Positions 1 through 49,481 of a stretch of 49,481 nt of DNA are shown here, piece after piece; the stretch's first letter is position 1; every line of letters begins with the position of its first letter. The DNA comes from Verrucomicrobiota bacterium (GTDB taxonomy: Bacteria; Verrucomicrobiota; Verrucomicrobiia; Chthoniobacterales; Terrimicrobiaceae), in NCBI GenBank assembly GCA_009886045.1, contig VFJO01000181.1, positions 1-49,481 of the forward strand. Reading direction: 5' to 3'. A program made the translations under genes and the position numbers. Below the pieces are notes generated by a model that did no database searches, was not told where the DNA came from, and saw only the letters and a program-made list of their open reading frames with translations.

Positions 1-321
1 CCGCGGGTGCTGATTCCGTTGATACCATTTTTCGCGCGCCGCATCGTAGTACGCGCAATGCTGAGTGTGGTCTATGGGACTCTTCGGCGTGCGTCGAAGC
101 AGGATGTTGATGAATTCTGGGCCCCCACCCGATTCCCGGGGTTCACTGAAGCGCTTCGACATCTTCTGCACGAGTTCACATGGGATGCGCCGTTTCCGGA
201 GATCGCTCCGCCCCTGATAACGATTGTCGGGTCTCGCGACCACCTGTCACGGGCGCGTGATGCGCAGCTGCACTCGCCTCCCGGGAAGAAGGCGCCGTTT
301 GTGATCGTCGCGCGTGGCTAG
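1..321 (+). CDS. Alpha/beta hydrolase fragment, both ends abnormal
   Basis: The reading frame is open from the first base, so the N-terminus lies outside the window. The visible 100 or so residues resemble the cap and the start of the C-terminal part of an alpha/beta hydrolase: a stretch ending in PPLITIVGSRDHL matches the strand carrying the catalytic Asp in that fold. The following catalytic His region is missing. From about base 265 the sequence is instead the complement of gcvP, so the last 15-20 residues are not a natural hydrolase end. I infer a broken gene or an assembly junction. The family call is moderate and the substrate is unknown. Confidence 0.5.
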   Translation, partial: PRVLIPLIPFFARRIVVRAMLSVVYGTLRRASKQDVDEFWAPTRFPGFTEALRHLLHEFTWDAPFPEIAPPLITIVGSRDHLSRARDAQLHSPPGKKAPFVIVARG

Positions 322-1137
322 GAAAGCCGCATGCGGACCCCCAAACCCAGGTGCGACACCAAAGCGCTGACTGGATCCTATAATGACATCTGCGCCACAT
401 TCGCCGGGTGGTTTGAGAAGAGTGAGCGCCAAGAGATCGGTGGCAACGATCGCCAAGGCACCTGATTCGTGTGTGCGGGCAACGAGTCTTTCGAGATCGC
501 AGATCGAGCCATCGGTGGCGGGATATTGGAAGAGGGCTGCGAAAACAGATTCCTGAGGGCCATTCTCAGAGGAACCCACGAGGATGCGGATTCCGAGGGG
601 TTCGGCACGGGTTTGCAGAACGGCGAGGGTTTGCGGATGGACGTGGTCTGCTACGAAGATCGCATCGCCACCTTTGATGTCGTGGCAAAGAGCCATCGCT
701 TCGGCAGCGGCGGTGGATTCATCGAGCAGGGACGCATTGGAAATCTGCATCCCGGTCAGGTCGCAAACCATCGTTTGGAAATTCAAAAGCGCCTCGAGAC
801 GGCCTTGAGCAATCTCGGCTTGATAGGGCGTGTAAGCAGTATACCAACCGGGATTTTCCAGAATATTGCGACGGATCACAGCAGGCGTGTGCGTGCCGTA
901 AATGCCCATGCCGAGATGGTTCGTTGCAATTTTGTTTTCCGCCATGATGTCCCGGAGGTCGGCCAAGGCCTCCTCCTCCGAGCGGGCGGCGGGGAGACTC
1001 AGATCCCGCTGCAAGAGAATCGCCGGAGGCACGGTCTCATCGATCAAGGCATCAAGGGAAGGCGCGCCGATCGTGGCGCACATGGTTTTGATCTCGGTGG
1101 ACGAAGGGCCGATGTGGCGGTTGGCAAATGCGGTCAT
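247..1137 (-). CDS. gcvP: Glycine dehydrogenase (P-protein), N-terminal fragment
   Basis: This is the N-terminal third of the PLP-dependent P-protein, which decarboxylates glycine and passes the aminomethyl group to lipoyl-GcvH. The start FANRHIGPSS and the block NPGWYTAYTPYQAEIAQGR are hallmarks of full-length P-proteins (about 950 residues). Conservation holds to GGPHAAFLATRDDHKR and PGR near residue 288. Then the frame runs into unrelated sequence and stops at residue 296, so the PLP-lysine domain is absent. A product this short cannot be active. It follows gcvT and gcvH in the same direction, 128 bases after a 21-codon ORF. The truncation coincides with the hydrolase fragment read from the other strand. 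Confidence 0.85.
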   Translation of the reverse strand: MTAFANRHIGPSSTEIKTMCATIGAPSLDALIDETVPPAILLQRDLSLPAARSEEEALADLRDIMAENKIATNHLGMGIYGTHTPAVIRRNILENPGWYTAYTPYQAEIAQGRLEALLNFQTMVCDLTGMQISNASLLDESTAAAEAMALCHDIKGGDAIFVADHVHPQTLAVLQTRAEPLGIRILVGSSENGPQESVFAALFQYPATDGSICDLERLVARTHESGALAIVATDLLALTLLKPPGECGADVIIGSSQRFGVAPGFGGPHAAFLATRDDHKRRLLPGRRVQLRITRP

Positions 1138-1265
1138 GTGAAAATAGTAACGATTGGGAGTGAGTGTGAGTTAGTTTTTCTTTCGCGACATTTGCGCAGA
1201 TTAAGCTCACCCAACGCCTCGAAGAGTCGGCAGGCGATGGATTCCAGATTTGGCACGGGTTTGAT

Positions 1266-1331
1266 TCAGGGCTGCTTGGAGGGCTTCCGCTTGGTTGCGA
1301 CGAGAAAATCCTCGAACTCCGCGATGGTCAT
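1266..1331 (-). CDS. Candidate 21-codon ORF between gcvH and gcvP
   Basis: A 21-codon frame starts at an ATG that overlaps the gcvH stop codon as ATGA, the same arrangement as gcvT/gcvH. It encodes MTIAEFEDFLVATKRKPSKQ plus one proline, then TGA. It is too short for homology. The coupling geometry is the only support, and it could be chance or the remains of a longer gene. No function is assigned. Confidence 0.25.
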   Translation of the reverse strand: MTIAEFEDFLVATKRKPSKQP

Positions 1332-1708
1332 GCTCCGATCTGCTCCCTGTAGGCGGCAGCGTCTTTGAGCGCGGCGAGTTCGGCTGCTTCAGCGATGCGA
1401 ATTTTAAAAATCCAGCCTGCACCAAAAGGGTCGGTATTGAGCAGCGAGGGGTCGGCTTCGATTGCTTCGTTGCGTTCCACAACTTCGCCGGACACCGGAG
1501 CGTAGATGTCGCTGGCGGCTTTCACGGATTCCACGACGGCGGCGACATCTCCGGCTTTCACGGATTTTCCAATCGCGGGAGGCTCGGCAAAAACGATGTC
1601 GGTGAGTTCGGCTTGTGCGTGGTCGGTGATGCCGACGGTGCCGGTGTCGCCCTCGACAAGAATCCACTCGTGGGAGGTGGCGTAGCGCAGGTTTTCAGGA
1701 ATGTTCAT
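1328..1708 (-). CDS. gcvH: Glycine cleavage system H protein
   Basis: This is the lipoyl carrier of the glycine cleavage complex, shuttling the aminomethyl intermediate between P- and T-proteins. At 126 residues it is the usual length. It opens with the family signature LRYATSHEWI, and the lipoylation site is the Lys in VVESVKAASDIYAPVSGEV, near residue 64. The C-terminal GWIFKIRI block is present. Its ATG overlaps the gcvT stop (ATGA), which implies translational coupling in a gcvT-gcvH-gcvP operon. Nothing in the gene looks damaged, in contrast to the truncated gcvP downstream. Confidence 0.96.
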   Translation of the reverse strand: MNIPENLRYATSHEWILVEGDTGTVGITDHAQAELTDIVFAEPPAIGKSVKAGDVAAVVESVKAASDIYAPVSGEVVERNEAIEADPSLLNTDPFGAGWIFKIRIAEAAELAALKDAAAYREQIGA

Positions 1709-2766
1709 GGTTTTTTGTAAAATGGTTTTTTGACGACTTGGGCGCGGAAGCGGCGGTCACGGACTTCGATATCGACCATCTGGCCGATATCGCAGTAGGC
1801 AGGCGGCAGATAGGCCATGGCGATACCGTAGCCGAGGCTGGGCGAAAGGACACCGCTGGTAGTCTCGGTGACCGGCTCGCCGTTGACATAGACCTTGTAG
1901 TGCGGCCGCACTGGGGGAGTCTTGTCGATCATGCGGAGGGCGCAGAGTTTGTGAGGCAGGATGGAGGCTTTTTGATCAAGCAAAACGTCGCGAGCCATGA
2001 AGGCGGGCTTTTTCAGATCTACAAAAAATCCGAGTCCAGCCTCGAGCGGGGTGCGGTCCGGTGAAAGATCAGAGCCATTGAGCGGGTAGCACATTTCGAG
2101 ACGGAGGGTATCCCGCGCACCCAGACCGCAGGGCATAGCGCCCGCGGCGATGGCCGCCTGCCAGGCTGCGGCGGCTTCTGTGGAGGGCATGACCCATTCA
2201 AATCCCGCCTCGCCGGTGTAGCCTGTGGTCGCAATGAATGAACGGCTAGGCTGGAGTTCAACGACCCTGTTGCGCTCGGCGGGCATGGGGCGCTGGAAGA
2301 GTTTTTCAAAGACCGATGAGGCTTGAGGTCCTTGAATCGCGAGAGCAGCAAATTCAGCGCTGCGGTCCTCGAAAATGACACCCGATACCACATGTTTCCT
2401 GAGCCAAGCGGCATCCTCCGGAATTTTGGCAGCGTTCACAATGAGGAGATAATTTTCCTCCCCGAGGCGGTAGGCGATGAGATCGTCAATCACCCCGCCG
2501 CGTTCATTGAGGAGGATCGTGTATTGAGCATGGCCGATCGGGAGTGCCGTGAGATTGTTGGTGAGCAATCCATCGAGCCAAGCCGTGGCCCCGGTGCCGC
2601 TCACGAAAAACTCGCCCATGTGGGAGATATCGAAGAGGCCGCAGGCTTCGCGGACGGCTTTGTGCTCTTGGAGGATTCCGGTATATTGGACGGGCATTTC
2701 CCAGCCTGCGAATTCGACCATGCGGCCGCCGGTGGCAAGATGTTGGTCGAAGAGTGGAGTTCGCAT
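1705..2766 (-). CDS. gcvT: Aminomethyltransferase (glycine cleavage T protein)
   Basis: The T-protein takes the aminomethyl group from GcvH, releases ammonia and forms 5,10-methylene-tetrahydrofolate. I start it at the ATG giving MRTPLFDQHLATGG, because family homology begins exactly there. The open frame continues 40 codons upstream, but those residues are unrelated. The product is 353 residues. Visible family blocks are VEFAGWEMPVQY, DISHMGEF and the catalytic loop NERGGVIDDLI, whose Asp activates the substrate. It is the first gene of the gcv operon, 49 bases after the FUSC-like gene on the same strand, so it may share a transcript with the efflux module. Confidence 0.95.
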   Translation of the reverse strand: MRTPLFDQHLATGGRMVEFAGWEMPVQYTGILQEHKAVREACGLFDISHMGEFFVSGTGATAWLDGLLTNNLTALPIGHAQYTILLNERGGVIDDLIAYRLGEENYLLIVNAAKIPEDAAWLRKHVVSGVIFEDRSAEFAALAIQGPQASSVFEKLFQRPMPAERNRVVELQPSRSFIATTGYTGEAGFEWVMPSTEAAAAWQAAIAAGAMPCGLGARDTLRLEMCYPLNGSDLSPDRTPLEAGLGFFVDLKKPAFMARDVLLDQKASILPHKLCALRMIDKTPPVRPHYKVYVNGEPVTETTSGVLSPSLGYGIAMAYLPPAYCDIGQMVDIEVRDRRFRAQVVKKPFYKKP

Positions 2767-2815
2767 AATTCGTACAAAGTATGAGCAAAAGGATGCCCCG
2801 CGCGAAGGAAATTTT

Positions 2816-3790
2816 TTACGCTTTTTGAATGCGTTCCGCTGGTGAACGGGTGGCAAGGCCATGTAGTAAAAAGCACACAGATCCAATGCAAAGGCCGAGG
2901 GTTACGGCACTCATACGCTCCATCGAATCGGTGATAAAGCGGTCCGGTTGAGGCAAAATCGTTGCAGTCACAGCAAACATCGCCGCAGCCTGACGGAAAA
3001 CGGCGGCGTTCGCGGGCAGGCGCAGGGCAAACCACTCGAAGGCTCCGATGAGGGCTGAAAGACCCAGCAAAAAAAAAGCCAAGTCATTTCCAGAGCCGTT
3101 GATTGGAATCAAGAAAACCAACGCCACTACGATGCCGAGCAATCCTCCCAGGAATTTTTTAGCCACGCCTCCGCCACTCATGGTGAGAGCCAGGGCAGTT
3201 GTGAGGGACGATATGGTGGTGACATTCAACTGAACGGGCAAAATCGCGCAGGCCGCTATGAGACCGCACACGCCGGCGGCACCGATCGCCACTGCAGAAC
3301 CCGGCGAGGGATTCTGGCTTTTGGCGGCTAAGGGTTCTCGAAAAAAGGCCAAGCCTACCAGTGCTGCAGCCAGCGTGGCGGCGATGAGGGAAAAGAGATG
3401 AGCGAAGCCGAAAACGATAGTGCGCGCTGGAAAAACAAAGGACTCGGCAAACATCGCAGCGATGCCGATGCCAAAGAGAATGCCACAGGCTGGACCAAAG
3501 CGCCGAAGCGCAGAAACCGTTCCCCAGCCGGTGAGTGTGAAAAACAGGGGCAGGGAAATCCATTGTTCATTCGGAGCGAGCGTGAGGATGGCAAGTCCTG
3601 CCAAGCAGCCGGCGAATGCGGAGAGGATGCGGCGGAAAAGTTCCGAGGCGCTCTGGCAAGGAATCCCTCCGAGTAACTGCGCGAGGAGGACGGCAAGGAA
3701 CGCCTGCGGGATATGAAAAATGCCAACAACCAGCGCGGCAAGGGCCACGGAGAAGGCCTGACGCAATGCGCCACGAGCGGCCTCAGTCAT
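2816..3790 (-). CDS. FUSC-type inner-membrane efflux protein (MdtO-like)
   Basis: This is a polytopic membrane protein of about 324 residues with two blocks of hydrophobic segments, typical of the membrane half of FUSC/aromatic-acid-exporter proteins. Those work with an HlyD-type adaptor and an outer-membrane factor. The open frame extends much further upstream inside the adaptor gene. I chose the ATG giving MTEAARGALRQAF because it overlaps the adaptor stop by 8 bases and starts the hydrophobic sequence. Full-length MdtO/AaeB proteins are about 650 residues with a cytoplasmic domain, so this is a short version resembling one half. The substrate cannot be deduced. Confidence 0.7.
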   Translation of the reverse strand: MTEAARGALRQAFSVALAALVVGIFHIPQAFLAVLLAQLLGGIPCQSASELFRRILSAFAGCLAGLAILTLAPNEQWISLPLFFTLTGWGTVSALRRFGPACGILFGIGIAAMFAESFVFPARTIVFGFAHLFSLIAATLAAALVGLAFFREPLAAKSQNPSPGSAVAIGAAGVCGLIAACAILPVQLNVTTISSLTTALALTMSGGGVAKKFLGGLLGIVVALVFLIPINGSGNDLAFFLLGLSALIGAFEWFALRLPANAAVFRQAAAMFAVTATILPQPDRFITDSMERMSAVTLGLCIGSVCFLLHGLATRSPAERIQKA

Positions 3791-4883
3791 TTGGGGCAGG
3801 GGGTATAAAGCCGCGCTGCTCGACCGATTGAAGCTTCTCGAGGTGTCCGGCATCCGACACGCTACGCGTATCCACGATGACCGCTGCGCGCCCGCCCATG
3901 CGGAAATCGCCCTCGCCTTCGAGAAGGATCCTGACCGGAAAACGCTGCGCCAGTTGCACGAAATCAAATGTTGGCATGACCTGTGAAAAGACGCCCCCAC
4001 CGCCGGGCGTGGCTTTCGATGCCGTACCGAGGGGATAGACCGCCTTGGGGATGCCTTGAACAATTCCAGAGACCACCTTGCCTCGCTGAGCCATGAGATA
4101 GACCCTTGCAGACTGGCCAGGTTGGATGCGGCTGAGATCGGTCTCGCGGAAATTCGCGAGCACGAACCAGACCGAGGAATCAACAAGAGAAAAGATCTGC
4201 TCCCCAGCCGAGGCATAGGTACCCGGTGCGATTTGAAGGTTTGTCACATGCCCATCACACGGCGCGTAGATTTTGCAGTAGGAAACCTTGAGTTCGAAAT
4301 CACGCAGGGCGGCGGCAGCCTGCTCCACGCGAGTGTTGCGACCATCGAACTCCCCGAGTTTATTTCGTGCCCGCTCGACGGCGGCCTCGGCTTCGCGCAC
4401 AAGCGCGGTGGCACTCTCGGCATCCGTCTGCGCGCGCTGAACGCGGTCGGGTGAGGTAAAATTTCCTACCAATAGGGGCTGGAGCCTCTGGGAGTGAGAA
4501 TTAGCGTAGTCTGCCTTGGCCCGGCGCTCGCGGAGTGTCGCTTCGGCTGCGGAGATCTCGTCACGGAACGCTTTCACATCAAGGCCGATCAACTCCAGAT
4601 GTGCCTTTGCTTGGGCGGCTGACGCCTCGTAGGGACGGGCATCCAACTCGAACAGCAGATCACCCCGTTTCACAGCCTGATTGTCTGTGACATGAATGAG
4701 GGTGATCGATCCAGCGACCTGTGGGGCAATACCGACAACATTCGCCCGCACCTCGGCATCCTCGGTGCGGGGGAAGGTTTTCAGGTTTTGCCAGACCGCA
4801 AATACCACAAGAGCAGCGGCAGCTAGGATCGCAACGCGTAGAACCCAAACGAGCGCGTTATCTTTTTTTGGATCGGAATTCAT
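3783..4883 (-). CDS. HlyD-family periplasmic adaptor subunit (MdtN/AaeA-like)
   Basis: This is a membrane-fusion protein linking an inner-membrane pump to an outer-membrane channel. It has one N-terminal transmembrane helix (about residues 10-30, LRVAILAAAALVVFAVW), then a biotinyl/lipoyl-like half motif (VAGSITLIHVTDNQAVKRGD), a helical hairpin rich in Ala and Glu, the second half motif (APCDGHVTNLQIAPGTY) and beta-barrel sequence. It has about 366 residues. The ATG giving MNSDPKKDN overlaps the stop of the upstream small gene as ATGA, which fixes the start. It overlaps the FUSC-like gene at its 3' end. The gene order matches the MdtN position of MdtNOP-type operons. Confidence 0.88.
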   Translation of the reverse strand: MNSDPKKDNALVWVLRVAILAAAALVVFAVWQNLKTFPRTEDAEVRANVVGIAPQVAGSITLIHVTDNQAVKRGDLLFELDARPYEASAAQAKAHLELIGLDVKAFRDEISAAEATLRERRAKADYANSHSQRLQPLLVGNFTSPDRVQRAQTDAESATALVREAEAAVERARNKLGEFDGRNTRVEQAAAALRDFELKVSYCKIYAPCDGHVTNLQIAPGTYASAGEQIFSLVDSSVWFVLANFRETDLSRIQPGQSARVYLMAQRGKVVSGIVQGIPKAVYPLGTASKATPGGGGVFSQVMPTFDFVQLAQRFPVRILLEGEGDFRMGGRAAVIVDTRSVSDAGHLEKLQSVEQRGFIPPAPND

Positions 4884-5140
4884 CGCGCTGAGAAAAAAAT
4901 AAGCCACGCACCGCCGGTGAGGGCTGCAAAGAGACTAGGATACATAATGGCGGACGGACGCAGAACGGTCGCAAGGCCGATCCGGGACAAAAACTCGCCG
5001 AGCAACCATGCCCCCAGAGAACCGGCGATCATGCAAGCCAACCAAGCGGGAAAGTAAGCACCGGCCACATCCACGAGCGGATCGCCTGCGGACTTGATCA
5101 ATGCCAGCACTACAGGCAGTTTGGTAACACCAATGTTCAC
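4880..5140 (-). CDS. YtcA-like small membrane protein
   Basis: This is a small protein with two predicted membrane segments separated by a short hydrophilic stretch. The sequence GAYFPAWLACMIAG followed by a second hydrophobic helix ending LIFF resembles YtcA, the small protein encoded just before mdtN in enteric bacteria. The start is uncertain: GTG at 5140 has a weak GAAGAG upstream, and an ATG lies at 5167. Known YtcA proteins are often lipoproteins, but I see no lipobox Cys here. It is coupled to the HlyD-type gene by an ATGA overlap. Its role in the pump is unknown. A DUF1656-type protein is the main alternative. Confidence 0.6.
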   Translation of the reverse strand: MNIGVTKLPVVLALIKSAGDPLVDVAGAYFPAWLACMIAGSLGAWLLGEFLSRIGLATVLRPSAIMYPSLFAALTGGAWLIFFSAR

Positions 5141-6521
5141 GCTCTTCGATAGCCGATGGCGGCACATTTATACAACGCCAATGATTGCGCTGGCGATCGG
5201 ATGCCTTTTTTCAGGGCTGGCATTTGCAGGGAATTCCACAATCCGCGATACGCCGGTTTTCAAGGAATCGAAGACATACGATCTTGGGCGCTTGCTGGAA
5301 CTCGGCATGGCGAGCAATCCCAAATCCCGTGCAGCCTGGTTCCGTGCAGAGGCAGCGTATGCCGGTTCCCGCGAGGCGCGGGCGCCGTATTTTCCGAGAG
5401 TCGGAGCCGCCTTTGAGGGAGGAGTGGACAAGTGGTATACGCCGGCAATCCCTGCGCCAAATGTGTTCACCCGCCAACAGGCCACGACGGTGCTTTCGAT
5501 CGAGTACCTTCTTCTCGACTTCGGCAGGCGCGCGGCGGATGTGTCGCGCGCGGTGGCTCTCTTTGATGCGGCGGGTTTTGTTTATGAAAGAAAACTTCAG
5601 GAAGTTGTCTTTGAAATCCAGAGCCGCTACTTCGCACACGAGGCAGCGCTTTGGAAGGAGCGCGCGGCAGCCTCACTCCTTCACTTTGCCAAGACAGCCG
5701 AGCAGACGATCGAGATGGAAGTGCGGAACGGGCTCTCGGCGAGGCCAGAACTTCTGCGGGCGCGGAAAAATGTTCTCGACGCACAGTACGAGCTCGAGGC
5801 TGCTCACGCCTTGGTGCGGAACACGCTGGGCGAACTCTGCGTTGCCGTTGGCATTCCGGCCAGCTCACGCCTCTTACTCCCCCCAAACGACCTGCCGTCG
5901 AATTCGGGCGACTTGCGAAAGAGTGCGAGTAAACTCATTGAAACCGCTCTGACATCACGCCCCGATCTCGCCGCACGTGCGGCGGATGTGCGTGCGAGCG
6001 AGGCCGCCACCCATCGTGCGGAGGCGGATTTTTTTCCCGAGGTGAAACTCGAGGGCAACTACGCCTACTCGGCATTCCGGTATGGGGCGGAGACCGGCAA
6101 GGACAAGGGAACGAATGCGGCAGGCATCAATGGCTATGGAGGTTTCATCACGGCAAAGTGGGATCTTTTCGATGGATTTGAGCGTGTGGAGAGAGTGCGC
6201 AAGCGGCGTGACGAGGAGAGGGCTGCCCGAGAGGAGCTTGAGGATTCGCGTCTTGCCACGACGCGGGATGTCTGGACGAGCTACCACGACACGCTCAGCG
6301 CAGACCGCCGTGTGGATTTCGCCGAGGGGTTTGTCGCATCAGCTCAAGAAAACCTCGATGCCACCGAGGCAGCCTACCAAGCTGGTTTGAGCCAAGTCTC
6401 CGAACTAACCGAGGCGGCAGGCCAGTTGGCTGTCGCGCGTTCGGTGCGTGCGGGGGCCATGGCGGACTACTCGACCAGCCTCGCGACTTTGGCCTTGGCT
6501 GTGGGCACGATGGGGGATTGA
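5133..6521 (+). CDS. TolC-family outer-membrane factor
   Basis: This outer-membrane efflux protein of about 460 residues should form the exit duct for the divergent adaptor/FUSC module. A signal peptide is visible (MIALAIGCLFSGLAFAG core). The two repeated OEP domains follow, with typical phrases such as LLDFGRRAADVSRA and, in the second half, AKWDLFDGFERVERVRKRRDE, then a long Ala/Glu-rich helical region. Starts at 5094, 5133 or 5181 are all possible and none has a clear ribosome binding site. The 5181 ATG begins just before the signal core and would leave more room for a divergent promoter. The gene converges on lpxA with a 6-base gap. Confidence 0.9.
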   Translation: MFTLFDSRWRHIYTTPMIALAIGCLFSGLAFAGNSTIRDTPVFKESKTYDLGRLLELGMASNPKSRAAWFRAEAAYAGSREARAPYFPRVGAAFEGGVDKWYTPAIPAPNVFTRQQATTVLSIEYLLLDFGRRAADVSRAVALFDAAGFVYERKLQEVVFEIQSRYFAHEAALWKERAAASLLHFAKTAEQTIEMEVRNGLSARPELLRARKNVLDAQYELEAAHALVRNTLGELCVAVGIPASSRLLLPPNDLPSNSGDLRKSASKLIETALTSRPDLAARAADVRASEAATHRAEADFFPEVKLEGNYAYSAFRYGAETGKDKGTNAAGINGYGGFITAKWDLFDGFERVERVRKRRDEERAAREELEDSRLATTRDVWTSYHDTLSADRRVDFAEGFVASAQENLDATEAAYQAGLSQVSELTEAAGQLAVARSVRAGAMADYSTSLATLALAVGTMGD

Positions 6522-6527
6522 GGCATT

Positions 6528-7343
6528 CTACTCGACAATATCCTCGAGAGGGATCACCTGCCCCTTGGCAAGATTGCTGGTCGCACAGCCGCGTTTTGAT
6601 GAAGCGATGAAGTCGAAGAATTCCTGCGCTTCGGGCCCCCATTCCGACTCACGCGCTTTCTCGAGAGCCGCTTTAACAGGCAGGCTGCTCCGAAAAACAA
6701 GTTTGAATGCGCGGCGGATTTCCGAGCGTGTCTCGGCTTTGAAGCCCGCGCGGCGAAGGCCGACGATATTGACTCCGGACAACAGATTGAAGAGCTGGGC
6801 CATTGCGAAAGGCGGGACGTCTTTGTTGAACTGCGAGCCGCCGGAGATCATGGCGCGTTTTCCGATTCGGACGAATTGGTGAAATACAGCCCCTCCGCCA
6901 AGAACAGCTCCGTCACCAACCTGTGCGTAACCGCCGAGAAGGCAGTTATTCACTATGACGACCTCGTTGCCGACTTGCACGTTATGACCGAGATGGCAGC
7001 CAACCATAAGAAAACACTTGTCGCCAATACTCGTTAGGGTGCCCTCCTTCGTTCCGCGATGGATCGTCACATATTCGCGGATCCGGTTATGGTTGCCGAT
7101 GACGACCGAGCTTTTGATTTCGGGTGAGTGGGCGTAATCCTGCGGTGGCGCGCCAATCACCGCGCCGTAGCCGACGGTGTTATCCTCCCCCAGCGTAGAA
7201 CCACCTTCAATAACGGCATGCGCTTGAATGACGCAGCCTGCACCGATGACGACCCCCGCCCCAATGATCGCCCCGGGGCCGACTTCGACATCTTCGCCTA
7301 AGTGAGCCTCAGGTGACACGATAGCTGTTGGATGGATTTTCAT
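6528..7343 (-). CDS. lpxA: Acyl-ACP--UDP-N-acetylglucosamine O-acyltransferase
   Basis: LpxA catalyses the first step of lipid A synthesis, adding a 3-hydroxyacyl chain to UDP-GlcNAc. The 271 residues begin with left-handed beta-helix hexapeptide repeats. Next come NRIREYVTIHRGT and the active-site region CHLGHN (second His is the catalytic base), and the C-terminal helices begin at GVNIVGLRRAGF. The residue aligning with E. coli Gly173, the acyl-length ruler, is Gly here (SGGS), which suggests a long chain. The residue aligning with E. coli His144 is Tyr (LLGGY), which is unusual. It ends with TAG. It overlaps radC by ATGA and is not next to lpxD, fabZ or lpxB. Confidence 0.92.
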   Translation of the reverse strand: MKIHPTAIVSPEAHLGEDVEVGPGAIIGAGVVIGAGCVIQAHAVIEGGSTLGEDNTVGYGAVIGAPPQDYAHSPEIKSSVVIGNHNRIREYVTIHRGTKEGTLTSIGDKCFLMVGCHLGHNVQVGNEVVIVNNCLLGGYAQVGDGAVLGGGAVFHQFVRIGKRAMISGGSQFNKDVPPFAMAQLFNLLSGVNIVGLRRAGFKAETRSEIRRAFKLVFRSSLPVKAALEKARESEWGPEAQEFFDFIASSKRGCATSNLAKGQVIPLEDIVE

Positions 7344-8038
7344 ATGATACCCGCTTCCTTAAAACTGAAATATGGCACGCGCCCCCCATCTGGCGAGCCA
7401 AGGATGACATGGTCTATGAGATGAATTTGAAGAAGGTGTGCGGCCTCTTTCAAGCTTCGGGTTACTCGATAGTCCGCCGGGCTTGGCGAGGGATCGCCGC
7501 TCGGATGGTTGTGAATGATGGCTACGCCGAATGCACTATGGATCACGGCTTGGCGAAAAATTTCCCTTGGGTGGGCGACGCATTCATTGACTGATCCCAA
7601 GCTGATCTCCTCGGCGCGAATAAGGCGGAGTTTTGTATCGAGCAGGAGGACCCGAAGCGATTCCTGACGGAGGGCCATGAGTTCCCGACCAAAGAAATCG
7701 AAAATCCTCTCGGCCGTGTCGAGAACCGGCGTGAGGTCTTGACCGCGAGCGAGGCGTTTTCCAATTTCGAACGCTGCGGCCATTTCAAGAGATTTTGCAG
7801 GCCCGATGCCCTTCGCATAGCGTCGGATTTCCTTCGGAGTGCAACGTGCGAGGGATGCAAAACCGCCGCAATCCCTCAGCAGATCGCGGGCCACGGCCAA
7901 TGCGTTTTTTCCCGGCAACCCCGTACGGATAAAAATAGCTAGGAGTTCGGCATCCGAGAGGGCATCAAATCCATGGCGTTCGGCTTTCTCGCGAGGACGC
8001 TCATCGATCGGCATTTCCTGAAGGCGTATGGCTTCCAC
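7340..8038 (-). CDS. radC: RadC/YeeS-family JAB1-MPN domain protein
   Basis: The protein has 232 residues. An N-terminal helix-hairpin-helix-like region (LSDAELLAIFIRTG, GIGPAKSLEMAAAFEIGKR) precedes a JAB1/MPN domain. The metal motif HNHPSGDPSPSPAD near residue 180 has the His-x-His and distal Asp ligands of JAMM enzymes. RadC was historically called a DNA repair protein, but its true function is not established. It is the full family length. It lies upstream of lpxA with an ATGA overlap, so the two are probably co-transcribed. No link to a mobile element is visible here, although radC homologs often travel on such elements. Confidence 0.92.
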   Translation of the reverse strand: MEAIRLQEMPIDERPREKAERHGFDALSDAELLAIFIRTGLPGKNALAVARDLLRDCGGFASLARCTPKEIRRYAKGIGPAKSLEMAAAFEIGKRLARGQDLTPVLDTAERIFDFFGRELMALRQESLRVLLLDTKLRLIRAEEISLGSVNECVAHPREIFRQAVIHSAFGVAIIHNHPSGDPSPSPADYRVTRSLKEAAHLLQIHLIDHVILGSPDGGRVPYFSFKEAGII

Positions 8039-8100
8039 AGGATCATGCTAACCAGTATTCGGTTGGAAATACCAGCTGGAGATCGGAACGAATCGGAATT

Positions 8101-8706
8101 TTAATTGGCTGCCATGTAGGGCAGGGTTGCCGCACGCGTGCGGACGGCATCTAGGCCTTCCAGCAGGTCGGCAATGGCGTCCCATTTGCCTGTGACAAGG
8201 GCCTCATGAGCGTGGGCAGCGATGGTGAGGGGAAAGTCCATATCCGCAATCGAGAGTTTTTTCTCCGTGAGGTCGAGAGTGAGGATCGCAGCAGGATCCG
8301 ACTCGATGAGCTTTGCAACGGAGCGGATGTCCTCGCCACTCATCACAACGCATGGCATTCCAAGCGTAATCGAATTTCCAAAGAAAATCTCTGCGAAGCT
8401 CTCGGCGATAATTGCTCGGATACCAAATCTGTAGAGGGCCTGAGGGGCGTGTTCACGCGAGCTGCCGCAGCCGAAATTCGATCCGGAGAACAAAATGCTA
8501 GCGCCAGTGAAGCGCTGATCATCGAGCGGGTGGGGGTGGCCTTCTGCCTTTGCAAAGGCCCGCGCGTCGTAGAATGCGAATTCTCCAAGTCCATCAAATG
8601 TGATGCACTTCATGAAGCGGGCCGGGATGATGCGGTCGGTGTCAAGGTCGTCGCCGGGCACATAGACGCCGCGCCCGCCAACTTGGGTGATTTTTTCAAG
8701 AGCCAT
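8101..8706 (-). CDS. leuD: 3-isopropylmalate dehydratase small subunit
   Basis: LeuD is the small swivel-domain subunit of isopropylmalate isomerase in leucine biosynthesis. The 201 residues contain the family signatures DDLDTDRIIPARF, FGCGSSREHAPQAL and the block IAESFAEIFFGNSITLG. It lies 30 bases downstream of leuC and both run leftward, so they form a leuCD operon. leuA sits more than 20 kb away and on the other strand, so the pathway is split in this genome. leuB is not in the window. Confidence 0.96.
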   Translation of the reverse strand: MALEKITQVGGRGVYVPGDDLDTDRIIPARFMKCITFDGLGEFAFYDARAFAKAEGHPHPLDDQRFTGASILFSGSNFGCGSSREHAPQALYRFGIRAIIAESFAEIFFGNSITLGMPCVVMSGEDIRSVAKLIESDPAAILTLDLTEKKLSIADMDFPLTIAAHAHEALVTGKWDAIADLLEGLDAVRTRAATLPYMAAN

Positions 8707-8736
8707 GGTTTTTTAATGCGAAATGTGGAATGTGGT

Positions 8737-10146
8737 TCAACGGATATCGAAGACTTCGCGGGCGTCCGAGATTTCTCCGGAGACTGCGGCAGCTGCGACC
8801 ATGAGTGGGGACATGAGAACGGTGCGACCGGTCGGACTGCCTTGACGGCCTTTGAAGTTTCGGTTGCTGGAGCTGGCGCAGAGTTGTCCGCCAACGAGCT
8901 TGTCGGGGTTCATGCCAAGGCACATGGAGCAGCCTGCACCGCGCCATTCAAAACCCGCTTCGCGGAAGATTTCGGCTAGGCCCATGCTCTCTGCGACACT
9001 GGCTACGCCTTGGGAACCGGGAACGACGATCGCCTTCACCCCACTCTTAACCTTGCGACCTTTCATGTAGCGGGCGACCTCCTGGAGATCGCTCAAGCGG
9101 CCGTTCGTACAGCTACCGAGGAATGCGACATCCACCTTCGTGCCTTTGATCGGAGCACCAGGCTTGAGGAGCATATGGGCGATTGCTTCCTCAGCAGTGG
9201 CACGGTCTTTTTCGGGAACCTCGCTCGGAAAAGGCACGTTCTCATTGATAAAAATGGCCTGTCCGGGATTGATGCCCCAGGTCACGGTCGGGGCTATATC
9301 GGCTGCATCGAAAGTTACGACATCGTCATAATGGGCATCAGCGTCGGAAGCAGTGGCCTTCCAGCGAATAACAGCAGCGTCCCAATCTGCACCTTTAGGA
9401 GAGTAGGGGCGGCCTTTCAGATATTCGAAGGTCGTTTCGTCTGGATTCACATAGCCCACGCGGGCGCCGCCCTCGATAGACATATTACAAACAGTCATTC
9501 GCTCTTCTTGCGTGAAGGCATCAAAGGTCGGGCCACCGTATTCGTAAGCGTATCCAAGACCCCCATTAACTCCGAGCTTGCGAATGATGTGCAGAATGAC
9601 GTCCTTCGCATAGACGCCGAGGTTGAGTTTTCCGGCGACATTGATGCGGCGCACTTTGGGCTTATGGATTGCCATCGTCTGTGTTGCGAGAACGTCGCGC
9701 ACTTGGCTGGTGCCAATGCCAAATGCAATCGCCCCGAATGCGCCATGCGTGGATGTGTGTGAATCGCCGCAAGCAATCGTGGTGCCGGGCTGCGTGATGC
9801 CCTGCTCGGGGCCAACGATGTGCACGATGCCCTGTTTACCACTGGGGAGGTCAAAAAAAGTAATCCCGTTTTCGGCGCAATTTGAGCGAAGCGCCTTGAT
9901 CATGGCATCGGCAAGATCGTCGCTGAAGGGTTCGGCCCTTTCATCTGTGGGCACAATATGATCGACCGTAGCAAAGGTTCGCGAGGGATAAAGCACCTTG
10001 AGGTTTAAGTCACGCAGCATGCCAAAGGCCTGCGGGCTGGTAACCTCGTGAATCAAGTGGGTGCCAACCAAAAGTTGGGTGGCTCCATTCGGAAGGATGC
10101 GGACGGTGTGAGTGGCCCACACCTTGTCGAGTAACGTCTGGCTCAT
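8737..10146 (-). CDS. leuC: 3-isopropylmalate dehydratase large subunit
   Basis: LeuC is the [4Fe-4S] large subunit of isopropylmalate isomerase, aconitase family. I start it at the ATG giving [15 protein letters not shown], where family similarity begins. The frame stays open 39 codons upstream without similarity. The product is 469 residues, the expected size. Cluster-binding cysteines are visible in [13 protein letters not shown] and in [13 protein letters not shown], and the substrate region [24 protein letters not shown] is intact. It is followed by leuD after 30 bases. A plausible sigma70-type promoter lies just upstream. Confidence 0.96.
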
Positions 10147-10161
10147 AATTCGGAAAGGGCA

Positions 10162-10189
10162 AGAATATCGTGTTGTCGACATTTTGCAA
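10162..10189 (-). promoter_or_regulatory. Possible sigma70-type promoter of leuCD
   Basis: Reading the minus strand, TTGCAA (10184-10189) is followed after 16 bases by TATTCT (10162-10167), about 15 bases before the leuC ATG. An 8-base palindrome TGTCGACA lies in the spacer. Hexamer match and spacing are acceptable, but no experimental or comparative support is available. Confidence 0.3.
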
Positions 10190-10303
10190 GACACGACGCT
10201 TGCAAATGCTGCGAAAATCGAGAAGATGTAAATCGTCTTACGATAAAGCAACAGAGCAATCACCTCACAAGCTTTGACGTCGGGTCTGTTTTCTATCCAC
10301 TAA

Positions 10304-11446
10304 ATGAAAAATCTCCTTAGCAAACTCCGAATCACCAACAGCGCCTTCCTTATTGGAACCTTTCTCGTCACCTGCACAGCCGTGCCACTCTACATTTGGC
10401 AGAATGGTCTGAATTTCTTTCAGGTGGCTTTGTTTTTATTCTTCACGTTCTCCACGGGCATGAGCATTACCCTTGGCTACCATCGCCTTTTTTCACATCT
10501 CACGTTCAAGGCGAATCCGTTGGTGAAACTTTACACCCTTCTTTTCGGAGCGGCGGCCTTCGAGGGTTCTGCCTTGGCATGGTCGGCGGACCACCGCAGG
10601 CACCACAAATTTGTGGATCACGATGACGATCCCTATGACATCTCACGCGGTCTATTTCACGCTCACATTGGCTGGCTTCTCTTTCGTCGTGGACCGGAGA
10701 CGCCGCTCACATGGGTGAGGGATTTGCAAAAAGACCGCCTTGCTTGGTTCCAACATGAATACTATGTGCCGACCGCCATTTTCATGAGCTTCGCTTTGCC
10801 GGCCATCATTGGGTATATCTACGGTGGTGCAAATGCTGCCCTTGGCGCGTTCCTGCTCTCTGGTTTCGCCCGTGTCGTGTTGGTGCACCACTCGACCTTC
10901 TGCATCAACTCGCTCTGCCACTGGATTGGCGACCGGCCGTATTCCAGCCACTGCTCGGCACGCGACAGCTTCCTCATGGCGGTTTTTACCTTCGGCGAGG
11001 GCTATCACAACTTCCACCACGAGTTTCAGCATGACTACCGGAATGGCGTGAAACCTTGGCAGTATGATCCCACCAAGTGGGCGATCTGGCTGCTAAATAA
11101 AGTCGGTTTGGTGAGCAACCTGCGGACCGTGCCGGAGGAAAAAATCCTGAAAGCGCAAATCGCCGAGCATGACCGTGTGCTCCAAGAGAAACTGCTCGCC
11201 CAACCCACCCCAATTTCCGACTCGATCCATGCCATGGTGCAAAGCGCCCGCGCTCGCATGGATGAAGCCCTCCTCCGCTGGGAGGAACTGCTCGTCGAAT
11301 ACCGCGCAGCGGCCGCAGGAAAAACCGAGATTTCACGTCGAGAAATGTCCGAACTCCGCAAAAGCATGCAACGCGCTGGCGAGCAATTTCGCCAATCCCT
11401 GCGCGACTGGAAAAATACTTGGCAAAGCCTGCCTGCCGCCTGCTGA
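10304..11446 (+). CDS. Membrane acyl desaturase with C-terminal coiled-coil extension
   Basis: This is a delta-9-type acyl desaturase of the OLE1/DesC family that introduces a double bond into acyl-CoA or acyl-lipid chains using a di-iron centre. The three histidine boxes are present: HRLFSH (residues 60-65), HRRHH (97-101) and EGYHNFHHEF near residue 235. Four hydrophobic segments surround them. Bacterial relatives usually end near residue 280-300. Here about 100 extra residues, mostly Ala, Arg, Glu and Gln, are predicted helical and likely form a coiled coil. The gene is divergent from leuC, across a 157-base gap that must hold promoters for both. Confidence 0.9.
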   Translation: MKNLLSKLRITNSAFLIGTFLVTCTAVPLYIWQNGLNFFQVALFLFFTFSTGMSITLGYHRLFSHLTFKANPLVKLYTLLFGAAAFEGSALAWSADHRRHHKFVDHDDDPYDISRGLFHAHIGWLLFRRGPETPLTWVRDLQKDRLAWFQHEYYVPTAIFMSFALPAIIGYIYGGANAALGAFLLSGFARVVLVHHSTFCINSLCHWIGDRPYSSHCSARDSFLMAVFTFGEGYHNFHHEFQHDYRNGVKPWQYDPTKWAIWLLNKVGLVSNLRTVPEEKILKAQIAEHDRVLQEKLLAQPTPISDSIHAMVQSARARMDEALLRWEELLVEYRAAAAGKTEISRREMSELRKSMQRAGEQFRQSLRDWKNTWQSLPAAC

Positions 11447-11480
11447 CGGGGAGCGAGTCTCAAGTATTAAGTTTAAGGAT

Positions 11481-12095
11481 TCGCGCTGCCGTGCGGGCGG
11501 TGAATAGTAGCCTGCCTGCTCAACGTCGACTGGAAGGCTGGACTTCGAGCTGAGATCCTTTCCTGAAGAGTAAAGTGGCTTTGGGAAGGCCGATTAGGTT
11601 TTATGTGGGTTTCCGGTCGACCATGCGAACTTGTATTAAGCCTGAAAACGGATTTTTAGACAGGATGATCCGCCGACGGGATTGCGTCTCCGACGAGACA
11701 AGGCAGGCCTTACAAGAGGATTCATAGAATGTAGGGGATGTTGGAAGTAATAAAAAACATGGAATGCTCAGGGAATTGTAAAAGTCTCATTCTCTGCGCT
11801 TTTTGTATTCTTTGATTCATACCAATATCTATTAGGTTTTGAACTTTAGCGCGCCTTTCTAACTTGTAGCGGCGTCTCTATGAGCGCGGGAGTCGTCAAC
11901 CATCAGCCGTCAACCATCGGTTAACCATCGGCGGTCATAGACCGCCGCTACAGTAGAGTCCAAAAGGCATTCAGCTTTTGGTATCAGACGCTCCAACGCC
12001 TTCACCCATCGGGTCAACCTTCGGTTGCTCTTTCTCTCAACTGCCCCGCCTTTTTGATTGCGGTTAATTCTGCTGGATTGTCGCGCTGCCGTGCG
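11481..12095. repeat. 15-base direct repeats 600 bases apart
   Basis: The word TCGCGCTGCCGTGCG occurs at 11481-11495 and again at 12081-12095, bracketing most of the noncoding gap. Exact 15-base repetition at this distance is unlikely by chance. The repeats could mark an ancient insertion or be two copies of a dispersed intergenic motif. Confidence 0.5.
11819..11984. repeat. MITE-like palindromic repeat cluster
   Basis: ATACCAA (11819-11825) and its complement TTGGTAT (11978-11984) are outer arms. TAGCGGCG (11867-11874) and its complement CGCCGCTA (11943-11950) are inner arms. Between them CGTCAACCATC occurs at 11894 and 11908 with a third partial copy at 11921. A perfect hairpin, CGGCGGTC-ATA-GACCGCCG, spans 11929-11947. 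A smaller hairpin, CCAAAAG/CTTTTGG, lies at 11960-11981. The nested inverted layout resembles a small nonautonomous or REP-type element. Confidence 0.5.
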
Positions 12096-12186
12096 ATAGC
12101 AGGGGATATTGGGGAATGGCGAGTTGAGTTGCCGGTCCGAAGTTCGTTTACGGAGAAGGGATCTAGCACTCCGGCAACCTGATTTT

Positions 12187-12813
12187 TTAGCTCTTGCTGA
12201 GCGGCTTGCCGCAGAGGGCGGCGAAAGCGGTGCGCTGGGCCGGGGTGAGGAGGGATTTTATTTCTTCGGCCTGTCGGATGCGGTAGTCACGCAGGATCTC
12301 TACACGTTTTTTGGGGGAAATGGAACCACTGCCGAACGAGCGATTTGTTTTCGCCACAAATTCCAACCCCCGAATGCGCAGGACCGCGATGGAGGCAGAT
12401 TGTTCGCGCGAAAGTTTGAGTTTCTTCTGAACTTGCGGGGAAACCAACATGCTGTAGCTCAGAACCTGATTTTGAATTTCGCTGAAGCGTGCGAATTGCA
12501 GCGGAGTAAGAAGCTCGAGCGCCTTGGCGTTACTATCATCGATCAGCGCAAAGAGACGCAGATCGGATGCGGGCCCGGTTGCGACCGGTGCAGACTTCGT
12601 CAGGATCGCTTCCGAGCGTGACTTCAGCTCGCGCTGCAGTCCGTTGATCTGAGCGATTTGGGAAGAGCTGAGACCGAGGTCTGAGCGGACGGCAGGCATT
12701 TCCATGAGCAGTGCTACCGAGCCGGGATAATCGGTCGCGCGGGTGGTCGCCTGCAGCGGGGATGATAAGGCTAGAGCGAGACCGAGTAACGCAAGCAAAG
12801 TGGATCTGAGCAT
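12187..12813 (-). CDS. Secreted helical protein, Spy/LTXXQ-like
   Basis: The protein has 208 residues with a clear signal peptide (MLRSTLLALLGLALALSSPL, cleavage near QATT). The mature part is helical, with repeated phrases of the type Leu-[ST]-x-x-Gln: LSSSQIAQI, LTPLQFARF, LSREQSASI and LTPAQRTAF. This pattern recalls Spy/CpxP periplasmic proteins and the LTXXQ family, which bind unfolded proteins or metals. The match is by pattern only. It is followed on the same strand by no close gene, and transaldolase lies 18 bases upstream, so the two may share a transcript. Confidence 0.6.
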   Translation of the reverse strand: MLRSTLLALLGLALALSSPLQATTRATDYPGSVALLMEMPAVRSDLGLSSSQIAQINGLQRELKSRSEAILTKSAPVATGPASDLRLFALIDDSNAKALELLTPLQFARFSEIQNQVLSYSMLVSPQVQKKLKLSREQSASIAVLRIRGLEFVAKTNRSFGSGSISPKKRVEILRDYRIRQAEEIKSLLTPAQRTAFAALCGKPLSKS

Positions 12814-12831
12814 GAAAAGTTGGGGAAGGCG

Positions 12832-13794
12832 TTAGAAGCTTTTTGCGATGATTTGTTCGAGCTGCACAATGTCAGCAGCGAATTTTCGGATGCCCTCGGC
12901 GAGCTTATCTGTCGCCATAGGGTCCTCGTTGAGCATCCATCGGAAAGTTTTCTCATCCATGGCGATTTTTTCGACGCTGGCAGAAGCTGCGGCCGACGCG
13001 TCGAGCTTGAGGGTGACTGGCTCTGTCGAGTCTTTGAGTTCTTTGAGGAGTTCAGGGGCAATGGTGAGGAGGTCGCAGCCGGCAAGCTCGCGAATCTGGC
13101 TTGTATTGCGGAAACTGGCTCCCATGACCTGCGTGGTGTAGCCAAACTTTTTGTAGTAAGTGAAAATGCTCTGGACGGATTCCACACCGGGATCCTCTGC
13201 TCCGATGTACTCTTTGCCAGTTTTTGCCTTGTAGTAGTCGTAGATGCGACCCACAAAAGGCGAGATGAGGCGTGCGCCTGCTTCCGCGCAAGCGATGGCC
13301 TGAGGAAGAGAGAAGAGCAAAGTGAGATTGCAGTTGATTCCTTCTTTTTGGCAGATGACGGCAGCTTGAGCACCTTCCCAAGTGGAAGCGATCTTGATCA
13401 GAACGCGCTCGCGCGGCGTGCCAAGCTTCTCGTAGAGGCCGATCAGGTAGCGGGCTTTCTCGATGGTGGCCTCGACATCAAAAGAAAGACGGGCATCAAC
13501 TTCGGTGGAAACCCTTCCAGGAACGATGGATAAAATTTCACGCCCGAAAGCTATAAGGAGATCATCGATGACTTTACGGTGCAAAGCAGAGCCGGTCAGC
13601 GAGGTCGCACGGTTGTCGTTGATGGCTTTTTCGAGGAGAGGCTTGTATTCCGCCTGCTGCACGGCCTTGAAAATGAGTGTAGGATTTGTCGTGGCGTCCT
13701 GAGGTTCGAAAGCGCGGATGCTTTCAAAATCGCCGGTGTCTGCGACCACGGTGGTGAATTGCTTGAGTTGGTCAAGTGCGTTGGTCTGGCTCAT
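12832..13794 (-). CDS. tal: Transaldolase
   Basis: Transaldolase of the non-oxidative pentose phosphate pathway moves a dihydroxyacetone unit between sugar phosphates. The 320 residues match the classical TalB-type length. The Schiff-base Lys is K134 in [12 protein letters not shown]. The N-terminal DATTNPTLI block and the phosphate-binding region [12 protein letters not shown] are present, as is [11 protein letters not shown]. It lies between the Spy-like gene downstream and tatD upstream, all on minus, with a 69-base gap to tatD. Nothing is odd in the sequence. Confidence 0.96.
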
Positions 13795-13863
13795 AGTTTT
13801 AAAAATACTAAACGCACTCTGTGAGTTCCGATCATCAAATGCAAATGGTAAATTGTGGCGATT

Positions 13864-14718
13864 TCAGCGGGCTCCAAGCCGGAAGAAATGCTCCGCCGTG
13901 CGAGTCGTAGTGGCGGCGATTTCCTCCAGCGTCGTACCGCGCAATTCGGCGATTTTTTCGGCGACAAGCAGAGTGTGCGCAGGCTCGCAGCGTTTGCCTC
14001 GGTGGGGCACGGGAGCAAGGTAGGGGCAATCGGTCTCAACCATAAAAGAATCCAGGGGGATGGCGGCAACGACGTCGCGGGGGAGTCCGGCATTTTTGAA
14101 GGTGACGATACCGGTGAAGGAAACGAGATGGCCGAGGGCCAGGATTTCCTTCGCCTGATCGGGTGTGTTTCCAAAACAATGGAACACCCCGCGAAGACGG
14201 CCAGTGTAATTTTTCAAAAGTTCCAACGTGTCATCCCATGCATCGCGCTGGTGGATCACCACGTTTAGGCCGAATTCTGCAGCGAGTTCGAGTTGCGCTG
14301 TGAACGCCTCTGCTTGAGCAGATTTGTAGGCTCCGTCCATAATGGCTGCTTGGGTGTCGTCAGCAGTCTCCGCTTGAAGGGCGCTGATGGCGGCTGCTGA
14401 GGCAAGCTGCTCAGAGGGGAGACGGTGATAATCCATTCCCGTTTCTCCGATGGCCGCAACTTTCGGATGCGCGGCAAGGGTGCGGATGCCATCGAGCCAA
14501 CCGGGTACTTCCTCTGAGACGTATGTCGGATGGAGGCCGACGACTGCAAACACACAGTCAAACCTCTCCGCCAGCGCCACCGCTCTGCGACTGCTTTCGA
14601 GACATGTTCCTATGCTGATGATACGATCCACCCCAACCTCCAAAGAGGCAGCGATGATGCCCTTGAGTTGGTTTTCAAAATCCGGATAATCCAAATGGGC
14701 GTGTGTATCGATGAGCAT
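13864..14718 (-). CDS. TatD-family metal-dependent hydrolase
   Basis: This is a TIM-barrel metallohydrolase of the TatD/YcfH group, which acts as a DNase or exonuclease in characterised members. The start at the ATG giving MLIDTHAHLDYPDF is fixed by the metal motif HAHLD, which should lie at the N-terminus. Other ligands are visible: Glu in IGETGMDYH, His in VVIHQRDAWDD, His in FHCFGNTP and Asp in VETDCPYLAPVPHRGK. At 284 residues it is about 20 longer than usual, because of an Ala-rich stretch after GMDYHRLP. The hydrolase upstream ends 44 bases before it. Confidence 0.92.
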   Translation of the reverse strand: MLIDTHAHLDYPDFENQLKGIIAASLEVGVDRIISIGTCLESSRRAVALAERFDCVFAVVGLHPTYVSEEVPGWLDGIRTLAAHPKVAAIGETGMDYHRLPSEQLASAAAISALQAETADDTQAAIMDGAYKSAQAEAFTAQLELAAEFGLNVVIHQRDAWDDTLELLKNYTGRLRGVFHCFGNTPDQAKEILALGHLVSFTGIVTFKNAGLPRDVVAAIPLDSFMVETDCPYLAPVPHRGKRCEPAHTLLVAEKIAELRGTTLEEIAATTTRTAEHFFRLGAR

Positions 14719-14762
14719 AGAAGGATGCTTCGTTGAAGCGGCAAGGCGGTTCAAGGGGAAAT

Positions 14763-15632
14763 TCAGGAACGAGTTCTTTCCCCGAGCCATGCAGCAATGT
14801 CGGAGAGCACGAGATCACGATCCCAGTCGTGCCAGAGCAAATGGTAAGCATCCGGATAATGCTGCAGGGTCTTGTGTAGTGAGGGAATTTTTTGGAACCA
14901 CGATTTGATTTGCTCGGGCTTTACGAAGCAATCCTTGCCGGCCACTAGGACGAGTGTGGGCGAGTGAATCTCCTGTGCAAGCCGCTCGCTTTGATGGATG
15001 AGATCGCCAAGCTCAACCAAAAACCGGAGACTAAATCCATGGAGGTAATGAGGCTTGTCGCGCAGAGAATCCTGATACCCCCGATCCCTTGTGAGTGGAG
15101 GAGCAATGGACTTTCCATTCACAAAGCGACTCGGGGTTAGCTTGAACTCCGGAGCGATGAGTGCCAAAAGGCGTAAAAGCCATCGCAAAGGAGGGGAAAT
15201 GGGACGACGCAATCCGACGACAGGAACAGATAAAATCACACCATCCACAGCGTGGCGGGGATTCCCGTTTTTTTGAGACCAACCCGCAAACCCCGCTGCC
15301 AAAAGCGAGCCCATGCTTTCACCCATGAGAAAGATTTGGCGGCCCTGATATTCTTGGCGCAAGGCAGCAATAAAAGCGGCGATATCAAGCATCTGGGTTT
15401 CAAAGTCCAGACTCGCCCCCCTGCGCTTCGGAACGTGATCGCTGCCTTGTCCGCGGAGGTCAAGCGCGTGAAAAGCATATCCTGGGATTCCAGCAGGGAG
15501 GGGGTGGAATTGTTCGCCAGAGCCATTCATTCCGTGCAGGCAGGCGACGACCGCGCGGCAATCGACGTCCATCCACGAATGCGCAATACGTGACTCCCCG
15601 TCGTGTGTTGTCCAAGAAAATCTCATTGCCAA
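14763..15632 (-). CDS. Alpha/beta hydrolase, lysophospholipase-like
   Basis: The 289-residue serine hydrolase resembles monoacylglycerol lipase and lysophospholipase proteins. The oxyanion region is CLHGMNGSGEQF. The nucleophile is Ser106 in GESMGS, the acid is probably the Asp in VAGKDCFVKPEQ, and the base is a His in AYHLLWHD near the C-terminus. No signal peptide is seen, so it is likely cytoplasmic. A second ATG six bases downstream (15626) is an alternative start. It is divergent from the secreted unknown at 15661, with only 28 bases between. Confidence 0.85.
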   Translation of the reverse strand: MAMRFSWTTHDGESRIAHSWMDVDCRAVVACLHGMNGSGEQFHPLPAGIPGYAFHALDLRGQGSDHVPKRRGASLDFETQMLDIAAFIAALRQEYQGRQIFLMGESMGSLLAAGFAGWSQKNGNPRHAVDGVILSVPVVGLRRPISPPLRWLLRLLALIAPEFKLTPSRFVNGKSIAPPLTRDRGYQDSLRDKPHYLHGFSLRFLVELGDLIHQSERLAQEIHSPTLVLVAGKDCFVKPEQIKSWFQKIPSLHKTLQHYPDAYHLLWHDWDRDLVLSDIAAWLGERTRS

Positions 15633-15660
15633 TTAACGAGACCCGAATAAATCCGGAGTC

Positions 15661-16173
15661 ATGATCCGCATGGCCGCCCTTGTTTTTCTTTTGCAAACGC
15701 TATCCGCATTGGGCGCTCAGCTTGATGTGGCTCTCGTCCAATTTCCAGAAGTAAAAACCACGGAGGAGCTGAACACCGCACTCGAGGGCGCGATCCTCTC
15801 CGACATGACGAATTCCAATCACCTCATAACTCGGAATCCGATTCTCAATGGCGGCGTCGTACTTTTCGTCCAGTCGCTTTCTCCGACCGCCTCGCTACAG
15901 ACATCCACTCGGCTTGAGACCGCGCGCGTCGATTTGGTCGGCACGTTGCAAAACAACTCACTCAAAGTGGAAATCCGGATTTCCGAGGGGGTCGAAGGGG
16001 GGCTTCATCGCTTTGTAAGCCGCACTTTCTCGGGATCGGCCTCACTTTCAGCCGGAACGGTGCGCGTTCTTTCCCTTCGCACCATCAGGGGAAAAACGAA
16101 TTCCGTCAGCAGAGGAAAATCCGAAGTGAAAGAATCAATAACTTGTTACGCCATCATCGCACAATTGCGCTGA
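15661..16173 (+). CDS. Secreted protein of unknown function
   Basis: The protein has 170 residues with an N-terminal signal peptide (MIRMAALVFLLQTLSALGAQ). The rest is beta-rich by eye, with alternating hydrophobic residues and many Ser and Thr, and a single Cys near the end. I do not recognise a family. It is convergent with corA, whose stop lies 7 bases away, and divergent from the hydrolase gene. The signal peptide and clean frame make it a real gene. The function is unknown. Confidence 0.65.
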   Translation: MIRMAALVFLLQTLSALGAQLDVALVQFPEVKTTEELNTALEGAILSDMTNSNHLITRNPILNGGVVLFVQSLSPTASLQTSTRLETARVDLVGTLQNNSLKVEIRISEGVEGGLHRFVSRTFSGSASLSAGTVRVLSLRTIRGKTNSVSRGKSEVKESITCYAIIAQLR

Positions 16174-16180
16174 GATCGAT

Positions 16181-17248
16181 TTAAAGCCACCGCTTCCGTT
16201 TGAAAAATAACAGCATTCCTCCAGCGGTCAAAAGGCAAATCCCCCAAAAGAAGATGTAACCAAAAGGCCAAGAAAGCTCAGGCATATTGGCTGCAAATTT
16301 GGTGTCGAAATTCATCCCGTAAACCCCCGCTAAAAATGTCAGCGGTATAAAAAACACCGAAACAATGGTGAGAACACGGATGATTTCGTTGGTGCGGAAT
16401 CCCACGCTTGAAAGATAGAGATCCATCAACCCGGCACTGAGGTCGCGGTAACTCTCAATGATGTCGATGATCTGGGTGACATGGTCGTAACAATCGCGCA
16501 CATAAATCTGCGTCGATCGCGTCACTAAGGAAGAGTCATCACGCATGAGCGTACTAAAAATTTCGCGGTGGGGCCAGGCCGCACGCCGCAAGGCGAGAAG
16601 AAGTCGCTTCGCCTCGTAGAGCTTCCGCAAGCTGCTTCGCACTGGCTTCTCCAGCAACTCTTCCTCCACCTCTTCGATGCTGTCGCCCACCGACTCAAGT
16701 ACGGGAAAAATATGGTCCACCGTTGCGTCTAGGAGCGCGTATGCCAGATAGTCCGCCTTCATCCGCCGCGCATAGCCTCGAGCTGATTTCAAGCGCGCAC
16801 GCACAGCGTCGTAAACATCGTGTCCGGCATTTTCCTGAATTGTGATCAAAAAAGATTCGCCAAGAAAAATGCTCACCTGCTCGAAACACAATTCATCCCC
16901 TTCAATAAAATAAATCATCTCACTCACGATGAAGAAGTGGTTTTCGAATGGTTCGATTTTGGGGCGTTGCGTCGTGTTTAGGACATCTTCCACAGCTAGC
17001 GAGTGCAAAGAAAAGCGCTCAGCAACCCGCTCCAGCAAAGGAATGTCCCCCAGTCCATCAATATCGATCCAGTTCACTTTCGCTGGATCATATTTGGCCA
17101 TCAAGGAATCCCAATCGGTGAAGACCTCGTCCAAGAGGGACTCGGAGTCGTACTGGATCAATCGGAGTTTAGCCACCCCAGACGCTCCCTCGGGCGAACG
17201 AAGAGTTCCCGGCGGCGTACCTGCGGGTTTATAGCAAAAACGAATCAC
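16181..17248 (-). CDS. corA: CorA-type magnesium/cobalt transporter
   Basis: This is a divalent-cation channel of the inner membrane. The 355 residues have the large acidic N-terminal cytoplasmic domain (residues 25-255), a long stalk helix and two C-terminal membrane helices. The signature YGMNF follows the first helix (FFIPLTFLAGVYGMNF), and the loop after it, FAANMPELSW, resembles the usual periplasmic MPEL loop. The last residues, FKRKRWL, are basic, as expected for the cytoplasmic end. It is a single gene. Upstream lies a 212-base gap shared with the plus-strand ribbon-helix-helix gene. Confidence 0.95.
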   Translation of the reverse strand: MIRFCYKPAGTPPGTLRSPEGASGVAKLRLIQYDSESLLDEVFTDWDSLMAKYDPAKVNWIDIDGLGDIPLLERVAERFSLHSLAVEDVLNTTQRPKIEPFENHFFIVSEMIYFIEGDELCFEQVSIFLGESFLITIQENAGHDVYDAVRARLKSARGYARRMKADYLAYALLDATVDHIFPVLESVGDSIEEVEEELLEKPVRSSLRKLYEAKRLLLALRRAAWPHREIFSTLMRDDSSLVTRSTQIYVRDCYDHVTQIIDIIESYRDLSAGLMDLYLSSVGFRTNEIIRVLTIVSVFFIPLTFLAGVYGMNFDTKFAANMPELSWPFGYIFFWGICLLTAGGMLLFFKRKRWL

Positions 17249-17460
17249 TCCCCTCCACTACTTGAAAACAACCATCTTGCGCACGATCTTTTTTATTTCG
17301 AAAATACCAAAAGCTGAGTACTTCACCCCGCTTGAACTTGCTTGCACTGCAGAGATAGTTAGGCCAATAAAGTAAATGTGAGACTCACCCTAAAAGACAG
17401 ACTTTCGTGCATATCTTTTTTGTTGAGTTTCTTAACAGGAATCTGATAAAGATTAATCAT

Positions 17461-17757
17461 ATGACAAAAGACCAAAAGATGGATCAGCGCATTACAGTGC
17501 GACTGACTGACGACGAACTCCACGCAGCCGAGCGCGCAGCGCTTTCTGAAGGCGACCGAAAAATAAGCACTCTTATTAGACGCGCGCTTCTAGTTTTTTT
17601 GCGCGACCGTGGCTACACTGTTCCAAACATTCCCGCAATGCCTCCGCAATACCAGCAGGGATACGTGAAGATCGACCCACAGTATCAGCAGCAGATGCCA
17701 CCGGCACCATACGGCAACCCCGCTCAACAATACGGACAACCCGGCGCGCATTCCTAA
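17461..17757 (+). CDS. Ribbon-helix-helix-like protein with Gln/Pro/Tyr-rich tail
   Basis: The protein has 98 residues. Residues 8-50 (RITVRLTDDELHAAERAA, then a second helix ending FLRDRG) fit a ribbon-helix-helix DNA-binding fold of the Arc/CopG type. The remaining 45 residues are low-complexity, rich in Pro, Gln and Tyr with repeated PQYQQ and QQYGQP, and are probably disordered. I start at the second ATG (MTKDQKMDQR) because the preceding 18 codons are hydrophobic and unrelated. The gene stands alone, with 67 bases to the next gene, so a regulator or nucleoid-associated role is guesswork. Confidence 0.7.
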   Translation: MTKDQKMDQRITVRLTDDELHAAERAALSEGDRKISTLIRRALLVFLRDRGYTVPNIPAMPPQYQQGYVKIDPQYQQQMPPAPYGNPAQQYGQPGAHS

Positions 17758-17824
17758 GCAATCCTAAGCTGGACGATAAAACAAATCCCATTTGCTTTTA
17801 TTGCTCGGTGATTAAGCTCGGCGA

Positions 17825-19054
17825 ATGATTGCGATCATCGGAGGCGGGCTAGCTGGATTGGCATGTGCATTGGAGCTGAAGCGAGCTGGCAGGGAATTTG
17901 CGTTATTAGAAGCGGCCGCCAATTTTGGCGGGCGCCAGCGCACATCGCAAAAAGACGGCTTCACTCTTGATCATGGCTTTCAGGTCATCCTAAGCTCCTA
18001 CGAGGTGGTCGGGGTCGTGTGCGACATTCCGTCCCTGCGACCACGTTGGTTTGAGTCGGGAGCATGGACGTTCGACGGCCAGCGCCTCACGCGCTTGGAG
18101 AGCCCGTTTACCAATCCTATTGGAGCATTGACCTCTCCCATCTTTACGATTGGGGACAAGCTTCGCCTTGGGCTTTTGGGAGCGGAGCTTCTCTTGACAC
18201 CGTGCAGCAGGCTTCTCGCTCGCTGCGCCGATTCAAGAGACATTTCAACGCGCGCTTTCTTGCAGAGAAGAGGGTTCTCGAAATCATTCATCAGCCGATT
18301 TGCTCAACCTTTTTTTGGCGGTGTGCTACTGGATAACGAGCTCGAGACAAGTGCCGGGCTTTTTTCCTACTATCTAAAAAAATTTCTGACTGGCCGCGCG
18401 TGGATCCCCTCTGGAGGCATCCAGGCCCTTCCTGAATCTCTGGCTGCTCAGTTGCCCTCCAGCTCTCTGCACCTTGGCTCCCGCGTTACTGCCCTCGCTC
18501 CGAATTGCGTTCAGCTGGAAAATGGTGAGCTATTCCCAGCCGATCGCATCATCCTTGCCCTCGATGATCCTTCGCTACGGATTCTTCTAGGTTTGCCGCC
18601 TCCATCCGCTCCGCGTCAGGTGGCGGTTGTTTACTTCAAAACACAGACTTCCCTTTACACCAATCCGTGTCTCATTTTGCCGGAGGGGTCCAACCTCCGC
18701 GTGAGGCATTTTGTTCAGATCACAAACATCGCCCCTGAGTTCGCTCCAGCCGGCTGGCATCTTGTCTCAGCAACCGTGCTTGATTCGACCGGGCTGGAGG
18801 CAGACGAACTCGCAGAGGCAGCTGCCCACGAAATTGCAGCTGTTTTCCCTCGCGCAGCTGGCACTCTCCAGCATCTGGAAACGATTCAAGTCCCCTACGC
18901 GATTCCCTCCCAGCCGCCTGGATTCGCCGGAAGGAAAGCCATCCCCGATCTGCCTCAAAATGTCTATGCTTGCGGCGATTGGGAGCACGGGGCAAGCATA
19001 CAGGCCGCTTTGAACTCTGGCATCGAAACAGCGAAACGCGTCCTTCGTGGTTAA
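17825..19054 (+). CDS. FAD-dependent oxidoreductase, amine-oxidase/phytoene-desaturase type
   Basis: This is a flavoprotein of 409 residues. The N-terminal dinucleotide-binding motif GGGLAGLACALELKRAG (residues 6-22) is followed by an acidic residue in LLEAAANFGGRQRT. A C-terminal block, NVYACGDWEHGASIQAALNSG, matches the second FAD-contact motif of protoporphyrinogen oxidase and phytoene desaturase relatives. The exact substrate cannot be inferred. It begins a five-gene plus-strand run with gaps of a few bases, suggesting a shared pathway with the isomerase-like and membrane proteins that follow. Confidence 0.85.
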   Translation: MIAIIGGGLAGLACALELKRAGREFALLEAAANFGGRQRTSQKDGFTLDHGFQVILSSYEVVGVVCDIPSLRPRWFESGAWTFDGQRLTRLESPFTNPIGALTSPIFTIGDKLRLGLLGAELLLTPCSRLLARCADSRDISTRAFLQRRGFSKSFISRFAQPFFGGVLLDNELETSAGLFSYYLKKFLTGRAWIPSGGIQALPESLAAQLPSSSLHLGSRVTALAPNCVQLENGELFPADRIILALDDPSLRILLGLPPPSAPRQVAVVYFKTQTSLYTNPCLILPEGSNLRVRHFVQITNIAPEFAPAGWHLVSATVLDSTGLEADELAEAAAHEIAAVFPRAAGTLQHLETIQVPYAIPSQPPGFAGRKAIPDLPQNVYACGDWEHGASIQAALNSGIETAKRVLRG

Positions 19055-19060
19055 ATTGAA

Positions 19061-19972
19061 ATGAAACTCTCCCTTTCCACATGCTGGAATTCTTGGCGAC
19101 ATCAAGACGGCCGTACCATGGTCGAGGAGATTCTCTCTCTGGGGTTCGACTCACTGGAGCTGAGTCATGGCATCCGCTCATCGCAACTCGAAGGCGTTCG
19201 ACAAGCGCGCGAACGCCACGAATTCCAAGTCTCCAGCATTCACAATTTCCTTCCGATGCCAATCGAAGTTCTTACGGACTCGCCAGACTGCTATGAGTTC
19301 ACGTCCCATCGTTCAAAGGACCGAGACCGCGCGCTCCGCCTCACGCTTTCAACAATCGAATGGGCGGAAAAACTTGGGGCCCCTTTTGTCGTTGTCCATA
19401 CCGGTCGCATCCGCTCGCTGAAACTCACTGCGAGACTCCGCAAAATGGTCGAGGAGGGGAAAATGCACACACGCGAATTCATCAAATCGAAACTCGCCGC
19501 CGTTCAAGCTCGCGAAAAAGTTGAGGAACTCCACACCTCCCGAATTTTGGAGGTGCTCACAGAAGCGGTGGACTACGCCGGCAAGCACGGCGTCAAGCTT
19601 GGCATTGAAAATCGGGAGTATTGCGAAGCCGTCCCGCTTGAACGCAATTTTCCGAATTTTCTCCAGCGACTGAATCCTGACCACAGCGGCTACTGGCACG
19701 ACTTTGGGCACGCACAGATCAAGCACAACCTTGGCCTCATCGACCATGTCCAGCACCTCGAAAAAATGGCACCGAGGCTCATTGGATGCCACATCCACGA
19801 CACACGCCCCCCTTTTCGCGACCACTGCCCGCCTTTCACCGGAGAAACTCCTTTCGACCAACTCGTGCCGCTCCTTCCAAAAAATTGCGCCACTGTTTTA
19901 GAAATGTCCCCCCGTACAGAAGCCTCCGACATTCTGAAATCTGTCGAAGAATGGAACAAACGATTTAAATAA
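19061..19972 (+). CDS. Sugar phosphate isomerase/epimerase-like TIM-barrel protein
   Basis: The 303-residue protein belongs to the xylose isomerase-like/AP endonuclease 2 superfamily. Barrel strands are visible in LGFDSLELSHG, VSSIHNFLP, APFVVVHTG, VKLGIENREY, GYWHDFGHAQI and LIGCHIHDTR. The Glu, Asp and two His residues at strand ends are the usual divalent-metal ligands. It starts six bases after the FAD oxidoreductase and ends three bases before the membrane gene, so it is co-transcribed. The reaction is unknown. Sugar epimerisation or isomerisation is typical of the family. Confidence 0.85.
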   Translation: MKLSLSTCWNSWRHQDGRTMVEEILSLGFDSLELSHGIRSSQLEGVRQARERHEFQVSSIHNFLPMPIEVLTDSPDCYEFTSHRSKDRDRALRLTLSTIEWAEKLGAPFVVVHTGRIRSLKLTARLRKMVEEGKMHTREFIKSKLAAVQAREKVEELHTSRILEVLTEAVDYAGKHGVKLGIENREYCEAVPLERNFPNFLQRLNPDHSGYWHDFGHAQIKHNLGLIDHVQHLEKMAPRLIGCHIHDTRPPFRDHCPPFTGETPFDQLVPLLPKNCATVLEMSPRTEASDILKSVEEWNKRFK

Positions 19973-19975
19973 ACC

Positions 19976-21019
19976 ATGAAGCGTCACCTTCTCACCGCCA
20001 TTCAGGCCATCATCACCATTGGGCTCCTTTGGTGGATTTTCCGTGACCCAGAACAAAATCAAAAGCTACTTGCCGCGTTGGAAGTCGCCAACAACTGGTG
20101 GCTCGTGCCCGGACTGGCCGCGCTCGGCGGCGGGCTCCTACTGCAAGCCAAGCGCTGGCTCATCCTTCTCGAAGTTCAGGGCATCGTCATTTCCTACTGG
20201 CGGAGCTTGCGCATTCTCCTGATCGGAATGTTTTTCAATCTCTTCCTTTTAGGCTCCACCGGGGGCGACATTATCAAAATTTTCCTCATCATGCGCGAGG
20301 CGCCTGACAAAAAAGCCGGCGCGCTGCTGAGTGTTTTCATTGACCGAGTGGTCGGCGTCCTCGCACTGGCAGCGGTTTCCACCGTGGTCATCCTCCTCCG
20401 TTGGGATGATCTCATGAAGTATGAGGTGACCCGCTACGGCGTCTTCACGGCAGCCGTCATTCTCGGAGGATCGATAGGCTTCATCGTCGTAGCATGGCTC
20501 ACTGGCCGACTCGATCTTGCCACCAAACTCCCTCTGTGGCTTCCAGCGCGTGACAAAATCGCCGAAGCCGCCGGTGCTTTTGTGGAATACTCGCGCGCGG
20601 GAAAATCCGTCGGAATGGCATTTCTAGTATCGATTCCTGCCCATCTCCTCATGTTCTCGACCTTTTGGTTTGGAGCAAAAGCGTTCTCAGCAGGGCTCAA
20701 CCTTTTGAGTATTTATTGCGTGATGCCCATCGTGGCGACCGTCACGGCCCTACCGATCAGCGTTGGAGGTGCGGGGCTCCGTGAGGGGCTTTTCATCAAA
20801 ATCCTCGGCGCCCTCTATGCAACCCCCGAGCCCATTGCCACCCTCGTCTCCCTTTCGGGATTTCTCATGCAGGTCTTTTGGAGTCTCATCGGTGGCGCCA
20901 TCTACCTCGCCTACCGATCCACCGAACACACGCCTCTCGCCGAAATCGAAAAATCCGTCGTCGATCTCGAAAAACGCGTCGAGCAAAATATCGAGGCGGG
21001 ACGCCCACCCGAGGCATGA
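19976..21019 (+). CDS. Flippase-like membrane protein (YbhN/UPF0104, LPG synthase TM-region family)
   Basis: The protein has 347 residues with about eight hydrophobic segments. The region NLFLLGSTGGDIIKIFLIMREAPDKK and, later, ALPISVGGAGLREGLF are characteristic of the lysylphosphatidylglycerol synthase transmembrane-region family, also called UPF0104 or YbhN. No cytoplasmic aminoacyl-transfer domain is attached, so this is the membrane-only version, often near glycolipid or isoprenoid genes. A charged tail (EIEKSVVDLEKRVEQ) looks like a short coiled coil. Its stop overlaps the next gene's ATG (ATGA). Confidence 0.88.
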   Translation: MKRHLLTAIQAIITIGLLWWIFRDPEQNQKLLAALEVANNWWLVPGLAALGGGLLLQAKRWLILLEVQGIVISYWRSLRILLIGMFFNLFLLGSTGGDIIKIFLIMREAPDKKAGALLSVFIDRVVGVLALAAVSTVVILLRWDDLMKYEVTRYGVFTAAVILGGSIGFIVVAWLTGRLDLATKLPLWLPARDKIAEAAGAFVEYSRAGKSVGMAFLVSIPAHLLMFSTFWFGAKAFSAGLNLLSIYCVMPIVATVTALPISVGGAGLREGLFIKILGALYATPEPIATLVSLSGFLMQVFWSLIGGAIYLAYRSTEHTPLAEIEKSVVDLEKRVEQNIEAGRPPEA

Positions 21020-21735
21020 GGCCAAAAATTCACGCCCACTTTGCGATCACAGCGGATGGCAAGATCAGCACAAAAAACCTCACGCCTTCGCAATTCACCT
21101 CTCCCGCAGACAAAGCCCGTCTGGGAGAAATCCGAGCTCAGCACGACGCGATTCTCGTTGGGCGTGGAACGGTCTCCACCGACACGATGTCGATGCGGAT
21201 CACAAATAAAAAGCTGCGCGAGGCCCGGACAGCCCGAGGCCTCTCGCCAGAACCCTTGCGGGTGGTGATCAGCAACGCCGGAAAAATCAACCCATCTTGG
21301 AAAATCTTCGAGCAGCCCGGCCCACCGGTTGTGATTCTTTCGACAACCCGCCTGCCGCAAAAGCTTCGAGCGATACTTGCCCCACTCTGTGATCTTCATC
21401 TTTTTGAATCCCCGAGCGTTCCGCTCCACGCAGCTTTTTCCATGCTCCGCTCCGAGTACGGAGTTAAATCTCTTGTTTGCGAAGGTGGAGGGGTCCTTCT
21501 CGGCTCACTCGCGGCGGAGGGGTTTCTCGACGAGATTCATCTCACCGTGGCCCCCACCCTCTTTGGAGGCGCAGGCGCCCCGACGCTCACAGGTTTTCCG
21601 GGTCATTTTTTACCCAATCCCCTCGAATTCCGGATTCTTAAAATGCAAAAAATTGGCGACGAGTGTCTGCTCCATCTGAAAAGAAAAAGGATTTATGGAA
21701 AATTTGACTCACCTAGAAATGAGACTTTAGTATGA
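21016..21735 (+). CDS. RibD C-terminal/dihydrofolate-reductase-like reductase
   Basis: The protein has 239 residues of the pyrimidine reductase fold used in riboflavin synthesis to reduce the ribosyl-aminouracil intermediate. Visible blocks are HFAITADGKIS at the N-terminus, HDAILVGRGTV, LRVVISNAGKI and the NADPH-side motif LVCEGGGVLLGSL. The deaminase half of bifunctional RibD is missing. The start is the ATG overlapping the previous stop; an open frame further upstream is ignored because it lies inside the membrane gene. Its presence in this operon rather than with rib genes suggests a specialised paralog. Confidence 0.85.
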   Translation: MRPKIHAHFAITADGKISTKNLTPSQFTSPADKARLGEIRAQHDAILVGRGTVSTDTMSMRITNKKLREARTARGLSPEPLRVVISNAGKINPSWKIFEQPGPPVVILSTTRLPQKLRAILAPLCDLHLFESPSVPLHAAFSMLRSEYGVKSLVCEGGGVLLGSLAAEGFLDEIHLTVAPTLFGGAGAPTLTGFPGHFLPNPLEFRILKMQKIGDECLLHLKRKRIYGKFDSPRNETLV

Positions 21736-21739
21736 GGGA

Positions 21740-22405
21740 ATGAAAGCGCGTTTTTTTTATGCCCTATTAGCGAGTCTCGTACTGCTGACCTCCTCGGCCA
21801 GCGCTCAGTTGCTCATTTATAACCTCTCCCTCGATAAAACAGGCCGTAGCGTGAATTACACATTTTTCGACCGCGGCTATTTAGTTATCGATCTGGCTGC
21901 TTCGACATTTTCCTCGGTGATACTCCTCAGCGATCCAAACACCTTCGCGCAGTACCAGACGGCAGGGCTCGTTACTGGCAGCTACGAAACAATCCTCGAC
22001 TATTCTGGCTACAACCATGCTGTCCTTTTTGGAGCATCCTCGGGGACGGATAATGCCGCGCTGCAGGTCATTGGCAAAATCGAATCCAACAAATCCATCG
22101 GTGGAAAAAACCGTTCGGACCTCGCCAACAAACTCCAGGGCTACTTTCTGACAAGTGGCGCTCAAGTCGATGCCTCCACAAGCAACAGCAGCAATAGCAG
22201 CAATAGCACGACGTCCGACGGCACCACCACCTTTGAATACGGCTACGCTGGCTTCAGCAAAGCCACGGCAACCTACGACTCCAACCTCACCACAAAAGCC
22301 AACAACGAAAGCTTAGACAGCGCCGACGCACTCAACCTCATCGGCCAAATCCTGTCCAATCGCGGAGTGCCAGGCTTTTCGCCCACGCCTACGCCCACGC
22401 CCTAA
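21740..22405 (+). CDS. Secreted protein with Ser/Asn-rich linker and Pro-Thr tail
   Basis: The protein has 221 residues. It starts with a signal peptide (KARFFYALLASLVLLTSSASA, cleaved near AQLL). A globular part of about 120 residues has no family I recognise. It is followed by a low-complexity linker made of Ser, Asn and Thr (residues 143-157) and ends in alternating Pro-Thr. Such linkers and tails are common in exported Verrucomicrobia proteins, but that is general knowledge and not proof. It follows the reductase by four bases and is probably the last gene of that operon. Confidence 0.6.
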   Translation: MKARFFYALLASLVLLTSSASAQLLIYNLSLDKTGRSVNYTFFDRGYLVIDLAASTFSSVILLSDPNTFAQYQTAGLVTGSYETILDYSGYNHAVLFGASSGTDNAALQVIGKIESNKSIGGKNRSDLANKLQGYFLTSGAQVDASTSNSSNSSNSTTSDGTTTFEYGYAGFSKATATYDSNLTTKANNESLDSADALNLIGQILSNRGVPGFSPTPTPTP

Positions 22406-22441
22406 TATCGCGCACGCTGAAGAAGACGTGGGAGAACAATC

Positions 22442-22466
22442 GGAAAATAGACCGATTATTTTTCCT
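22442..22466 (+). terminator. Possible A/T-rich terminator after the five-gene operon
   Basis: GGAAAATA and TATTTTTCC can pair with one bulged base around the loop GACCGAT, 37 bases after the stop of the secreted-protein gene. The stem is weak in G+C and the T-run is part of the stem, so support is limited. Confidence 0.3.
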
Positions 22467-22562
22467 CAATCTGAGCGGTTTTCAGCCGATAATATTACTT
22501 GGCCAAGGAAGCACCCTCTGGCCCGAACGCGGAACGGAATCCGTAACCACAAGACAAAGGAT

Positions 22563-23279
22563 ATGTCATTTACAATTCACACTCATGGTGCCTCCGCATT
22601 TGCCACACGCGGATCACAGGAAAGAAATGCCCAAGAACGGCGTCAAGCGCCTCATGGACTCAATGACAGGCGCGCCCGAACTGCCTGCGATGATGCCTGC
22701 GAGCTGAATTTTTCGATGCAGGCCACGGCAGCCATTCGTGAAACTCATGGTTTTCAAGCCTGCCTCAACGAATCTCTCACCTTCTTGCGGACGCAGGATA
22801 CCGCGCTCAGTCAAATCGAACTGTTGCTGGAAGAAGGGAACGCGCGTGGGAATGCAGCATGCAGCAAGGATTCCTTTGAGATGATTCGCTCTCTGGCAGA
22901 GGAAAAATTCAACGGCCTAAGTCTCTTCAGCCGCGAAAACGGAGAGCAGGCGCTTTATGTGCAGCCTTCCGAAAGCGATGAAAAAATTTGCATACAGCGT
23001 CCGCTCATGGACGTGGATAATTCAGATTCCTCCTTGCACCGGGTCCTCCTCGAGGCCCGTGAGGAAAATCACAGGGAACAAGCTCAAGTCCGCCAGCTTC
23101 TCGATTCCACGAGTGGAACACATGCTTCCGGAAAAAACGGCGAAGGCAAATTCTTTAACACGACTTCTGCGAAACAGATTGCTGATTTCTCACAAAAATA
23201 CGTACTCAGCGAAGCGTCCCAGGTCCTTTCCGTCCAGACCCACTCCGCCCACGCATCAGCCTTGAGGCTCTTCTTGTAA
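22563..23279 (+). CDS. Small divergent flagellin-like protein
   Basis: I start at the ATG preceded by AAAGGAT, a good ribosome binding site, giving 238 residues. Residues 1-95 follow the flagellin N-terminal helix pattern: a T-rich start, an R-x(6)-A-x-DDA-type turn (RARTACDDACELN), then a long helix with FSMQATAAIRETHGFQACLN and DTALSQIELLL. FEMIRSLAEEKFNGLSLFS mirrors the FNG motif region. The end, VLSVQTHSAHASALRLF, mirrors the flagellin C-terminal helix (usually ...QAGTAMLAQAN). Sequence identity is low and no other flagellar gene is in the window. It could be a divergent flagellin or a flagellin-derived structural protein. Confidence 0.55.
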   Translation: MSFTIHTHGASAFATRGSQERNAQERRQAPHGLNDRRARTACDDACELNFSMQATAAIRETHGFQACLNESLTFLRTQDTALSQIELLLEEGNARGNAACSKDSFEMIRSLAEEKFNGLSLFSRENGEQALYVQPSESDEKICIQRPLMDVDNSDSSLHRVLLEAREENHREQAQVRQLLDSTSGTHASGKNGEGKFFNTTSAKQIADFSQKYVLSEASQVLSVQTHSAHASALRLFL

Positions 23280-23329
23280 AAAGGCACGCTGTACTTGCAG
23301 AGGACATTTTTTGCCTCGCCTGATTACCC

Positions 23330-23740
23330 GTGAAAAACCCACTCCCACTTTCCTCAATCTGGATCGCAGCGGGCGGTGCGCTAGGTGCTTTGGGGCGATA
23401 TGGCGTAGACTCTTTCTTCGGTGAGGTACTGCAACTAAACGGCACTTTTCCCTGGTGCACGCTGACCATTAATGTCGCCGGATCATTTTTACTGGCTTGG
23501 ATTTTAGCTCGAGCAGAAGCCGAAGACCCCGCATGGGAACGTCTGCGCTGCTTCGCCGGCATCGGATTCTGCGGTGCATTTACGACATTTTCAACGATGA
23601 ACCTTGAAATGGTGACAATGGCCCGCTCGCAGGCATTTTCATCCGCAGCACTTTATTTTACAGCAAGTTTCGTTTTCGGAATTGTGGCCGCATGGAGCGG
23701 GGCATGTCTTGGACTGGAAAAAAGGAAGGACCCGCTTTGA
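23330..23740 (+). CDS. crcB: Fluoride channel Fluc/CrcB, first subunit
   Basis: CrcB exports fluoride as a dual-topology dimer. The 136 residues show four hydrophobic helices and the family motifs GGALGALGRYG near the N-terminus, TLTINVAGSFLLAW, and GFCGAFTTFSTMNLE, which carries the conserved FTTFST pore-lining stretch. The start is a GTG at 23330. No fluoride riboswitch fits in the 50 bases before it. A second CrcB follows directly with overlapping ends, so the pair probably forms a heterodimeric channel with fixed, opposite subunit orientations. Confidence 0.93.
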   Translation: MKNPLPLSSIWIAAGGALGALGRYGVDSFFGEVLQLNGTFPWCTLTINVAGSFLLAWILARAEAEDPAWERLRCFAGIGFCGAFTTFSTMNLEMVTMARSQAFSSAALYFTASFVFGIVAAWSGACLGLEKRKDPL

Positions 23741-24129
23741 TAGAAATGCTTCTTGTCGCCGTGTTGGGATCTGCAGGCGCGCTTCTGAGATACCACCTCG
23801 GCGGCTATGTGCATGCAAGCGTCAATCAAGCACTCTCATCGGAGCGAGAATTTCCATTTGGCACTATTCTTGTAAATACAATTGGGTCTCTATTGATGGG
23901 AACGCTCGCAGGATTTTTTTCGCAGGGTGCAATCCCTCAACTGGCTTCCATTGCGCTTGGATTGGGCTTCTGCGGCTCGCTCACCACGTTTTCCACTTTG
24001 GCAGTGGATCTGCAGCGCTTTATCCAAGACAGGCGCTTTTTGGCGTTTGCAAGCTATCTCATTTGCTCAATCATCAGTGGCTTGGGAGCGACCTTGCTGG
24101 GCTTGAACCTCGCGCTCATTTTCGCCTAA
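23737..24129 (+). CDS. crcB: Fluoride channel Fluc/CrcB, second subunit
   Basis: This is the partner of the preceding gene. It has four hydrophobic helices, with GSAGALLRYHLGGY, ILVNTIGSLLMG and GFCGSLTTFSTLAVD as the matching Fluc motifs. AAGGAAGGA lies just before a TTG at 23737 that overlaps the upstream stop codon. The ATG at 23746 (MLLVAVLG) is the alternative start. A longer frame from 23692 would overlap the first gene by 49 bases and is less likely. The tandem pair suits heterodimer formation as described for several bacteria with two adjacent crcB genes. Confidence 0.92.
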   Translation: MIEMLLVAVLGSAGALLRYHLGGYVHASVNQALSSEREFPFGTILVNTIGSLLMGTLAGFFSQGAIPQLASIALGLGFCGSLTTFSTLAVDLQRFIQDRRFLAFASYLICSIISGLGATLLGLNLALIFA

Positions 24130-24217
24130 AGTACTTTTCTCGGCAGACAAATTTACGTGTTTCTTGCAGTTGTTTCTACGACGAGCACTATGTTTTTTTT
24201 AACAAAAGTCTTGCGCT

Positions 24218-24223
24218 TATAAT
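24218..24223 (+). promoter_or_regulatory. Possible -10 element of the HU gene
   Basis: A perfect TATAAT lies 25 bases before the HU ATG in an A/T-rich stretch. No convincing -35 hexamer sits at 17 bases upstream, only a run of T, so the assignment is tentative. Confidence 0.35.
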
Positions 24224-24248
24224 AAAAAATGCTACTTAAGTGTGGGTT

Positions 24249-24569
24249 ATGTCAAATCTCACAAAGCATGATCTCGTTACGAAAATTAGCGAAAAAACTG
24301 GACTCACCCAGCAACAGGTTTTCAGCGTTGTTCAGCTGACACTTGAAGGAATCACCGAGGGACTAGCCACGGGAAATAATGTGGAGCTCCGCAATTTCGG
24401 AGTGTTCGAAGTTCGCCTCACAAAAAAACGAATCGGTCGTAATCCCAAGAAGCCGCTTGAAACTGTGGAAATCCCCCCGCGCGCCATTGTCAAATTCACA
24501 TCCGGCAAAATCATGCGTCAGCGTGTGCTCCTTCGCACTGAGGAATTGACTCACGCAAAAGCTGCTTAG
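24249..24569 (+). CDS. HU/IHF-family DNA-binding protein
   Basis: This histone-like protein of 106 residues binds and bends DNA. It begins MSNLTKHDLVTKISEKTGLT, with the two N-terminal helices of the family. The DNA-binding arm contains NFGVFEVRLTKKRIGRNPKK, which holds the GRNPxx core at the arm tip, and VKFTSGKIMRQRV ends the fold. A short basic tail follows. The ATG at 24249 is preferred over the GTG at 24240 because family similarity starts there. It ends with TAG, and a long hairpin follows about 64 bases downstream. Confidence 0.93.
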   Translation: MSNLTKHDLVTKISEKTGLTQQQVFSVVQLTLEGITEGLATGNNVELRNFGVFEVRLTKKRIGRNPKKPLETVEIPPRAIVKFTSGKIMRQRVLLRTEELTHAKAA

Positions 24570-24632
24570 GGAAATACGCCTCCACAAGAAGGTGGAAATG
24601 TATGGAGGGTCTCTCTATTGAGGGGGCAAGAA

Positions 24633-24672
24633 AGTCAGTTCAAGGGCCACTTTTTCTGGCTCTGAACCGACT
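24633..24672 (+). terminator. Long imperfect hairpin after the HU gene
   Basis: AGTC-a-GTTCA-a-GGGCCA pairs with TGGCTC-TGAAC-c-GACT around the loop CTTTTTC, giving about 15 pairs with one mismatch and one bulge. It stands between convergent genes (HU on plus, DUF885 on minus). No T-run follows on plus, so it may be a transcript end-stabiliser or a weak bidirectional terminator. Confidence 0.4.
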
Positions 24673-24745
24673 TAGTTGCTTGTAAAGATGTCAATCAGGT
24701 GAAACATAAGACTTTTGTCTTAATTTGCCTGTTGAGTTTTACGAA

Positions 24746-26383
24746 TCAGACCCGTCGAATCCAGCTGTAGGGGATAGCCCCATGCGAGAGCATCCAGTCA
24801 TTGAACTTTCTCAATGGCCAACCAAGCTCAAGTACAAAGTGCCGGTGGAGCTTTTCGACCTCAAGCCGCCCCAGCAGATAGCTCATTGGCACAGTCGGGC
24901 TGGCAGTGTACCAGTTCGCATCTGCCACGGCTCGCGCGGCAGTGAAGCCGACGCCATTTTGCAGTCGCTTGGCAGCTGCGGCATGGCTGAGCGTGCCGCC
25001 GTGCAGACCACAATCGATTGCAATGCGATGCGCTCGCCAGAGAGAATCGTGGAGTTGAATCAATTCCGCGCAAGGAGTGTCCACGAGCCCATGCTCGACG
25101 GCGAGTTTCTCACACCACATCGTCCAGCCTTCGTAAAAAATCGAGTGCGCAAATAAGCGGCGGAGGCGACTGGGGTGGTGGAATTGAACAACCAACTGCA
25201 AGTGGTGGCCGGGATAGGCCTCATGAACCGCCGTGAGTTCCAACCCGTGGTGCTGGCGAATCTCTGCGAGTTTTTTCCCCGAATCCCGCTGGCCAAGGCT
25301 GAGGTCATTAACCCAAAAGATGCCGGTTTTATCGCGGGAAAATGGCTCCGGCGCACTGTAGGCGGCGGTTGGAAACTGATGCTTCAAAAAGGGCGGCACC
25401 GGAAGAACCTTGAGTGTGTCGCCTTGGGGAAGGGTCACCAGCCCGAGCGTCTCAAGTCGGGCTTTGATCTCGAAAGTGGACTGGCGATAAAGCTCCAGCA
25501 GCGGATGCTTGGTCGTCCATCCCTCAGCCGCACGCTCGATGAGCTCCCGAGCAGTCTTGCGTCCATATCTGCGCGCAGCTTTTTCGAGAAGAAATTCATG
25601 ACGTTGCACTTCGTACTCACCCAGCGAGCGAGCTTCTGTGAGCGAGAGGTCAAGACCGAGATTCTCACGAATGAGAAACTCAAACCGTTCGCGACCGATG
25701 GCAAATCCGCCTTTCGGGCCAGCCGGCAGCATGGTGATGCCAGCGGCAAACTCCTGGAACGCCTTGGCGGCACCATTAAGAATCAAAGCCAAATGTTTCG
25801 GCTTCGCTGAAAGGCTGCAAAGCTCAGTCTCCAAGCCACGAAGAAATTCAACAGCTCCAGCACAAGATTGGACGCCGAGCGAAGTCCAAAGCGGATCAGG
25901 CAACTCGATGCAGCCAAGGCCAGCACGAAGATAGGCGGGGATTTTTTTCAGACGAGACTCGATCGCAGGGAGAGCTTGGCGCAGCTTGCCAGAGTTCCTC
26001 ACGACAAGTTCGAAAATCGCATCGATCGCGGCATTTGAATGGGTCTGGGGGTTTGTGCGCCAGCGCAGCAGATCGCGCTCGGAGAGGAGATCTGTGCGGA
26101 GCCTCGCCAAGAGACCTCGCCGGTCGAGCCAGTCGTCACCTTCAAAAGCCGCTTCCGGCAAGGCTTCCACCGCGCCAAGGGTTCGCTCCAGAAGCGCGAT
26201 GTGTTTGCGATGGATGTCCGGCGTGTTGCGACTGAGCAGCGCATCGTATTGGCGGAACCCCAACTTGCTCGCCTGCTCAGGAAACAACTCGCACGATTCC
26301 TCAAGCCAATCTTTGGCGACAGAGGCAAAGTTCGCCCGGATTTTGACGTCCGCAGGACCTGAATGTCTGGATTTGGATGGCAT
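24746..26383 (-). CDS. DUF885 family protein (putative metallopeptidase)
   Basis: The protein has 545 residues of the DUF885 family. The motif HEAYPGHHLQ at about 387-396 matches the metal-binding HExxPGHH of this family, with a probable further Glu ligand in FYEGWTMWCE. The N-terminal half is helical, as in other members. No signal peptide is seen, whereas many DUF885 proteins are exported, so it is probably cytoplasmic. It follows the glycosyltransferase gene by one base on the same strand, at the end of the plsY-gpsA-glycosyltransferase operon. The substrate is unknown. Confidence 0.9.
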   Translation of the reverse strand: MPSKSRHSGPADVKIRANFASVAKDWLEESCELFPEQASKLGFRQYDALLSRNTPDIHRKHIALLERTLGAVEALPEAAFEGDDWLDRRGLLARLRTDLLSERDLLRWRTNPQTHSNAAIDAIFELVVRNSGKLRQALPAIESRLKKIPAYLRAGLGCIELPDPLWTSLGVQSCAGAVEFLRGLETELCSLSAKPKHLALILNGAAKAFQEFAAGITMLPAGPKGGFAIGRERFEFLIRENLGLDLSLTEARSLGEYEVQRHEFLLEKAARRYGRKTARELIERAAEGWTTKHPLLELYRQSTFEIKARLETLGLVTLPQGDTLKVLPVPPFLKHQFPTAAYSAPEPFSRDKTGIFWVNDLSLGQRDSGKKLAEIRQHHGLELTAVHEAYPGHHLQLVVQFHHPSRLRRLFAHSIFYEGWTMWCEKLAVEHGLVDTPCAELIQLHDSLWRAHRIAIDCGLHGGTLSHAAAAKRLQNGVGFTAARAVADANWYTASPTVPMSYLLGRLEVEKLHRHFVLELGWPLRKFNDWMLSHGAIPYSWIRRV

Positions 26384-26384
26384 T

Positions 26385-27476
26385 TTAATGGGAGTGGCTT
26401 GGACGCTCTAAAAAAGACGACTTTGATTGATTAATGATCTCAAGGGTTTCCCTCGCATTGCGCTCCATGGAAAACTCTCTGGCCAGATCGAGGCAAGCAG
26501 GACGGGCACCGGCACGCCGATCTGCCTCCCTCCATGCCTCGAGCGCGGTAGCCAGCGCGAGCGCATCCCCGGCAGGCACAAGATCCCCGTGAATCCCGGG
26601 AGTCAGGATTTCAGAAAAGCCGTTGGCGTGGGTGGTGATCACCGGCAGGCCAGCAGCGAGGGCTTCAAGACAGGCGTTCGAGAAGGGATCATACCAGGTC
26701 GGCAGTACTAGGATATCCGCCGCAGCGAAGAGCGAGGCGATGTCAGTAACAGCGCCGAGAAAATGGGCGTTCCTGCTGGGGTAGAGGTCCGCCGGACCAC
26801 GACCTGCAACGAGCAGCGTGGCATCATCGAGCATTTCCGTGGCTTTGATGGCGGTTGAAAGCCCCTTTCGTTCCCAACCGGTGCCGAGAAAAAGAACACA
26901 GAAGGTCGAGGGGTCGAGGCCGAATTTTTGACGTGCCACCTCACGCGGTGGGAGATCACCGAGGGGATGGATGCCGTTGTAAACGACACGCACACGATCC
27001 TCAGGAAAAGCAAAGCAGGTCAGGATCTCGTCGCGGATCATCCTCGAGTTTGCGATGACGAGACCTGTCCTTGAGGGATCGAAAACAGACCTCTCCAATT
27101 CAAGAATCTCGGCGTGCTTACGATTCATCCAGCGCGTAGCCCGTTTCCACAACGGCTCAAATGCATCTCTCCGGCTAAGCCAAGCCGCATGCACACCATC
27201 CCCCGCCCGGTAAACATCGCATCCCGGCACGCGTTCCAAGCTGAAATGAATATCACAGCTGGTACGAGCATTTTGAAACGCAGTGGCAAACTCCCGTGGC
27301 GTATTTCCGGGCAAACGGAGGATTTCTCCGAACGGCCAGCGCTCGGCCGGCCAGTCAGAGGTTGTGACAAGTGTCGTTTCCTCTCCCGCATTTTGAAGCG
27401 CGGCGGCAAGTCGGATCAAATAAGCCTCTGCCCCACCCGTGCTGGAGTGTCCTCGCCGGACAAATCCGATTCTCAT
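26385..27476 (-). CDS. Glycosyltransferase family 4 (WaaG-like)
   Basis: This is a GT-B-fold glycosyltransferase of 363 residues. The acceptor domain begins MRIGFVRRGHSSTGGAEAYL with the glycine-rich loop, and the donor domain shows VLFLGTGWERKGL and the end motif DPFSNACLEALAAGLPVITT, which matches the E/D-x7-E nucleotide-sugar contact of GT4 enzymes. It resembles lipopolysaccharide core glucosyltransferase WaaG. Its ATG overlaps the gpsA stop (ATGA). A role in outer-membrane glycolipid synthesis fits the neighbourhood of phospholipid genes, but sugar and acceptor are unknown. Confidence 0.9.
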   Translation of the reverse strand: MRIGFVRRGHSSTGGAEAYLIRLAAALQNAGEETTLVTTSDWPAERWPFGEILRLPGNTPREFATAFQNARTSCDIHFSLERVPGCDVYRAGDGVHAAWLSRRDAFEPLWKRATRWMNRKHAEILELERSVFDPSRTGLVIANSRMIRDEILTCFAFPEDRVRVVYNGIHPLGDLPPREVARQKFGLDPSTFCVLFLGTGWERKGLSTAIKATEMLDDATLLVAGRGPADLYPSRNAHFLGAVTDIASLFAAADILVLPTWYDPFSNACLEALAAGLPVITTHANGFSEILTPGIHGDLVPAGDALALATALEAWREADRRAGARPACLDLAREFSMERNARETLEIINQSKSSFLERPSHSH

Positions 27477-28492
27477 GAAACGCGCGTGCTGGGTTGCTCG
27501 TTCTCGGGCTTGGGAGGTCGGCCAAGCAGGCAGGACATGGATTCACGAGGCGGTTTGCCCTCGTGGAGTACAGCGCAAACTTCGGCCGTGATCGGGGCGT
27601 CAATGCCAAGTTGCTTGGCGCATTGGGAGGCACTGAGTGCGGTCGGAACCCCCTCAGCCACGGTTTTGAGAGAGGCGATAATCTCCGCAGGCTTCTCTCC
27701 GCGCCCAAGCCGCTCGCCGAACTGCTGGTTCCTGCTTTGCTTGCTGAAGCAGGTGACCATGAGATCTCCAGCTCCGCTGAGGCCGAAAAAGGTTTCGCGG
27801 CGCCCCCCCATGGCGATGCCGAGACGCGTCATCTCGGCAAGCGAACGGGTCACCAGCGCAGCCTTGGCGTTGTCACCCATGCCGAAGCCGTCGCACACGC
27901 CAGCAGCAATGGCATAGATGTTTTTCAACGCGCCACCGAGTTGGATGCCGGTGATGTCATCACTCGTATAAGCGCGGAATGCCTTAGACGAAAAAACGCG
28001 CTGTAGTGGCTCTAGCAAATCGGCGTACCCGGAGCCGATGACACTGGCTGCGGGAATTTGGCGGGCGATTTCCGGAGCGAGATTCGGGCCGGAGAGCACT
28101 GCCAAGCGGCATTGGGGAAGGAATTCCCCGAGAACCTGGCTCATGAGAAGACCGGTGCCGGATTCGATGCCCTTCGTACAGGAAACAACCGCTGTGCCCA
28201 CTGGCAGATTCAAGGCCGCGAGGGACCGGGCGGTTTCCCTCATCACTTTTGAAGGAACGACGACCACGATGAGGTCGGAGCCGGCGAGGGCATCCACTTG
28301 CGATGTGGCATGGATGTTTTCCGGGAGGTTGATATCAGGCAGGTAGTGGGAATTCGCGTGGCGGGAGTTGATTTCCTCCGCCACGGCGGGGTTGTGCGCC
28401 CAGATGGTCACTGGCAGACCGTGCTCGGAAATGAGGAGTGCGAGTGCCGTTCCCCAGCTGCCGCCTCCGATGATGCTAATTTTTTTAAACAT
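27473..28492 (-). CDS. gpsA: NAD(P)-dependent glycerol-3-phosphate dehydrogenase
   Basis: GpsA reduces dihydroxyacetone phosphate to sn-glycerol-3-phosphate, the backbone of phospholipids. The 339 residues open with the nucleotide-binding motif GGGSWGTALA. SCTKGIESGTG, GALKNIYAIAAGVCDG (with the catalytic Lys) and FGLSGAGDLMVTC are conserved. The segment LSGPNLAPEIA differs from the more usual SGPSFAxE. It lies three bases downstream of plsY, so two successive steps of phosphatidate synthesis are co-transcribed. The C-terminal 20 residues beyond LLGR are a Pro-rich tail. Confidence 0.96.
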   Translation of the reverse strand: MFKKISIIGGGSWGTALALLISEHGLPVTIWAHNPAVAEEINSRHANSHYLPDINLPENIHATSQVDALAGSDLIVVVVPSKVMRETARSLAALNLPVGTAVVSCTKGIESGTGLLMSQVLGEFLPQCRLAVLSGPNLAPEIARQIPAASVIGSGYADLLEPLQRVFSSKAFRAYTSDDITGIQLGGALKNIYAIAAGVCDGFGMGDNAKAALVTRSLAEMTRLGIAMGGRRETFFGLSGAGDLMVTCFSKQSRNQQFGERLGRGEKPAEIIASLKTVAEGVPTALSASQCAKQLGIDAPITAEVCAVLHEGKPPRESMSCLLGRPPKPENEQPSTRVS

Positions 28493-28495
28493 GGT

Positions 28496-29140
28496 TCAAG
28501 CTGCGGGGCGGGGTTTCTTTTCGAAACGCTTTTCTGTTCCAGACAGGAGGCGTGAGATATTCGATTTGTGGCGCCAGATGGCGAGCAGGCACATGATGCC
28601 GGCGATGCTCGAGCGCAAAGTATCTCCCTGCCCAAGCGCCCACATGGTGGCGGCTCCCATGGGCAGCGCAACGGCAGCTCCAAGCGACGCGACCGAGACA
28701 TAGCGCGTCGTGTAGAAAAGTGTAAGCCACACAAAAAGTCCAAATGCGAAAACCGGAGGTGGAAACAGCGCAATCATGATGCCGGCCGCCGTAGCAATAC
28801 CTTTCCCTCCTTGGAACTGCAGCCAGATCGGATAGATGTGCCCGATCATCGCAAAGATGGCTCCCACGATACCGGCATTGATCACCGCGGCTTGCGGCGC
28901 GTCATACGCTTTCAAGGCGACCAGGAACGCAACTATCACTGCGAGCCAGCCTTTCAAGGCATCCAGCGCAAACACAGTGTAGCCCCACTTTTTTCCAAGG
29001 ATGCGCAACGCATTCGTCGCGCCGGTGCTGCCGCTGCCTTGCGTGCGTAGATCGATACCTTGCACCTGCCCGGCAAGGAATCCCCATGGAATAGATCCAA
29101 GCAGATAGGCTTGAAGGGCGGCGATAAGGTAAAGGGTCAC
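28496..29140 (-). CDS. plsY: Glycerol-3-phosphate acyltransferase PlsY
   Basis: PlsY transfers an acyl group from acyl-phosphate to glycerol-3-phosphate at the inner membrane. The 214 residues contain five to six membrane helices and the three family motifs: GSIPWGFL, GSGSTGATNALR and FQGGKGIATAAG. The first motif follows the first helix, as expected. It is the first gene of the operon plsY-gpsA-glycosyltransferase-DUF885. The 148 bases upstream separate it from the divergent kinase-like gene and should hold promoters for both directions; none is obvious. Confidence 0.95.
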   Translation of the reverse strand: MTLYLIAALQAYLLGSIPWGFLAGQVQGIDLRTQGSGSTGATNALRILGKKWGYTVFALDALKGWLAVIVAFLVALKAYDAPQAAVINAGIVGAIFAMIGHIYPIWLQFQGGKGIATAAGIMIALFPPPVFAFGLFVWLTLFYTTRYVSVASLGAAVALPMGAATMWALGQGDTLRSSIAGIMCLLAIWRHKSNISRLLSGTEKRFEKKPRPAA

Positions 29141-29288
29141 GCTCCAAGGTAATCCCCCTTGCCGCCCTCTGTCTCAAGAAAAATCCTGCGACCACCCGGA
29201 AGATGACCTTTTTGGAAAAGGCTCGGGGTTTGGACAGGAATGTGCCAATTTGGTAGTGAGATCGAACTCGCATCCCGACTGGATATTC

Positions 29289-29672
29289 ATGCAACAGGTC
29301 AAAGACACACTCCGCGCAACGGTCCGCATCGGCTACGATGGCAGGGTCTCAAAACAATTTCGTGGACCCAAGGCCGCAGAGCGCTTCGCCAATGAAGTGA
29401 AAGTGCTCCGCTACCTTCAAAGCAGGAACTGCCAGTTCGTTCCAAAACTTCTGGAGAGCGACCCGGATGCCCTCAAAATCGTGACATCAAACTGTGGGAC
29501 GCGGATCGAGCACCTTGATGATGCTCGCTGCCGCGAATTATTCGGCGAGCTCGAGCTCTATGGGGTGCGACACGATGATGCCGATATCCGGAATGTCACC
29601 TACCGACAGTCCGATGGTCGTTTTTGCCTCATCGATTTCGAGTTTGCGACGATCCTAGAGCCTGAAAAATGA
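29289..29672 (+). CDS. Miniature protein-kinase-like protein
   Basis: The protein has about 128 residues. GRVSKQFRG and RFANEVKVLRYLQ look like the beta3 Lys and alphaC Glu of a kinase N-lobe. YGVRHDDADIRNV fits the catalytic loop pattern HxDx4N, and LIDFEFA stands where the DFG motif would be. This is close to the minimal set of kinase motifs in half the normal length, as in Bud32/RIO or lipopolysaccharide kinases. The glycine-rich loop is poor. The ATG at 29289 is chosen because the 13 upstream codons lack similarity. Its stop overlaps the start of a PP2C phosphatase (ATGA), suggesting opposing enzymes. Confidence 0.6.
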   Translation: MQQVKDTLRATVRIGYDGRVSKQFRGPKAAERFANEVKVLRYLQSRNCQFVPKLLESDPDALKIVTSNCGTRIEHLDDARCRELFGELELYGVRHDDADIRNVTYRQSDGRFCLIDFEFATILEPEK

Positions 29673-30493
29673 GCGCGCGTCCAACTTCCATCCAACGCCT
29701 CGCATGGTCTGCCCATACGGATTGCGGGAAAATTCGCAAAAACAACGAGGATTCTTTTCTTGGCCTTCTCGTGGATGCTCAAGGCGCGCAGTTACTCGGT
29801 AAGATTGGCGATGCGGACATCACAAAGTCTGATTGCCTCTTTGCCGTGAGCGATGGCATGGGCGGGGCGATGGCCGGAGAATTTGCAAGCCGGATTGCCG
29901 TAGAAAAAATCACCAAACTTCTACCTCCCATTTTTGCTCAGGGAGCGATGGGGATTTCAAGCGGCTTCCGTGATCTGCTTCAGGAGGTGTTTGTCGAAAT
30001 CCACCGCGCGCTTCTTTACCTTGGCTCATGCTACGAGGAGTGCTCCGGTATGGGGGCTACGCTGAGCCTGTGCTGGTTCACTCCGAGCTGGATGTATTTT
30101 GCACACGTCGGCGACAGCCGTATTTACTTCCTGCCAGCAGCTGGCGGAATGAAACAAATCTCAGAAGACGATACCTATGTCGGCTGGCTTTTTCGAAATG
30201 GCCAGATCAACGAGCGCGAGGCAAAAAACCACCCCCAGCGCAATGTCCTCCAAAAAGCTCTCGGCGCGACCCACCAGTTTATTGATCCCCAAGTGGGTGC
30301 CGTGGGCCTCGAGCCCGGCGATCGATTTTTACTCTGCACCGATGGTGTCACCGATGGACTCTACGACGACCGCCTGGAAGAAATCTTGCGCAATGGAGTC
30401 CGAGAAGAGGCAGCTCCAGCGCTGGTTCGTGAGGCGCTCCAAGCTTCGGGCCGGGATAATTCCACCGCCCTGGTAGTGGACATTATCCAGTAA
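29669..30493 (+). CDS. PP2C-type serine/threonine protein phosphatase
   Basis: This is a metal-dependent phosphatase of 274 residues. The acidic metal ligands are all visible: KNNEDSF near the N-terminus, VSDGMGGAMAGEFAS, AHVGDSRIYF, LCTDGVTDGL and GRDNSTALVV at the end. There is no membrane segment or extra sensor domain. It is coupled to the kinase-like gene by ATGA and followed after 49 bases by leuA on the same strand. A phospho-signalling role is likely, but the targets are unknown. Confidence 0.93.
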   Translation: MSARPTSIQRLAWSAHTDCGKIRKNNEDSFLGLLVDAQGAQLLGKIGDADITKSDCLFAVSDGMGGAMAGEFASRIAVEKITKLLPPIFAQGAMGISSGFRDLLQEVFVEIHRALLYLGSCYEECSGMGATLSLCWFTPSWMYFAHVGDSRIYFLPAAGGMKQISEDDTYVGWLFRNGQINEREAKNHPQRNVLQKALGATHQFIDPQVGAVGLEPGDRFLLCTDGVTDGLYDDRLEEILRNGVREEAAPALVREALQASGRDNSTALVVDIIQ

Positions 30494-30542
30494 GACCTCC
30501 GGCTTTTTGAAAACTTGGCGCAGCGCTCCGTGCGGTGCTAGG

Positions 30543-32216
30543 ATGAAAGAACTCATGCAACAGCCGCCTGTCACCAAATACCGGCCTTTTCCACGAATCG
30601 ACCTCCCCGACCGCCAGTGGCCAAACCGTAGCCTCACCTCGGCTCCGATCTGGTGCAGCGTCGATCTCCGCGACGGCAACCAAGCCCTAGCCCAGCCCAT
30701 GAGCGTGGAGGAAAAGCTCGAATACTTCCTCATGCTGGTCGGCATCGGCTTCAAGCAAATCGAGATCGGCTTTCCCTCCGCTTCCCAGATCGAGTTCGAC
30801 TTCTGCCGCCGCCTCATTGAGGAGAACCTCATCCCTGAGGATGTCTCGATCCAAATCCTCTGCCAGTGCCGAGAGGACCTCATCGTCCGCTCGCTCGAGG
30901 CCCTGCGAGGAGCCAGAAACATTATCTTTCACCTCTATAATTCGACTTCTCCAAAGCAGAGGGAGTACGTCTTCCATGCGACTCGAGACCAAGTCACATC
31001 CATCGCCACCCAGGCTGTTTCTTTTTTGAAGGAAAAAAGCCAGCCCCTCATCGCCGAGGGCTCGCGCATCCGTTTGGAATATTCGCCAGAGAGTTTCACC
31101 AGCACGGAACTCGATTTTGCTCTCGAGATTTGCGAAGCCGTCACCGACGTCTGGCAACCGACTGCAGAGGATAAAATCATTCTCAACCTGCCGGCCACAG
31201 TGGAATACGCTACGCCAAACATCCACGCCGACCAGATCGAGTGGATGTCCCGCAACCTGACAAGACGCGCCCTCACGATTCTCTCGCTGCATACCCACAA
31301 CGACCGTGGCACTGGCACTGCCGCCACCGAATTGGCCCTCCTCGCTGGAGCCGACCGAGTCGAGGGCACGCTCTTCGGAGTCGGAGAGCGCACGGGGAAC
31401 CTCGATATCGTCACGGTCGCACTCAATCTCTACACCCACGGCATCCACCCACACCTCGACCTCAGCCGCCTCAATGCCATCCGCGAGGTGTACGAGCGCT
31501 GCACCCGCATGGAGGTTCATCCCCGCCACCCCTACGCCGGCGACCTTGCTTTCACGGCCTTCAGCGGTTCGCACCAGGATGCCATCAAGAAATCCTGGGC
31601 GCACCAGGCCGAAGGCAATCCGTGGGATACCCTCTACATCCCCATCGATCCCGCAGATATCGGGCGCAGCTACAAAGCGATCATTCGAATCAATTCCCAA
31701 TCCGGCAAAGGCGGCGTCGCATACATCCTCGAGACGGAGTTCGGCTACCAGCTTCCTAAAATGCTCCAGAAGGAATTCGGTCGCATCGTTAACGCGGTCT
31801 CAGACGAAAAAGGCACCGAACTCGAAGCAGAAGAAATACACGAACTTTTCCTGAAAACCTATGTCCTTCGCACAGGCAGCGTCAGCCTTCGCGGATTCCG
31901 AGCCATTGAGCGCGGCGAGCAAGTCACAATCGAAGCCGACCTCATCCTTCAAGACCAGCCCGTAACGATCCAAGGCTCCGGCAACGGCCCGATCGCTGCC
32001 TTCGTTCACGCCCTGAGCCAAACAAACCTCCCGCCTGTCGAAATCCAAAGCTACTCCGAGCATTCGCTGGGCGCCGGAGCCGATGCCCGCGCCGTGAGCT
32101 ATATCGAAATCAAAACGCCCGCCGCCCGCACCTACTTCGGCGTTGGCAGCGACACAAACATCGAACTCGCTTCGATCCACGCCATCATCAGCGCGCTGAA
32201 TCGGGCCCTGGCCTAA
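30543..32216 (+). CDS. leuA: 2-isopropylmalate synthase
   Basis: LeuA condenses acetyl-CoA with 2-ketoisovalerate, the committed step to leucine. The product is about 557 residues, the long form. The HMGL-like TIM barrel opens with APIWCSVDLRDGNQAL, LSLHTHNDRGTGTAATELAL holds the metal-binding His-x-His, and DRVEGTLFGVGERTGN follows. The C-terminal regulatory domain, from about residue 420, ends with INSALNRAL-type sequence and normally binds leucine for feedback inhibition. I chose the ATG at 30543; one at 30555 also fits. It is far from leuCD. A strong hairpin lies 72 bases after the stop. Confidence 0.95.
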   Translation: MKELMQQPPVTKYRPFPRIDLPDRQWPNRSLTSAPIWCSVDLRDGNQALAQPMSVEEKLEYFLMLVGIGFKQIEIGFPSASQIEFDFCRRLIEENLIPEDVSIQILCQCREDLIVRSLEALRGARNIIFHLYNSTSPKQREYVFHATRDQVTSIATQAVSFLKEKSQPLIAEGSRIRLEYSPESFTSTELDFALEICEAVTDVWQPTAEDKIILNLPATVEYATPNIHADQIEWMSRNLTRRALTILSLHTHNDRGTGTAATELALLAGADRVEGTLFGVGERTGNLDIVTVALNLYTHGIHPHLDLSRLNAIREVYERCTRMEVHPRHPYAGDLAFTAFSGSHQDAIKKSWAHQAEGNPWDTLYIPIDPADIGRSYKAIIRINSQSGKGGVAYILETEFGYQLPKMLQKEFGRIVNAVSDEKGTELEAEEIHELFLKTYVLRTGSVSLRGFRAIERGEQVTIEADLILQDQPVTIQGSGNGPIAAFVHALSQTNLPPVEIQSYSEHSLGAGADARAVSYIEIKTPAARTYFGVGSDTNIELASIHAIISALNRALA

Positions 32217-32288
32217 CGCGCCATCACCTCAGGTGCTCGATGTCGTCGAGATCCTTTGGCCGCGAACTGGCGGCTCTTCGAACTCCCA

Positions 32289-32340
32289 CGCGTCCACGCT
32301 CGGCCGCAGGCGGCAAGTGGACGCGCGATGTTTTGATTTT
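32289..32340 (+). terminator. Rho-independent-type terminator after leuA
   Basis: CGCGTCCAC (32289-32297) pairs perfectly with GTGGACGCG (32317-32325), and GCCGC/GCGGC forms an inner hairpin. The sequence then reads CGATG followed by TTTTGATTTT. The stem is strong and the T-rich stretch begins six bases later. It separates leuA from the epimerase gene. Confidence 0.65.
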
Positions 32341-32380
32341 ACTCTGGGGTCTCTTGAAATAGCTTGATCCTCATCATCGC

Positions 32381-33427
32381 ATGAAAACCCTCGTCACTGG
32401 CTCCTCCGGCCTCATCGGTTCCGAAGTCTCGATTTTTTTCGCCCGCCAAGGCTGCGCCATCCACGGGGTGGACAACAACCAACGCGCGGCATTTTTTGGT
32501 CCTCAAGGCGACACGCGCTGGAACCAAAAACGCCTCGCAGACATCATCCCCGGCTTCACCCACCACGAACTCGACATCCGTGACCGTCAGGGCGTTCTAG
32601 AGCTCGTGGCAAAAATCAAGCCGGACATCATCATCCACACCGCTGCACAGCCTTCGCACGACCGCGCCGCTGCGATTCCTTTTGACGACTTCGACACCAA
32701 CGCCGTCGGCACGCTAAACCTCCTCGAAGCCGCTCGGCAAGCCTGCCCCGAGTCGCCATTCGTCCACATGTCCACCAACAAAGTTTACGGCGATCGTCCA
32801 AACACCATAGCCCTCCGCGAACTCGACTCGCGCTGGGACTATGAGGATCCAGCCTACGATCATGGCATCGCCGAAACCTTCTCGATCGACCAATCGAAAC
32901 ACTCCCTCTTCGGCGCATCGAAGGTCGCAGCTGACGTGATGGTGCAAGAATACGGACGCTATTTCGACATGCCCACCTGCTGTCTGCGTGGCGGCTGCCT
33001 CACCGGCCCGAACCACTCCGGAGTGGAACTCCACGGCTTCCTCAGCTACCTCGTGAAATGCAATCTCGAAGGCCGCGAATACAAGGTATTTGGCTACAAA
33101 GGCAAGCAGGTGCGCGATAACATCCACAGCGAAGATGTGGCCCGCTTCATGTGGGAATTCTGCAAAGCCCCGCGCATCGCGGAGATCTACAACCTCGGCG
33201 GTGGAAAACAAAATTCCTGCTCAATTCTCGAAGCCTTCGAAATCGCCGAATCCTTCACCGAGAAAAAACAAACCTTCAGCTACGTAGACCAAAACCGCAT
33301 CGGTGACCACATCTGCTACTACAGCGACCTCCGGAAAATGAAATCCCACTACCCTGCGTGGGATATCACCATAAGCCTCTCCGAGACCATCCGCCAAATC
33401 GTCGAAGCCTGGAAAACACGCGGATAA
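32381..33427 (+). CDS. NAD-dependent sugar-nucleotide epimerase/dehydratase
   Basis: This is an extended short-chain dehydrogenase of 348 residues. It has the Rossmann motif [24 protein letters not shown], the catalytic MSTNKVYGD region and a [14 protein letters not shown] helix. Its body resembles CDP-paratose 2-epimerase/CDP-tyvelose epimerase relatives, including [19 protein letters not shown]. The catalytic Tyr-x3-Lys is modified: the Lys aligns in GASKVAAD with Phe rather than Tyr before it, as in some paratose epimerases. A second epimerase lies at 37649 on the opposite strand, separated by an island. Product unknown. Confidence 0.85.
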
Positions 33428-33437
33428 AATTCTCCCC

Positions 33438-33692
33438 ATGCGCCAATACCGTCCCGATGTGGAAAGGCAAAAGCGACTTTACTCCCTACTGAAGTCGCAA
33501 GCCCTGCTGAGGCGCTGGCAAGGCAAGCCCCCGATTAACACGGCCATCGCCGAAGGCCGCAAACAAATCCCGGACAACTCGGAAGCCTGGCTCCCCGGAG
33601 GCGTGAAGTGCGTGGCCGACGCCATCTGGATTTCCGAACGCATCAAAGAAGCCATGAAGGAATGGAAAATCCCGTTAACACGCCAGGATTGA
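33438..33692 (+). CDS. Small charged protein of unknown function
   Basis: The protein has 84 residues, basic and mostly helical by eye, with no signal peptide (MRQYRPDVERQKRLYSLLKS at the start). It begins 10 bases after the epimerase and overlaps the nucleotidyltransferase-like gene at its 3' end. I recognise no family. The small size and coupling to a nucleotidyltransferase-like gene resemble an antitoxin-first two-gene module, but this is inference from layout only. Confidence 0.5.
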   Translation: MRQYRPDVERQKRLYSLLKSQALLRRWQGKPPINTAIAEGRKQIPDNSEAWLPGGVKCVADAIWISERIKEAMKEWKIPLTRQD

Positions 33693-34114
33693 TCGCTCAC
33701 CTCGCCTCCAAGCAACGCGTTCTCATGCTTGGAGGTCTGGCCATTGTTTCACACGGCCTCGCCCGGGCTACTTTTGACGCCGATATCTGGCTCGACCCGC
33801 TACTGACTCTCGAGGATTGGTGCACTGCAGTATTGGAGCTGAAAAGACTTTGCCCCCATCTCAAGATTCTGGCCTTGGCTGTCTGGACAGAAATCCCGGA
33901 TGGCAAGCTTGCAGATATTGTCGAGAGGGATGGGGCTATTCGAATCTTTGGAGCAACCCAACCAATCGATGTTTTTCGATGTCCCAATGAAATTCCCATC
34001 GCAGAGTTTGAATCTGCGTGGATGCGTTCACTCCCACTTCAGGACGGAACGCGCCTGCCAGATGAAATCGACCTTCTCATGACCAAGCAACTCACCGGCG
34101 CGACAAGGACATGA
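33662..34114 (+). CDS. Nucleotidyltransferase-like protein (DUF6036-type), frame broken at its end
   Basis: The protein has about 150 residues. VLMLGGLAIVSHGLARATFDADIWLDP matches the GG[LM]A...R.T.D.D signature of minimal nucleotidyltransferases such as DUF6036 and AbiEii-like proteins. The start is unsure: ATG at 33662 or TTG at 33689, which overlaps the previous stop. The frame stops at TKQLTGATRT, just where the family expects a Lys-Asp-x-x-Asp-Ile motif. That motif (RDKDMMDIAFLE) is found in the -1 frame from 34099 and continues into the next ORF. I infer a one-base frameshift or an unusual coupled split gene. Confidence 0.6.
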   Translation: MENPVNTPGLIAHLASKQRVLMLGGLAIVSHGLARATFDADIWLDPLLTLEDWCTAVLELKRLCPHLKILALAVWTEIPDGKLADIVERDGAIRIFGATQPIDVFRCPNEIPIAEFESAWMRSLPLQDGTRLPDEIDLLMTKQLTGATRT

Positions 34115-34350
34115 TGGATATAGCTTTCCTCGAAAACAAGGCTGAAAAGCGTTATATCATTGAACTTCAATCTTCTTCAGCGGAGAAGGCCATTCAAATG
34201 CTTCAAAGATTTCTTACTCCAAGAGTGGCTGAACAAGCTCTTTCCCATCCAGATGCTGAAGTTCGGAACCTTGCTTTGCGTTATCTCCGTGAATTGGCGA
34301 ACGACAATGATCCCTTTGCCGCTGAAATCTTAAAATCCATCGGTCCATAG
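34111..34350 (+). CDS. C-terminal part of the split nucleotidyltransferase-like gene
   Basis: The frame has 79 residues, starting MMDIAFLENKAEKRY. Reading the same frame upstream gives RDKD directly before, which completes the usual R-x-KD-x-x-DI-x-FLE block of nucleotidyltransferase-like proteins. The rest is helical and resembles a short C-terminal domain. Its ATG overlaps the stop of the upstream frame as ATGA, so it may be translated separately by coupling. As a stand-alone protein it has no recognisable function. Confidence 0.5.
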   Translation: MMDIAFLENKAEKRYIIELQSSSAEKAIQMLQRFLTPRVAEQALSHPDAEVRNLALRYLRELANDNDPFAAEILKSIGP

Positions 34351-34394
34351 TTCCGTTTTGAAAAATCCGAGTTTCCGTGTAATCGAGTAATCAT

Positions 34395-34633
34395 ATGAAT
34401 GTCACGATCAGTCTTGATGACGAAGTCTGCCGCTTGACAAGGCACAGGGCGGTGGATGCAAAAACATCTCTCTCAGGTTGGTTGGCGCAATTAGTGAAAA
34501 AAGAAGTGCTCAAAAGCGAACCTCGCCGCGAAGCGAACTTGCTCGATCTTTTAGGAGACTCCGAAGCGGGGTAGGTTGACTTGGAAATCCCACGATTCAA
34601 AGAAAGCCTGGCACCTGCCGATCTGCATGCCTG
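34395..34633 (+). pseudogene. VapB-like antitoxin gene interrupted by an amber codon
   Basis: The frame MNVTISLDDEVCRLTRHRA... is a ribbon-helix-helix antitoxin start. It runs 59 codons to TAG at 34572-34574 and then continues in frame as VDLEIPRFKESLAPADLHA to a TGA that overlaps the toxin ATG by 8 bases. That overlap suggests the original antitoxin reached the TGA and that the TAG is a later nonsense mutation. The shorter 59-residue product, if made, would keep the DNA-binding half and lose the part that usually wraps the toxin. Confidence 0.6.
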
Positions 34634-35061
34634 AATTCCTGCTCGATACAAATGTGGTATCCAAGTTGAGGCGCGCCAAAAAATGCGATCCGTCCGTTGC
34701 AGCGTAGCAAGCGGCTCAACTCGTCGAATCCTGCTACCTGAGCGTGATTTCCTTGATGGAAATTAGACTCGGCATCGAAATGGCAAAACGCCGTGACGCC
34801 GTCGGAGCAAACGCGCTCGCCAGGTAGTATGAAGGACAGTTGAAAGCCGGCTTCGCAGGGAGAATTCTCGGTGCTAATGAGTTCGTTGCCGAAGAGTGTG
34901 CCACCTTGCATGCAAAACGAGCCCGCCCCTTTCGCGATGCCCTCATTCTTGCCACGGCGAAAGTGCATCGATTGACCGTTGTCACGCGAAATGAGATCGA
35001 CTTCATCGATGAAGGAACACCGGTGCTCAACCCTTGGAATTTTCTAAAATCTGTTCGCTAA
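34627..35061 (+). pseudogene. VapC/FitB-type PIN toxin gene with two in-frame amber codons
   Basis: The 144-codon frame has PIN-domain features: FLLDTNVVSKLRRAKKCDP with the first catalytic Asp, YLSVISLMEIRLGIE with the Glu, PFRDALILATA with the third acidic residue, and RLTVVTRNEIDF and LNPW at the end. TAG codons interrupt it at 34705-34707 (after PSVAA) and 34825-34827 (after ANALAR). In FitB-type proteins both positions usually carry Trp, so each is explained by TGG to TAG. There are no frameshifts and the length is normal. It is very likely inactive. Confidence 0.75.
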
Positions 35062-35251
35062 AAACCCCATCACCACATGAAAATCCTCCTCACTAGAATC
35101 TGCGGCTTCGCTGGATCTGTCATCACACGCACGCTGCTCGAGCATCGAGCCGATCTCCAAATCTTCTGCCTCGACAACCTCTCGCGTCCAGGCAGTGAGG
35201 CGAATCTGGAATCCCTCCGCGCGCTGGGCTGCGACATCCGCATCGGCGATG
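35056..35251 (+). repeat. Inverted partial copy of the second epimerase gene start
   Basis: These 196 bases are nearly identical to the complement of 38557-38751, including about 20 bases before the ATG and the first 58 codons of the epimerase. Differences are few (for example one extra A, and G to A in codon 7). The two copies face each other across 3.3 kb. The left copy is abruptly joined to unrelated sequence at 35252. Confidence 0.85.
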
Positions 35252-35499
35252 CGTGTCGAGAGGGTGCGGGTGGCGTATTTTTCGAGTTGCTGGGAGTGGA
35301 TCGTTTGGATGCCATCGCGGGCGGCGCGGGCATTAAGCATGGCGTCAAGCTGGTAGAGTGTGCGAGCGAGGCCGGTCGTGCCACCGGAGCTCGTGAGAAT
35401 GGCATTTTTCCCCTTGTAGGAAATCGTGGTGGTGGCTTTTGCGGCGGGTATCTCTGCCCAGCCGAGGCGGTATTCGGCTTGGAATGGGCGGACAATTAA
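35077..35499 (+). pseudogene. Chimeric ORF: epimerase N-terminal fragment joined to antisense sequence
   Basis: Codons 1-58 match the start of the epimerase at 38731, with the Rossmann strand and TRICGFAGSV, where the first Gly of the motif has become Arg. From codon 59 the frame is only the complement of a DUF3108-like fragment and resembles nothing. The ORF is therefore an accident of rearrangement. The retained part lacks every catalytic residue. Confidence 0.75.
35252..35499 (-). pseudogene. DUF3108-like gene fragment
   Basis: Reading minus from about 35492, one frame encodes VRPFQAEYRLGWAEIPAAKA and then a stretch with SSGGTTGLARTLYQLDAM, roughly 80 residues. This resembles the start of DUF3108 proteins, exported beta-rich proteins with the pattern GLARxLYxLDA. 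It has neither start nor end: one side joins the TetR fragment, the other the epimerase copy. Family assignment is by eye and moderate. Confidence 0.45.
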
Positions 35500-35752
35500 G
35501 AGAAAGCTGGATACCTGTCTGGCAAATCTCGTAAAGCAACTCGCCTTTGTTTTTGTAATACGAGTAGATAAATGGTTTATTTACATTTAGTTGTTCTGCC
35601 ACAGCATCTAGAGTCGTCGTTTTATACCCGTGTGTGTAAAATAAGTAGCTCGCTTCTACAAGGATACGCCGCTTCTTATAAGCTATTATCTCATCCATTA
35701 ATTGTGTCGATTTTCCAACTTTAATTACGGATTCTGGTATCAATTTTCCCAA
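35345..35752 (-). pseudogene. Truncated TetR-family regulator
   Basis: Residues 20-84 form the TetR helix-turn-helix domain: RILVEASYLFYTHGYKTTTL, then DAVAEQLNVNKPFIYSYYKNKGELL. After residue 84 (base 35500) the frame enters DUF3108-like sequence out of register and ends in an unrelated tail. The ligand-binding domain (about 120 residues) is missing, so it could at best bind DNA without responding. It lies seven bases downstream of the alcohol dehydrogenase gene on the same strand. An intact version may once have regulated that gene. Confidence 0.7.
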
Positions 35753-35759
35753 CTTGCGA

Positions 35760-36935
35760 TTAACCCATCGCTGTCCGCAGGATGCTCATTACATCCTCGG
35801 ATTTGTTTATCGGACGTGGGTTTGTGCGTCCACAGATGTCTTCAAGAGTATAATCAGCGATCAGTTGCAACTGGTTTTCGGTAACCCCCACTTCACGCAA
35901 TGATCGCGGCATACCTAGGCCTCGGATTAGCGTATCCAGCAACTCCGACGCCGATTTGCTTGAATCGCCCAAACATGCGCTGATCCGCTTTTGTCGGTGC
36001 GCGTTCACTTCAACGTTGTAAGCCTGAACAAAGGGTGACATCACGCAAGAAGTGTACCCATGGGGGACATTGCATGTGCCGCCCAATACATGCCCGATAG
36101 CATGGCTTGCCCCCATCGGGACGCCTGCAATAATCGGGATCATCGACTGCCATGCCCCGATTTGGCATTTCAGACGCGCGTCAAGATTCTCAGGATTTGC
36201 TTTAACTTCCCACAAGCCCTCGGCAAGTAGGCGCAGCGCGCTGTCCGCCAGCCCATCGCAGAAATCATTAGAAAGCATCGACGCCAGCGTTTCCGTGGCA
36301 TGATCCACTGAACGAACACCGGTCGATAACCAAAGCCATTCAGGCGTATGCAAAGTAATTGCCGGATCAAGCACGACGCAAACAGGAACCATGTCACGTT
36401 GGGAATAAGCCTGCTTTTGCTTTATTTTTTCGTCGGTTGCGCCAGAAAGCGGGTTAAACTCTCCGCCCGAAAGGGTTGTCGGGACACAAATCGCGCGAAC
36501 ATCCGGGCCATCAAATACTGGGTTCGTCACAGTTCCGTCTTCTTCCACACGGGTGCGAAAATTATCAAACTGCTCTACCGTTGTGATATTGTGCTTGAGG
36601 CAGATGAGCATGATTTTTCCTGCATCCGTCACGGATCCACCGCCAACTGTAACAATGAGATCCGCGCCCACCGACCGCGCATGTTCCGCTGCCTTAAGAA
36701 TTTCACAACGAGGTGCATGCGGATGGATGCCGTCATGGGTAGCAATGTGGCTCGAGCCTAATGCAGCCTCGATTCGACGGATCTCGTCCGTTTTCTGGTT
36801 AAGATGTGAACTGGCCAAGATGAAAACCTTGCGGCCGCCGCGATTAGACGACTCTTCAGCAACAGCCTCTGCTGCCGGCATTCCAAGCGAAACGCGTTCT
36901 GTCGCACTTAAAACGACTTGTGATTTAACTAACAT
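35760..36935 (-). CDS. Iron-containing alcohol dehydrogenase family protein
   Basis: The protein has 391 residues of the group III alcohol dehydrogenase/maleylacetate reductase superfamily. The nucleotide-binding motif GGGSVTDAGK and ICVPTTLSGGEFNPLSGATD are typical. The metal His residues are present in VDHATE, GASHAIGH and VPHGYTS. The Asp that supplies the first metal ligand in FucO-type enzymes (D-x3-H) aligns with Arg here (GVRSVDHA), closer to maleylacetate-reductase-like members, which work without iron. The substrate is unknown. It is the only long intact gene within the damaged stretch between the two epimerases. Confidence 0.85.
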   Translation of the reverse strand: MLVKSQVVLSATERVSLGMPAAEAVAEESSNRGGRKVFILASSHLNQKTDEIRRIEAALGSSHIATHDGIHPHAPRCEILKAAEHARSVGADLIVTVGGGSVTDAGKIMLICLKHNITTVEQFDNFRTRVEEDGTVTNPVFDGPDVRAICVPTTLSGGEFNPLSGATDEKIKQKQAYSQRDMVPVCVVLDPAITLHTPEWLWLSTGVRSVDHATETLASMLSNDFCDGLADSALRLLAEGLWEVKANPENLDARLKCQIGAWQSMIPIIAGVPMGASHAIGHVLGGTCNVPHGYTSCVMSPFVQAYNVEVNAHRQKRISACLGDSSKSASELLDTLIRGLGMPRSLREVGVTENQLQLIADYTLEDICGRTNPRPINKSEDVMSILRTAMG

Positions 36936-37389
36936 AAAAAATTCCCAACGTTTTGCTGAAACATATATTACAAGGTAGCCTGGTTTTCCTGCGGGTCAAA
37001 TTGTAACGTGTGGAATTAATGGCGAGGATGCTTTTACACTGCGGGTCCGACATCTGCGATTTCGTGCTTCGGCTTAGCGCAAATCAAGGATGACCTGGTA
37101 TCTTGCAATTCCTCTGAGTGCCAAGATGGCATCTCCAAAGCGCTCTGATCCGCACTAAGTTCTTGCCAAAGGATTACCATCAGTTTTAACTACTCAACAC
37201 GAGGTAATTGTTTTGGGTCCGCAGCGCTCCTGGAATCAACTTACTGCGATGTGGACGACGGGCAAGTATTTTTCTGCCAAACGTCCCCTATGAGGTATCC
37301 CTGCTTGCTTCTGGCGCAGAGAGTGCACAAGCAGCCTTCTGCGGCAGAAGCACATTATGAAGATGTTTAAGATTAACGCCCTTTTTGAA
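36936..37389. other. 454-base noncoding stretch
   Basis: I see no frame with protein-like sequence and no clear hairpin or repeat. The side next to 36935 must hold the promoter of the alcohol dehydrogenase. An A/T-rich segment, TGTAATATAT on minus, lies about 30 bases before its ATG, but the spacing to a TTGACC upstream is too long for a standard promoter. Confidence 0.4.
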
Positions 37390-37518
37390 CTATAATTTTT
37401 TGGCGTCGATGTCGAAAAGCCAGTTGATCGCACCCTTGACTTTCTGCAGATCTGCATCTGTTAGTCGTCCACTCTGCTCTTTGACGCGTTCGCTCCCGCT
37501 CATACTCGATTGTGGCAT
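37390..37518 (-). CDS. Short CsbD-like remnant
   Basis: This 42-codon frame ends the intergenic stretch. Residues SERVKEQSGRLTDADLQKVKG resemble the VKExWGKLTDDDLxxIxGK core of CsbD stress proteins. The N-terminal half of the usual 60-70 residues is missing or unrelated (MPQSSMSG), and the end, INWLFDIDAKKL, does not fit. No ribosome binding site is visible. I take it for a remnant or a diverged small protein. Confidence 0.35.
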   Translation of the reverse strand: MPQSSMSGSERVKEQSGRLTDADLQKVKGAINWLFDIDAKKL

Positions 37519-37648
37519 TTCTGCTGCATTTGGGTCTAAACAGGAATCGAGCGTTTGAGGAAACACAAGGTGGAGCAGGCGTTGCTTGGTAAATGGAAAA
37601 AGCCCTACTGCAAAGCAGGTTTTCGTTCTGAAATAGCCGGGTTGCGTT

Positions 37649-38731
37649 TCAGCGCGTGACGAGATCGAGCCAGTTGGGATTCGTTTCGGCGTGGCTGTGG
37701 ATTTCTTCGAGGATTTGGGGCAAGGCCGTGGTGGGCTTCCAGGCCCAGGCTTCTTGCGCGAGGCTGGGATCGAGGATGGCCCAGGGGATGTCAAAGGGGC
37801 GGCTGGATTGGTCGCTGGAGATCAAGTTGGGATCGTGTGCGGGATTTGCGAGGCCGATTTTTTCTGCGCACCATGCGGAGAGTTCGCGGAGGGAGATAGC
37901 GTTTTTGTGGCCTCCGGCGAGGTTGATGGTGCGGGGTTTTTCGGTGCCGCGAAAATCCATCTGCCTGAGGAGGAGCGGCACGATGTCGCGGGGATGCAGG
38001 CAGTCGCGCACTTGCAGGCCTGAGCCGCCGAAGCCGATGTATTTCAGCGGACGCTGGGCGCGCCACGAGTGGATCCAGAAGGAGAAGATGCCTTGGTCGG
38101 CTTTTCCAAATTGCCCTGCCCCGGCGAGGACGCCGCAGCGGTTGATCCAAACGGGAAATCCGTAGGCGTCACCGTATTCCAAAGCGAGCCATTCGGAGCA
38201 GAGCTTCGTGCTTCCGTAGAGGCTGATCGGGGGCGCGGTGGAGAAGGTTTCTGTGATTCCTCTGCGGGACCATCCGGGGCCTGACGCGAGGGATGGCAAC
38301 TCGAAGCGCGCGCGGGTTGTTTCCATGGGCAAACCGGCGAGCTCGCCGATCGAATACACACGGCTTGTGGAGAGTAATGTGAAGCCGGCTTTCCAGGTTT
38401 TGCAAAGCTCGAGGAGGTTCACCGTGCCGTAGAGATTTTGGTCCACCAGATCACGGCTCGACGAGCCATCAACGCCTGCGAGAACGCTGGGATTGGCCGC
38501 GCAGTCGATGATCCAATCCACCGCCGGAAGGCTTTCAAGCAAAGTCCGGTCGCGCACATCGCCGATGCGGATGTCGCAGCCCAGCGCGCGGAGGGATTCC
38601 AGATTCGTCTCACTGCCTGGACGCGAGAGGTTGTCGAGGCCGAGGATTTGAAGGTCGGCTCGATGCTCAAGCAGCGTGCGTGTGATGACGGATCCAGCGA
38701 AGCCGCAGATTCCAGTGAGGAGAATTTTCAT
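37649..38731 (-). CDS. NAD-dependent sugar-nucleotide epimerase/dehydratase
   Basis: This is a second extended short-chain dehydrogenase, 360 residues. It has the Rossmann motif TGICGFAGSVITR, IIDCAANPSVLAG, the catalytic STSRVYSIGELAG region and PISLYGSTKLCSEWLALEYG with the Tyr-x3-Lys pair. The body and the phrase RCGVLAGAGQFGK relate it to CDP-paratose 2-epimerase-like proteins, as is its counterpart at 32381. The frame is open 17 codons further upstream, but similarity begins at MKILLTG. The first 58 codons are duplicated in inverse orientation at 35077. The two epimerases probably acted in one pathway for a surface sugar. Confidence 0.85.
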   Translation of the reverse strand: MKILLTGICGFAGSVITRTLLEHRADLQILGLDNLSRPGSETNLESLRALGCDIRIGDVRDRTLLESLPAVDWIIDCAANPSVLAGVDGSSSRDLVDQNLYGTVNLLELCKTWKAGFTLLSTSRVYSIGELAGLPMETTRARFELPSLASGPGWSRRGITETFSTAPPISLYGSTKLCSEWLALEYGDAYGFPVWINRCGVLAGAGQFGKADQGIFSFWIHSWRAQRPLKYIGFGGSGLQVRDCLHPRDIVPLLLRQMDFRGTEKPRTINLAGGHKNAISLRELSAWCAEKIGLANPAHDPNLISSDQSSRPFDIPWAILDPSLAQEAWAWKPTTALPQILEEIHSHAETNPNWLDLVTR

Positions 38732-38751
38732 GTGGTGATGGGGTTTTAGCG
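38557..38751 (-). repeat. Right copy of the inverted epimerase-start duplication
   Basis: The copy covers the start of the intact epimerase gene plus about 20 bases of its leader. Its counterpart is 35056-35251 on plus. Homology stops at the GGCGATG after codon 58 on one side and at CGCTAAAA upstream on the other. Confidence 0.85.
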
Positions 38752-38778
38752 TTTTGCCGTGGGATGAGGAGGGAAAAA

Positions 38779-39075
38779 TCAACGACCTCGCAATGTCGAG
38801 TTCATCGCAGTAAACACTTCATAAACAATTGAGCGTCGCTCACAAAAAAGACAGTCGATCTCAATAGTGCCGGTGGATTGTTCCTCGCGATAGGCGAGGA
38901 TAACCCGATATGAGCGCACTCGAAGTCTGAAGAATCCTTGGAGCTCATGCTCCAAGGCCTTGATGTCGCCCTTTTCATCTTCAAGCAGGCGCAGCGCTTG
39001 GCGCAGACGCTTTCTCGGTTCGGGAGCGAGACACAGGACGAACCTCCTGACTTGCTCCGAGATGTTGACCTTCAT
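38779..39075 (-). CDS. RelE/ParE-family toxin
   Basis: The protein has 98 residues with the RelE/ParE fold pattern: an N-terminal strand (MKVNISEQVRRFVL), two helices (PEPRKRLRQALRLLEDEKGD), then strands HELQGFFRLRVRSYRVILAY and a C-terminal strand. The basic residues in RLRVRSYRVI match positions needed for mRNA cleavage in RelE or gyrase binding in ParE. Its ATG overlaps the antitoxin stop (ATGA) and it is the second gene, the usual order. No damage is seen, unlike the vapBC pair 4 kb away. Confidence 0.85.
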   Translation of the reverse strand: MKVNISEQVRRFVLCLAPEPRKRLRQALRLLEDEKGDIKALEHELQGFFRLRVRSYRVILAYREEQSTGTIEIDCLFCERRSIVYEVFTAMNSTLRGR

Positions 39076-39323
39076 GGAGCTTCGTCAAGAGAATCAAGCG
39101 GCAGGAATTTCGTCTTGCCCGCTTTGTAGTCTCGGATCGCATCCATTGCTTCGGGGTTCGCCATGATTTCCATGGTCTCCAGCATGGCTTCAAATCTCTC
39201 GGGTGAAAGAATGTAACCCACTGTTTTGTCGCGGCGGGTTATAATAACCGTCTGCTCTTCCGCCTCGCGCAGAATAGCGGGCAGTCCAGCTTGAGCTTCT
39301 GTGACTGAGTATGTAATCGCCAT
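39072..39323 (-). CDS. Phd/YefM-family antitoxin
   Basis: The protein has 83 residues. The N-terminal half, ITYSVTEAQAGLPAILREAE then TVIITRRDKTVGYILSPERF, is the Phd/YefM DNA-binding fold. The acidic C-terminal part (residues 50-83) would wrap and neutralise the toxin. It precedes the RelE/ParE toxin with an ATGA overlap. A convincing promoter and an adjacent small palindrome lie directly upstream, consistent with autoregulation by the toxin-antitoxin complex. Confidence 0.88.
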   Translation of the reverse strand: MAITYSVTEAQAGLPAILREAEEQTVIITRRDKTVGYILSPERFEAMLETMEIMANPEAMDAIRDYKAGKTKFLPLDSLDEAP

Positions 39324-39330
39324 AACAACC

Positions 39331-39359
39331 TATATAGAATGTGTGTCGTTTAAAAGCAA
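39331..39359 (-). promoter_or_regulatory. Sigma70-type promoter of the toxin-antitoxin operon
   Basis: On minus, TTGCTT (39354-39359) is followed after exactly 17 bases by TATATA (39331-39336), which ends 7 bases before the antitoxin ATG. The spacing is ideal and both hexamers are close to consensus. The short leader implies a nearly leaderless mRNA. Confidence 0.5.
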
Positions 39360-39369
39360 GCTGAGCTTG
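39357..39369. promoter_or_regulatory. Possible operator palindrome of the toxin-antitoxin operon
   Basis: CAAGC-TGA-GCTTG is a perfect 5-base inverted repeat overlapping the edge of the -35 element. Antitoxins of this family bind short palindromes at their promoter, so it is a reasonable operator candidate. Confidence 0.35.
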
Positions 39370-39411
39370 TCTCACCGTAGTCGCCCAGCGGGAGCTAGTG
39401 AGTCAAAGGAT

Positions 39412-39739
39412 AGGGCGACAGGCGAGGCATTAAGTGGACCCGCCGCGCTTAATCCAAAGAAATATGTGATGCCATCTGCGTCGGCAGATGCCTCAAAATT
39501 CAAGGATTTTGCTGATTCTGTCACCAAGCATATTGAAGCCGTTGAGAGTATGAACCGACTACGAGGCACAGGAACTTCACCGCACCCGATCTTTGGAAAG
39601 TTTTGTTGCGCACAAATGAAACTGTATGTTTGCTTTCCACTTGGGCTTGCACTTGCCACAGGCGGAGTATGTAGTGGATAAGGCAAGAGCCGCACAGTCG
39701 GAAGGAGGCAACGCGCTAGCGCGCGTGACCCACCCTTGA
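39412..39739 (+). pseudogene. Frameshifted and truncated DinB-like gene remnant
   Basis: One frame carries ALNPKKYVMPSASADASKFK and then VTKHIEAVESMNRLRGTGTSPHPIFGKF. The HPIFGKF block is typical of DinB-like/DUF1569 proteins. Similarity then shifts near 39625 to another frame, MFAFHLGLHLPQAEYVVDKA, which fits the following helix with its metal His residues, and runs to TGA at 39737-39739. The N-terminal third is missing, and the sequence before about 39412 is the upstream region of the toxin-antitoxin pair. I infer a decayed gene. Confidence 0.45.
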
Positions 39740-39755
39740 CGCTCAGCAAAAAAAT

Positions 39756-40106
39756 ATGACCTACCTAGTTAAAGTCGTCGTCAGTGCATTGTTGATTGTT
39801 GGCATCACGGAGGCAACAAAGAGATTTGGATTCTGGGGATCGCTTCTGGCATCGTTACCTCTCCTGTCTTTGATTTCGATGCTTTGGATTTACATTGATA
39901 CAAAAGACATCCAAAAGATTTCCGCATTTTCCATACAGGTTTTTTGGTTTGTGATTCCTTCCCTTGGCTTGTTTGCTTCCCTTCCTTGGCTGCTCAGCAG
40001 ATATTCATTTTATGCGGCCCTGATCATTTCAATCGGAGTCACCATCACATTATACCTAGCCATGCTCGCGCTTTTTAGGCTGTTTCATTACAACCCCCTT
40101 GCGTGA
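39756..40106 (+). CDS. DUF3147-like small membrane protein
   Basis: The protein has 116 residues, almost entirely hydrophobic, with four predicted membrane helices. The start YLVKVVVSALLIVGITEATK and the phrase GSLLASLPLLSLISMLWIYIDT match the DUF3147 family of small inner-membrane proteins, function unknown. It follows the DinB-like remnant by 16 bases and ends just before the strong hairpin that faces the ribosomal operon. Confidence 0.8.
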   Translation: MTYLVKVVVSALLIVGITEATKRFGFWGSLLASLPLLSLISMLWIYIDTKDIQKISAFSIQVFWFVIPSLGLFASLPWLLSRYSFYAALIISIGVTITLYLAMLALFRLFHYNPLA

Positions 40107-40116
40107 TGTAAAAATC

Positions 40117-40149
40117 AAAAAACGCGTCCTGCGAACAGGACGCGTTTTT
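40117..40149. terminator. Bidirectional rho-independent terminator
   Basis: AAAACGCGTCCTG (40119-40131) and CAGGACGCGTTTT (40136-40148) form a perfect 13-base stem around the loop CGAA, with A-runs before and T-runs after. It would end transcription both from the DUF3147 gene on plus and from the ribosomal operon on minus. Confidence 0.9.
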
Positions 40150-40180
40150 CTCTTTGGTGGGAAACCTATTTGGCTCGGTA

Positions 40181-40792
40181 TTAACGAGCGTAAAGTTCGA
40201 CGACGAGTTGTTCGTTGACGATGGGATTGATCTCCGCGCGTGTCGGGATGCGAACGACGCTTCCACTGAGGTTGTCTTTGTCAACCAGAAGCCAGTCAGG
40301 AACAGTTACGATCTGGGTGAGTTCGACACCGCGCTTGGCTAGGCGGGTTGATTTGTCGGTGGCCTTGATAGCCACGACATCACCAGGTTTGAGATTCATG
40401 GATGAAATATTGGTCTTGCGTCCATTTACAGTAACATGGCCATGTCCCACCATCTGACGAGCGCCGCGGAGGGTTTTGGAGAAGCCCATTTTCTGGACAA
40501 CATTGTCCAAGCGGGTCTCGAGGAGCTGCAGGAGAATCTCACCTGTGACGCCACGGCGGCGGCTAGCGATTTGGAAGTAGCGGCGGAACTGCCGCTCCAG
40601 AACTCCATACTGGTGCCGGAGCTTTTGCTTCTCGGCAAGAGCGATCGAGTAGTCGGTCTGCTTGCGGCGAGAGCCCTTTGGACCATGCTGGCCGGGAGGG
40701 TAGTTTTTATTTTCGAATGCTTTGGGTGAGCCACTGATGAGAACGCCGTAGCGGCGGCTGACTTTAGTTTTGGGTCCGGTGTAACGTGCCAT
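40181..40792 (-). CDS. rpsD: 30S ribosomal protein S4
   Basis: S4 is a primary 16S rRNA binder of the 30S body. The 203 residues begin MARYTGPKTKVSRRYGVLI. The N-terminal zinc-finger cysteines seen in some S4 proteins are absent, so it is the zinc-free form. The S4 RNA-binding domain spans about 94-155 (RLDNVVQKMGFSKTLRGARQ, then VNGRKTNISS). It is the last gene of the operon; rpoA, which usually follows, is not here. It is 133 bases from rpsK, a longer gap than elsewhere in the operon, with a 10-base inverted repeat (AGTTTTAAGT and complement). Confidence 0.97.
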   Translation of the reverse strand: MARYTGPKTKVSRRYGVLISGSPKAFENKNYPPGQHGPKGSRRKQTDYSIALAEKQKLRHQYGVLERQFRRYFQIASRRRGVTGEILLQLLETRLDNVVQKMGFSKTLRGARQMVGHGHVTVNGRKTNISSMNLKPGDVVAIKATDKSTRLAKRGVELTQIVTVPDWLLVDKDNLSGSVVRIPTRAEINPIVNEQLVVELYAR

Positions 40793-40925
40793 GAAGAGTT
40801 ATAAGTTTTAAGTGATGAAGTTTTAAGTTGGTGAGGTGTGAGTAGAGTTTGAGGCTTCGAGTCTGCTGCGTGGCTTGGTTTGTTTTCTTAATACTTAAGA
40901 CTGGAAACTTAAAACTCCTACTAGA

Positions 40926-41732
40926 TTAGACTCGGCGTTGCTTGGGCGGGCGGCAACCATTGTGGGGGATCGGGGTGACGTCGCGGATGACGGTGACATC
41001 GAGGCCGATGGCCTGCATGGCACGGACTGCTGATTCACGGCCTGATCCCGGGCCTTTGACGCGGACTTCTACTTCTTTGAGGCCATGTCCCATGGCTTGA
41101 CGGCAAGCGTCTTGAGCGGCCATCTGAGCAGCGTAGGCTGTGCTCTTACGGGAGCCTTTGAAACCGCACTTGCCGGCGCTCGACCATCCGATCATGGCTC
41201 CACGCATGTCAGTGATACTGATGATTGTGTTGTTGAAGCTGGCTTGAACGTGAGCGATACCTTGGATCACGCCTTTGCTGCCTTTGGCTTTGACGATCTT
41301 GATCGGCTCGATGGTGTCATCGAGCGAGATGCTAACGGGAGCTGGAGCGCCTGTGGATGCGGACTCTGAGCCGGCAGCTTTTTTGGCTTTCGGAGCGGCC
41401 TTAGGTTTTGGAACTTTCTTGGCTGGGGCTTCGGCTGCCGCGACGGGTGCTACGGGAGCAGTCTCGGCCGGAGTTTCTACTTGAGCTTCGGCTGCTACAG
41501 GAGCAGTTTCGGCCGGAGCTTCTACTTGAGCTTCGGCTGCTACAGGAGCAGTTTCGGCCGGAGCTTCTACTTGAGCTTCGGCTGCTACGGGAGCAGTCTC
41601 AGACGGAGCTTCTACTTGAGCTTCTACTTGAGCTTCTACTTGAGCTTCTACTTGAGCTTCGGCTGATGCGATGGGTGCTACGGGAGCAGTTTCGTCTGGA
41701 GCTTCGGCGGGTGTTGTGTTTTCTTCACTCAT
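40926..41732 (-). CDS. rpsK: 30S ribosomal protein S11 with long repetitive N-terminal extension
   Basis: Residues 147-268 are a normal S11, a platform protein near the decoding-site mRNA exit: [37 protein letters not shown] and the end [12 protein letters not shown] are conserved. The first 146 residues are extra. They start [20 protein letters not shown], then carry QVEA tetrapeptides and three to four copies of a 15-residue unit [16 protein letters not shown] Lys/Pro/Ala stretch ([17 protein letters not shown]) links to the S11 domain. Typical S11 is about 125-130 residues. The extension is in frame with no internal stop, and a short internal start is not obvious. Confidence 0.93.
41455..41700 (-). 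repeat. Tandem 45-base and 12-base repeats within rpsK
   Basis: A 45-base unit encoding [15 protein letters not shown]-type repeats occurs about four times, with CTTCTACTTGAG as a conserved word on plus. A block of 12-base repeats encoding QVEA lies at about 41610-41662. Copies are nearly identical at the DNA level, so recent slippage or expansion is likely. Confidence 0.9.
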
Positions 41733-41751
41733 ACTTCAATAAATTGCTGGA

Positions 41752-42147
41752 CTAGACTTTGCCGGCTTTGGCGTCTTTGTTGCGCTGTACACCCACTGTT
41801 TTGCGAGGTCCCTTACGGGTGCGGGCGTTTGTGGAGGTGCGCTGACCACGCACGGGAAGGCTGCGGCGGTGACGAATGCCCCTGTAGCAATTGATGGCTT
41901 GGAGGCGCTTGAGGTTTCCTTGAACCTCCCGACGCAGATCACCTTCGATCGCGATTTTGTTGGCATTGATCGCATGGATGATTGCATTCAATTGTTCAGG
42001 CGAGAGATCCTTGGCGCGGGCATTGGGATCAATGTTGGCTTGTTCAAGAACTTTCTTTGTATTGCTGGGCCCCATTCCATAAATGTAGGGAAGGGAGGCT
42101 TCGATGCGTTTGTCGCCGGGGATATCTACTCCGAGTAAGCGTGGCAT
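41752..42147 (-). CDS. rpsM: 30S ribosomal protein S13
   Basis: S13 sits in the head of the 30S subunit and bridges to the 50S. The 131 residues start [20 protein letters not shown], with the helix-two-turn-helix region [15 protein letters not shown]. The C-terminal basic tail contains [20 protein letters not shown], which reaches the P-site tRNA. It ends with TAG. rpsK starts 19 bases downstream and rpmJ ends 35 bases upstream. Confidence 0.97.
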
Positions 42148-42182
42148 AGTATTAGTGGTTTTGGTTTCGGCTTCCGATGGGA

Positions 42183-42296
42183 TCAGCCCTGTTTTTGTTT
42201 ATGGCGCGGGTTTTTGCAAACGACGCGTATCACGTTTTGTCGGCGCACGATTTTGCACGCTTCACACAATCTTTTTACTGAGGCTCTAACTTTCAT
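42183..42296 (-). CDS. rpmJ: 50S ribosomal protein L36
   Basis: This short gene of 37 codons begins [20 protein letters not shown]. Cys11, Cys14, Cys27 and His32 form the zinc ribbon of the C+ type of L36. Its ATG overlaps the infA stop codon (ATGA), the standard infA-rpmJ-rpsM order. Length and motif leave little doubt. Confidence 0.95.
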
Positions 42297-42547
42297 TTTC
42301 TTTTATTTGGTTGAAATGACGACGATTCGTTTTTGTGGCGGTAGGTGATGCGTCCCTTGGTTAGATCGTAGGGCGACATTTCCAGCATGACGCGATCTCC
42401 AGGAAGAATGCGAATGAAGTGCAGACGCATCTTGCCAGAGATGTGGGCGAGGACGCGATGGCCGTTCTCCAGTTCAATCCTGAACATGGTATTTGGCAAT
42501 AGCTCCACGACCTTACCCTCTACTTCGATAGCGTCTTTCTTGGCCAT
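42293..42547 (-). CDS. infA: Translation initiation factor IF-1
   Basis: IF-1 is an OB-fold protein that binds the A site during initiation. The 84 residues contain [39 protein letters not shown] and the end [16 protein letters not shown], all conserved, followed by a 12-residue tail. It is about 12 residues longer than E. coli IF-1. Its start overlaps the 3' end of map by 28 bases, and its stop overlaps rpmJ. Confidence 0.97.
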
Positions 42548-43284
42548 GTCAATACTTCTGGAGCGTGGTCTGTAATTAAAACGGTATGCTCAAAATGAGC
42601 GGAGGGGAGGCCATCGGCAGTAACGGCAGTCCACTTGTCGGCGAGAACTTTGACCTCAGCTCGGCCCATGTTGATCATAGGCTCGATCGCGAGCGTCATG
42701 CCGGCTTTGAGTTTCGGGCCGCTTCCGCGTTTCCCAAAATTTGGCACTTGGGGGTCTTCATGAAGTTTGCGTCCAACGCCGTGGCCAACGAATTCCCTTA
42801 CGACACTGAATCCGTTTTTAACGGCCTCAGTTTCGACAAAATTTGAAATATCACCAACGCGGTGGCCAGGACGGGCAAGCTGCACGGCACCGTTGAGGAT
42901 TTCTTCCGTCACGGTCAGAAGACGCTCGACTTCGGGATCAATCAGGCCACAAGGAACCGAGGTGGCGTTGTCGCCGATCCACCCATCGCGAATGATGCCT
43001 ACGTCCATCTTGACGATGTCTCCATAGGCGATCGCCCGCGAGCTGCCGATGCCATGAACGACCTCCTCATTGAGACTAATGCAAATGTGACCGGGAAATT
43101 TTTTGTATCCGAGGAAAGCACTGCGTACGCCGGCAGCGGACATCAATTGGGAAGCGGCATGATCAATTTCGCCAGTGGTCACACCGGGTGCAATTCGCGA
43201 GGCGAGTTCACTGAGAATCTGCGCTGCTGTCTCGCCGGCTTGACGCATCTTCTCAATCTCGTGAGGGCGTTTGATGGTAATCAC
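42520..43284 (-). CDS. map: Methionine aminopeptidase, type I
   Basis: Map removes the initiator methionine. I start it at GTG 43284, which has a perfect AAAGGAGG eight bases upstream and gives [18 protein letters not shown], where family similarity begins; the frame is open 35 codons further. The product is 254 residues. Metal ligands are visible as Asp in [17 protein letters not shown], His in [14 protein letters not shown] and Glu in TLAIEPMIN and AHFEHTVLI. It follows secY after a 146-base gap; adk, often between the two, is absent. Confidence 0.95.
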
Positions 43285-43430
43285 GCGGCCTCCTTTACGC
43301 TGCTGGTGGGTCGCCAATCGCAAACATGAAGAGGCTGCAAAAATGCAAGAAGGCGGATCTTGGTGTCCTGACCGAAAAATGGTGGACAAAACGAAGCAGC
43401 GCGGGTTTTCAAGACTACAGAGGGCACACG

Positions 43431-44939
43431 CTACAGATGCGTGGCGAAATAGATCGTCACACCGGCGATGACGAGGATTGCAATGGCGGCATAGATCCAG
43501 ACGATGGTCTGGTCGTTGAGAGAATGGCTGGTCGAGAGGCGACTGCGGGACTCTTGAGCGCTGCGAATACGACCCTTCCGGAGGAATCCGTCGTAGTGGC
43601 GCTGCAAGAGATGCGTCTCAACTTGGCGCATGGTATCTAAGACGACGCCGACAATGATCAGCAGGCCTGTGCCGCCAAAAAATTGGGACGTCATGTAGGG
43701 GACTTTGAGGCTTTGGCTGAGAAGTTGGGGAAGCACGGCAACACCTGTGAGGAAGATGGCACCAGCAAAGGTAAGCCTAGTCATTGTGTAATCAAGGAAA
43801 TCCGCGGTTGGTTTTCCCGGACGAACCCCGGGGATGAAGCCGCCATACTTTTTAAGATCGTCGGCAATCTGCACAGGCTGGAACTGCGTCGCTACCCAGA
43901 AGTAACTGAAGAAAAAGATCATCACTGCATAGAACAAGTAGTGCAGCCAACCGTAGGTGAGCAGGTTTGAAAGGTCCTGAGCCCAACCAACACCAGGGAA
44001 AGCCATGTTGAGAATGGTGGAAGGGAAAAGAAGAATGGCTTGGGCAAAAATGATCGGCATCACGCCTGCGTAGTTGATCTTCAAAGGCATGTACTGCGTC
44101 TGCCCGCCATACACTTTGCGCCCGACAACACGCTTAGCATATTGGACGCTGATTTTTCGCTGAGCTTGTGTGACTGCGATAACGGCGGCAATAACAAAGA
44201 ATAAAAATCCGATCATGAGTACTAACACTACTGGACTCACGGTGGACTGAGTGGCTTCTGCGCTAGGAACGAACGTCCTCCAAGCTTGGATCAAACCTGC
44301 TGGCAACTGAGCTAAGATGCCAACCGTAATGATGATCGACATCCCATTGCCAATACCTTTTTCGGTGAGCTGGTCACCCAGCCACATGAGCAGAAGGGTT
44401 CCCGCTGTCATGGTTATGATCGTAATGAACTGGAATCCAAACCCAGGAGTTGTCACTAAGGGCAAGCCGAGCTTATTGATCGTATCCATGATTCCTGGTA
44501 GGAATGGATTAGCCTGAGGATTTTCAAAGGAGCGGGCCAAGAGGTAGGCTTGAAAGATGCAGAGACCGATCGTCGCATATCGGGTATATTGCATAATCTT
44601 TTGACGTCCACCGTCTTCTCGGGAAAGTTTACCCAGTTGCGGGATCACTGCCGTAAGAAGTTGGAGCATGATGGATGCACTAATAAATGGCATCACTCCC
44701 AAGGAGAAGATGGCACAATTGGATAGGGCTCCGCCGCTGAAGAGGTTGAAAAGCGCTGCGACACCGCCACTTGAGGCAGCATCAGCACTATCAAGAAACC
44801 ACTGGCGAAGAACTTGAGCGTTCACGCCAGGGGTTGTGATTGAGGATCCTGCACGAATGACAATGATAGCCGCAAGGGTGAATAAAACCCTAACGCGAAG
44901 CTCAGGAATCTTGAAGATGTTTGCGAAGGCGCTGATCAT
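43431..44939 (-). CDS. secY: Preprotein translocase subunit SecY
   Basis: SecY is the channel subunit of the Sec translocon. The 502 residues contain ten core helices with conserved phrases such as GVMPFISASIMLQLL, EKGIGNGMSIIITVGI, PLKINYAGVMPIIFAQA and IPGVRPGKPT. Core homology ends at RHYDGFLRKGRI. About 40 residues follow, including a further hydrophobic helix (QTIVWIYAAIAILVIAGVTI), so the C-terminus is predicted on the periplasmic side rather than in the cytoplasm as in E. coli. It ends with TAG and follows rplO by 20 bases. Confidence 0.96.
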   Translation of the reverse strand: MISAFANIFKIPELRVRVLFTLAAIIVIRAGSSITTPGVNAQVLRQWFLDSADAASSGGVAALFNLFSGGALSNCAIFSLGVMPFISASIMLQLLTAVIPQLGKLSREDGGRQKIMQYTRYATIGLCIFQAYLLARSFENPQANPFLPGIMDTINKLGLPLVTTPGFGFQFITIITMTAGTLLLMWLGDQLTEKGIGNGMSIIITVGILAQLPAGLIQAWRTFVPSAEATQSTVSPVVLVLMIGFLFFVIAAVIAVTQAQRKISVQYAKRVVGRKVYGGQTQYMPLKINYAGVMPIIFAQAILLFPSTILNMAFPGVGWAQDLSNLLTYGWLHYLFYAVMIFFFSYFWVATQFQPVQIADDLKKYGGFIPGVRPGKPTADFLDYTMTRLTFAGAIFLTGVAVLPQLLSQSLKVPYMTSQFFGGTGLLIIVGVVLDTMRQVETHLLQRHYDGFLRKGRIRSAQESRSRLSTSHSLNDQTIVWIYAAIAILVIAGVTIYFATHL

Positions 44940-44959
44940 TGTAAGCTGGCGGAGGGGGC

Positions 44960-45424
44960 TTAAGCCCCGGTTTCCACCTTCGGAAGAATCACTTTTCCTC
45001 CGGCTTTTTCAATTTTTTCACGAGCTATAGCACTAACTTCGTCCACTTCTACGGTTAGAGCCTTTGTGATTTCGCCGCGTCCGAGGATTTTGACCCCATC
45101 GAAGCGACCATTAACGAGGCCAAGTTTACGAAGGGCTTCTTCGGTAATGGTGTCCCCAGCATTGAAATATTTTTCAAGAGTGTCGAGGTTCACGACGCCG
45201 TAGAAAGTCTTAAAAGCTTTGTTGTTAAATCCACGCTTTGGCAATCGGCGGTAGATAGGCATCTGTCCACCTTCGAAGCCGAGGCGGATCGACCCACCCG
45301 AACGTGCTTTTTGTCCCTTGTGACCTTTACCGGAGGTCTTGCCCTTGCCCGAGCTTTCACCGATACCGAGGCGCTTGCGGCGGTGCTTGGCACCGGGGTT
45401 GGGTTTAAGTGTATGCAATCTCAT
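44960..45424 (-). CDS. rplO: 50S ribosomal protein L15
   Basis: L15 is a late-assembly protein linking 23S rRNA domains. The 154 residues start MRLHTLKPNPGAKHRRKRLG. The Gly/Lys-rich N-terminal arm continues through GKGKTSGKGHKGQKARSGG, and a globular C-terminal domain with VEVDEVSAIAREKIEKAGG completes it. It follows rpsE after five bases. rpmD (L30), which normally lies between S5 and L15, is missing. Confidence 0.97.
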   Translation of the reverse strand: MRLHTLKPNPGAKHRRKRLGIGESSGKGKTSGKGHKGQKARSGGSIRLGFEGGQMPIYRRLPKRGFNNKAFKTFYGVVNLDTLEKYFNAGDTITEEALRKLGLVNGRFDGVKILGRGEITKALTVEVDEVSAIAREKIEKAGGKVILPKVETGA

Positions 45425-45429
45425 GGTAA

Positions 45430-45999
45430 TTAGGCGGAAGCAGGTGTAATAGGAAGAGCAGGAAGAGCGTCGACTTTTGGACGGATCGTTTTACCGCGAA
45501 GGCGGAAAACTTCCTCTTTCTGGCGGAGTTGAGTGAGTGCAGCAATCGTGGCATGAACCACGTTGGCATGGTTGCTGGAGCCAAGGGACTTGGCAAGAAC
45601 GTCGCGAATTCCAACAGCTTCGATGACGGCGCGAACGCCACCACCTGCAATGACGCCAGTTCCAGGCGAGGCAGGGCGCAGGAGAACTCGGCCACCACCA
45701 GATTCACCAATCACCATGTGAGGGATTGTATTGTCCTTCACTGAGATTTTCACCATGCGTTTTTTAGAGGCATCGGTGGCTTTTCTGATTGCTTCGCTCA
45801 CTTCATTGGCCTTGCCGAAGCCCACGCCAACTTTTCCTTTCTGATCGCCACAGACGATCAGGGCGCTGAAGCTGAAACGTCGACCGCCTTTGACTACTTT
45901 GGCGCATCGGTTAATGAAGACAACTTTTTCGGTGAACTCCTTGGGTTCCCTGGGCGTGTCGTTGCGGGATTGTTTTCTATCTCTGGATTTCGGAGGCAT
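45430..45999 (-). CDS. rpsE: 30S ribosomal protein S5
   Basis: S5 helps maintain translational accuracy and helicase activity at the mRNA entry. The 189 residues have a charged N-terminal extension ([18 protein letters not shown]), the double-stranded RNA-binding-like domain [20 protein letters not shown] and [17 protein letters not shown], and the C-terminal domain with [20 protein letters not shown]. The last 20 residues extend past the usual end. It lies between rplR and rplO. Confidence 0.97.
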
Positions 46000-46010
46000 G
46001 GTAAGTCGTG

Positions 46011-46367
46011 TTAGAATTCAAAGCCACCCTCACGGGCAGCATCGGCAAGGGCTTTAACCTTGCCATGATATTTAAAACCACCACGATCAAAAACGACCTT
46101 GGTGATTTTGTGAGCGGCAGCGCGTTCAGCGATAAGTTTTCCTACTTCAAAAGCTGTGGCCACGTTGGCTCTTGACCCGGGTTTAGCGCGGAGTTCTTCT
46201 TCTGTCGTATTAACAGAAACAAGGGTCTTGCCGATGGTGTCGTCAATAACTTGAGCAGTGATATGGCGCCCGGAAAAATGAACAGCCAAGCGAGGACGAG
46301 CGGAAGTGCCGCTGAGCTTTTTACGCAGGCGTGTGTGTCGGAGTTTTCTTTTATCAGTGACGGACAT
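46011..46367 (-). CDS. rplR: 50S ribosomal protein L18
   Basis: L18 binds 5S rRNA. The 118 residues have a basic N-terminus ([20 protein letters not shown]), the strand [18 protein letters not shown] and the C-terminal [23 protein letters not shown], all diagnostic. It starts 3 bases after the rplF stop and ends 11 bases before rpsE. Confidence 0.97.
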
Positions 46368-46370
46368 GGT

Positions 46371-46910
46371 TTATTGGACGGTTTTGCCTTCTTTGCGGCG
46401 GATTTGTTCACCAACGAAGCGGACGCCCTTGCCTTTGTAGGGCTCAGGAGGGTAGTAAGCACGGATATCTGCCGCGCACTGACCAACAACCTGCTTATCA
46501 ATGCCTTCTATGGAAATTTTGGTATTCTCGGTGACGGTAATTTTTACACTCGAAGGGATATCAAACAAGATCGGGTGGGATTTTCCCAAGCTGAGATTGA
46601 GCTTTTGGCCTTGGACGGCGGCTTTGAATCCCACTCCATGAATCTCCATATCGCGTTTGAAGCCATCTGTGACTCCCGTGATCATGTTGGAGAGAAGGGA
46701 GCGCGACAGACCATGCAGGGCGCGCTGCTCACGATTGTCACCAGCACGGTCGACAGAAAGCTGGCTCCCATCGACTTTTGCCGTGATTTTATTTGGGAGG
46801 TTCCACTCAAGTTTTCCTTTTGGACCCTCGATATTGACTGCTCCGTTGGGAGCCACGGTTACTTTTACCTTTGGCGGAACCGTAATAGCCTTTTTGCCGA
46901 TGCGTGACAT
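46371..46910 (-). CDS. rplF: 50S ribosomal protein L6
   Basis: L6 lies near the factor-binding site, beside the sarcin-ricin loop. The 179 residues have two repeated domains: MSRIGKKAITVPPKVKV and GPKGKLEWNLPN in the first, and the C-terminal signature ADIRAYYPPEPYKGKGVRF in the second. The length is normal. It follows rpsH by two bases. Confidence 0.97.
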   Translation of the reverse strand: MSRIGKKAITVPPKVKVTVAPNGAVNIEGPKGKLEWNLPNKITAKVDGSQLSVDRAGDNREQRALHGLSRSLLSNMITGVTDGFKRDMEIHGVGFKAAVQGQKLNLSLGKSHPILFDIPSSVKITVTENTKISIEGIDKQVVGQCAADIRAYYPPEPYKGKGVRFVGEQIRRKEGKTVQ

Positions 46911-46912
46911 GA

Positions 46913-47302
46913 TTACCAGATGTAGGCGAGCAATTCGCCACCGACTTTTTGTTTGCGCGCCTCGTGACCGGTCAGGATGCCGCGGGAGGTAGAGAGGACC
47001 GCGATGCCCATGCCGCCGAGAACGCGAGGAATTTCCTCTGCTCCCACATAGCGACGCAGGCCGGGACGGCTCACGCGTTTCAGGCCGGTGATGGCGCTGG
47101 TTTTGTTAACGAATTTGGTTTGGATTTTTATATTTTGATGGCCTTCAATCGTCACTAATTCGGTCTCATTGATATATCCTTCCTTTTTGAGAATGAGGGC
47201 AATATCGCTCTTGAGCTTGGAATATGGAAGTGTGAGAGAATTTTGGCCTGCCGAAGCAGAGTTGCGAAGGCGGGTGAGCATATCGGCAATGGGATCGGTC
47301 AT
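46913..47302 (-). CDS. rpsH: 30S ribosomal protein S8
   Basis: S8 is a primary 16S rRNA binder and in many bacteria the translational repressor of this operon. The 129 residues start MTDPIADMLTRLRNSASAGQ and end with GIAVLSTSRGILTGHEARKQ and GGELLAYIW, the RNA-binding face. It follows rplE after nine bases. rpsN (S14), usually between L5 and S8, is not here. Confidence 0.97.
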   Translation of the reverse strand: MTDPIADMLTRLRNSASAGQNSLTLPYSKLKSDIALILKKEGYINETELVTIEGHQNIKIQTKFVNKTSAITGLKRVSRPGLRRYVGAEEIPRVLGGMGIAVLSTSRGILTGHEARKQKVGGELLAYIW

Positions 47303-47311
47303 ATCGTGGTA

Positions 47312-47908
47312 TTAGGCGGCTGGCAGAGTTACGGATTTGTTATCGGCTTGCTTCTTAGCTTTGTCGGTGAAGGGCATGCCTAGTTCCGTGAGGAGAGACT
47401 TGGCTTCAGCATTTGTGGACGCCGTTGTAACAATCGTTACATCAAATCCTACGTTTTTCTTGATCCTATCGAGTTCAATTTCTGGAAAAATCGATTGGTC
47501 AGCAACACCGAGTGTGTAATTTCCGTGCCCGTCAAAAGACCGGGGAGAGATCCCTCGGAAATCGCGGATACGGGGTAGGGCCGTTTTGATGAAACGCTCG
47601 AGGAACTCATACATGATCTTGCCGCGTAGAGTTACTTTGGCTCCGATCGCTTGGTTCTCGCGAAGTTTAAAATTTGAGATCGCTTTTTTAGCCATCGTCG
47701 TCACTGGACGCTGGCCAGTGATAGTTGTTAGCTCGGTTCGGGCTATTTCGAGTGATTCCTTGACATCGGGCGCGGACCCGATGCAGGTATTGATAACGAC
47801 TTTCGTAATCTTGGGAATCTGATGAATGTTGGCATATCCGTGTTTCTCGCGCAGGGCGGGAATAACGCGAGTTTTGTAGTCGGTAAGGAGTTCAGGTTCT
47901 TGAGTCAT
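47312..47908 (-). CDS. rplE: 50S ribosomal protein L5
   Basis: L5 contacts 5S rRNA and the P-site tRNA. The 198 residues contain KITKVVINTCIGSAPDVKES, TTITGQRPVTTMAKKAISNF and FRGISPRSFDGHGNYTLGV. The C-terminal 15-20 residues (DKAKKQADNKSVTLPAA) extend beyond the usual 180-residue end. It follows rplX by 13 bases. Confidence 0.97.
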   Translation of the reverse strand: MTQEPELLTDYKTRVIPALREKHGYANIHQIPKITKVVINTCIGSAPDVKESLEIARTELTTITGQRPVTTMAKKAISNFKLRENQAIGAKVTLRGKIMYEFLERFIKTALPRIRDFRGISPRSFDGHGNYTLGVADQSIFPEIELDRIKKNVGFDVTIVTTASTNAEAKSLLTELGMPFTDKAKKQADNKSVTLPAA

Positions 47909-47921
47909 GGCAGTATACTAC

Positions 47922-48191
47922 TTACGCGGCATTTTTGGACTTTTTATCACGAGTCACTGTTTCGAGCAGTTTCACGTTGGAGATGTGGATGGGACCCTCG
48001 CGTTCGAGAATTGCACCATTCGGATGATCTTGCGACTTGCGCTGGTGTTTCTTAATCATTCGAACGCCTTCGACGATGACCTGCTCTTTGGCAGCTTTAA
48101 CTTCGAGGACTTTTCCGCTGGCGCCTTTGTGGTTTCCAGAAATGACTTGGACAGTGTCGCCACGGCGAACATGAAATTTAGGTTGGCTCAT
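47922..48191 (-). CDS. rplX: 50S ribosomal protein L24
   Basis: L24 is an assembly initiator of the 50S subunit with an N-terminal KOW motif. The 89 residues include VRRGDTVQVISGNHKGASGK (KOW) and MIKKHQRKSQDHPNGAILER. Its ATG overlaps the rplN stop by one base (TAATG). It is slightly shorter than the usual 100-105 residues because of a clipped C-terminus. Confidence 0.97.
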   Translation of the reverse strand: MSQPKFHVRRGDTVQVISGNHKGASGKVLEVKAAKEQVIVEGVRMIKKHQRKSQDHPNGAILEREGPIHISNVKLLETVTRDKKSKNAA

Positions 48192-48556
48192 TATAGGACC
48201 TCCGGGGCAAGGGAGATAATTTTCATAAAGTTTTTCTCGCGAAGTTCACGAGCAACAGGGCCAAAGATGCGAGTTCCGCGCGGATTCATATCTTTGTCAA
48301 TGATTACAATAGCGTTACTATCGAATCGAAGCGCAGAACCATCCTCACGCATTACTGGCTTTTTGGTGCGGACGATAACGGCGCGAACCACGTCTCCCTT
48401 TTTGACTGTTCCGCCGGCGGAGGCTTCCTTGACGTTAGCGGTAATGATATCGCCGATGCGGGCAACTTTAGTGGCCTTACCGATGACACCGATCATGGTG
48501 GCCATACGGGCACCGGTATTGTCAGCGACATCGAGGCGTGAGCGGATTTGAATCAT
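48191..48556 (-). CDS. rplN: 50S ribosomal protein L14
   Basis: L14 sits at the subunit interface and binds 23S rRNA and the silencing factor RsfS. The 121 residues start [20 protein letters not shown] and contain [20 protein letters not shown] and [20 protein letters not shown]. It lies six bases after rpsQ and is coupled to rplX. Confidence 0.97.
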
Positions 48557-48562
48557 GGGAAA

Positions 48563-48847
48563 TTAGTGTTTGAGAACTTCAACGAGACGCCAGCGCTTGG
48601 TACGACTGAGCGGGCGGGTTTCCATGATGCTGACGCGATCCCCGATTTGGGCTTCATTTTTTTCGTCGTGAGCGTGGAATTTGGTGATGTGCTTGGTAAT
48701 TTTGCCAAACTTGGGATGGGGAACGCGGGTGATTGTGCGAACAACGATGGTCTTATCCATCTTGTTCGAAACAACTTCACCAACACGAACTTTACGGAGT
48801 CCGCGGGACTCGGTTGGTGTGGTTGCGGGAGTGAGTGTATCTTCCAT
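48563..48847 (-). CDS. rpsQ: 30S ribosomal protein S17
   Basis: S17 is an OB-fold primary binder of 16S rRNA. The 94 residues carry about 17 extra N-terminal residues rich in Thr and Pro ([16 protein letters not shown]). The core [19 protein letters not shown] and [20 protein letters not shown] follows, with the conserved end [15 protein letters not shown]. It follows rpmC by three bases. Confidence 0.96.
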
Positions 48848-48850
48848 TGA

Positions 48851-49054
48851 CTACTTAACGGCTGCTTCCCGGGCCTTGCGGCTGAGAACGGTTTCGATGC
48901 GAGCGACGTTGCGACGCGCGACTTTGATCAGGTGAGGTCTCTCTAACTGAGAATTTTGTTGTTGAATCCTCAGGTTGAAGGCCTCCTCTTTGATTTCCCG
49001 TTTCCGGGTAAGAAGTTCTTTAGGTGTGAGTTCCTGGATTTCCTTGATTTTCAT
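48851..49054 (-). CDS. rpmC: 50S ribosomal protein L29
   Basis: L29 is a small helical protein next to the polypeptide exit tunnel. The 67 residues form a two-helix hairpin: MKIKEIQELTPKELLTRKRE, then EAFNLRIQQQNSQLERPHLI and KVARRNVARIETVLSRK, the family signature. It follows rplP by six bases. Confidence 0.96.
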   Translation of the reverse strand: MKIKEIQELTPKELLTRKREIKEEAFNLRIQQQNSQLERPHLIKVARRNVARIETVLSRKAREAAVK

Positions 49055-49060
49055 TGGGAA

Positions 49061-49480
49061 TTAGACCGCGTGATGACGCGTGAGGAAGCGTGTGCGCAGT
49101 GGAAGCTTATTGGCGGCCAATCTCAGGGATTCGCGGGCAACGGTTTCAGAAATACCATCCAATTCGAAAAGGATATTGCCAGGGCGGACGACGGCAACCC
49201 AATACTCTGGTTGCCCTTTACCTTTACCCATTCGAGTCTCAGGTGGGCGAGCGGTAACGGACTTGTCTGGGAAAATTCGAATCCAGAGCTTGCCTTTGCG
49301 CTTCATGTTACGGGTCAGGGCAACACGTGCAGCCTCGATCTGTGTATTTGTTATCCAGCCGCGCTCCAAAGTTTGGAGACCGAACTCACCGAAATCAATA
49401 GTTGTATTTCGTGAGGCGAGACCCTTGCAGCTTCCCCGCTGTGTCTTGCGATATTTCACGCGTTTTGGCATCAATGGCAT
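49061..49480 (-). CDS. rplP: 50S ribosomal protein L16
   Basis: L16 helps position A-site tRNA at the peptidyl-transferase centre. The gene is complete and begins one base from the window edge: [20 protein letters not shown], then [20 protein letters not shown] and [20 protein letters not shown]. The length (139) is normal. The second Met (49471) is an alternative start. Upstream genes such as rpsC lie outside the window. Confidence 0.96.
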
Positions 49481-49481
49481 A

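What the first reader, a model, noticed from the sequence alone, without database searches (positions are those of the whole stretch)
34395..35061. vapBC pair with three in-frame amber codons and no frameshift
The antitoxin frame is cut by TAG at 34572. The PIN toxin frame is cut by TAG at 34705 and at 34825. Otherwise both frames run at normal length, and the antitoxin frame ends at a TGA overlapping the toxin ATG. The two toxin codons stand where FitB/VapC relatives carry Trp, so each is one TGG-to-TAG change. Three nonsense changes of the same kind without any indel is an odd decay pattern. Stop-codon recoding is unlikely, because secY, rpsM, lpxA and the HU gene here end in TAG. Amber suppression or mutation biased to G-to-A remain possible.
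Basis: partly seen in the sequence, partly recalled or inferred. Interest (0 to 1): 0.6.

Follow-up and report, generated by a model that had tools for sequence, protein, structure and literature searches.

The report
Decayed vapBC toxin-antitoxin pseudogene pair
A bacterial toxin-antitoxin gene pair has been broken by three point mutations to stop codons in a Spartobacteria-type genome, while a sister species keeps the same pair intact at the same place; it is an ordinary dead gene pair, not a case of altered stop-codon reading.

Summary
The three in-frame TAG codons are real in the sequence (34572, 34705, 34825). The pair is a FitB/VapC-type PIN toxin with its antitoxin. A same-genus genome (G012; L046, a Spartobacteria MAG) holds the orthologous pair at the same site. 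The two copies align over 918 bp without a gap at 94.8% identity, and all three codons there are sense: GAG in the antitoxin, TGG and TGG in the toxin. So the loss is on the window's branch. The antitoxin stop is a G-to-T transversion, not the same kind of change as the other two. The pair shows no purifying selection (dN/dS about 1.0-1.5, against 0.04-0.16 in four neighbouring genes). A release factor 1 gene is present, none of 40 tRNAs found has a CUA anticodon, conserved genes end in TAG, and none of the other 22 PIN matches in the genome contains a stop. Suppression or recoding is very unlikely. The locus lies in a rearranged patch. Three stops among roughly 10-22 neutral substitutions is more than expected (P about 0.002-0.02, judged after the fact). 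Missing indels are unremarkable at this divergence. Verdict: ordinary pseudogene pair, low interest.

The parts
34395..34634 (+). vapB-like antitoxin pseudogene, TAG at codon 60 (34572-34574)
   Evidence: ortholog in L046 4766-5005 is open, 79 aa, ungapped
34627..35061 (+). vapC/FitB-like PIN toxin pseudogene, TAG at codons 27 (34705) and 67 (34825)
   Evidence: Pfam PIN 43.5 bits on the read-through; ortholog in L046 4998-5432 is open, 144 aa
33754..34333 (.). 580-bp stretch absent from the relative, directly upstream of the pair
   Evidence: window 33753 and 34334 both align to L046 position 4705
35056..35251 (+). leftover copy of the 5' end of the NAD-dependent epimerase gene, inverted duplicate of 38556-38751
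35252..37648 (-). segment with an Fe-containing alcohol dehydrogenase gene (35760-36935) and a TetR N-terminal fragment, lying between the epimerase leftover and the full epimerase gene
37649..38782 (-). full-length NAD-dependent epimerase gene, inverted relative to its position next to vapC in the relative

Best explanation
The locus is a dead type II vapBC toxin-antitoxin pair in a Spartobacteria-type (Verrucomicrobiota) genome. After the split from the nearest relative held, in which the pair is intact at the same site, the window lineage gained two Trp-to-amber changes in the toxin and one Glu-to-amber change in the antitoxin, plus other unconstrained missense changes such as Glu13Lys in the conserved toxin motif (shown by alignment). 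Translation would end after 26 residues of toxin, and fragments made by re-initiation would lack the first active-site aspartate. The antitoxin would be cut to 59 residues, losing the C-terminal part that in VapB proteins usually binds the toxin (inferred from family knowledge). The toxin most likely failed first, since loss of the antitoxin with a live toxin should be harmful; after that both genes were free to collect stops (inferred). No suppressor or recoding is needed.
For: Ortholog in the same genus at the same site, no stops, 918 bp ungapped at 94.8%. Outgroups L005, L006 and L007 carry Trp at both toxin positions, and L005 and L006 carry Glu at the antitoxin position, so the stops are derived. 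dN/dS (NG86) is 1.03 in the toxin and 1.53 in the antitoxin against 0.06-0.16 in four neighbouring genes; 19.5 nonsynonymous to 5.5 synonymous changes against 47 to 168, Fisher P 4e-8. Glu13 of the LLDTNVVSEL motif is Lys in the window. RF1 gene above cut-off. 40 tRNAs, none CUA. 23 PIN matches in the genome, only this one with stops. rpsM, secY and HU end in TAG. Rearranged neighbourhood.
Against: Three stops among the estimated 10-22 substitutions of the window branch is more than neutral change predicts (P 0.002-0.018, post hoc). No frameshift has yet occurred. The catalytic acidic residues typical of PIN domains are still in place in the read-through frame.
Confidence: 0.93

Rival explanations
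1. Amber suppression or local recoding: TAG is read as an amino acid by a suppressor tRNA so that full-length toxin and antitoxin are made.
For: Both frames are otherwise full length and free of frameshifts; the genome is a draft of 340 contigs, so a tRNA could be missing.
Against: No CUA tRNA among 40, RF1 present, conserved genes end in TAG, sense codons in all near relatives, no other PIN gene of the genome contains a stop, dN/dS near 1.
Confidence: 0.02
2. Consensus or assembly error: the stops, or some of them, are not in the organism or are a minority variant taken into a metagenome consensus.
For: The genome is a fragmented draft assembly, and reads cannot be seen here.
Against: The stops sit among 23 other changed codons that look like unconstrained evolution, not isolated errors; the four flanking genes show normal dN/dS and open frames.
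Confidence: 0.03
3. A G-to-A biased mutation process, not ordinary decay, made the stops.
For: 5 of 11 polarised window-branch changes are G>A on the coding strand and none is C>T; the number of stops is above the neutral expectation.
Against: The antitoxin stop is G>T; six of the eleven changes are not G>A; the flanking 4.7 kb shows 48 G>A and 41 C>T differences, so no strand bias there; numbers are very small.
Confidence: 0.02

Closest known systems
VapBC type II toxin-antitoxin systems (PIN-domain toxin, Pfam PF01850), FitAB branch
   Same: PIN domain, small upstream antitoxin gene, 8-bp overlap of the two frames, best solved relative is FitB (2h1c, 2h1o, 2bsq)
   Different: both frames are interrupted by stop codons, so no functional pair is encoded
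Toxin-antitoxin pseudogenes in bacterial genomes (general knowledge, no paper read)
   Same: loss by nonsense changes and relaxed constraint, in a rearranged region
   Different: all lesions are TAG and there is no frameshift; more stops than expected for the number of substitutions

Membership tests
VapBC toxin-antitoxin | PIN domain toxin | tested here: met
   Pfam PF01850 43.5 bits over a cut-off of 23.6 for the read-through
VapBC toxin-antitoxin | antitoxin gene directly upstream, overlapping or abutting | tested here: met
   8-bp overlap; same arrangement in L046. The antitoxin itself matches no Pfam family above cut-off, even the intact one
VapBC toxin-antitoxin | intact open frames for both partners | tested here: not met
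   TAG at antitoxin codon 60 and toxin codons 27 and 67; it is therefore filed as a pseudogene pair
VapBC toxin-antitoxin | RNase activity of the toxin and its neutralisation by the antitoxin | not testable with these tools
   needs expression in a laboratory strain
Stop codon recoding / amber suppression | tRNA with CUA anticodon | tested here: not met
   none among 40 tRNAs; draft genome, 98.6% complete
Stop codon recoding / amber suppression | loss or change of release factor 1, or TAG avoided as a terminator | tested here: not met
   prfA model 436.7 bits over a cut-off of 423.25; rpsM, secY and HU end in TAG

The most novel reading that the evidence does not exclude
The excess of nonsense changes (three among about 10-22 substitutions, in both partners) reflects more than neutral decay: repeated selection for inactivation of the pair, or a local G-to-A biased mutation process.
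Probability: 0.06. Interest if true: 0.3.

Novelty: new member of a known kind. Interest (0 to 1): 0.1.

Why it matters
It shows a vapBC pair lost in one lineage while a close relative keeps it open, with both copies evolving without detectable purifying selection; this fits the view that chromosomal toxin-antitoxin pairs are often dispensable. It does not support any altered reading of TAG. If the excess of stops were real it would bear on whether toxin loss is selected, but one locus cannot show that.

Tried and rejected
Amber suppressor tRNA: searched by RF00005, RF01852 and an anticodon-arm pattern, none found; the one tRNA-Sec hit above cut-off is tRNA-Ser(UGA) by ARAGORN. Antisense frame 34597-34968(-), 123 aa: no family match, and it is also open in the relative, so it is taken as a shadow frame. 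PADLOC gave no match. Literature searches gave nothing specific to this locus. The hypothesis that relatives end naturally at the first TAG was rejected.

Full report
Observation. The antitoxin frame 34395-34634 has TAG at 34572 (codon 60) and ends at TGA 34632. The toxin frame runs from ATG 34627 to TAA 35059-35061 with TAG at 34705 (codon 27) and 34825 (codon 67). The frames overlap by eight bases. The read-through toxin scores 43.5 bits against Pfam PIN, and the intact relative's best solved match is FitB. The antitoxin, even the intact one, matches no Pfam family above cut-off.

Relatives. The window is contig C210 of a 3.52 Mb draft genome of 340 contigs, 98.6% complete. In 58 genomes searched, the closest toxin is in G012, same genus, 90% identical, with no stops; the same locus is L046, titled a Spartobacteria MAG. 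L046 and the window align over 4705 bp up to 33753, then over 918 bp (34334-35251) without any gap at 94.8%. There the three codons are GAG, TGG and TGG. More distant relatives L005, L006 and L007 also have Trp at both toxin positions, and L005 and L006 have Glu at the antitoxin position, so the stops arose on the window branch. FitB has Trp at the first toxin position only.

Constraint. Between window and L046 the toxin has dN/dS 1.03 and the antitoxin 1.53 (NG86). The four genes next to the pair have 0.06-0.16 (NG86) or 0.04-0.13 (YN00). Counted as changes, the pair has 19.5 nonsynonymous and 5.5 synonymous against 47 and 168 in those genes, Fisher P 4e-8. The polarised changes fall on both branches (window 11, relative 9, ambiguous 8), so the relative's copy also shows little constraint although it is open. 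One missense change on the window branch, Glu13Lys, hits the conserved LLDTNVVSEL motif.

Is TAG read through? A prfA (RF1) gene is present above the curated cut-off. RF00005 finds 40 tRNAs; ARAGORN gives each an anticodon and none is CUA. A few expected tRNAs (for example Ile-GAU and Ala-UGC, usually within rRNA operons) are not in the list, so the draft is not fully complete for tRNAs; this leaves a small gap in the argument. SecY, S13 and HU frames end in TAG by family match; the frames at 42520-43389 and 6528-7343, named map and lpxA from position and sequence only, also end in TAG. None of the other 22 PIN matches in the genome contains a stop. Together with the sense codons in relatives this makes suppression very unlikely.

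How odd is the pattern? Simulating neutral substitution on the intact pair with the base-change spectrum of the flank, 11 substitutions give 0.27 stops on average and 19 give 0.49. Three or more stops occur in 0.2-1.8% of trials for 10-22 substitutions, two or more in 3-11%. TAG, TAA and TGA are reached at 0.30, 0.32 and 0.38, so three TAGs have a chance of about 0.03 given three stops. These figures are post hoc, since the locus was picked because of its stops. If the first toxin stop was selected, only two further stops need explaining. Missing indels are not surprising, as one gap occurs in about 6.4 kb of alignment. The strand pattern (5 G>A, no C>T among 11 polarised changes) is suggestive at most.

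Neighbourhood. Relative to L046 the window has a 580-bp insertion just upstream of the pair and a segment with an Fe-type alcohol dehydrogenase gene and a TetR fragment downstream. The epimerase gene that follows vapC in the relative is inverted here, with a 196-bp leftover of its 5' end still attached to the vapC stop. So the pair sits in a rearranged patch, which fits loss of function.

Mechanism. Shown: both frames are interrupted, the interruptions are derived, and constraint is absent. Inferred: translation stops after 26 residues of toxin and 59 of antitoxin, giving no nuclease; the toxin died first, because losing the antitoxin before the toxin should be harmful.

Verdict. An ordinary pseudogene pair.

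Noticed in passing
34395-35061 against L046 4766-5432: Synonymous divergence of the pair (dS 0.02-0.045) is several times lower than in the neighbouring genes (0.13-0.30) and in the adjacent epimerase fragment (0.15), as if the pair had been exchanged between the lineages more recently.
   Followed up: partly
35056-35251 and 38556-38751: 196-bp inverted duplication of the epimerase 5' end, 94.9% identical, flanking an inserted segment; looks like the scar of an inversion with staggered breaks.
   Followed up: partly
38779-39323 (-): A Phd/YefM-type antitoxin gene (Pfam PF02604) overlapping a 98-aa frame without family match, a likely second toxin-antitoxin pair next to the inverted epimerase gene.
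   Followed up: no
33754-34333: 580-bp stretch absent from the relative; parts of it match two other genomes at 69-80% identity over 90-170 bp, identity unknown.
   Followed up: partly
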